Source: Gloeomargarita lithophora Alchichica-D10 (GTDB lineage Bacteria > Cyanobacteriota > Cyanobacteriia > Gloeomargaritales > Gloeomargaritaceae). From it: a stretch of DNA of 34,572 nt. A program made the translations under genes and the position numbers. The notes beneath the pieces are model-generated. The model was not told the DNA's origin. It did no database searches and worked only from the letters and a program-made list of their open reading frames with translations. Shown here piece after piece: positions 1-34,572 of the stretch. How positions within the stretch are numbered: the stretch's first letter is position 1; each line of letters begins with the position of its first letter. The stretch lies in assembly GCF_001870225.1 (NCBI RefSeq), contig NZ_CP017675.1, positions 3,014,711-3,049,282 on the forward strand, read 5' to 3'.

Positions 1-1
1 C

Positions 2-289
2 CCAGAAGAAGCGGCGCAACAACACGCCGAACAGGAAAAACAACGGGCTGAACAGGAAAAACAACGGGCTGACCAAGCGCAACAGGCCGCTGACCAAGCG
101 CAACAGCACGCTGAACAGGAAAAACAACGGGCTGACCAAGCACAAAAGGCCGTAGAACAAGCGCAAAGGTTAGCAGAACAGGCACAACACCAGGTAAAGC
201 AAGCCGAACAACAGGCCGAACGGGAGAAACAACGGGCTGACCGATTGGCGGCCAAACTGAGAGAATTAGGGCTTGAGTCAGAAGATTAA
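2..289 (+). CDS. Uma2 family (DUF820) protein, C-terminal part, cut by the window edge
   Basis: Only the last 95 codons are visible, ending in TAA at 287-289; the start and nuclease-like domain lie outside the window. The visible part is almost entirely an Ala/Glu/Gln/Lys/Arg-rich coiled coil and ends with RLAAKLRELGLESED, the tail typical of cyanobacterial Uma2/DUF820 proteins (a PD-(D/E)XK-like fold). The coil is encoded by six consecutive 21-bp units from 29 to 154, that is one heptad per DNA unit (for example AEQEKQR), which suggests growth by repeat slippage. The family assignment rests on the tail and the coil only; other coiled-coil proteins cannot be excluded. A second, intact Uma2 gene lies at 16200-16736. 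Confidence 0.65.
   Translation, partial: PEEAAQQHAEQEKQRAEQEKQRADQAQQAADQAQQHAEQEKQRADQAQKAVEQAQRLAEQAQHQVKQAEQQAEREKQRADRLAAKLRELGLESED
29..154 (+). repeat. 21-bp in-frame tandem repeat encoding coiled-coil heptads
   Basis: Six adjoining 21-bp units start at 29, 50, 71, 92, 113 and 134. Units 29-49, 50-70 and 113-133 are identical; 71-91 and 92-112 form a second near-identical pair. Each unit encodes seven residues, so gain or loss of a unit keeps both the reading frame and the heptad register. Confidence 0.85.
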
Positions 290-290
290 A

Positions 291-382
291 GGACACCTCT
301 ATTTACTTTTGGCGGGGGGCAGTTCCCTGCAACTGCTGATTTTCATAGCTTGCGTGGCGTAGCCTATTTATCGAGGTGCCCT
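291..382 (+). mobile_element. MITE-like element 1 (about 91 bp) with terminal inverted repeats
   Basis: The left end GGACACCTCTATTTA (291-305) is an imperfect inverted copy of the right end TATTTATCGAGGTGCCC (365-381). Inside is a perfect stem, GCAGTT (319-324) with AACTGC (331-336), followed by CATAGC and the word GCGTGGCGTAGCC ending at 364. No open reading frame fits inside. A related copy lies in the opposite direction at 7825-7892, so the two flank the giant FHA gene. The call as a non-autonomous element is an inference from structure. Confidence 0.6.
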
Positions 383-470
383 ACAAAAATTTAACCCATC
401 GGCACTATGAAGTACCTTGCCGTTGGTCACCCTTCAGCGTAAAATTGGGCGTAGGCTGTTAGCAAAGCCC

Positions 471-475
471 AGGGG
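471..475 (+). promoter_or_regulatory. Ribosome binding site of the FHA/CHAT gene
   Basis: AGGGG at 471-475 lies six bases before the GTG at 482 and decides that start, because the encoded N-terminus is a good signal peptide. Confidence 0.7.
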
Positions 476-481
476 TAGCTC

Positions 482-3400
482 GTGAATCAACCATTCACTT
501 CCTTTTTAAGGGTGTGTCTGCCATGTCTTGTGGCGGCGATACCTTGTATGTCTGTCCGGGCTCAAATCACGCCCAACGGTTTGGGTACACAGGTTAATCA
601 AAATGGTAATACATTTAATATCCAGGGCGGCACCCAATCCGGGCGCAATTTATTTCATAGCTTTCACCAATTCGGATTGAATCAAGGGCAGGTCGCCAAC
701 TTTTTTAGTAACCCCAATATCGCCAATATATTAGCCAGAGTCAATGGGGGTTCTGCGTCCTATATCAATGGATTAATTCAGGTTTTGGGCGGGAATAGCA
801 ATCTATTTTTAATGAATCCAGCGGGGATTATCTTTGGGCCGAACGCATCCTTGAATGTGCCAGCGGCCTTTACTGCCACCACTGCGGATAGAATTTTATT
901 TCCCGGTGGTAGTTTCAATGCCTATGGTAATAATGACTACGCCCAATTAGTCGGGGAACCGATTGGATTTGCCTTTGATCGCAAAGACCCAGCAGCGATA
1001 GTAAATGAGGGAAAATTAACCGTCAATCCGGGGCAAAGCGTCAGCCTCATTGCGGGACAAGTAATTAACACCGGCACCATTCAAGCCCCCAACGGCAACA
1101 TTACCATTACCGCTGTACCGGGGGAAAATTTAGTGCGTTTATCGCAAACGGGACAATTATTAAGTTTAGAATTTAACCCCCAACAGGCGGCACAATATGC
1201 GGATAATGCCGGGAATATCCCGATCACCCGCTTACCCGAATTACTCACTGGGGGCGGGGTAACAACCGTGACCCAAAATAGCAATGGTACGGTGAGTGTC
1301 GCCGGGTCTAATTTGCAAATTCCGACCGCAACGGGAACCACTATTATTTCTGGTAAATTAGATGTTTCTAGTGGCAATCAAACCGGTGGTAAGGTGGGGG
1401 TATTTGGCACCAATATCGCCTTAGTGAATAGTGAAATAAGTGCTTCGGGATTCACCGGCGGCGGCGAAATTTTGATCGGGGGTGAATTTCAAGGGAAAGG
1501 AACGCAACCCAACGCCCAATATACGTTTGTGAATAATACTTCCAAATTATCAGCCGATGCAATTAGTACGGGCGATGGGGGCAGGGTGATTGTCTGGGCG
1601 GATAAAAATACCCAATTTTCAGGAACGATTGCCGCTAAAGGTGGGGAATTGTCTGGAAATGGGGGTTTTGTCGAAGTTTCTGGGAAGGAAAACTTGGGAT
1701 TTCAGGGTAAAGTGGATACTTCCGCACCCCAAGGTAAAGCGGGCACCTTACTACTTGATCCCAACAATATCACCATCGATCTTATTGGTCTTAATGATTT
1801 GGAGATTTTAGATGGAGAGATTTTATTTGGAGATGGCGGGACTGGGGATTTTACCATCAGTACCTTAGCGTTAGTACTCGCCCTAGTCAACGGTGATGTG
1901 ATCCTGCAAGCTACTAATAATATTACTTTGCAAACCACTATTAATTACAACGGTATTGGAGCTAATCGTAACCTCACATTTGAAGCTAATAATAATATCT
2001 TTATCAATGCCGGAATTTTTGATAGTGCTCCCGGTGGCGAAAGTCTAAACGTGAATTTTCAAGCTAATTTTGATGGCATTGGGGGTGGGAATGTAGTATT
2101 AAATGATCCCCTAATTAAAACAGAGGGGGCAAATTTCACTGCTAGTGGTGTTGATATTAATGTTAAGGCTGGGTCAGTAATTGAAACTATTAGTCCTACA
2201 GGCAATTCTGGGAATATCACCCTCAATGGGACGGGGCAAGTCGCCATTTTCGGTGGTGCGACTGTAACTACTAGCACTAATGCGAATAATAATGCTGGAA
2301 ATATCATCATCAATGCGGTTAGTAATATCACAATAGATGATTTTTTATCCACCGGTGTGGTGGGTCTAGGTACTGGAAATGCGGGTAGTATTTCAATTGC
2401 TTCAACAAATGGCAATATCACCACAACTTCTCTTAATGCACAAACCCAAGGCACAGGAACCGCTGGAGATATTACGCTGTCCGCCTTGGGAATTACGACA
2501 ACGGGTGGCACGATTACTAATAGTTCAACGGGTGGAGGGACACCGGGTAATATCTCCCTGACAGCCACAGATAGTGGCATCAATATCGTTAATACCCAAA
2601 TCCTATCCGGGGGTGGAATGATTACTATTGATGGTACATCTACCTCTGGTTCGGGAGTGATTATTCAAAATAATAGTATTATTAACTCAGGTACAGGCGG
2701 TATTAACATTACTGGATTTACGAATGCCAATGTTGATGATACAGACGGTATTCTCATCAGTTCAGGCAGTGAAATTACCAGCCTTGATTCATTCATTGAG
2801 ATATTTGGAACCAATGAGGCATCGGGTGGTGATGATCAAAGTGGAGTGAGATTTAATACGGGTGGGAAAATCATAGGATTAGGCACTACCGATATTCAGA
2901 TTGATGGTCTGAGTTCCCTATCACCTGTCAACACATCGGGAGTGCGTTTGGAAACCGCTGGAACTGTAATTTCTGCTGACCAAGGAAATATCAATATTCG
3001 AGGGGGTGGACGGAATACTGATCCTTCAACCCGGTCTGTTTTTATAGATGCTACCAGTGATATTATTAGTAATAAAAATGTTTTTGTTGATGGAAATGGT
3101 GTAGTCCCAAATGGGGGTAATATCAACCTTTTAGGGAATATCAATGGGTCAGAAGTAGGTGTGAGTGGTGTGGGGATTACTCAAGTGAATAATATCAGTG
3201 CCTCTGGGGGAGATATTTTTGTCGGCGGTGAATTGGGAGCGACTATTTTAGCTGGAGGGATTGTATCAACCAGTGCGGTGGGATTTGATAGCGGTAATAT
3301 CACACTAGAATCTAGTGCGGGGGCAGTGAATATATTAGGGACGATTACAACCGAAGCATTAGGAAATGATAACGCTGGCAATATCACCATCAATGCCGCA

Positions 3401-6400
3401 GGTAATTTTAGTGCTGATACATTGATCTCAAGCAGTGTCACAGGGGTGGGCACGGGCAATGCCGGGGATATTTCGATTACTTCCGGGGCGAGTTTACTCC
3501 TTAACTCTAATTTATTTACAACTACAGATGGTACGGGCAAAGGGGGAAATATAACCCTAAATAGCACGGGTATTATTGATACTAATGCGGGTTTGGTTAG
3601 TAGTGCGTCAACCGGCGGTGGTGATGGTGGCAATATCACATTTAATGCGGGGGGAAATATCCTGGTTAATAATATTTTTAACACCGGTGAGGCGGGGGGA
3701 AATGTTAGCTTAACCAGTACCACTGGTGATATTGATTTATCAGCGGCATCCTTTGGGATTAGCACAGCGGGGCCAAGTTTGGGAAGTGGCGATATTACTT
3801 TGACCGCAAACAATGGCAGTATTATTAATGCCGCAAATCTCTTCAGCAGTTCGCTTGACTCTCAGAGTGGGAGCATTAATATCACCGCAGGTAGCGATGT
3901 TAATGTTGGTACCTTTAATAGTGCTAGTGATAACGGCATTGGTGGAAATATCACTGTGAACGCCGGGGGTGATATTTTTGTTGGCAATACGTTAGCAAAT
4001 GTCACGGTTTTGGGCAGTGGTACGGGGGGAGATATTAGTTTCACAAGTAGTAATGGATTGATTCAAATTATCGGCAATACTGATACGAGCACACTTGGTA
4101 CAGGTGTCGCCGGTTCAGTTAATTTAACGGCCAAAAATAGCATTAATGTCAGCACTCCCATTTTCACGGTAGCAAACGGGGCAGCGGCCAGTGGCGATAT
4201 TACGATCACCAGCATTAATAGCACAATTACAACCGATCAACTCAACAGCAGTAGTTTTACCTCTGGTGATGGTGGCAAAGTTACGCTTGGTGCGTTTGGT
4301 GATATTACGGTTAACGAAGAAATTTTTACCACTGCCAATGGTTTGGATCATGGGGGAGCGATTGAAATCACCAGTACCAACGGCAAGGTAGATATTATTG
4401 GTCAAGTGAATAGTCTTAGCACTTTTGCCAGTGCCGGTGATGTCACAATCACTGCCAAAAATTCGGTGAATCTTGCGGGTGGTTTACTTGCTCCTGGTGC
4501 GAATGGCGGCGGGGATGTCAGTGTGGTTAGTAATACCGATAGCATCACGATTGGCAATCTTAGTTTGAATACTATCGGCGGTAATGGCACTGGAGGAACT
4601 GTTAATTTACAAGCGGCAACGACCATTGATGTTCCCTTTGGAATCGAGACGACTTCTAACCTGCAAGGGGGGGATATTAAATTAATTGCCGGGGGGGATA
4701 TTACGGTGGGAAATGGTACCTTTTTAGGGTTGCGGAGTTTTGGTACAGCGAGTGGCAATGCTGGGACGATTCAAATCACCAGTACCGGAGGTAGTTTGAA
4801 TGTTAATTCCAACCCATTTGAAGGGATTATTGCCAGCGCCACAAGTGGCACCGCCGGGAGTATCAATATCAATGTTGCCAATGATGTCAATGTAACCGGT
4901 CAAATCACGAGTGGATCAACCAATAGTATTTCTAAAAGCACCACCATTACCGCCGGTGGGGATGTCAATGTGTTGGGTAAGGTGCAGGCCAGTTCTAACG
5001 TGGCGGGCGGGGCAGGATTGATCACTATTGACGGTGCGGACATAACCTTGACGGATGGCTGGGGTACGGGTAACGGGGGTGGGGTGAAAATTACTGCCGA
5101 TACTTTGACCACCGGGGCATCCAATTCCGGGAGTAGTGCTGTTAATTTAACAGTCGGAGATGTGAATTTCTTAGGTACTATTGAGGGGTTTGGTTTTTTG
5201 GGAGCCGGGACAATTACCATTACCGCCCCAACCGGCGGTGTATTTGTTAATGATACGGGGTTAGGATTAAATTTAACCCCAGGGGATTTAGCACAATTGA
5301 GCGGGTTTAGTACCGTCACCTTAGGAAGTAGCACTATTCCCTTAACCGTCGGTATAGGAGGAATTACCTTCACCTCATCAGCGGTTTTGGTTGGCAATAC
5401 GGTCAATGTTCAGGGAAATGTTACCAGCCCTGGCACACTCACCCTAGCAGCGGCTAATAATCTCAACGTAATTGGTGACTTAGATGCAACCGCAATTAAC
5501 TTAAACTCAGGGGGTGGTAGTAATTTTTCTGGTAATTTAACATCCGCCGGTGGGGCAATCAGTTTTAATATCGCCAGTGTGATCAATCTAACTCAAAACC
5601 TAAACTTGAACGACCCAACCACGATTCAAGCGGGTAGTATCAACGCCAATGGTTTTAATATCTTTAACACCAATTTTGATACCAATATCCTTGCGCCGGG
5701 AGCGATTAACTTAAATGACATCATTACTTCAGGCGGTGCGGTCACAATTAATAGTGGTAGTAGCGTGGCGATTAATAAAATCCAAACCTTTTCTCCAATG
5801 GGTTCAGGAGCGATTACAATTAGTGCATCCGGGGATATAAAAACCGGCAATTTGCAGACAGAAATCATTTCCTTTGCCGTTGATGGTGCGCCCATTTCCC
5901 TGACCAGTGGTGGCACGGTAACAACAGGGGATATTTTGACTTTTTCCCAAGGCGGTGGTAATGGGGGAGCCGTGAATATCATTGCCTCAACGGCGGTGAC
6001 AACTCAAGCGATTGATACTTCTTCTACTACTGGCATTGGTGGCAAAGTTTTCATTGACCCGATTGGTGATGTCCAAGTGAAATATATCAATACCCAAGGC
6101 GGGACTCAGGGTGGCGATGTGGATATTACGGCGGGACGATATTTCCGGGCAATTGGTGCATTTACTGACAACGGGGGAGTGACTGCGAGTATTTCTACAA
6201 GGGGTGGTAGTGGCGGTGCAATTACGATTAAACATGGGGGAAATGGCATTGTACCTTTTATCGTCGGAGATGCCAGTGTCAATGGCACTTTGGGAGCGAT
6301 TACCACCGGTGGATTTACTATTTTACCTTTTGAAGAATTTCTCAATTCAACCATTTTGGGCAATATCCGAATTCTTACTCTCGGTGCGGGTAGCAATAGC

Positions 6401-7822
6401 ATTGTAAATAACATTTTATTTTCCGTTGAATTAGGGGATTCTCCCTTAGAGATTGAGTTGGATGAAGGAGAAACAACCCTCGATACGGATGCAATTGATA
6501 CCGCTGAAATTGCTGATAGATTAGCCGCTGGTGACATTGAAGCCGTTGCCACCCTTGACCAATTATTTGCTGATCAGTTTGCGGATTTTTATGGTGCCGA
6601 ACCCCTGAATAATTTCCGCACCGTTGCTGAGGTACAAAATGCTTTAGCGGATATGGCCGCCCAAACCGGCACCCGCCCCGCTTTGTTGTATATCTTGGCC
6701 GATGAACGCCAACTGAATTTAGTTCTCATTCCTCCCGGTCGTGGTCAGGGTGTGGCAGATATTCCCATTTTAGAAGTTGTTTTGAATAATTTAGAATCAG
6801 AAGTCCAATTGCTCACCCAAAAACCAGGGGCACCAGCGACTTATCGTGCCGTACCTGAAGCGAAAGGGGAAGTACTAGCTAAAACCATTAGCCAATTTTT
6901 GAATGGCATCAAAGACCCCCGCCAACGAAATAGTGAAAACTATAAAAAACCGGCGCAACAACTCTATCAATGGTTAATCGCTCCCATTGAGGCCGCCCTG
7001 GAAGCAAATAAAATTGATACCATCATGCTGGTTCCCGATGTCGGATTGCGTACCCTGCCCTATGGAGCCTTATTTGATGGGCAACAATTCCTGATCGAAA
7101 AATACAGTATCGGCCAAATTCCTAGTATTAATCTTGTGGATATGAACTATAGGAAACTTCAAGGGAGTACCGTATTGGCGATGGGTGCTTCAGAATTTAA
7201 GCAACAACAACCATTACCTGCGGTTCCCATTGAGTTACAAACTATTGCCCAAGAATGGGGTGGCAAAGTTTTTATGAATCAAGAATTTACCATTGATAAT
7301 TTAGTCAAAGAACGACAACGTACCCAGTTTCAAATGTTGCATTTAGCGACCCACGGAGAATTTCGTCCTAGCCGCTTGACCGATTCTTATATTGAATTTT
7401 GGAATGACCGTTTATTGCTCAATCAATTGCGGGAATTACCCCTGCGTCAACCGCCGGTAGAATTGATGGTTTTGAGTGCGTGTCGCACAGCAGTTGGGGA
7501 TAAAAATACGGAGCTAGGGTTTGCCGGTTTAGCAGTGGGGGCGGGGGTAAAATCCGTGGTAGCCAGTTCCTGGTATGTGAGTGATGAGGGTACCTTGGGC
7601 TTGATGAGTGAATTTTATCAGCAACTACAAAATGCTCCCACTAAAGCTTTGGCTCTGCGACAGGTACAGATTGGTATGATTCGGGGTGATGTGCGCCTGC
7701 AAAACAATCAAATTGTGCGCCCCAATCGTCCTGCAATTAAAATAGATGCCAATATTGGGAATCGTCAACTCAGCCATCCTTACTACTGGGCGGCCTTCAC
7801 GATGATTGGTAGCCCGTGGTAA
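482..7822 (+). CDS. Secreted filamentous-haemagglutinin (TPS) protein with C-terminal CHAT protease domain
   Basis: The 2446-residue product starts at GTG 482 behind a good Shine-Dalgarno. Residues 1-27 form a signal peptide (hydrophobic core, cleavage after VRA). Residues 28 to about 270 match the TPS/haemagglutination-activity domain used for two-partner secretion, with NPNI near 77-80 and NPAG near 112-115. About 1700 residues of Gly/Asn/Thr/Ile-rich strands follow, with recurring GNI(T/S) turns, as in parallel beta-helices. Residues from about 2060 to the end are a CHAT (caspase-like) domain with His2291 in the ATHG motif and Cys2334 in LSACRTA, so both catalytic residues are present. No TpsB/ShlB outer-membrane partner lies in the window. 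Base usage is more AT-rich than in neighbouring metabolic genes, which may reflect composition bias or transfer. The natural substrate and the role of proteolysis are unknown. Confidence 0.93.
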   Translation: MNQPFTSFLRVCLPCLVAAIPCMSVRAQITPNGLGTQVNQNGNTFNIQGGTQSGRNLFHSFHQFGLNQGQVANFFSNPNIANILARVNGGSASYINGLIQVLGGNSNLFLMNPAGIIFGPNASLNVPAAFTATTADRILFPGGSFNAYGNNDYAQLVGEPIGFAFDRKDPAAIVNEGKLTVNPGQSVSLIAGQVINTGTIQAPNGNITITAVPGENLVRLSQTGQLLSLEFNPQQAAQYADNAGNIPITRLPELLTGGGVTTVTQNSNGTVSVAGSNLQIPTATGTTIISGKLDVSSGNQTGGKVGVFGTNIALVNSEISASGFTGGGEILIGGEFQGKGTQPNAQYTFVNNTSKLSADAISTGDGGRVIVWADKNTQFSGTIAAKGGELSGNGGFVEVSGKENLGFQGKVDTSAPQGKAGTLLLDPNNITIDLIGLNDLEILDGEILFGDGGTGDFTISTLALVLALVNGDVILQATNNITLQTTINYNGIGANRNLTFEANNNIFINAGIFDSAPGGESLNVNFQANFDGIGGGNVVLNDPLIKTEGANFTASGVDINVKAGSVIETISPTGNSGNITLNGTGQVAIFGGATVTTSTNANNNAGNIIINAVSNITIDDFLSTGVVGLGTGNAGSISIASTNGNITTTSLNAQTQGTGTAGDITLSALGITTTGGTITNSSTGGGTPGNISLTATDSGINIVNTQILSGGGMITIDGTSTSGSGVIIQNNSIINSGTGGINITGFTNANVDDTDGILISSGSEITSLDSFIEIFGTNEASGGDDQSGVRFNTGGKIIGLGTTDIQIDGLSSLSPVNTSGVRLETAGTVISADQGNINIRGGGRNTDPSTRSVFIDATSDIISNKNVFVDGNGVVPNGGNINLLGNINGSEVGVSGVGITQVNNISASGGDIFVGGELGATILAGGIVSTSAVGFDSGNITLESSAGAVNILGTITTEALGNDNAGNITINAAGNFSADTLISSSVTGVGTGNAGDISITSGASLLLNSNLFTTTDGTGKGGNITLNSTGIIDTNAGLVSSASTGGGDGGNITFNAGGNILVNNIFNTGEAGGNVSLTSTTGDIDLSAASFGISTAGPSLGSGDITLTANNGSIINAANLFSSSLDSQSGSINITAGSDVNVGTFNSASDNGIGGNITVNAGGDIFVGNTLANVTVLGSGTGGDISFTSSNGLIQIIGNTDTSTLGTGVAGSVNLTAKNSINVSTPIFTVANGAAASGDITITSINSTITTDQLNSSSFTSGDGGKVTLGAFGDITVNEEIFTTANGLDHGGAIEITSTNGKVDIIGQVNSLSTFASAGDVTITAKNSVNLAGGLLAPGANGGGDVSVVSNTDSITIGNLSLNTIGGNGTGGTVNLQAATTIDVPFGIETTSNLQGGDIKLIAGGDITVGNGTFLGLRSFGTASGNAGTIQITSTGGSLNVNSNPFEGIIASATSGTAGSININVANDVNVTGQITSGSTNSISKSTTITAGGDVNVLGKVQASSNVAGGAGLITIDGADITLTDGWGTGNGGGVKITADTLTTGASNSGSSAVNLTVGDVNFLGTIEGFGFLGAGTITITAPTGGVFVNDTGLGLNLTPGDLAQLSGFSTVTLGSSTIPLTVGIGGITFTSSAVLVGNTVNVQGNVTSPGTLTLAAANNLNVIGDLDATAINLNSGGGSNFSGNLTSAGGAISFNIASVINLTQNLNLNDPTTIQAGSINANGFNIFNTNFDTNILAPGAINLNDIITSGGAVTINSGSSVAINKIQTFSPMGSGAITISASGDIKTGNLQTEIISFAVDGAPISLTSGGTVTTGDILTFSQGGGNGGAVNIIASTAVTTQAIDTSSTTGIGGKVFIDPIGDVQVKYINTQGGTQGGDVDITAGRYFRAIGAFTDNGGVTASISTRGGSGGAITIKHGGNGIVPFIVGDASVNGTLGAITTGGFTILPFEEFLNSTILGNIRILTLGAGSNSIVNNILFSVELGDSPLEIELDEGETTLDTDAIDTAEIADRLAAGDIEAVATLDQLFADQFADFYGAEPLNNFRTVAEVQNALADMAAQTGTRPALLYILADERQLNLVLIPPGRGQGVADIPILEVVLNNLESEVQLLTQKPGAPATYRAVPEAKGEVLAKTISQFLNGIKDPRQRNSENYKKPAQQLYQWLIAPIEAALEANKIDTIMLVPDVGLRTLPYGALFDGQQFLIEKYSIGQIPSINLVDMNYRKLQGSTVLAMGASEFKQQQPLPAVPIELQTIAQEWGGKVFMNQEFTIDNLVKERQRTQFQMLHLATHGEFRPSRLTDSYIEFWNDRLLLNQLRELPLRQPPVELMVLSACRTAVGDKNTELGFAGLAVGAGVKSVVASSWYVSDEGTLGLMSEFYQQLQNAPTKALALRQVQIGMIRGDVRLQNNQIVRPNRPAIKIDANIGNRQLSHPYYWAAFTMIGSPW

Positions 7823-7824
7823 AA

Positions 7825-7892
7825 ACAAATAGATGAGATTTATGGCTACGCCACGCAGGCTATCGTTTGGTTCCAATAGATAGAGGTGTCCC
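7825..7892 (-). repeat. MITE-like element 2, inverted and shortened copy of element 1
   Basis: Read on the minus strand it begins GGGACACCTCTATCTATT (from 7892) and contains the word GCGTGGCGTAGCC, then an AT-rich end resembling the right end of element 1. The GC-rich stem of element 1 is missing. The far end (7825-7842) is too diverged to call a clean terminal repeat. It fills the whole gap between the FHA gene and the epimerase gene. Confidence 0.55.
7882..7886 (+). promoter_or_regulatory. Ribosome binding site of the epimerase gene, inside a repeat end
   Basis: AGAGG at 7882-7886 sits seven bases before the ATG at 7894. The same bases are the complement of the conserved ACACCTCT terminus of MITE-like element 2, so the mobile repeat end appears to supply the translation signal. 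Confidence 0.55.
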
Positions 7893-7893
7893 A

Positions 7894-8961
7894 ATGACTA
7901 CTGCCATAATTACTGGCTCCTGTGGACTAATAGGTTCTGAGAGTGTGCGCTTCATGGTTTCTCAAGGTTTTCAGGTGGTAGGAATTGATAATAATATGCG
8001 TTCGTATTTTTTGGGAGAGTATGCCTCTACCGATTGGAATCGGAAACTGCTTCAAGAAGCCCATAATCATCAGTATTTTCACCACAATATGGATATTCGA
8101 GACCGGGCATCAGTAGAAAAATTATTTGCTTGTTTCTCTACGGATATTGATTTAATCATCCATACGGCGGCACAACCCTCTCACGAATGGGCAGAAAAAG
8201 ACCCCCACACGGATTTTACAGTCAATGCTAATGGCACTTTAGCCCTACTAGAGGCTACCCGTTTGTATTGTCCCAATGCCGTTTTTATTTTTACTTCCAC
8301 CAATAAAGTATATGGGGATACGCCAAATTCTTTACCGCTACAAGAATTAGAAACTCGCTGGGAAATTGACCCCAATCATGTGTACTATCAGGGTATTGAT
8401 GAGCGGATGTCAATTGACAATTCTAAACATTCTTTATATGGTGCGTCAAAGCTGGCGGCTGATATTTTAGTCCAAGAATATGGCAAGTTTTTTGACATGA
8501 AAACGGCCTGTTTTAGGGGGGGATGCCTCACCGGGCCAGCCCATTCGGGTACTGAATTGCACGGATTTCTCTCTTATTTGATGAAATGTACCATTACGGG
8601 AACGCCCTATAGTATTTTTGGCTATAAAGGCAAGCAAGTTAGAGATAATATACACAGTAATGATCTGGTCAATGCTTTTTATCACTTCTATCAAAATCCT
8701 CGCTGTGGTGAAGTTTACAATATAGGTGGCTCCAGACACAGCAATTGCTCAGTTTTAGAGGCTATCACTATTTGTGAAACAATTGCAAACAAGAAATTGG
8801 ACTACACCTATGTTGATAATCATCGAGCCGGTGACCATATATGGTATATCTCCAATGTCAATAAATTTAGAGACCATTTTCCTGATTGGGAGTATAAATA
8901 CGGTCTAAGCGATATTCTGAAGGATATTTATCATGCCCAGATTGATAGGCTTGGACTCTAG
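7894..8961 (+). CDS. NAD-dependent epimerase/dehydratase, CDP-paratose 2-epimerase-like
   Basis: This 355-residue extended short-chain dehydrogenase carries the nucleotide-binding motif TGSCGLIG at the N-terminus, an acidic residue after the second strand (GIDNN), and the catalytic YGASK. The N-terminal layout, the FRGGCLTGP segment and the GEVYNIGG segment resemble CDP-paratose/CDP-tyvelose 2-epimerases, which act on nucleotide sugars for surface polysaccharides; the exact substrate is not established. A TTG at 7867 would add nine residues, but the ATG at 7894 has a well-placed AGAGG and begins at the usual MTTAIITG position. No other sugar-nucleotide genes are adjacent, so the pathway context lies elsewhere. 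Confidence 0.85.
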
Positions 8962-9055
8962 CAATCCCACCCATTAGCTTGTGTTCTGAAGCTACAGCGT
9001 TTTTTGCTAAAACACCTGTAAAACAAAGGGCTTAAGGCTCGTACCCCATCAGCGT

Positions 9056-9198
9056 GAAAAAGGCTGTATTTAGCGCACAGATATTCAGGAGAACCAAGTA
9101 CGGGGGCGGTGCCCCTGCGACCGCTGTTCTCATAGCGTTAGCGATAGCGTGCCGTAGGCATTAGCGTGGCGTAGCCATACCCAATTAAGATTGCTATA
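9056..9198 (+). repeat. Interspersed repeat A with GC-rich hairpin core
   Basis: The core at 9101-9122 (CGGGGGCGGTGCCCCTGCGA plus CC) is identical to that of repeat B. It can form a GCGGT (9106-9110) / ACCGC (9120-9124) stem. It is preceded by a stretch alignable with B and C (GAGAACCAAG before the core) and followed by CATAGC...GCGTGGCGTAGCC (9131-9176), shared with element 1. The right end AGATTGCTATAG matches the ends of B and C. The left end is decayed and its boundary approximate. Confidence 0.6.
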
Positions 9199-9216
9199 GG
9201 GCTAAAATAATTATTC

Positions 9217-9789
9217 TCATATCTCGTCGCCAAGTTCACGCAACATAGAAACGGTTACTGGAAGCCTCTGTTGCAAAAGAATTTTGAAGTATTCTTCCTT
9301 AGTCTTAGGCGGATTCCGTAATCGTTTTCTGACCGATTCTATCGCTTCCGCCACTTTAGCTTGCCGCAGATCCATAACACACGCAATGAAATCATCAGGG
9401 TGCTGCACCTCTATGTCGTATGGCAGTAATATCTGCTTGGGAAAATCTTTTTCATTAAAGGTGATAATAACATCCACACCCCCGCGGATAGCTACGGCAA
9501 GCACATGGCAATCCTTTGAATCTGGTAACTGCAATGATGGAATCAAAGATTCATAGCCAGTAATCAGACAGTCTCGAACACAGCTATTCATCAAGTTTTT
9601 GGTTCGAGTGAGTTGTTCTGAGTTCAGGTGAGGTTTATTTTTGAGTACATTTCGCATCCACTCATCGTGGATTTGATCTGTCCATTTAGCTCGAAAAAGA
9701 TCAGTCAGCGCCAGTTGCATTAACACATCTCGCAGAGGTGCTGGGTAAAGGACACAGGCATCATAAAGTGCTGTGTAGTGAGAATACAT
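9217..9789 (-). CDS. PIN-domain protein, probable toxin of an HTH/PIN toxin-antitoxin pair
   Basis: The 190-residue protein begins TALYDACVLYP, with the first acidic residue of a PIN fold just after strand 1. It has a conserved acidic cluster around PDSKDCHVLAVA and the late motif IITFNEKDFP, the usual order for PIN (VapC-like) ribonucleases. Its ATG at 9789 follows directly on the stop codon of the HTH gene with no intervening base, so translation is probably coupled. Upstream HTH plus downstream PIN is a known arrangement in bacterial genomes. The RNA target and actual toxicity are unknown. The C-terminal tail of about 55 residues goes beyond a minimal PIN domain. Confidence 0.8.
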   Translation of the reverse strand: MYSHYTALYDACVLYPAPLRDVLMQLALTDLFRAKWTDQIHDEWMRNVLKNKPHLNSEQLTRTKNLMNSCVRDCLITGYESLIPSLQLPDSKDCHVLAVAIRGGVDVIITFNEKDFPKQILLPYDIEVQHPDDFIACVMDLRQAKVAEAIESVRKRLRNPPKTKEEYFKILLQQRLPVTVSMLRELGDEI

Positions 9790-10251
9790 TTAATAACCCA
9801 TACCGAGTTCTTGAGCTTGGAGGACTAACTCATCCAAAACTTGGGTTCTGGCTTCGTCCGTTTTACGTTTATAATCCATCACATCTTGGAAGCGGACTCG
9901 ACGATGTTTCCCCACCGTTCGATAGGGAATCACTCCAGACTCCAGGAGCTTGATCAGAAAAGGGCGGGAAACGTTGAGCACATCCGCCGCCTCCTGCGTT
10001 GTGAATTCATAATGAATCGGAATGACGGTGACCGCATTACCGCGTGCCATCTGACTCAGAATATCTACCAACAAATAGAAGGCAGAAGCAGGGATAACGA
10101 CCGGATTCTCATGCCCATCTGCATCAACGACGCTAAGCCGCAGGTTGGGTTGCCCCTGGTTGGAGTATGACGCAAGAACCCGGCTACTGACTTGAGAAAG
10201 CTGTATCTCAGACTCCGTTGGTAGTTGGAGATTTTGGGTAGGGATTGCCAT
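9790..10251 (-). CDS. Excisionase/MerR-type HTH protein, probable antitoxin
   Basis: The 153-residue protein carries, at about residues 80-130, an excisionase-type winged HTH: FTTQEAADVLNVSRPFLIKL, then a wing with GKHRRVRFQDVMDYK. The N-terminal 80 residues are less distinctive and may help bind the toxin or dimerise. It ends in TAA at 9792-9790, immediately followed by the ATG of the PIN gene. As antitoxin it would be expected to bind the promoter region just above 10251 and repress its own operon; I see no clear palindromic operator there. The role is inferred from gene order and domains. Confidence 0.8.
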   Translation of the reverse strand: MAIPTQNLQLPTESEIQLSQVSSRVLASYSNQGQPNLRLSVVDADGHENPVVIPASAFYLLVDILSQMARGNAVTVIPIHYEFTTQEAADVLNVSRPFLIKLLESGVIPYRTVGKHRRVRFQDVMDYKRKTDEARTQVLDELVLQAQELGMGY

Positions 10252-10521
10252 AGTTTTAACCCACGAACATAACTAGTAAAGTCTATATTACTCATTAATC
10301 GAAATAAAAGCAATATCTGCAACAATCGCCACATTAGAAGAACTGTGGCTTGTAATTGCAACTGTATCGAAATGGGCTAAGGTTATCCCTCTCTAATTTA
10401 TTAGTTGAACTTATGAGAATGCCAATTCTCAAAAAATCACCCCTACCGAGGCTCGAATCAAGCCCCTGTAAAATGCCCAAGAAGGCTGGTCAAATTGATT
10501 TTCCCTATAATCACAACTTAG

Positions 10522-10614
10522 AAAAAATTTCCTTGGATTGGCACCTATGCGCCCCTAGAAGCAATGCTGGCAATTGCATCAATTATCAGCACGTTCCTAG
10601 TCATTCTAAAATAA
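10522..10614 (+). pseudogene. Possible C-terminal remnant of a membrane protein
   Basis: This frame opens after a TAG at 10519-10521 and reads FPWIGTYAPLEAMLAIAS, then IISTFLVILK and TAA at 10612-10614, which looks like a terminal transmembrane helix. A run of six A bases just before it (10522-10527) is a plausible frameshift site joining it to the upstream frame. No family is recognised, and chance cannot be ruled out. Confidence 0.2.
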
Positions 10615-10633
10615 TAAAAATATTAAGAAGAAC

Positions 10634-10680
10634 TATTACGGCAACGGCATTCTGAGGTTTTTTGTAAATTATAAGTTTAA
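10634..10680 (+). repeat. Degenerate island repeat, copy 1
   Basis: Reads TATTACGGCAACGGCATTCT followed by a T-rich run and ATAAGTTTAATTA. It aligns along about 45 bp with the copies at 10722 and 11111: a TACGGC(A/G)AC head, then a T-run, then TAA(A/T)TTTA. Confidence 0.5.
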
Positions 10681-10721
10681 TTATTTGTGAGGCAAAATCC
10701 AGTTTTGTTGGAAATAATAAC

Positions 10722-10776
10722 TATATGGCGACAAGATTTTACGGTTTTTCTATTAATTTTAAGTTCCAGCAGCTAT
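10722..10776 (+). repeat. Degenerate island repeat, copy 2
   Basis: Reads TATATGGCGACAAGATTTTA and continues with a T-rich run and ATTAATTTTAAGTTCCA. It is the best match to the copy at 11111. A possible inverted head (TTCGTCGCCAA) follows at 10777-10787. Confidence 0.5.
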
Positions 10777-10900
10777 TTCGTCGCCAACTTGGGATAAATG
10801 CGCTAGAAGCCATACGGCGACGGAGTTTTTTGCCCTAGAGAAGCAGACTACTGCCGCTCATCTCTTCCCCCATTAGCCTGAATTGAGATAATTATTCAGA

Positions 10901-10906
10901 TATAAT
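10901..10906 (+). promoter_or_regulatory. Possible -10 box in the island upstream of trpB
   Basis: A perfect TATAAT followed by G, but the -35 region 16-17 bp upstream (around CTGAAT) is weak. If real, the transcript would have a leader of over 300 bases before trpB, or make an unannotated RNA. Confidence 0.2.
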
Positions 10907-11110
10907 GTCTTTGTTTTACTAACATTAACCATTTTAATTTTAGTTAAATTTTATAGTTCTAGTTTTGTTGTGGCGAGACATTTATCAGATTTTTTAAGAA
11001 ACTTATTTATACAATTATTACCAAAAAAACACTCTAAAATTTCTACTAAAAATAGAATTTTAACTATTAAATAAGCTTTTTTAGATTTTTAGTAAAATTT
11101 TAACTAAAAC

Positions 11111-11160
11111 TTATACGGCAACAGGATTATCAGCTTATTTACTAATTTTAGAATTACCAC
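11111..11160 (+). repeat. Degenerate island repeat, copy 3
   Basis: Reads TTATACGGCAACAGGATTAT, then CAGCTTATTTACTAATTTTAGAATTACCA, aligning with copies 1 and 2. It lies about 60 bp upstream of trpB. Confidence 0.5.
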
Positions 11161-11225
11161 AGGATCGTCTATTCCTCCAGGGAAAAATGTATAATTTTGG
11201 GGATGGGAGCAGGTAAAACGCTGTG

Positions 11226-12431
11226 ATGGTTACGCAGGTGCCAGATGCTTTGGGTCGGTTTGGTCGCTTTGGCGGTAAGTACGTCCCGGAAACTTTGATG
11301 CCTGCCCTAGGGGAGTTGGAGCAGGTTTATTGGGCGTGTAAGGATGACCCCCAATTTCAGCAAGAATTACAACTTTTGTACAAAAATTATGTGGGACGGC
11401 CTACGCCGCTGTACTTTGCCGAACGTTTAAGTCGTTATTACCAGCAATCCGATGGCACTTATCCCCTGATATACCTCAAGCGGGAAGACCTGAATCACAC
11501 GGGGGCGCACAAAATTAACAATGCTTTGGGGCAGGTGTTGTTGGCGCAACGGATGGGCAAACAGCGGATTATTGCGGAAACGGGGGCGGGTCAGCATGGG
11601 GTGGCGACGGCGACGGTGTGTGCCCGGTTTGGCCTGGATTGTGTGATTTATATGGGCGTGCAGGATATGGAGCGTCAGGCTCTGAATGTATTTCGGATGC
11701 GTTTGTTGGGAGCGCGGGTACAGCCGGTGGCCGCCGGGACAGGAACGCTTAAGGATGCGACTTCCGAGGCGATTCGGGATTGGGTAACCAACGTGGAAGC
11801 CACCCACTATATCCTCGGTTCGGTGGCGGGGCCGCATCCCTATCCCATGATGGTGCGGGATTTCCAGAGTGTGATTGGGCAAGAGACCCGGGCGCAATGT
11901 TGGGAGTTGTGGCAGGGTTTGCCGGATGTGCTGTTGGCCTGTGTGGGGGGCGGCTCGAATGCGATGGGGCTGTTCCATGAATTTATCTCAGAACCGCGGG
12001 TGCGCCTGATTGGGGTGGAAGCGGCGGGCGAGGGGGTGAGTACCGGGAAACACGCCGCCACCTTGACCCAGGGGCGGGTGGGGGTGCTGCACGGGGCGAT
12101 GAGTTATCTTTTGCAGGATGACCAGGGGCAGGTGGTGGAGCCGCATTCGATCAGTGCCGGGTTGGACTATCCGGGGGTGGGGCCGGAGCATAGTTATTTG
12201 CAGGAAACCGGGCGGGCGACCTACGCCAGCGTCACCGACGGGGAAGCCCTGAACGCTTTACAACGGGTGAGCCAGTTGGAGGGGATTATTCCCGCCCTGG
12301 AAACCGCCCATGCCTTTGCCTATCTGGAAACCCTAGCACCGCAATGTGCCCCCGGCACCCGCATGGTCATCAACTGTTCTGGGCGGGGGGACAAGGATGT
12401 GCAAACGGTGATGAAACACCTGCACCTGTGA
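11226..12431 (+). CDS. trpB: Tryptophan synthase beta subunit
   Basis: TrpB condenses indole with L-serine to tryptophan using pyridoxal phosphate, normally in an alpha2beta2 complex with TrpA. The opening [16 protein letters not shown] is diagnostic. The PLP-binding lysine is Lys96 in [10 protein letters not shown], the phosphate-binding loop is GGGSNA near residues 241-246, and the C-terminus has [10 protein letters not shown]. About 401 residues is normal length. A GTG directly before the ATG could add one residue. TrpA is not adjacent; dispersed trp genes are usual in cyanobacteria. Confidence 0.97.
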
Positions 12432-12477
12432 ACCTACCTACCGCAGACGGATAGGGGGTGCGGGCGGTAATGAAATG

Positions 12478-13656
12478 CTATGCCCCCCGGCTAAACAACC
12501 GATAATACAAAGAAGTTCCCAACTCTTTGATGGGAAATAAAATGTAGGTGAAAGGGTTAATGGTAATAATAATGTTGCGAAAATCCCGCTTAGCGAGGGC
12601 AATAATTCCCTGGGCAACTCCTTGGGGAGACATCACCCCATAGGGATTAAGTTTGCTCTTAAAAGGGCCAAGAATTAGCTTGCGAATCACACAGATATTA
12701 TCCAAGCGTTTCAGGGTGATGAGATTGCCAATTAAACGCTTGCTCAATTCATATAAAGGACTCAAGGCGGGCGAAACCTCCGCTTCGGATGTATTGATCC
12801 AAATTTCTTTACTAGCTTTAGCTTCCGCACCGGTGACGGTACCTAAAAATAATTCCATCAGTTGCACTACCGATAGGGCATTTACCGATAGGGCTGTATC
12901 TATTGCCTCAAAATCCCTGCGTCCATATACATTTACCCCATGATTGATGATCAAAATATCTAATTTTTCTAAAACCGGTACCAGTTGCCTTTCTTGACCG
13001 ATTTGCCAGCCCACCACCTGAATTTTGGGCTGAGCGGTGAACCCTTCGGGATGGGTGGTCAAGGCCGTCACCTGCGCCCCGGCTCGCAACAATTCTTCGC
13101 ATAAAGCCTGCCCCAACGCCCCAGCCGCTCCCGTAACCCCGACTTTTTTGCCCTTCAGGGACAACCCCGTGCCCAACACCTTATCCACCAGGGGAAACAC
13201 GCCGCTGTAGTAGGCATTCACATTATCAAAATGGTGCCGCCAGTGATAGGTGCGATTCACCCACCAGGCGGACGGCGGCTCCACCAAAGCCCCCGGCTGA
13301 TGGTTGTAATCCGTATCCGCCACCGACCACACATAACGACGGGTCGCCCCCGCTAAAAATAAACCCGCATAAATCACCCCCACCCAAAAGCCCATCGCAC
13401 CCGTAAGTAAAGTAATTGTTAGTATAATCACCAGCAAAATTATAGACTCTGTAATGTCATGGTACAGTTGGGAGCGGCGAAAAGCCGTCAGGGAAACCAA
13501 GGATAAATCCCGGCGATAGGCGGCGTGATGGCGGTTATGCCAGCGTTCCAGGGCGGGGATTTGGTGGCAAAGGGCGTGGTAGGCATCCCGTAAAATTTCC
13601 GTCAAGACGAGAGAACCGCAGGCAGTAGCGGCAAAAGCCAGCCAATTCACACCCAT
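12478..13656 (-). CDS. Bifunctional sterol desaturase/short-chain dehydrogenase-like protein
   Basis: The N-terminal half (about 1-165) is a membrane fatty-acid-hydroxylase/sterol-desaturase module with histidine boxes in DAYHALCH, WHNRHH and HWRHH and hydrophobic segments between them, fitting a di-iron site. The C-terminal half is a Rossmann short-chain dehydrogenase: GVTGAAGALG for cofactor, INHGVN, and YELSK as the catalytic Tyr/Lys pair. This fusion is a recognised cyanobacterial family with no firmly established substrate. The ATG at 13656 gives an N-terminus of the usual length; a TTG at 13686 would add ten residues. It converges on trpB and diverges from the PTPS gene. Confidence 0.85.
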   Translation of the reverse strand: MGVNWLAFAATACGSLVLTEILRDAYHALCHQIPALERWHNRHHAAYRRDLSLVSLTAFRRSQLYHDITESIILLVIILTITLLTGAMGFWVGVIYAGLFLAGATRRYVWSVADTDYNHQPGALVEPPSAWWVNRTYHWRHHFDNVNAYYSGVFPLVDKVLGTGLSLKGKKVGVTGAAGALGQALCEELLRAGAQVTALTTHPEGFTAQPKIQVVGWQIGQERQLVPVLEKLDILIINHGVNVYGRRDFEAIDTALSVNALSVVQLMELFLGTVTGAEAKASKEIWINTSEAEVSPALSPLYELSKRLIGNLITLKRLDNICVIRKLILGPFKSKLNPYGVMSPQGVAQGIIALAKRDFRNIIITINPFTYILFPIKELGTSLYYRLFSRGA

Positions 13657-13766
13657 ACCTAGCAACAACGGTACTACTCTAGGCAATTTTGCGGAAGGAA
13701 TGCAAGCACACCCTGGCAGGTTGGCCGGTGAATCGGTAGAATTAGAAAGGCTTTTTTAGAATTTCC

Positions 13767-14633
13767 ATGCGTTGTATTATTAACCGGCGGGCGCAGTTTT
13801 CCGCCAGCCATTGTTACAGCATTCCCCAGTGGTCAGAGGCGGAAAATTTCCGCTGTTTTGGTAAGGGGAGCCAGTTTCCCGGCCACGGACACAATTACAT
13901 TTTATATGTGGCGATGGTGGGGGAAATTGATGAATGTGGCATGGTTTTGAATCTATCGGAGGTAAAGCACGTCATTCGCCGGGAGGTGACCGAACCCCTG
14001 GACAATAGTTTTTTGAATCGGGCGTGGCCGGAATTTTCCCAAACCCTGCCCACCACGGAATTCATCGCCTACGCCATTTGGCACCGCCTCGTTCCCCATT
14101 TGCCCCTGGCGCAGATTCAGTTGTATGAACACCCCCAACTTTGGGCGGAATACCAAGGAGATGCCATGAACGCCTATTTGACCGTTGGAACCCACTTCAG
14201 TGCCGCCCACCGTTTGGCGCGGGTGGATTTTTCGGAGACGGAAAACTACACCACCTACGGCAAATGCGCCCGTCCCCACGGCCACGGCCACAATTATCAC
14301 CTGGAGGTGACGGTGCGGGGGAAAATTGACCCGGTGACGGGAATGCTGGTGGATTTGGTTGCCCTGCAAGGGGTGATTGACCGGGAGGTGGTGGAGCCGT
14401 TGGATCACACCTTTTTGAACAAAGATATTCCCTACTTTGGGGACGTGGTGCCGACCGCAGAACATATTGCCCTGTATATTGTCCAGCTTTTGCAAGAACC
14501 AGTCCGCAGGTTGGGAGCCGCATTGCACAAGGTTAAATTGGTGGAAAGCCCCAACAATTCCTGTGAAATTTATGCAGATGATGTGCGAACGGTAACCCCA
14601 GTACCTTCCTTAGCTGTGGCGGCCAGTCGGTGA
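13767..14633 (+). CDS. Tandem 6-pyruvoyl-tetrahydropterin synthase/QueD-like protein
   Basis: The 288-residue protein contains two copies of the PTPS fold. Domain 1 (about 1-130) has FSASHCY and PGHGHNY; domain 2 (about 133-270) has FSAAHRL and HGHGHNYHLEV. The three zinc-binding histidines are present in each copy. Such enzymes act on dihydroneopterin triphosphate, giving 6-carboxytetrahydropterin (queuosine/7-deazaguanine pathway) or pyruvoyl-tetrahydropterin; the two cannot be told apart here. Its last codons overlap the start of gun4 by four bases (GTGA), implying translational coupling. Its own ATG at 13767 follows the divergent spacer with the desaturase gene. Confidence 0.88.
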   Translation: MRCIINRRAQFSASHCYSIPQWSEAENFRCFGKGSQFPGHGHNYILYVAMVGEIDECGMVLNLSEVKHVIRREVTEPLDNSFLNRAWPEFSQTLPTTEFIAYAIWHRLVPHLPLAQIQLYEHPQLWAEYQGDAMNAYLTVGTHFSAAHRLARVDFSETENYTTYGKCARPHGHGHNYHLEVTVRGKIDPVTGMLVDLVALQGVIDREVVEPLDHTFLNKDIPYFGDVVPTAEHIALYIVQLLQEPVRRLGAALHKVKLVESPNNSCEIYADDVRTVTPVPSLAVAASR

Positions 14634-15319
14634 AGGCTGTGGCTGATTTCTCTACCCTAGAATCCCTCCCCCCCAAACAGCAGTGGGTCTGGCTGGGGGA
14701 ATGGCTCCAGGGGGGGGCAGAACCGGGGCGGGAGTTGCTGGATTATTTGCAAAAGCGGGCGCAGTTACCGGAGTTTCCCCAAGTCCTAGACGGGCGGATG
14801 TACGAATTGCTCTGGCGCTCCGAACTGCCCGAATTGCAAGGGGCGGCCAAGGAAACATTTCCCCAGGGGATTGTACCGCTTTTGTCTGAGCGCTCCCAGG
14901 ATTATACGCCTTTACTCATTCATATATTGTCTGAACAATGGCAAACCGCCGACCAATGGACACGCCAGCGGTTATGCCAACTGGCTGGGGCGGACACCCG
15001 GGGCTGGCTGTACTTTAGCGAGGTGCAGAGAATCCCCGTCCTCGACCTGCAAACCATAGATGCCCTGTGGCGACTGCATTCCCTGGGGCAGTTTGGCTTT
15101 CGGGTGCAACGGCGGGTTTGGCTGGGGTGCAGGCGGAATTGGGATAAATTTTGGCGGACGATTGGCTGGTATGCGGATGGCACCTGGCCTCGCTATCCCC
15201 AGGGTTTTACCTGGAATGTGACTGCCCCGCTGGGACATTTACCCCTAGCGGATCAAAAGCGGGGGGTGCGAGTTTTGGAGGCATTGCTCCAACATCCGGC
15301 GTGGGAAACGGGGAATTAG
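14630..15319 (+). CDS. gun4: Gun4, tetrapyrrole-binding activator of Mg-chelatase
   Basis: The 229-residue protein has the two-part cyanobacterial Gun4 layout: an N-terminal helical domain (about 1-85) and the Gun4 core (about 90-225). The core shows RGWLYFSEVQRIPVLDLQTI, FGFRVQRRVWL, YPQGFTWNVTAPLGHLPL and RGVRVLEAL. Gun4 binds protoporphyrin IX and Mg-protoporphyrin and stimulates ChlH of Mg-chelatase, steering flux into chlorophyll. Length and both domains match the Synechocystis protein closely as I remember it. The GTG start at 14630 overlaps the PTPS stop. Translation may therefore depend on the upstream pterin gene. Confidence 0.95.
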   Translation: MKAVADFSTLESLPPKQQWVWLGEWLQGGAEPGRELLDYLQKRAQLPEFPQVLDGRMYELLWRSELPELQGAAKETFPQGIVPLLSERSQDYTPLLIHILSEQWQTADQWTRQRLCQLAGADTRGWLYFSEVQRIPVLDLQTIDALWRLHSLGQFGFRVQRRVWLGCRRNWDKFWRTIGWYADGTWPRYPQGFTWNVTAPLGHLPLADQKRGVRVLEALLQHPAWETGN

Positions 15320-15512
15320 CGGGTAGATGTTTCCCTTTGGTAAACCGGATTCACTCCAATAGAGGGGCATCATAAAGGAATGTGCGTAGCAAAATGTAGG
15401 TAGCGTAGTTAAGTGAGGCGATTTATATTCACCTCTACCGCATATAAAATTTACCCAATGGCTTTAGGATACAATCTTCGTAATATCTGGTAGCCCTTTG
15501 GTTGTGTTTGTT

Positions 15513-15737
15513 ATGGCATCAATATCCCGTGTTGTTCACAGCGACCCTGAAATTCTGGGAGGAACCCCTGTTTTTGTGGGAACTCGTGTGCCCATGAGAA
15601 CCTTACTTGATTATCTTGAGGCGGGCGATTCACTAGAGGTATTTTTAGACCATTTCCCTAGTGTCAGTCGAGAACAGGCGATTGCAGTCCTTGAATTAGC
15701 CAAGGAAATGTTGGCCGCCTATGCGAATCCTGCTTGA
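15513..15737 (+). CDS. DUF433 protein, probable antitoxin
   Basis: The 74-residue protein has the DUF433 signature: ILGGTPVFVGTRVPMRTLLD, then a short helical C-terminus with VSREQAIAVLELAKEML. DUF433 proteins carry a small HTH and are usually paired with DUF5615 PIN-like proteins, as here. The ATG at 15513 gives the normal start; the upstream TTG at 15498 would add five atypical residues. The 3' end overlaps the toxin gene by 17 bases. Confidence 0.85.
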   Translation: MASISRVVHSDPEILGGTPVFVGTRVPMRTLLDYLEAGDSLEVFLDHFPSVSREQAIAVLELAKEMLAAYANPA

Positions 15738-16047
15738 TGAGTGTGTCCCACGTCCGTTAAAGCATGAGCTTGCCGATTACGAAATACGCACGGTTGTCGA
15801 GATGGGATGGTCAGGGAAAAAGAACGGTGAATTGTTGCGGTTGATGTGTCAGGAAGGTTTTACAGTCCTCCTCACCGCCGATCAAAATTTGCGTTATCAG
15901 CAAAACTTACAGCAAGCTGGAGTGGCCGTTGTTGTTCTTGTAGCATCTAGCAATAAGCTTTCTGACTTACTTCCACTGATACCAGATGCTTGTGACGTTT
16001 TAGATACCATTGCTCCGGGAGAAGTGATTGAAGTTGGCGGTTCCTGA
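15721..16047 (+). CDS. DUF5615 PIN-like protein, probable toxin
   Basis: The 108-residue protein begins MRILLDECVPRPL, the typical first strand of DUF5615/Mut7-C PIN-like proteins with its acidic residue. It continues with FTVLLTADQNLRYQQN, the second acidic motif, and ends without further domains. It overlaps the DUF433 gene by 17 bases, which fits coupled production of antitoxin and toxin. Nuclease activity is inferred from the fold. Confidence 0.85.
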   Translation: MRILLDECVPRPLKHELADYEIRTVVEMGWSGKKNGELLRLMCQEGFTVLLTADQNLRYQQNLQQAGVAVVVLVASSNKLSDLLPLIPDACDVLDTIAPGEVIEVGGS

Positions 16048-16085
16048 AAGTTGTGTTCACACTCAATGAATCCAACCGTGCTTTC

Positions 16086-16190
16086 ATATAGCAATATGAC
16101 ACGATTTACGAACAGAAATTCCGCAGAACCAGGAACGGGGGCGGTGCCCCTGCGACCGCTGTTCAAAATTGAATTAGGATTGCCATATAT
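16086..16190 (+). mobile_element. Interspersed repeat B, MITE-like, with hairpin core
   Basis: The ends are inverted: ATATAGCAATATGAC near 16086 on the left and ATTGCCATATAT (16179-16190) on the right. The core at 16136-16157 is identical to repeat A and forms GCGGT (16141-16145) / ACCGC (16155-16159). The left half also aligns with repeat C (GATTTACGAACAGAAATTC). No coding capacity. Confidence 0.6.
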
Positions 16191-16199
16191 TCATCCAGT

Positions 16200-16736
16200 T
16201 TAAGCAATCAACTCACCAACAGGAAGGCTAAATCCAGGTAAGACCTTGATGGTGGTCGCATTTTGAGATTCTGGCAATAACCGTTGGGAATCCGCCGTAA
16301 TCATCATCAGCCAGCGACTTTCAGGGAAAATGAGCCAAACTTCTTGGGCATTGGATGCTAAGTATTCTCTAACTTTGGTAAAAACATCTTCAGCCGCATC
16401 TGTGGGCGAAACAATTTCCGCAATGAGGGAAAAACTATGGGGTAGAACCTTGAAATCACCAAATTCATGCACCAATGCCGGTGGCAGGTAAGCCACATCA
16501 GGACAACGTACTCGCCCCACCGTGCGACAGGCCGTTTCGGTATAGATTTCACCACCTTGCCCGCTGGAAATCATGTGGCTGCGCCAGTGATAAGCCAATC
16601 TGGCTTGAATGCGTCCTGTTTTTGCGGTCATTTCCCTGATCCCGACCAGTTTTTCATCAACCCATTCATAACGCTCTGGCGGGTTTTCAAGAAATGCCTC
16701 CAAGGATAAGGATTTCGGGGGAGATACAATGACCAC
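16200..16736 (-). CDS. Uma2 family (DUF820) endonuclease-like protein
   Basis: The 178-residue protein covers a complete DUF820/Uma2 domain: FLENPPERYEWVDEKLVGI near the start, RCPDVAYLPP and LIAEIVSPTD in the middle (acidic residues of the PD-(D/E)XK-like centre), and AQEVWLIFPESRWLMM. Uma2 proteins are greatly expanded in cyanobacteria and their function is not settled. There is no coiled-coil tail, unlike the gene at the left window edge. The start is GTG at 16736; no good Shine-Dalgarno is seen. It stands alone between repeat B and the C/pseudogene region. Confidence 0.85.
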   Translation of the reverse strand: MVIVSPPKSLSLEAFLENPPERYEWVDEKLVGIREMTAKTGRIQARLAYHWRSHMISSGQGGEIYTETACRTVGRVRCPDVAYLPPALVHEFGDFKVLPHSFSLIAEIVSPTDAAEDVFTKVREYLASNAQEVWLIFPESRWLMMITADSQRLLPESQNATTIKVLPGFSLPVGELIA

Positions 16737-16802
16737 TTTGCCTTACTTGGTTTAGGTACATCTAATTCTTATTTTATTCTAACGAAGGAACGCTTCTAAA
16801 AA

Positions 16803-16878
16803 TAGGTCGCAGGGACACACTCCCCCGTAGTTGGTTCCTCTGAATTTTTGTTTGTAAATCCGGTGAGATTGCTATGGA
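16803..16878 (-). repeat. Interspersed repeat C, half copy
   Basis: On the minus strand it starts CCATAGCAATCTCACCGG, continues with GATTTACAAACAAAAATTC and GAGGAACCAACTACGGGGG, and reaches the core TCCCTGCGACC. It aligns with the left half of repeat B over about 75 bp; beyond the core the match stops. Confidence 0.55.
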
Positions 16879-16893
16879 GTATTGCTGTATTTT

Positions 16894-17200
16894 TCAAAGC
16901 AATTCCTGGCGTAACTCCCGCAGAGCCGCCCCCGTGCCCGCAGATGCCGCTGTTTGCAATACCTGGGCGACCAATGCGGATAGGTTAACTTCTGGGAAAT
17001 AACGGCTGTAATTGGCTAAAACATAACCGTCCCCATCCAAGCAGTACATCCGCAGGTGTTCACTTTTGGACAACCATACTTCCGGGACTCGAGCGGATCA
17101 CACTTTCCGGTGGTAATTCAATGGGTTTGCCCGCCAGAATCGCATTCATCGGCAATATACTGAACATTGATTCCAGGGTATCACCAGCTTGGGAAAAGGG
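16894..17200 (-). pseudogene. Frameshifted Uma2-like 3' remnant
   Basis: One frame reads SPFSQAGDTLESMF through PPESVIRSSPG and stops at TGA 17062-17060. A second frame, entered at about 17081-17086 by a one-base shift, continues EVWLSKSEHLRMYCLDGDGY, RYFPEVNLSALVAQVL and GTGAALRELRQELL to TGA at 16894. Joined, this resembles the C-terminal part of a longer Uma2-type protein. The upstream part is missing: the remnant begins right after the stop of the ABC gene. Together with repeat C it explains the 16737-17203 gap. The family call is moderate. Confidence 0.5.
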
Positions 17201-17203
17201 GGA

Positions 17204-18856
17204 TCAAAACCCTAAATTTCTCCGGGGGCTATCCACATATTTATCGTATTCAATTCGGCCATAATCGAGCTTAATTAAATGATCGGCAATATGAAAATAA
17301 TGATCATCGTGACTAATTACGAGTATGGTCTTCCCCTGCGCCCGTAAATTGGGGAGAAATTCGGTGTAAAAAAACTCCTTGAAACGGGGGTCTTGATCCG
17401 CCGCCCATTCGTCAAATAGATAGATGGGCCGGTCTTCCAAATAAGCAGTCAATAAACCCAGGCGTTTGCGTTGTCCTTGGGAGAGGGCAGTGGTGGAAAA
17501 TTGTCCATTTTTCACCGTGACTTTGTGATCCAATTGTAGTTGTTTCAGATATTGATAAACCATCTGGCTATCTTCCCCCAAACCCAACAGGCTATCAAAT
17601 AGATAAAAATCGGCAAATACCACGGCAAAATGTTGCCGATACCAATGGCGATTCTGGGCATCAATCAAGGTGTCGTCCAGGTAAATGCCCCCGGATTGGG
17701 GCGTGTATAAGCCGGTAATTAACTTAGCAAGGGTGGATTTACCACTGCCATTACCCCCGACGATCATGGCGATTTCACCGGGAAAAATGGTCAAACTCAC
17801 GGGGCCAAAACAGAAGGGATGGTCGTCTTGGGTGGCGTTATACTGATGGACTACATTCTGCAATTCTAACTTTTGCCATTGGGTCTGGATGGGTTGATTG
17901 AGGGGTTCTAATTCACTGGAACCGGATAGCGATAAGCCCAGGGATTCGATTTTACCTAAGGCGATTCCCGCCCGGCTAAGGGTGGGTAAATTACTCACTA
18001 AATTCTCCATCGGAAGCATGAGATAGGTAAAAATCAAAACATAGCCGGAGAGGGTTTGGGGGCTGAGGGTGATGAGTTTGGGTAAGCTAAATAAAACAAA
18101 CCCAATTGCAAAAAAGAAGATGAGTTTTCCCCAACTAGACGTACTGGCAAAATAGGTTAAGCCGGTGATACTATGGCGACGAAATTCCTGGGCATGAACC
18201 ATCAGATGTTCCCGCACAAATACCCGTTGTTTTTGGTCGTGGAGTTTGAGTTCTTTAATGCCTTCGGTAAGTCCTTTGAAATCCTGGAATAAATGGTCTT
18301 GTTTTTCCCGGGCACGGGCGAGGGATTGACTGCCCAAGTGGGTGAAAAATTGACAGCTACCGATGGCAACCACCGTTAACCCCAAGACCATAAATAAAAC
18401 ACTCCAGGACAGCCAGGTAATATAGACCAAACTGCCCACCACAATGGCGGCATCAATACACAAAAAGGGAATGGCAAAAACCGCATTGGCGACTGCTTGC
18501 ACATCCTCCGTGAGGGTTGCCAGCAAGCGGGGAGAACCGAGGTGTTCCAGGTGCGCCAGTTCGGCCTGGAGCATTTGCCGACTCAGGTGCAAACGTAAAT
18601 CAAAAACCGCCCGTTGCGATAGGCGAATCAGCATCACTTGGGAAATAATGCTGGTGGCGAGGGCAACCCCGGCCAGGGCAATAAAGGCCACAATCACCAG
18701 GGGGGTCACCCCGTCCACCAGGGCACGGCTGATCAGGGCGATCAAGCCCGCACTGCTACCGCCACTCAGGAACCCGGTGATAATTGCCAAGCTGACCATC
18801 CACCAGGAGGTCTGCACCAAAAAAAATAGGAGTTTCACCGGCGCATCCGTCCCCAC
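17204..18856 (-). CDS. Cyclic peptide export-type ABC transporter (membrane and ATPase domains fused)
   Basis: The 550-residue protein has an exporter membrane domain with about six hydrophobic segments (residues about 5-300) and then a nucleotide-binding domain. Walker A is GGNGSGKST near 367-375, the signature is LSQGQ near 457, Walker B with the catalytic Glu is IYLFDEWAADQDP near 476-487, and a switch His lies in VISHDDHYF. The KELKLH segment and compact size fit the SyrD/PvdE-type cyclic-peptide exporter family. No peptide synthetase, RiPP precursor or tailoring gene is adjacent, so the substrate is unknown. Starts are GTG at 18856 or GTG at 18838 (giving MKLLFFLVQTSW); the second fits relatives better. 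The gene diverges from the prenyltransferase gene. Confidence 0.88.
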   Translation of the reverse strand: MGTDAPVKLLFFLVQTSWWMVSLAIITGFLSGGSSAGLIALISRALVDGVTPLVIVAFIALAGVALATSIISQVMLIRLSQRAVFDLRLHLSRQMLQAELAHLEHLGSPRLLATLTEDVQAVANAVFAIPFLCIDAAIVVGSLVYITWLSWSVLFMVLGLTVVAIGSCQFFTHLGSQSLARAREKQDHLFQDFKGLTEGIKELKLHDQKQRVFVREHLMVHAQEFRRHSITGLTYFASTSSWGKLIFFFAIGFVLFSLPKLITLSPQTLSGYVLIFTYLMLPMENLVSNLPTLSRAGIALGKIESLGLSLSGSSELEPLNQPIQTQWQKLELQNVVHQYNATQDDHPFCFGPVSLTIFPGEIAMIVGGNGSGKSTLAKLITGLYTPQSGGIYLDDTLIDAQNRHWYRQHFAVVFADFYLFDSLLGLGEDSQMVYQYLKQLQLDHKVTVKNGQFSTTALSQGQRKRLGLLTAYLEDRPIYLFDEWAADQDPRFKEFFYTEFLPNLRAQGKTILVISHDDHYFHIADHLIKLDYGRIEYDKYVDSPRRNLGF

Positions 18857-18979
18857 GGGGCAATGCTTTTACCCGCCCGCTGTCTGAAGAATGCGGTTGA
18901 GACCATAATGGTAAAGAACAGAATCTATCAATTATCCCATGAACCCTCAATTTCGGGGGGTAATTCTGCCCATTTACCC

Positions 18980-19852
18980 ATGTTCTCCCCCAAATTGAAC
19001 CAGATGATCGGTCTGATTATCCGCCTCCTGCGCTGGGATAAACCCACCGGACGGCTGATTTTGATCCTGCCTGCCCTGTGGTCGCTGGTGCTGGCGAGTG
19101 GGGGTCGCCCGCCCTGGGATTTGCTGGTGGTGGTGGTCTTGGGGGCGGTGGCAACCAGTGCCGCCGGTTGTGTGGTCAATGACCTGTGGGATCACCGGTT
19201 GGATGCCCAGGTGCAACGGACACGCCAGCGGCCTTTGGCGGCGAAGCACTTGCCTCTATGGGTGGCGGGGGTGGTGGCGGCGGTGGATTTGGTTTGTGCC
19301 TATTGGTTGGCTCGTTATCTAAATCCCTTGGGTTTTGCCCTGGCGGTGCTGGCGGTGCCGGTGATTGTCCTTTATCCCTCGGCCAAACGCTGGTTTCCGG
19401 TGCCGCAGGCGGTATTGGCGACGGCGTGGGGGTTTGCGGTGTTGATCCCCTGGGCGGCGGTGACGGGAACCGTGACGGCGGTGACCTGGTGGCTCTGGGG
19501 GGCGGTGTGGTGCTGGACGCTGGGGTTTGATACGATTTATGCCCTGCCCGACCGGGAGGATGACACGCGCCTGGGGATTTATTCCAGCGCTCGGTTTTTT
19601 GGCGAATATACCCCCCTGGCGGTGGCGGTTTTATTGGGAATAACCTTGATCTTACTCACGGGAGTTGGCATGGCGACGGGCTTGGGCGGTTTTTATTATC
19701 TGATGCTGGGGATAACGGCGGTGGTCTGGGGCAAACAGGTGCTTCAGTTACGGCAAATCCAACCCCCGTCGGTCTATGGCCGCATGTTTCGCGAGCAGGT
19801 GGTGACGGGTTTTTTGCTTTTGTTGGGGATGCTGGTACCCCCGGTTGGCTAA
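18980..19852 (+). CDS. plqA: UbiA-family 4-hydroxybenzoate polyprenyltransferase (plastoquinone pathway)
   Basis: This membrane prenyltransferase attaches a polyprenyl chain to 4-hydroxybenzoate, the first ring-prenylation step of cyanobacterial plastoquinone synthesis. The two Mg-diphosphate motifs are visible: N67-D68-x-x-D71 in VVNDLWDHRLD and D191-D195 in ALPDREDD. LLRWDKPTGRLILILPALWS, QRTRQRPLAA and WGFAVLIPWAAVTG match the Synechocystis enzyme closely from memory. About eight hydrophobic helices are present. The ATG at 18980 gives a normal length of 290 residues; upstream starts at 18863 and 18908 add an atypical N-terminus. The TRAP gene follows after 20 bp. Confidence 0.92.
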   Translation: MFSPKLNQMIGLIIRLLRWDKPTGRLILILPALWSLVLASGGRPPWDLLVVVVLGAVATSAAGCVVNDLWDHRLDAQVQRTRQRPLAAKHLPLWVAGVVAAVDLVCAYWLARYLNPLGFALAVLAVPVIVLYPSAKRWFPVPQAVLATAWGFAVLIPWAAVTGTVTAVTWWLWGAVWCWTLGFDTIYALPDREDDTRLGIYSSARFFGEYTPLAVAVLLGITLILLTGVGMATGLGGFYYLMLGITAVVWGKQVLQLRQIQPPSVYGRMFREQVVTGFLLLLGMLVPPVG

Positions 19853-19872
19853 TCATCGGATAATCAAAGGTT

Positions 19873-21195
19873 GTGGGTGATGGCATGGATGATGGGGCGT
19901 GGTTGGGGCCGCTGATGTTTCTGGGGGCGTTGATTTTTCTGGCGACGGGTTATCCGGTGGCGTTTGCCCTGGGCGGGGTAGCGATTCTGTTTGCCCTGGT
20001 GGGGGTGGGTTTGGGGGTGTTTGATCCCCTGTTTCTCACGGCTTTGCCCTACCGGATTGTTGGCATCATGTCCAACTACACCCTGCTGGCGATTCCCTAT
20101 TTCATCCTGCTGGGGTCATTGCTGGAGCAGTCGGGGGTGGCGGAACGCCTGCTAACGGTGATGGCGAGCTGGTTTGGTCGCCTGCGGGGGGGGCTGGGGG
20201 TGGCGGTGATTCTGGTAGGGGCATTACTGGCGGCGACGACCGGGGTGGTGGCGGCAACGGTGGTGGCGATGGGGTTAATTTCTCTGCCGGTAATGTTGCG
20301 GCATGGCTATCAAACGGAACTGGCGACGGGGGTGATCGCCGCTTCTGGCACCCTGGGGCAGATTATCCCGCCGAGTGTGGTGCTGGTGGTGCTGGGGGAT
20401 CAGTTGGGGGTGCCGGTGGGGGATTTGTTTGTGGGTTCTCTCCTGCCGGGGTTGGTTCTAGCTGGAATGTATATTGTTTATACATTAATTTTGGCCTACC
20501 TTCGTCCCCATCTGGCTCCTGCCTTGACCGATTTGCCAAAAGAACCATTGTTAAATGTAATACGAGCGGTGGTGCCGCCCTTGGGGTTGGTGCTGCTGGT
20601 GTTGGGGAGTATTTTCTTTGGGGTTGCCACACCAACGGAGGCGGGGGCGGTGGGGTGCGTGGGGGCGGCGATTTTGGCGGCTTTTGAGGGTAAACTCACC
20701 TGGGCGGTGGCGTGGCGGGTTTGTGAAGCCACCGTGCGGACGACCAGCATGGCGATGCTGATTTTGATTGGCTCTACGGCCTTTAGTTTGGTCTTTCGGG
20801 GGGTGGATGGGGATCAGTTTGTGTATGATTTACTGTTGAATTTACCAGGGGGACGGGCGGGTTTTTTATTGTTTAGCATGGGTTTAGTATTTGTTTTGGG
20901 CTTTTTTATTGATTTTTTTGAAATTGCATTTATCGTAGTGCCGTTGCTCATCCCGGCGGCACAACAACTGGGGACGGATTTGGTCTGGTTTGGGGTGCTG
21001 TTGGGAGCCAATTTGCAAACCTCGTTTTTAACGCCCCCCTTTGGGTTTGCCCTGTTTTATCTCAAAAGTGTGGCACCGCCAACGGTTACCACGGGGCAGA
21101 TTTACCGGGGGGTAATGCCGTTTATTGGGGTGCAATTAGTTTTAATAGTGTTAATTATCTACTTCCCGGCGTTGGTCACGGTTTGGCTGAATTAG
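19873..21195 (+). CDS. TRAP transporter large permease (DctM type)
   Basis: The 440-residue, very hydrophobic protein has about twelve membrane segments and the family motifs: GYPVAFALGG at the start, LAIPYFILLGSLLEQSG, ATTGVVAATVVAMGLISLPV, GTLGQIIPPSVVLVVLGDQ, FFGVATPTEAGAVGCVGA and TSFLTPPFGFALFYLKS. DctM subunits use ion gradients to import organic acids or similar solutes delivered by a periplasmic DctP protein, together with a small DctQ. Neither DctP nor DctQ is nearby, so the ligand is unknown; glutamate-type TRAP systems are known in cyanobacteria. The start may be GTG 19873 or ATG 19885. It probably shares a transcript with plqA. Confidence 0.92.
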   Translation: MGDGMDDGAWLGPLMFLGALIFLATGYPVAFALGGVAILFALVGVGLGVFDPLFLTALPYRIVGIMSNYTLLAIPYFILLGSLLEQSGVAERLLTVMASWFGRLRGGLGVAVILVGALLAATTGVVAATVVAMGLISLPVMLRHGYQTELATGVIAASGTLGQIIPPSVVLVVLGDQLGVPVGDLFVGSLLPGLVLAGMYIVYTLILAYLRPHLAPALTDLPKEPLLNVIRAVVPPLGLVLLVLGSIFFGVATPTEAGAVGCVGAAILAAFEGKLTWAVAWRVCEATVRTTSMAMLILIGSTAFSLVFRGVDGDQFVYDLLLNLPGGRAGFLLFSMGLVFVLGFFIDFFEIAFIVVPLLIPAAQQLGTDLVWFGVLLGANLQTSFLTPPFGFALFYLKSVAPPTVTTGQIYRGVMPFIGVQLVLIVLIIYFPALVTVWLN

Positions 21196-21282
21196 TTGCT
21201 AAAACCCAGGTCGCCAAATGCCTATTTCCCAATGACAGGGGGCGAGGCCAGCGAGTATTGGTACAAAATTAGCTATCCTAAA

Positions 21283-21356
21283 TCGGGATGGCGGGATTCG
21301 AACCCACGGCCCCTTCGTCCCGAACGAAGTGCGCTACCAAGCTGCGCTACATCCCG
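21283..21356 (-). tRNA. tRNA-Pro (anticodon CGG)
   Basis: A full cloverleaf is visible on the minus strand: acceptor CGGGATG (21356-21350) with CATCCCG (21290-21284), D-stem GCGC, anticodon stem CTTCG/CGAAG with loop TTCGGGA giving anticodon CGG at 21322-21320, and TTCGAAT in the T-loop. The discriminator is A; CCA is not encoded. It lies 14 bp from, and divergent to, the lipoate-ligase-like gene. Confidence 0.95.
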
Positions 21357-21370
21357 TTTACATAGATTTT

Positions 21371-22045
21371 ATGCGTGCTATTAGTCTAACATCATCGGCA
21401 CCTTGGATTTGTTTGCCCCTGGCTGTGGATTCAGGTCAACAGCAGATGCACACCGACCTCGAACTTTTGCGTGCCCACCAACGGGGGGAAATCCGGGGCG
21501 CAGTCCGCTTCTATCGCTGGCAACCGGCGGCGGTTTCCCTGGGGTATCACCAGCACCATTGGCCAGTACATTGGGCGCATTGTCGCTATCAGGGTCAACT
21601 TTTGGAATTGGTGCGCCGTCCGTCCGGGGGTGGGGCGGTGTTGCACCAGGGGGATTTGTGTTACACGCTGGTCATGGGGATCGTCCCCGGCGGCTACCGG
21701 CACCAGTACCAACGGCTGAATACCTGGTTAATTCAAGGTTGGCAAGCCCTGGGGGTGCCTTTATCCTTGGGAGAATGTCCGGCGGGGCGGGGACAGACCC
21801 ATTGTTTTGCCCAAGCCACCCCGGCGGATTTGGTCACGGGAACGGGGCATAAATTCATTGGCAGTGCCCAACTGCGCCGGGGCTACAGTGTTTTGCACCA
21901 GGGTTCGATGCAGTTGGCTCCTGACCCGGAGTTGTGGAACCAGGTCTTTGCCAGTCCCGCCGCCCCACCGATGCGAATCCCCTCCCTCCGGGATGTGGTG
22001 GCGCACTTGACCGCTACGGTTGGGGATTACTTTGATGTCACTTGA
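21371..22045 (+). CDS. Lipoate-protein ligase A family protein
   Basis: The roughly 224-residue protein shows the BPL/LplA/LipB fold signatures: [35 protein letters not shown] (lipoyl-AMP binding) and [16 protein letters not shown], where the Lys is the expected catalytic residue. It would transfer lipoyl or octanoyl groups to carrier domains such as pyruvate dehydrogenase E2 or glycine cleavage H protein. The C-terminal accessory domain of E. coli LplA is absent, so it could also be an octanoyltransferase-like member. The ATG at 21371 is preferred because an upstream start at 21329 would run inside tRNA-Pro. Confidence 0.85.
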
Positions 22046-22065
22046 TTACCCTGGCGCAACTAAAC

Positions 22066-22830
22066 CTAGGGGGCAACCAAACGGGGGGGCAGGATAAACT
22101 GCCGCTGGGTGAGAATCGCCTGAGCCTGTTGGGCTAAATCCGCAAGGGAGCGGGATTCGACCGTTAATTTGGGGGTCAGCCGTGGGGTGACCAGGGGATT
22201 GACCAAAAGCAATTCCTGGCGCAGTTGCGTCCCCAACACCTGCACCACCGCCAACAACACCCGTTGATACAAATACTGGGGAATCGCCACGTCACAGCAA
22301 AAGGGAACCGGCTCTGAACCCGCCGCCGGTAGGGGTTGCTGGATATGCAAAACCATAGCGGGTTGCAAAGGGTCAAGGATGCACAGGGACAATTCCTGAC
22401 CGCCCGTAATCCAGCCCTTGACCTGTAGGGTCTGATGCCAGGGAAACCGGCAATGGTATTGCCAATGTAGTGCGGCAATTTGGGGCGGTTCCGGGGTGGC
22501 CGTGACCCGCAAACTCAACCCATCACTCCAGGATTTCCAAGTGCGGTTGGGCTGTTCCTCCCGACACCGGACTTGCCACGTTCCCGCTGGCCACCATGTC
22601 CAGGGCATGAGTAGGGCTAAACCCTGACGGTTAATCGCCACTTCCTGCTGGCGGCACCGTTGTCGCCCCGAAACAGTCGGCCAGAGCCATTCCACCGGGG
22701 TAGTTTTGCCCTGCAAATGGGTGGTTCGTCCCCACAGGCGGTACATCCCTGGCAGTAACGGTTGGTTGCCCTGGAGCCAACAGTAGCCCCGCGGGGCATC
22801 CTGCCGTTGGAGCAAAAACTGCCACGCCAT
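22066..22830 (-). CDS. Hypothetical protein, last gene of the def operon
   Basis: I do not recognise this 254-residue protein. It is rich in Trp, Gln, Pro and Leu, has no signal peptide or clear membrane segment, and looks globular with many short strands. A later segment runs YLYQRVLLAVVQVLGTQLRQ, followed by LVNPLVTPRLTPKL and a helical end. Its ATG shares one base with the stop of the DHH gene (TGATG at 22832-22828), so it is translationally coupled to it. It converges on the lipoate-ligase-like gene. Confidence 0.7.
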   Translation of the reverse strand: MAWQFLLQRQDAPRGYCWLQGNQPLLPGMYRLWGRTTHLQGKTTPVEWLWPTVSGRQRCRQQEVAINRQGLALLMPWTWWPAGTWQVRCREEQPNRTWKSWSDGLSLRVTATPEPPQIAALHWQYHCRFPWHQTLQVKGWITGGQELSLCILDPLQPAMVLHIQQPLPAAGSEPVPFCCDVAIPQYLYQRVLLAVVQVLGTQLRQELLLVNPLVTPRLTPKLTVESRSLADLAQQAQAILTQRQFILPPRLVAP

Positions 22831-24125
22831 CAGGAACCTTGCGCCTTTTTCTCTGGGTTGATGCGTTCGGGGCTGATTAAGCGCAGGAGTTTTTGTTTAA
22901 TTTGGGTGTCGTACACCTCCCATTTCAAGTTGGCGTAGTTGGGATTGTCGTTTAACCCCGCCAAAAAACCCATCGGAATTTCAAAACCCCCCGCCTGGGA
23001 GCGGCCTCCCCCAAAAAAACGCCCCTGGGGGTCATGGCCAAAGGCTTCTTTGAGAAATTCATCCGGGTCGAGGGTTAATTTACTCGTCCGCAGGGAACCG
23101 ATCACCAATTCCCGCTCCCGGTCTTTGTCATAAACAATGCCATAGACTACCGCTGTATGAACATTGTCCTCGGTGACCAAAAAATCGGCGGCCTGGGGAA
23201 TCGCATCGCGGGCATCGTAGCGCAGATACCCGACCCCGGAGAGGGAAAAATTATTTTGGATCATGCGATTTTTCAACGCCCGCTCGATCACATCCATCGC
23301 CTGTTTACTGCGATTCACCTGGAGGATCGAACGCAGGAGTTGGGGGTCGTAATAACGGCTGAGGTAGGCCACTGCCAACAGGTCATCCTCCTGGGCTTGG
23401 AGCAGACCATTGGTATCGGAACGAATGCCGTGGATCAAAGCGGTAGCGCACTTGATGTGTTCCCCCACATTGCGATCCAAAACCAGCAATTCCCCCTGGA
23501 GGTACTGGGTCAAAATCGTCGCCGTAGCCTTGATATTGGGACGAATATCCACAAACTCGGCCACAATATCCCCCCCCGCATGGTGGTCAATCACCGCTAC
23601 CACCGACAATTCCATCTGCTGTACCCACTGGGTCAACTGGCTGGTCGCCCCCTGGTTATCCACAAACACACAACCCTGGTAGCTGTGCCAATCCCGATCC
23701 TTGAGGGTGGAGGTCGGCCAGTTTTGCACCGGCATTCCCGTCAATTTCACCAGGGCAATATTTTCCTGGTGGCTAATCGCTCCCGCATACACCAGGTCAC
23801 ACCGAATATCATACTGCTGGGCAATCAGCAGATACGCCCACCCGCAGGAGAGGGCATCCGGGTCAGGGAAATCCTGCAAAATCACCAGATGCCGTTCCCC
23901 CCCGTGTTTGGTCAACAGCCAGTGCAATTCATCCAGGCGATGGTCACTAAAGCGCCGCACCCGTTCCACCGGTGGCGCTACCAGCACCATACTGCCATTG
24001 CCATTGACGCTATGGCCATTGTTCATGGTCGGGCTGATCTCAACCGGCAATTCACCAGCAGGCTCCGGTTCTAAGTCTGAAGCAAGGCTGGGATGGGCAT
24101 TCGGGTCGGTGGGTTCGTTACTCAT
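22830..24125 (-). CDS. DHH-family phosphoesterase (NrnA-like oligoribonuclease/PAP phosphatase)
   Basis: The 431-residue protein has a low-complexity N-terminal 60 residues, then the DHH domain with FPDPDALS (Asp85, Asp88, Asp90 region) and DHHAGGD (Asp180, His181, His182), and a DHHA1 domain with GGGRSQAGGFEIPMG near the C-terminus. These are the metal-binding and substrate motifs of NrnA-type enzymes, which degrade short RNA oligomers and can dephosphorylate pAp. Which activity dominates is not visible. The ATG at 24125 is preferred over 24179 because AGGT lies seven bases upstream. The long N-terminal extension is unusual for bacterial NrnA. Confidence 0.88.
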   Translation of the reverse strand: MSNEPTDPNAHPSLASDLEPEPAGELPVEISPTMNNGHSVNGNGSMVLVAPPVERVRRFSDHRLDELHWLLTKHGGERHLVILQDFPDPDALSCGWAYLLIAQQYDIRCDLVYAGAISHQENIALVKLTGMPVQNWPTSTLKDRDWHSYQGCVFVDNQGATSQLTQWVQQMELSVVAVIDHHAGGDIVAEFVDIRPNIKATATILTQYLQGELLVLDRNVGEHIKCATALIHGIRSDTNGLLQAQEDDLLAVAYLSRYYDPQLLRSILQVNRSKQAMDVIERALKNRMIQNNFSLSGVGYLRYDARDAIPQAADFLVTEDNVHTAVVYGIVYDKDRERELVIGSLRTSKLTLDPDEFLKEAFGHDPQGRFFGGGRSQAGGFEIPMGFLAGLNDNPNYANLKWEVYDTQIKQKLLRLISPERINPEKKAQGS

Positions 24126-24267
24126 GCCAGACCTAGGACGAAAAATAGGACAGTCACAGGCATCAATGTTCCTGATCAACAGGCTGGATCCTAGTCTAGT
24201 CTATCCCCCGGCGCAGTTTTCCAGGTGTTTCTACAATTATTTCCATAATTAATCTACAACAGCCACC

Positions 24268-24468
24268 CTATTCCTGACGCGCTGACCGGACGGCGGCAAA
24301 AAAACAGCCCACCCCCAGGGGCGTACTCAACACCAAAATCCCCCAGGTCACGGGCGCCCCCAGTTGCGGATGGCCGTAGCTCAATTCAAACACACAGCCC
24401 ACGGCGGCGATGGCCAACACGCACGCCCCCAGCAGAAACAGGCCACTCACCGGGGTCAGGGGACTCAT
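24268..24468 (-). CDS. Small two-helix membrane protein in the def operon
   Basis: The 66-residue protein consists of two hydrophobic helices (about residues 7-27 and 40-60) joined by ELSYGHPQLGAP, with a basic tail (RSARQE). No family is recognised with confidence; the even composition and coupling suggest a real conserved small protein. Its ATG (24468-24466) shares one base with the def stop, giving TGATG. Confidence 0.65.
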   Translation of the reverse strand: MSPLTPVSGLFLLGACVLAIAAVGCVFELSYGHPQLGAPVTWGILVLSTPLGVGCFFAAVRSARQE

Positions 24469-25037
24469 CACGACCGCACCCGCCGCACATCCGCCAGGGA
24501 AAATCGGTTTTTGGTCAACTCCTGCGCTAGGGCTAAGGGGTTTTCCACCCGATCCACAAACATCACCCCCTGCAGGTGGTCAATCTCATGCAAAATCACC
24601 CGTGCCGTCAGGTCGGTAAACACTCGCCGGTGTAGTTTGCCCCCCTCATCCTTAAAACTAACCGTTACTTGCACCGGACGTTTTACCGGTAAAAATACCC
24701 CCGGAATGCTCAGGCACCCCTCATCCCCCACCGCCAGGGTATCGCCTTGGGCTTCTACCACCGGATTGATCAACACCAAAGGCGCAGTGGCCGGATTCTC
24801 CGGGTCAATATCCAACACCAAAATTTGCTTCAAAATCCCCACCTGGGGCGCGGCCAAGCCAATCCCATCTTTGCTGTACATCGTCCTGAGCATCTGGGCA
24901 ACCAAATCCCGCAGTTCGTGGTTGATTTGCGTGACCCGCTTGGCGGCCTGGCGCAATGTCTTACTGCCCAATACCTCCACCTGTAGGGGCGGGGTTTTTA
25001 CCTTGCTTTTGCTTACCGTCAGGGTGGAACTGGTCAT
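24468..25037 (-). CDS. def: Peptide deformylase
   Basis: Peptide deformylase removes the formyl group from the N-terminal methionine of new proteins. All three metal-site motifs are present: GIGLAAPQVG, EGCLSIPG (Cys ligand) and HEIDHLQGVMF (two His ligands and the catalytic Glu). The ATG at 25037 gives 189 residues, a normal length; an upstream frame to 25379 is incidental and would run across the divergent gene. It heads a minus-strand operon with the small membrane protein, the DHH enzyme and the hypothetical gene. The 63-bp spacer to the divergent gene at 25101 must hold both promoters. Confidence 0.96.
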   Translation of the reverse strand: MTSSTLTVSKSKVKTPPLQVEVLGSKTLRQAAKRVTQINHELRDLVAQMLRTMYSKDGIGLAAPQVGILKQILVLDIDPENPATAPLVLINPVVEAQGDTLAVGDEGCLSIPGVFLPVKRPVQVTVSFKDEGGKLHRRVFTDLTARVILHEIDHLQGVMFVDRVENPLALAQELTKNRFSLADVRRVRS

Positions 25038-25100
25038 AGTATCTTTTTGCAAATCCCTTATCCTACTGTAGCATGGGTATATTCCCAGCGGCGGGCAGTC

Positions 25101-25442
25101 ATGGCGGAACCAAAACGTACCATCCGGTTTCAATTTCCGGTGACCCCAGAGCGGGTGCCCCAGTACATCAACATTACCCTTGCCAACCATATCAATGACG
25201 ATGTGGTGCTGGATTTTGGTTTTCTCGACCCCTTTTGTCTGCCCCAATCCGTATCCCCCAATGGCCCTGAACCCAGCGGGGTGCCGGTACAGCCCGTGGT
25301 GCGGGTGGCGATGAATGTGCGGGTGGCCGAACAACTCTACCAACAGTTGCAACAGGTACTCGGAGAACGCCGCCGCCAACGCCTACCGGGGGTGAAGCAT
25401 TACCCCCACCAGCCCCCCGTCAACCCCACCGACCTCGCCTAA
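25101..25442 (+). CDS. DUF3467-like small protein
   Basis: The 113-residue protein has the layout of DUF3467: YINITLANHINDDVVLDFGF, then VVRVAMNVRVAEQLYQQLQQ, where strands are followed by an amphipathic helix. The end is basic and proline-rich. Function is unknown. The ATG at 25101 is preferred over 25047, which lies in the def promoter region. It is separated by only 10 bp from the response-regulator gene, suggesting co-transcription. Confidence 0.65.
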   Translation: MAEPKRTIRFQFPVTPERVPQYINITLANHINDDVVLDFGFLDPFCLPQSVSPNGPEPSGVPVQPVVRVAMNVRVAEQLYQQLQQVLGERRRQRLPGVKHYPHQPPVNPTDLA

Positions 25443-25452
25443 ACCCCAGGCC

Positions 25453-26148
25453 ATGTCCCTCCTGCTTGTCGAAGATGACCCGGAACTGGCCGAACCACTG
25501 ACGGCACTTTTGGTACACCAGGGATACCAGGTTACGCCGGTGCGAGACGGGCAAACGGCTTATACATTAGCAAAACAAAATACTTATGACTTGCTAATTT
25601 TAGACTGGATGTTACCCCAGTTGGACGGGTTATCGCTTTGCCAACGCCTGCGGCGGGAAGGCTGGACGACCCCGGTGTTGTTTCTGACGGCGCGGGACGG
25701 TCTCACCGACCGGGTGCAGGGGCTGGATGCGGGGGCGGATGATTATTTGGTTAAACCGTTTGCTTTTGCGGAATTGGCGGCGCGGGTGCGGGCGTTACTG
25801 CGGCGGCCACCGGGGACAGCCACCCCGACCCGGTTACAGGTGGGCACCTTGGTTTTAGAACCGGAGCAACGCTTGGCCTATCGGGGTCAGCGGCAACTTG
25901 TTTTATCAGAAAAAGAAACCCAACTCCTGGCTTTGCTGATGCAATATCCGGGGCAAATTTTGTCCCATGCCCAGTTGTTGGCGGGGCTGTGGCCGGGGGA
26001 ATCTCCTGCGGATCGGAACCTATTGGCCGCCCAGGTGCGACTGTTGCGGCGCAAGCTAGAACCACCCCCGGAACCCCCCTTGATTCAAACCCTGTATGGA
26101 CGGGGCTACGGACTGATTCATCCTGGAATGGGTACATCTGGAGTATGA
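25453..26148 (+). CDS. OmpR/PhoB-family response regulator
   Basis: The 231-residue protein has a receiver domain (about 1-115) with the acidic pair after LLVEDD, the phospho-acceptor Asp51 in LLILDWMLP, Thr in LFLTARD and Lys in DDYLVKPFAF. It is followed by a winged-helix DNA-binding domain (about 128-225) with SEKETQLLALLMQYPGQIL and a terminal TLYGRGYGL wing. No histidine kinase is adjacent, so its partner is elsewhere. Similar to RppA/ManR-type regulators of cyanobacteria, but orthology cannot be fixed. Confidence 0.9.
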   Translation: MSLLLVEDDPELAEPLTALLVHQGYQVTPVRDGQTAYTLAKQNTYDLLILDWMLPQLDGLSLCQRLRREGWTTPVLFLTARDGLTDRVQGLDAGADDYLVKPFAFAELAARVRALLRRPPGTATPTRLQVGTLVLEPEQRLAYRGQRQLVLSEKETQLLALLMQYPGQILSHAQLLAGLWPGESPADRNLLAAQVRLLRRKLEPPPEPPLIQTLYGRGYGLIHPGMGTSGV

Positions 26149-26198
26149 TAAAGTCACCTGCGGGTACAGATGGTTGATGCGAAATAGTGAGGTATGTT

Positions 26199-26753
26199 AT
26201 GCGTGGAAAGCAATGGTTGTGGGGATTGGGTTTAACGGCTTTGACTTTGGGGATGGCGCCACCCGCCCAGGCGGCTCGCTCCGTGAATTTTTGGTTCAAT
26301 ATTTTGGAAGTGGTGAATATTTCCGTGCCGGATTTGCGGCGGTTTGTGGATAAAAATGAGGTTACCCCCCGTTTGCAAAAAACCCTGCGTTTGTTGCCCG
26401 AAAAAGACCGCCAGGGGTTTGAACAGGTACTGCGCTTTAAGTTGCCCTTGGATGCCCGCCGGGTGATTCGGATTGTAGATTCTCCGGCGGTGGAAAAGGC
26501 TTTGACCCAAATTCCGCCCTTGTTTATCCCCAATCAATCCGCCTCCGTGTTGCCGGGGATGAAAGGGGCGATTATTCTGGCTTCCGTACCCCGCGACAAA
26601 GGGGGCTTTCGGGATAAGGACGGGTTTGGCCTGGTGAATATCCTAGAAGCCTACCCGGCGGCGGAAATGAATATGGATGTGCCCGCCATGTTGCGCTTGG
26701 GTCAGCAGGGGTTTGATATTCAGAAGCTCCTTGGGGGCGGTCTGGGTCGCTAG
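26199..26753 (+). CDS. Stand-alone DUF1400 protein with signal peptide
   Basis: The 184-residue protein has a signal peptide (about 1-25, hydrophobic LGLTALTLGMA, cleavage near AQA). The rest matches DUF1400: LEVVNISVPDLRRFVDKNEV, a charged helical part with KLPLDARRVIRIVDSPAVEK, then GMKGAIILAS and FGLVNILEAYPA. DUF1400 usually sits at the N-terminus of cyanobacterial alpha/beta hydrolases; no hydrolase domain follows here. The ATG at 26199 has GAGG six bases upstream, better than the GTG at 26187. The next gene starts at the base following the stop. Confidence 0.72.
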   Translation: MRGKQWLWGLGLTALTLGMAPPAQAARSVNFWFNILEVVNISVPDLRRFVDKNEVTPRLQKTLRLLPEKDRQGFEQVLRFKLPLDARRVIRIVDSPAVEKALTQIPPLFIPNQSASVLPGMKGAIILASVPRDKGGFRDKDGFGLVNILEAYPAAEMNMDVPAMLRLGQQGFDIQKLLGGGLGR

Positions 26754-27647
26754 ATGGCGGTGCTAGTGCTAGGGGGAACTGGGTTTATTGGTTCCCAACT
26801 GGTCACTCAGTTGCAGCAACGGGGGGAGCAGGTGCGGCTGGTGACCCGTAACCCCCAACGGGCACAGCAATTATTCCCCCAGGCGCAGGTGTTTCCCTTG
26901 GCGGCCCTCGCAGAAGCAGTGGACGGCTGTACTGGGGTGGTAAATCTGGCCGGGGAACCGATTATTGGTCGCTGGACAGTGGCTCGCAAACAGGCCATTC
27001 AAGAGAGTCGCCGGGGGGGAACCCAACGGTTGGTGCAGGCCATTGCCCAGGCGCAGGTGCGTCCCCAGGTGTTGGTGAATGCGTCGGCAATCGGTTACTA
27101 CGGGGCGAGCGAAACGGCGGTATTTAGGGAAGACAGCCCGCCGGGGCAGGATTTTCTCGCCCAGGTATGCCAGGAGTGGGAGCAGGCGGCGCAACCGGGG
27201 CAGGGGGTGCGGTTGGTGATTTTTCGGATTGGCATTGTGTTGGGGATGGGGGGGGCACTTGAGCGGATTTTGCCCCCGTTTCGGGCGTTTTTAGGCGGGC
27301 CAATTGGTTCTGGTCAGCAGTGGTTTAGCTGGATTCACCAGACGGATATGGTGAATTTGCTCCTAGCCGCCTTGGACGACCCAGCCTGGACGGGGGTGTA
27401 CAATGCCACGGCTCCCCAACCCGTGCGGATGGCGCAACTGTGTCAAACCCTGGGGCAGGTCTTGCAACGGCCTTCCTGGTTGCCGGTACCGGGGATGGTG
27501 TTGGAATTATTGCTGGGGGATGCGGCTCAGGTGATTTTGACCGGCCAGCAGGTGTTGCCCCAGCGGGTGCAGGCGATGGGCTTTTGTTATCAATACCCCA
27601 CCCTCACCCCGGCGTTAGAAAACCTATTCCACCCCGGTTTGTCGTAA
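26754..27647 (+). CDS. TIGR01777-family NAD-dependent epimerase-like protein
   Basis: The 297-residue atypical short-chain dehydrogenase has the cofactor motif LGGTGFIGSQLV at the start, NLAGEPIIGRWT, NASAIGYYG and FRIGIVLGMGGAL, then WFSWIHQTDMVNLLL and YNATAPQPV, all diagnostic of TIGR01777 (SDR39U1-like) proteins. Function is uncertain; in plastids a related protein has been linked to division or pigment metabolism. It begins directly after the DUF1400 stop and is presumably translated from the same message. Confidence 0.88.
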   Translation: MAVLVLGGTGFIGSQLVTQLQQRGEQVRLVTRNPQRAQQLFPQAQVFPLAALAEAVDGCTGVVNLAGEPIIGRWTVARKQAIQESRRGGTQRLVQAIAQAQVRPQVLVNASAIGYYGASETAVFREDSPPGQDFLAQVCQEWEQAAQPGQGVRLVIFRIGIVLGMGGALERILPPFRAFLGGPIGSGQQWFSWIHQTDMVNLLLAALDDPAWTGVYNATAPQPVRMAQLCQTLGQVLQRPSWLPVPGMVLELLLGDAAQVILTGQQVLPQRVQAMGFCYQYPTLTPALENLFHPGLS

Positions 27648-27649
27648 AC

Positions 27650-27886
27650 ATGAATTTTTGCGAAGTATTTTTTGGCGTATTTTGTGAAAAACCCTAAACA
27701 GAAGCCCAGGATTTATGCCAGCTTAATGACAAGGCCACCCATGGGTTATCGCCCCAGGAGCGTTGGGGGGTGGCGAGTTCGGTGCTGGCGGTGGTGGGCA
27801 GTTGGTATAGCCATTGTCCTTTGCCCTTGGTGGGGGCATTTAGCTTGGGGGCACTGCTGACGGCGGCGATGGATGAGGAACTGTAG
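27650..27886 (+). pseudogene. Small ORF interrupted by one in-frame stop
   Basis: From ATG 27650 one frame of 78 codons reads to TAG at 27884-27886, broken only by TAA at 27695-27697 (codon 16). The part after the stop has protein-like composition: AQDLCQLNDKATHGLSPQER, then WGVASSVLAVVGSWYSHCPL and LVGAFSLGALLTAAMDEEL. I recognise no family. Either this is a recently inactivated small gene, or it starts downstream of the TAA at a non-ATG codon. A competing open frame at 27672-27860 has an unlikely Trp/Arg-rich product. Confidence 0.35.
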
Positions 27887-27945
27887 GCGGGCTGACCCCC
27901 CGTGCCCTAATGATATAGTCGTTACGCCAGCCCGCAAATAACCCT

Positions 27946-28893
27946 ATGGAATTGCACTATCCCGACCCTGGGGAAGCCTATTTAGGACTGCGGGCGATGA
28001 AAATGGTTGCCGAAACACTCACCCCGGCGGCTCGTCATTTGCTCACGGCGGTACAGACCCACATTTTGCACACGGACTACGACTTGGATACTTTGCCTTC
28101 CATTACGCCGGGGGAGTTGGCGCAGGGGTTTCCCCGCCCGGCACTGCGGGAGCAATTTGTGCAGGGAATGGTGGTGATGAGTTTGGTGGATGATGTCCCC
28201 ACCCCAGCGCAAATCCAACGCATGGAAGCCTTTGCCACCGCCCTGGGAGTTGCCCAACCCGCCATTCAAAATATCAAATTTTTGACCGAGAAAAATTCGC
28301 TTCTCTTTCGTTTAGATTTTATGCGCCGTTCCCACCTGCGTTCGATGGTGGCCGACCAATTTCAAAATCAGGTTTTTTGGGGAGTGGTGAAAGGTTTTTT
28401 GGGTCTGAGAGGATTTCTTGAAGAGCCAGAATTAGCGGCCAAGTATCACCAATTAAAAAATTTACCACCGGCGACCTTAGGTTATCAATTGTGGCACCAT
28501 TATCAGAGTCACGATTTTGCTTTTCCTGGAGAACGCTTTGGCTTTCCTGAAGCCGCCATATATCACGATCTGTGTCATGTATTGGGAGGGTATGATACAA
28601 GTGTCGGAGGTGAAATGCAAGTAACAGCATTTATCGCTGGTTTTCGTCGAACCTATCCCCTCTATTTGCTTATGTTTGTGCAATTACAATTTGGTGTTGG
28701 GGTGAAAGTAGCTCCGATTGAAACCGCATCAACCCAAAGTATTTTGGCGACACCGGGGCTGGCAGATGTGATGTTTCAAGCCCTGAAACGGGGTACTGGT
28801 GTGAATACTGACCTCTCGGAGGGGTGGGATTTTTGGCCGGATTTGGCGCAACCCATTAACAAAGTGCGGGAACGGTTCCATATTCAGGGTTGA
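27946..28893 (+). CDS. TerB-like/Coq4-like two-domain protein
   Basis: The 315-residue protein has an N-terminal helical region (about 25-120) with REQFVQGMVVMSLVDDVPTP, resembling TerB-like domains. The C-terminal part (about 150-315) carries a perfect Coq4 zinc motif HDxxHx11E: His207, Asp208, His211 and Glu223 in YHDLCHVLGGYDTSVGGE. Coq4 in eukaryotes and proteobacteria serves ubiquinone synthesis; cyanobacteria make plastoquinone instead, so the role here is unknown. It has its own promoter region after the broken small ORF and no tightly linked partner. Confidence 0.78.
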   Translation: MELHYPDPGEAYLGLRAMKMVAETLTPAARHLLTAVQTHILHTDYDLDTLPSITPGELAQGFPRPALREQFVQGMVVMSLVDDVPTPAQIQRMEAFATALGVAQPAIQNIKFLTEKNSLLFRLDFMRRSHLRSMVADQFQNQVFWGVVKGFLGLRGFLEEPELAAKYHQLKNLPPATLGYQLWHHYQSHDFAFPGERFGFPEAAIYHDLCHVLGGYDTSVGGEMQVTAFIAGFRRTYPLYLLMFVQLQFGVGVKVAPIETASTQSILATPGLADVMFQALKRGTGVNTDLSEGWDFWPDLAQPINKVRERFHIQG

Positions 28894-28945
28894 TGGTGAA
28901 AAAAATAGAGGGATTTATTTAGCTAATCAGGGGGTCTTACGGGGT

Positions 28946-29851
28946 TTAACTTGGGGTCGCTTCCCGCTCCAATTCCTGCACCAACTCCTCCAGGTGATTG
29001 CGCTGGGCACGAAAAACTGAACTACAAAAATGGCAGGTGACTTCCGCCCCCTCATCCTGGTGAATCATGCTCTGCAATTCCCCCACCCCTAACATTTTCA
29101 ACGCCCCCAATACCCGATCAAAATTGCACCCACAATGGAAGCGCACCAACTGGGTTTCTGGGAACACGTTCAAATCCATATCCCCTAATAGTTCCTGAAA
29201 CATATCCCCCAACTGCCGCCCCGATAGGAGCAAAGGGGTAAACCCGGCCAGTGCCGATACCCGCGATTCCAACCGAGTGATCAATTCATCATCCTCAGCC
29301 GCTTTCGGTAAAATTTGTAATAACAACCCACCGGCAGCCTGCACCTGTCCCGCTTCCAGGTAAACCCCCAAAGCCAGTGCCGATGGGGTTTGTTCCGAAG
29401 TCGTCAGGTAGTGGGTAATGTCTTCGCCCACCTCGCCAGATACCAGTTCCACCGTGCTGGCGTAGGGGTAACCATAACCATTGTCCCGCAGGACGTAGAG
29501 ATAGCCCTGGTCACCCACCGCCTGACTCACATCCAACTTGCCTTGGGCATTGGGGGGCAGTTCCACCCCCGGCTGATCCACATAGCCCCGCACCGCTCCA
29601 TCCCGCCCCGCATCCACAAACACCGTCCCCAAAGGCCCATTGCCCTGAAACCGGATATTTACCCGTGCCGATTGGCGTTTCATATTAGAAGCCAACAACA
29701 ACCCCGCACTCATCGTCCGCCCCAGAGCCGCCGTCGCCACGTAGGACAACCCATGCCGTTGACGGGCTTCCGATACCAAACGGGTAGTAATCACCCCCAC
29801 CGCCCGAATCCCCCCCCCCGCCGCTGTTGCCCGCACCAACTGATCCACCAT
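28946..29851 (-). CDS. hslO: Hsp33 redox-regulated chaperone
   Basis: Hsp33 holds unfolding proteins under oxidative stress after its zinc-bound cysteines form disulfides. The 301-residue protein has the usual N-terminal domain ([34 protein letters not shown]) and the C-terminal redox switch with Cys240-x-Cys242 and Cys273-x-x-Cys276. The ATG at 29851 gives a normal length and the expected [13 protein letters not shown] start; the frame open to 29905 would collide with the start of deoC. It diverges from deoC with about 53 bp between. Confidence 0.96.
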
Positions 29852-29904
29852 ACCCACTTCCCGAACAATATCTTTATGATGGTATCGTGTTTCCCCCGAC
29901 TGCA

Positions 29905-30573
29905 ATGCACTCTTCCCTGCCCGATATTGCCACCGTTATTGAACACGCCCTTTTGCAACCCGGCATCACGTCCCCAGAAATTAACCAGGGCTGTCAGGAT
30001 GCAGATCGCTATGGGTTTCCGGTGGTGTGTGTCTATCCAAGTGCAGTACAACAATGTAATGAACTACTCCACCAACGCCCTTGCCGGGTCTGCGCCGTGA
30101 TTGGTTTTCCCAGTGGTGCCACGACCCCAGCGGTGAAATACTACGAAGCGATGGAAGCGGTAGAATCAGGTGCCCAAGAACTGGATGTGGTGATCAATTT
30201 GGGTTGGCTAAAAGAGGGAAAAACCCAAGCAGTTTACAAAGAAATTGCCCAGATTGTCAGCGAAACGAAACAGACCATTAAAGCGATTTTAGAAATGAAT
30301 TTATTAACGCAGGCAGAACAAAAATTAGCCGCTGAAATTTGCCTCGATGCGGGGATACATTATCTCAAAACCGGTACGGGTTGGCTGGGGGGCGCAACCG
30401 TAGAACAGGTGAAATTACTACAAAAAATTAGCAATAACCGGGTGGGGATCAAAGCCTCCGGGGGCATCAAAACCATTGAACAGGCCCAGGAATTACTACT
30501 AGCTGGAGCCACCCGTATTGGCACCTCCCGCGGGATAGATTTAGTGAAACAACAAGCGGAATTGACCACCTAA
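29905..30573 (+). CDS. deoC: Deoxyribose-phosphate aldolase
   Basis: DeoC cleaves 2-deoxyribose 5-phosphate to glyceraldehyde 3-phosphate and acetaldehyde in deoxynucleoside salvage. The 222-residue protein has the proton-relay Asp94 in ELDVVIN, the Schiff-base Lys155 in HYLKTGTGW and the second lysine Lys183 in GIKASGGIK, all in the family order. The ATG at 29905 starts at the usual helix ([16 protein letters not shown]). Only one base separates its stop from the cobJ fusion gene, so the two are likely co-transcribed although their pathways are unrelated. Confidence 0.96.
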
Positions 30574-30574
30574 A

Positions 30575-32425
30575 ATGGCAAATCTATGGACAGAATTTCA
30601 ACCCATCGCCTGGATTGCAACCACACCGACAAGTCAGATGCGTTTGCTCCCCCTCGCCCAAAGTTCCCAAGGGGTTTTATGGTGTTCTCCCCACCTTAAA
30701 TCCCATCCCCATTGTCAAATATATGCCCCTTCTTTGCGAGAACATTTAAGTATAATTTGGCCGCACCAACGGGCAATTGTTTTCGGTTTAACCCTGGGAG
30801 CCGTTGTTCGTTTGATTGCCCCGTTATTAACCGATAAACAGCAAGACCCTACCATTTTGTGTATCCCTGAATCCGGGGAATATGTGATTACCGTCTGTGG
30901 CGGACATCAACAGCAAGGGGACAAACTCAGCCAATCCATTGCCCATTTATTGGGTATAAAGTCAGTAATTACTGATGCCGCCACCGCCCATGATATTCCT
31001 GGGGTAGATACCTGGGGAATGCCCTGGAATTGGCAAAAAGGAGCCGGGAATTGGACAGGCATTGCCAGTGCCATCATCCGAGATGAACCTATACATATTA
31101 TGCAAGAATCAGGAACTACCCTATGGCGGCAAATGATTATGCAAAAATCGAATTTAATTTTTCTACAAGAGCCTGATTTGCAAACAAAAACAATTTGGAT
31201 CACCCATCGGGAAATTACCTCGCCCGATCAACAAATAGTAACTTGGCATCCACGGGTATTATGGGTGGGTATTGGTTGCGAACGGGGCACATCCCAAGAG
31301 CAAATAGATTCTGCGGTCAAAACCGTATTTGCTACCCACCAATTATCCCTTAAATCCATCGCTGGTATCGCCAGTTTAGATATTAAAAAAGATGAAATAG
31401 GGCTGGTGAATTTAACCCAAGCCCAAGGTTGGCCTTTTTTGACTTTTTCTGCGGCAACTTTATCTCAAATTTCCGTGCCTAACCCATCAAAAATTGTGGC
31501 GCAGACCGTCGGTACAGCCAGCGTTGCCGAAGCCAGTGCCCTGCAAGCCTCCCAGGGGACATTGTTAGTACCTAAAACCATCCTTAGCCCAGTCACAATT
31601 GCCGTAGCCCTAGCTCCCCAGGAATGGCTCAACCGCCCCGGACAACTGTACCTGGTGGGCATTGGGCCAGGGGATTTAGCCCAGCTTACCCCGGCGGCTC
31701 GCCAAGCCATCACCCAAGCCGATGTGGTTATTGGCTATCATTTATACTTACAATTGCTGGACACAATCAAACGACCCGCTCAAATTTGGGAACCCTACCC
31801 CATCGGTCAAGAAACCCAGCGGGCGCAACGAGCCATTGAACTTGCCCATTGGGGTTTGAACGTAGCGGTGGTATCCTCTGGAGACTGCGGTATTTATGGT
31901 ATGGCAGGTGTAGTAATAGAGTTATTACAAAAGCAAGATAGTGTCAAAACAAAACTTGATATTAAAATTTTCCCTGGCATTTCTGCGTTGCAATCCGCCG
32001 CCAGCCGGGTGGGAGTGCCATTGATGCAGGATTTTTGTGCCATTAGCTTGAGTGATTTGCACGTTCCGTGGGATGTCATTGCCCAACGGGTGACCCATGC
32101 CGCCCAGGGGGATTTTGTCACCATTTTTTATAATCCTTGTTCCCAACAACGAACGTGGCAATTACCCACAGCCCAGGCCATTTTTCTGCAATATCGTGAC
32201 CCCCAAACCCCGGTAGCAATTGTGCGCCAAGCCTATCGTCAGGATGAGCAAATCTGGCGGGATACGCTCGCAAATTTTACACAAAATTCCCTAGATATGT
32301 TCTGCACTATTATTATTGGCAATTCCCGGACTTATTGGAGTGAATATGGTTTAATCACACCTCGGAATTACCCACCAAAATCGCCCCATTTTGACCCCCA
32401 AAGCCAAAACTTAAATTCAGAATAG
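30575..32425 (+). CDS. cobJ: CbiG-CobJ fusion (precorrin-3B C17-methyltransferase)
   Basis: The 616-residue protein has a CbiG-like part (about 1-345), including GLTLGAVVRLIAPLL, GGHQQQGDKLSQSIAHLLG and GIGCERGTSQEQI, then a SAM-dependent CobJ/CbiH part (about 357-600) with YLVGIGPGDLAQLTPAARQA, SSGDCGIYGMAG, FPGISALQSAASRVG and IFYNPCSQQRTWQL. Together these perform C17 methylation with ring contraction and lactone opening in the corrin ring. The CbiG-CobJ fusion is typical of cyanobacteria. No cobalamin riboswitch is visible, as the gene follows deoC at once. Its last 71 bases overlap the 3' end of the ketoacyl synthase gene on the other strand. Confidence 0.95.
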   Translation: MANLWTEFQPIAWIATTPTSQMRLLPLAQSSQGVLWCSPHLKSHPHCQIYAPSLREHLSIIWPHQRAIVFGLTLGAVVRLIAPLLTDKQQDPTILCIPESGEYVITVCGGHQQQGDKLSQSIAHLLGIKSVITDAATAHDIPGVDTWGMPWNWQKGAGNWTGIASAIIRDEPIHIMQESGTTLWRQMIMQKSNLIFLQEPDLQTKTIWITHREITSPDQQIVTWHPRVLWVGIGCERGTSQEQIDSAVKTVFATHQLSLKSIAGIASLDIKKDEIGLVNLTQAQGWPFLTFSAATLSQISVPNPSKIVAQTVGTASVAEASALQASQGTLLVPKTILSPVTIAVALAPQEWLNRPGQLYLVGIGPGDLAQLTPAARQAITQADVVIGYHLYLQLLDTIKRPAQIWEPYPIGQETQRAQRAIELAHWGLNVAVVSSGDCGIYGMAGVVIELLQKQDSVKTKLDIKIFPGISALQSAASRVGVPLMQDFCAISLSDLHVPWDVIAQRVTHAAQGDFVTIFYNPCSQQRTWQLPTAQAIFLQYRDPQTPVAIVRQAYRQDEQIWRDTLANFTQNSLDMFCTIIIGNSRTYWSEYGLITPRNYPPKSPHFDPQSQNLNSE

Positions 32426-33467
32426 AATCAAGTTTAACTTGTTGCTTTTTTCGGATAAAGTTTCCTGAAAAATCAGGCATATTCAGACCTGTGCAGGGTG
32501 GTAAAATCTGGTTTTTTAGAGCTAACAATGAAAAGATTATATTCACAATACCAGAGGCTCCTAAAGTGTGTCCCGTTGCCCCTTTGGTAGCTAAAATAGA
32601 TATATCATCAGGAAACAATTTTTGAATGATTTGCATTTCCCGATGATCCCCAATGATCGTGCCAGTGCCATGAGTATGAACCACATGACACTTATCTAAC
32701 GACACATTATTATACTTAAAACAATTTTCAATAGCGGTAATTGCAGGTTCTAAATCTACACTGGAAATCACGAGATTTTCCGCATCACAAGTGGTTCCCC
32801 AACCCAAAATAGAACCATATTTTTGGATAGATTTCTTTTGGTTTTCCAGTAATATCACTCCTGCGGCTTCTCCTAAAACTAAACCTTGTCTTTCTTGATC
32901 AAAAGGGAAACAGCCATCTTTTGCTAAAGCTCCCATTTGCCTAAATCCCGCTAAAGTTAAAGGCGTAATGGGTGTATCCACAGCTCCCACAATAACCCGA
33001 GAACATTGCCCCCGGCGCAACCACTCCACCCCCGTTGCCACCGCCCAAACCCCCGTCGCACAGGCCGCCATCGGTGCTGATACCAAACTTTTTGTTCCTA
33101 TCTTGGTGGCTACGGTGCGGGCAAAACTACCTGGTAAATGTTCTACCAACAAATGATAATCATTGCGTTCATGGGCTAACCATTGCTCCCAAAGGTACTG
33201 TTCCCCACGGCTCGAACCAATTACTACCCCACAATCTGACAAAGGCAATTCCCACTCGGATTCATGTAATGCTTCTGTTAGGGCAGTGAGTAATAACGTT
33301 GTTGGGTCGCTCGGTTTCCCTTCAAGCATCGCCAAAGGTAGGGGTGAGATCATAGGAAATGGTTGTTGCAAAGCAATAGAAGCATGGTCTGCCAATAGGT
33401 TTTGCCAACAGGTATGTTTATTCTTTCCCAAGGCCGATACCAACCCCATGCCCACCACCTGAACCAT
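32355..33467 (-). CDS. Beta-ketoacyl-ACP synthase (KAS II-like)
   Basis: The 370-residue thiolase-fold condensing enzyme has the nucleophile Cys136 in PMAACATGVWAV, the first active His in VHTHGTGTIIGD and the second in KGATGHTLGASG, plus the C-terminal LSFGFGGQNGAI. The set is complete, so it should be active in fatty-acid or specialised acyl elongation. It is shorter than FabF and probably a second, non-housekeeping KAS, as no fab genes are adjacent. The ATG at 33467 follows trmB by two bases, with GAGGGA in the trmB end as ribosome binding site. The frame open to 33641 lies inside trmB. Confidence 0.9.
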   Translation of the reverse strand: MVQVVGMGLVSALGKNKHTCWQNLLADHASIALQQPFPMISPLPLAMLEGKPSDPTTLLLTALTEALHESEWELPLSDCGVVIGSSRGEQYLWEQWLAHERNDYHLLVEHLPGSFARTVATKIGTKSLVSAPMAACATGVWAVATGVEWLRRGQCSRVIVGAVDTPITPLTLAGFRQMGALAKDGCFPFDQERQGLVLGEAAGVILLENQKKSIQKYGSILGWGTTCDAENLVISSVDLEPAITAIENCFKYNNVSLDKCHVVHTHGTGTIIGDHREMQIIQKLFPDDISILATKGATGHTLGASGIVNIIFSLLALKNQILPPCTGLNMPDFSGNFIRKKQQVKLDSILNLSFGFGGQNGAILVGNSEV

Positions 33468-33469
33468 AG

Positions 33470-34096
33470 TTAATCCCTCGAACGTTGCAGAAGAAAACGA
33501 TAGACCGGTAAGCCTTTTTTGAGAACAAATTGTTCCCGTTCGGTCGGAACACCGAAGGGATTGATGCTTAACATTTCCGCTTTGACCTGTAGCTGAGTAT
33601 GGCCCTGGAAATGGTAATACATATCCAGTGCCACATCCCAAATATCAGATTGCAAAAAGACTTCTCCCCCTGGTCGTAAATAATTGGCAATGGTTGCGAC
33701 CAAATCCGGTTGAACCAGTCTTCTTTTTTGTTGTTTTCGTTTGAACCAAGGGTCAGGAAATTGGATGGTTACTCGTTCTAAAATCCCTACGGGAAAACTG
33801 GCAAGGATTGATTCTAAATGGACATTTGCCTGTGCCATCAGAAAGTAAGTATTTCCTAAATTATGTTGGATTTTTAATGTATTAGCTTGGTGAACTAATG
33901 GTTCTCGAATTTCTAACCCCAAAAAATTCCAGTCGGGTGATTGCTCAGCCATCGTGAATAAAAAACGCCCTCTCGCACAGCCAATATCTAGGTGTAAAGG
34001 CTGGTTTATCTGTGCATAAATCAACCGCCAGTCCGGCAGTTGCAACGGCTGTAAAAATTGCTGGCTGAGCGGATTAACGTGTTGCCGTACCCGCAT
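33470..34096 (-). CDS. trmB: tRNA (guanine-N7-)-methyltransferase
   Basis: TrmB methylates G46 in the variable loop of tRNAs using S-adenosylmethionine. The 208-residue protein shows motif I LDIGCARGRFLF, the GLEIREPLV motif, FPDPWFKRKQQKRRLV (RNA-binding/catalytic Asp) and LRPGGEVFLQSD. The ATG at 34096 is preferred over the TTG at 34111. It probably leads a two-gene operon with the ketoacyl synthase, and its promoter must lie in the roughly 50 bp before the divergent tRNA-Val gene. Confidence 0.94.
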   Translation of the reverse strand: MRVRQHVNPLSQQFLQPLQLPDWRLIYAQINQPLHLDIGCARGRFLFTMAEQSPDWNFLGLEIREPLVHQANTLKIQHNLGNTYFLMAQANVHLESILASFPVGILERVTIQFPDPWFKRKQQKRRLVQPDLVATIANYLRPGGEVFLQSDIWDVALDMYYHFQGHTQLQVKAEMLSINPFGVPTEREQFVLKKGLPVYRFLLQRSRD

Positions 34097-34145
34097 GGGT
34101 GACCTGTGCAAATGGGAACCTTAATGCTATTATAGAAAACCACAC

Positions 34146-34219
34146 GGACGCATAGCTCAGTTGGTTAGAGCACCACGTTGACATCGTGGGGGTCACTGGT
34201 TCGAGTCCAGTTGTGTCCA
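34146..34219 (+). tRNA. tRNA-Val (anticodon GAC)
   Basis: Full cloverleaf: acceptor GGACGCA (34146-34152) with TGTGTCC (34212-34218; one G-U pair), D-stem GCTC/GAGC, anticodon stem CCACG/CGTGG with loop TTGACAT giving GAC at 34180-34182, and T-stem ACTGG/CCAGT with TTCGAGT. The discriminator is A (34219) and CCA is not encoded. Confidence 0.95.
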
Positions 34220-34291
34220 TGCCGACTACAAGCCCCTTTCACCCGCTAGATACCGCATTCCACCGTTATCCTGTACTGACATAGAAATTGT

Positions 34292-34404
34292 GACGTTGCT
34301 GAATCTGGGTATGATATTAAAAAAACAGCATAGGGAAAACTCCGCCCACACCAAAGGTTGAATTAATGACGCATGTAAACTTCATACCTTAAATCAGCAA
34401 CGCC
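34292..34404. mobile_element. MITE-like element of about 113 bp with 23-bp terminal inverted repeats
   Basis: The left end GACGTTGCTGAATCTGGG... (34292-34314) and the reverse complement of the right end, GGCGTTGCTGATTTAAGG... (34404-34382), agree at 18 of 23 positions and both end in GGTATGA. The roughly 67-bp interior has no coding capacity. The GGCGTTGCTGA end resembles inverted repeats I associate with cyanobacterial insertion sequences; the family cannot be fixed without a search. No clear target duplication is seen. Confidence 0.6.
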
Positions 34405-34436
34405 CTTTCGGCTTTACTTTCAAGGATTTACATATA

Positions 34437-34544
34437 ATATAGCTAAGTAGAGTAAGGTTGTCGTCTCAAGATTTCGGAAAACCAATGCGGGGCGGTGCCC
34501 TGCGACCCATGTTATTATGTCAACCTTTACGTGTTTAGCTATAT
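34437..34544 (+). mobile_element. Interspersed repeat D, MITE-like, 108 bp
   Basis: The ends ATATAGCTAA (34437-34446) and TTAGCTATAT (34535-34544) are perfect inverted copies. Further in, AAGGTTG (34454-34460) pairs with CAACCTT (34521-34527), giving 18 of 24 matches overall. The interior holds the core GCGGGGCGGTGCCCTGCGAC (34487-34506), related to repeats A, B and C. With the preceding element it fills the 34220-34572 stretch, where I see no gene. Confidence 0.65.
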
Positions 34545-34572
34545 CTGTGAGATTAATCTTAGAATTAGGTAG

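Follow-up and report, generated by a model that had tools for sequence, protein, structure and literature searches.

A TPS-CHAT protein of Gloeomargarita lithophora as a candidate exported protease of the two-partner-secretion pathway

Why should a giant protein that carries the export signals of two-partner secretion (TPS) end in a caspase-like CHAT domain, and what would such a domain cut? The question is raised by a gene in a 34,572-nucleotide stretch of Gloeomargarita lithophora Alchichica-D10 DNA (NZ_CP017675.1, positions 3,014,711 to 3,049,282; hereafter the window), for which a preliminary description proposed a TPS adhesin-type protein ending in a CHAT protease domain. As far as the literature searched shows, work on caspase-like proteins in cyanobacteria has dealt with orthocaspases and HetF, and we found no description of TPS-CHAT proteins or exported CHATs in that literature, most subscription papers lying outside the search. 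The locus is of interest since one CHAT class is here physically joined to an export system.

The reading frame runs uninterrupted from a GTG start to a TAA codon and encodes 2446 amino acids plus the stop (Table 1). Its Pfam matches to the TPS and CHAT families bear out the layout given in the preliminary description, and His2291 and Cys2334 lie at exactly the positions named there. Read by eye, the N-terminus (VNQPFTSFLR / VCLPCLVAAIPC / MSVRA-Q) resembles a signal peptide, directly behind which the TPS domain starts. The CHAT match covers almost the full profile (positions 2-289 of 289), while neither the Peptidase_C14 (metacaspase/orthocaspase) profile nor any TPR family was found among the Pfam matches of the protein at E 0.001. 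The PADLOC anti-phage models returned no family for this protein and three other CHATs of the same genome.

Table 1. Features of the TPS-CHAT gene, in window coordinates.
Feature	Position	Strand	Basis or remark
Ribosome-binding-like AGGGG	471..475	+	upstream of GTG start; judged from position only
TPS-CHAT gene	482..7822	+	ORF reading, Pfam
Predicted signal peptide, aa 1-27	482..562	+	sequence read by eye; cleavage presumably after VRA
TPS secretion domain, aa 28-241	563..1204	+	Pfam PF05860, E 3.4e-43; TIGR01901 adhes_NPXG, aa 58-136
Long stalk, aa 242-1989, Cys-free	1205..6448	+	no Pfam family at E 0.001
Linker, helical segment and first half of CHAT module, aa 1990-2155	6449..6946	+	AlphaFold2 model
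CHAT domain, aa 2156-2444	6947..7813	+	Pfam PF12770, E 2.2e-66; fold matches
His2291 codon, predicted catalytic dyad	7352..7354	+	numbering with GTG = residue 1
Cys2334 codon, predicted catalytic dyad	7481..7483	+	sole Cys after signal peptide
Asp2368 codon, WYVSD motif	7583..7585	+	conserved in exported class

Structural modelling, which the preliminary description had put forward as a check, gave a confident CHAT fold for aa 1990-2446 (AlphaFold2, mean pLDDT 90.1, pTM 0.90). In a fold search the modelled module matched solved TPR-CHAT and separase structures (Z 18-30), so that a caspase-like fold is indicated both by the predicted model and by its matches; a PDB profile search by sequence, unlike the fold search, gave no match at E 0.01. 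The alignment with Csx29 and separase extends through aa 1990-2155 and thus spans nearly the whole module, whose first half may be pseudo-caspase-like. For the stalk, a beta-helix is suggested by the model of a paralog in the same genome (L020), which covers nearly the whole chain and is beta-rich, albeit with a mean pLDDT of only 65; one end of that model matches the TPS domains of HMW1, EtpA and HxuA (Z 20-28) and the other matches Csx29 (Z 21).

Export by the two-partner route, as first proposed, is supported by the signal peptide, the TPS domain and a pronounced depletion of cysteine. The window protein has Cys only at aa 12, 15, 22 and 2334; from the beginning of the TPS domain onward (2420 residues) there is thus a single Cys, the catalytic one, against about 23 expected at the rate of cytoplasmic CHATs. 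Cysteine density is 9.5 per 1000 aa in cytoplasmic-class CHATs and 1.1 in TPS-CHATs; exactly one Cys occurs in the CHAT domain of 79 of 88 exported-class or TPS-fused sequences vs 2 of 27 cytoplasmic-class ones, counts in which the row L167 was scored as exported because the tree places it in the exported clade against its bit-score label. The catalytic residue is the sole Cys in 32 of 56 TPS-CHAT frames, including two with an SSC catalytic motif, and among the 24 frames with more Cys, 22 have two Cys close together within the stalk or linker. Such depletion with the catalytic Cys kept supports both export and selection for catalysis, as far as sequence comparison can tell, and we consider the window protein very probably an exported TPS exoprotein.

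The architecture is common in cyanobacteria: 56 frames with both TPS and CHAT were read, 96 of 145 sampled cyanobacterial genomes carry relatives of the paralog's CHAT, and CHAT matches of the window type number four in the host genome and up to eight in one genome. Stalk length ranges from 172 to 2716 aa across TPS-CHAT frames. In four stretches of the congeners G099, G072 and G133 no syntenic ortholog of the window gene was found, only diverged or broken relatives. In a tree of 115 CHAT rows (82 surveyed, 5 from the host genome and 28 from named loci, the latter being 6 of Gloeomargaritales type or nearest to it and 22 random), all 23 fused rows fall within one supported clade, alongside short exported CHATs; the 82 surveyed rows were free of stops within the domain, reached 250 aa and 60 bits or more, and were labelled exported or cytoplasmic by bit score (cut 179) rather than by signal peptide. 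The contrast with cytoplasmic CHATs in the preliminary description has to be drawn more widely: of 117 CHAT frames from nine well-assembled genomes, 55 satisfy a signal-peptide rule, although this rule is lax, being passed by 38 of 91 control frames too. Forty-nine of those 55 are among the 54 highest-scoring CHAT frames. Proteins of the TPS-CHAT type, which look exported, form a widespread and seemingly unstudied group.

The linkage of CHAT to TPS is not confined to fusion but extends to gene neighbourhood. Unfused CHATs of at least 190 bits, mostly with a signal peptide, lay within 10 kb of a TPS match in 13 of 52 cases vs 1.15 expected, with a maximum of 5 in 2000 random placements; this count used 123 of 132 CHAT rows, leaving out five rows on smaller contigs of genome G040 and four second pieces or weak extra rows, as well as weak TpsB rows and the TPS, TpsB and DUF928 rows of those smaller contigs. 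One of the 13 is the CHAT half of a split TPS-CHAT of the host genome, two others (L135 and L138) adjoin a fused TPS-CHAT, and the remaining 39 of the 52 have no TPS match within 10 kb. CHATs below 140 bits, taken as cytoplasmic, gave 1 of 53 near a TPS match (0.88 expected), 5 of 53 near TPS or TpsB (1.23 expected) and 5 of 53 near DUF928 (0.95 expected). Moreover, the gene order CHAT-TpsB-TpsA occurs in three Burkholderiaceae replicons; among ten plasmid regions viewed, five lack a TPS gene next to the CHAT, and the other five were selected, by query or by match, in a way that favoured its presence. As the preliminary description stated, the window holds no TpsB gene, and a search of the genome for such genes returned two of the ShlB family, both far from the window. 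In two congeners a TpsB gene lies divergent from a TPS-CHAT and is 66-68 % identical to one of the two host TpsBs. G087, of the same genus, keeps the TpsB relative and has no TPS-CHAT match at E 1e-60, so that the TpsB has further client proteins or a further function.

The reading that we tentatively prefer is that the window protein is a CHAT endopeptidase which is exported and belongs to the two-partner-secretion pathway, where it most likely processes or releases TPS exoproteins. It would be a type Vb exoprotein of the TpsA kind, with a CHAT cysteine endopeptidase as its effector part; the signal peptide would take it over the inner membrane, followed by threading through a TpsB pore, for which the nearest candidate in the genome is the protein at G000:C1:247869-249812, its putative partner. 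The CHAT module would then fold outside the cytoplasm, either in the periplasm or at the surface, at the end of the long stalk, and most likely cut either the variable linker of its own chain or sibling TPS exoproteins, leading to maturation or release. This proposal of self- or sibling-cutting draws on the analogy of FhaB, whose processing falls to separate proteases, some of them periplasmic and some at the cell surface (PMC8263021). That TPS exoproteins are the substrate has, in our view, slightly less than an even chance. Should it be true, giant exoproteins would possess a built-in mechanism for their maturing or shedding.

In line with the preliminary description, the protease might instead be displayed on the surface or shed and act on outside targets, such as grazers, partners in self-recognition or surface proteins of neighbours, the stalk serving as a spacer. 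The TPS route, the very variable stalk length, the faster divergence of the stalk than of the CHAT, the several CHATs of the window type per genome and the likeness of the fold to secreted gingipains would all suit it. However, it leaves unexplained both the gathering of unfused exported-class CHATs near TPS genes and the CHAT-TpsB-TpsA order in Burkholderiaceae, and no linked target gene was found in the neighbourhoods; we regard it as rather unlikely.

The predicted catalytic residues bear on whether the domain cuts at all. Loss of the dyad across orthologs, which would have spoken against the first proposal, was looked for and not seen: of 95 aligned rows, 93 have the His and 93 the Cys, the other two being gaps in cut, fragmentary or masked sequences. 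In a separate alignment both residues are there in every one of the 87 rows that are exported-class, TPS-fused or cut, compared with 25 of 28 cytoplasmic-class rows. The Asp of the WYVSD motif is D in 86 of the same 87 rows vs 19 of 28 cytoplasmic-class ones; we presume that Asp2368 may have a part in the S1 pocket. The wider CHAT background includes gasdermin-cutting CHATs and the specificity of separase; our literature search on the S1-pocket role of Asp2368 and on this wider CHAT literature gave nothing. The window protein and five relatives share 58-65 % identity in the CHAT and 39-47 % in the stalk, and in all 12 pairs compared dN/dS is lower in the CHAT than in the stalk. Most of these pairs were picked because their CHATs are highly identical, and dS exceeds 1 in one or more parts of three of them, which leaves the magnitude of the ratio uncertain. 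The dyad is intact and under constraint, the CHAT of the relatives is under purifying selection and the window gene is intact; the window CHAT is probably an active protease. A non-cutting folding, anchoring or binding domain that holds the exoprotein at the cell is conceivable insofar as a folded C-terminal module could stop translocation, much as the FhaB prodomain is described as being held in the periplasm (PMC8263021). But dispensable catalysis should have left pseudo-versions, the dyad is invariant in the exported rows, and the catalytic Cys was retained where most others are gone, which makes this explanation quite improbable.

The preliminary description also suggested a survey for linked substrates; neither substrate nor immunity genes turned up in the neighbourhoods examined, and no substrate or partner gene recurred beside fused TPS-CHATs in 79 related loci, whose stretches were limited or cut by contig ends. 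Representatives of six recurrent neighbour clusters, scanned in Pfam, were a dephospho-CoA kinase, an apolipoprotein N-acyltransferase, a trypsin-TPR protein, an aminotransferase, an ABC ATPase and PmbA/TldD; we read these housekeeping or general families as shared synteny. A histidine-kinase-like protein of locus L058 was pulled into one of the six clusters. A contact-dependent toxin like CdiA, with a toxic C-terminus and immunity from a downstream gene, would have the same layout of signal peptide, TPS domain, stalk and C-terminal effector. We nevertheless hold it to be very improbable, since the CHAT is conserved while the stalk varies, there is no space for an immunity gene directly downstream because an epimerase frame begins 44 bp past the stop, no non-housekeeping neighbour recurs in the clusters scanned, and the Pfam scan found no pretoxin family. 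Still less credible is a cytoplasmic protein or a decaying gene, whose architecture would be uninformative on CHAT biology: one paralog in the host genome is split into two frames and in G099 the TPS-bearing and stalk-CHAT frames lie apart, but the intact window gene, the purifying selection on its relatives, the signal peptide, TPS domain and cysteine depletion, and the TpsB linkage in two congeners all disfavour it.

Returning to the processing of TPS exoproteins, a bolder version is that two-partner secretion has a general proteolytic arm made up of exported CHATs, present in trans as signal-peptide TPR-CHATs beside TpsB and TpsA (cyanobacteria, Burkholderiaceae) and in cis as TPS-CHATs (cyanobacteria). 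The fused CHAT would fold in the periplasm, stop translocation, anchor the stalk and cut its own variable linker on a signal, so that a single chain would play the parts of both the FhaB prodomain and its processing protease; we offer this as speculation and think it doubtful. Since the sole Cys behind the signal peptide is the catalytic one, a single point change or a thiol probe can test the protein.

Among the closest known systems, Csx29, the TPR-CHAT of Craspase (type III-E CRISPR), shares the two-part fold over nearly the whole 457-aa module (Csx29 / TPR-CHAT structures: Z 23-30, rmsd 3.2-3.8, 12-15 % identity). Whereas Csx29 carries TPRs and works within an RNA-guided complex of the cytoplasm, the window CHAT looks exported, lacks TPR and sits on a TPS stalk. 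Separase matches with Z 18-26, and the gingipains RgpB and Kgp (family C25), secreted caspase-fold cysteine proteases exported by the type IX system and, to our knowledge, without a TPS domain, with Z 18.5-19.9. The C-terminal part of the anti-sigma factor DdvA (PDB 8rot, 8rw5), transmembrane by title, matches the module with Z 21 and may be a previous instance of a CHAT-like domain located outside the cytoplasm. The TpsA proteins FhaB, HMW1, EtpA and HxuA share with the window protein the signal peptide, N-terminal TPS domain and stalk, and we know of no protease carried by HMW1, EtpA or HxuA. HetF belongs, with the cytoplasmic-class CHATs, to the same family, and is characterised as a membrane protein that has a single predicted transmembrane segment and its CHAT in aa 1-555 (PMC8406250). 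CdiA resembles the window protein in overall layout, but its toxic C-termini are highly variable (PMC5422565), whereas that of the window protein is a conserved CHAT. Finally, retention versus release of FhaB-derived proteins is named as an outstanding question for TPS systems (PMC8263021); the proteases that process FhaB are separate proteins, whereas the window protein has a predicted protease domain built in.

Our analyses show that the CHAT domain borne on a two-partner-secretion (TPS) stalk is intact, constrained and of an exported type, and that it is linked to TPS proteins both by fusion and by gene neighbourhood. The window is the terminal part of a 3,049,282-base genome on a single contig, for which the closest named relative among the matches listed is Gloeomargaritales cyanobacterium VI4D9. 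Its TPS-CHAT gene starts with GTG and encodes 2446 residues; between the TPS and CHAT domains no Pfam family was found at E 0.001, and the catalytic dyad consists of His2291 and Cys2334, at the very positions named in the preliminary description. The genome holds seven CHAT matches at six loci, nine TPS matches and two ShlB-family genes for TpsB, the outer-membrane pore that the preliminary description had proposed to look for. TPS and CHAT are combined at three loci, namely the window gene, an intact paralog of 1227 aa (L020) and a copy broken over two frames (L021), an intact relative of which is kept by a congener (L031). A 439-aa CHAT of the same genome with a signal-like N-terminus is close kin, and a 612-aa TPR-CHAT is more distant.

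Coordinates of the features described (L, loci; G, sampled genomes; C1, contig)
Feature	Position	Strand	Source or remark
TPS-CHAT gene	window 482-7822	+	
TPS secretion domain	aa 28-241	+	Pfam
CHAT domain	aa 2156-2444	+	Pfam
PIN-domain and helix-turn-helix genes	window 9217-10251	-	adjoining; toxin-antitoxin-like pair
Split TPS-CHAT paralog	L021:8177-11965		TPS half and CHAT half in different frames
Relative of this CHAT	G141:C1:1795611-1796612		inside a 5616-aa open frame
Broken or rearranged relative, congener G099	L237:4744-14056		frame matching part of window protein (73 % identity, 422 aa), then reverse frame, then 2130-aa stalk-CHAT frame
TPS and ShlB matches	G002:C1:1805008-1809201	+	single 1476-aa open frame; resembles TpsA-TpsB fusion

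The catalytic residues are not lost among orthologs, in keeping with the earlier view of an intact CHAT protease domain: among 95 CHAT rows picked for similarity, His is present in 93 and Cys in 93, and the others have a gap there because the row is cut, incomplete or masked. In the tree set, part of which comes from genomes sampled with less bias, the whole dyad is found in 57/57 exported, 23/23 TPS-fused, 7/7 cut and 25/28 cytoplasmic-class rows (exported and cytoplasmic classes being set by CHAT bit score). Pseudo-CHATs may exist in the cytoplasmic class: at the dyad columns of the alignment, its members L174, L175 and L176 (from G040, G022 and G046) are missing one residue or both. Compared with five Gloeomargaritales-type relatives, the window protein shows identities of 71-90 % in the TPS domain, 39-47 % in the stalk, 34-44 % in the linker and 58-65 % in CHAT, and dN/dS is lower in CHAT than in the stalk in 12/12 pairs (0.045-0.265 vs 0.12-0.48).

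Scanning genome contigs with four of this genome's CHATs as queries, we obtained at least 79 loci from the best 80 matches listed. Local TPS, TpsB and CHAT profiles placed TPS and CHAT in the same frame 56 times, twice in this genome and 54 times across 50 of the 79 loci; contig ends truncate several of the other loci. These frames range from 887 to 3420 aa in total length; the CHAT region stays at about 330 aa and the stalk spans 172 to 2716 aa. An even draw of the phylum (59 genomes) gave CHAT in 23 and TPS above its cut-off in 18. Relatives of the L020 CHAT at E 1e-60 or better occur in 96 of 145 genomes and 58 of 87 genera of the class, figures which, being counted on the CHAT part alone, measure the spread of the CHAT type and not of the fusion; among the matches listed, many of their frames are 440-530 aa or >1100 aa long. 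The TPS-CHAT fusion is already visible in public sequence, and TPS and CHAT are known families; what we call new is a class of CHATs distinguished by being exported and by a link to two-partner secretion. In the literature searched we recognised no paper as being on TPS-CHAT proteins or exported CHATs, and a main-text search of an Anabaena exoproteome paper (PMC4390845) gave zero occurrences of agglutinin, CHAT, TPR and two-partner.

Two kinds of CHAT differ in their N-termini and cysteines. Among 117 CHAT frames taken from nine well-assembled genomes, a simple signal-peptide rule was met by 49/54 of the highest-scoring vs 6/63 of the lowest-scoring frames; the rule is lax (it lets through 38/91 control frames from loci of this genome, shadow frames included), and the weight rests on the contrast between high- and low-scoring CHATs under one and the same rule. 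Four of the five fused frames in these genomes pass, the exception being locus L127. Exported proteins tend to be cysteine-poor, so that cysteine content offers an independent test. From the TPS start on, the window protein has one Cys in 2420 residues, the catalytic one (the other three are all in the signal peptide), and about 23 would be expected at the cytoplasmic-class CHAT rate of 9.5 per 1000. Frequencies per 1000 are 1.1 in the 56 TPS-CHAT frames, 2.7 in 50 unfused exported-class CHATs, and 9.5 both in 27 cytoplasmic-class CHATs and in a control set of 91 frames that includes shadow frames. Stalks are Cys-poor with or without CHAT, since counts for four further TPS proteins encoded here gave 1-3 Cys each. 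The catalytic Cys is the sole one in 32/56 TPS-CHAT frames, counted from the TPS start; 22 of the remaining 24 have two Cys at most 8 residues apart in stalk or linker, resembling a disulfide loop, and an extra Cys inside CHAT occurs in 1/56 (L104). With the fold held equal, exactly one Cys in the CHAT domain is seen in 30/30 TPS-fused or cut, 49/58 exported and 2/27 cytoplasmic-class rows, which are related, so that a Fisher value is not a true probability. We read this pattern in the sequences as pointing to export together with selection for keeping the catalytic thiol.

Some high-scoring unfused CHATs also lie close to TPS genes. Comparing the positions of CHAT, TPS, TpsB and DUF928 in ten genomes, we counted 13 of 52 unfused CHATs of at least 190 bits with a TPS match no more than 10 kb away (mean 1.15 and maximum 5 in 2000 trials with random placement). 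Two of these 13 adjoin a fused TPS-CHAT, and another is merely the CHAT part of the split gene in this genome. In the middle score band 2/11 are near TPS (0.26 expected), and low-scoring CHATs are not near TPS beyond chance in these genomes (1/53 vs 0.88 expected), with 5/53 near TPS or TpsB (1.23 expected). DUF928 matches lie at most 10 kb from 9 of the 52 unfused CHATs of at least 190 bits (1.11 expected) and near 5/53 low-scoring ones (0.95 expected); DUF928 is a possible third component of the CHAT/TPS system. At seven places in G040, G027, G058 and G002, DUF928 matches are 20-586 bp from CHAT matches. Beyond the cyanobacteria, CHAT-TPR, ShlB and TPS genes are consecutive within a type VI cluster in Caballeronia sp. 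M1242 and C. grimmiae, with the same order in Paraburkholderia PGU19; read by eye from an internal start, the M1242 CHAT-TPR begins with a signal peptide. On plasmids of Nostoc UHCC 0302 and Gloeothece PCC 7424, CHAT adjoins TPS and TpsB-like genes; five further plasmid regions gave no TPS/TpsB neighbour of CHAT, although for four of them the neighbours were read solely from the gene table of PLSDB, which is incomplete.

A quick tree of 115 CHAT domains (SH-aLRT support) places all 23 TPS-fused, 7 cut and 10 unfused exported rows in one set of 40 (support 99). Leaving aside the split gene of this genome, 12 unfused high-scoring CHATs have a TPS match nearby; 11 of them are in the sister set of 22 (support 98; join 92) and one belongs with the 40. 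The CHAT of the window protein clusters with those of L021 and L031 (support 99), and L199, one long branch, is flagged. The topology would fit a single origin of the fusion with the TPS part later lost or gained, in one of several possible orders, as the TPS-fused label needs 9 changes on the tree. The TPS-CHAT clade also contains short exported CHATs, in frames of 450-461 aa, from G014, G050, G002 and this genome; within the ten-genome sample they occur in 4/6 genomes with a fused copy and, by tree, in 0/4 without one.

Given that a separate Omp85 gene, BamA type by score, is present elsewhere in the genome, the two TpsB candidates do not have to include BamA; of the two, P0007 has a weak Omp85 score as well. 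In the congener VI4D9, a TpsB gene is divergent from a TPS-CHAT gene and its product is 66 % identical to P0007; in G133, another congener, the two are likewise divergent, with 194 bp between frames. P0007 relatives are present in 7/7 genus genomes searched, one of them without a TPS-CHAT match. This arrangement and distribution make P0007 the likeliest candidate partner, and it would be the pore that carries the window protein.

The window CHAT is probably an active endopeptidase, and its likeliest substrates would be TPS exoproteins, either its own linker or siblings. FhaB offers a precedent for such processing, as its prodomain is retained in the periplasm and it is processed by three proteases, two periplasmic and one at the surface (PMC8263021). 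Ranked second, close behind, is a surface effector whose CHAT would act on outside targets. A trans CHAT that has a signal peptide and lacks a TPS domain would stay in the periplasm unless a further export step followed, and for this reason we favour processing of TPS exoproteins.

An AlphaFold2 model of aa 1990-2446 (69 sequences) reached a mean pLDDT of 90.1 and pTM of 0.90. Compared by Foldseek and VIA-align, this predicted CHAT module resembles Csx29/TPR-CHAT (Z 23-30), separase (Z 18-26), DdvA (Z 21), SAVED-CHAT (Z 20) and gingipains (Z 18.5-19.9). The L020 model (aa 28-1227; mean pLDDT 65, pTM 0.42) resembles at one end the secretion domains of HMW1, EtpA and HxuA (Z 20-28) and at the other Csx29 (Z 21).
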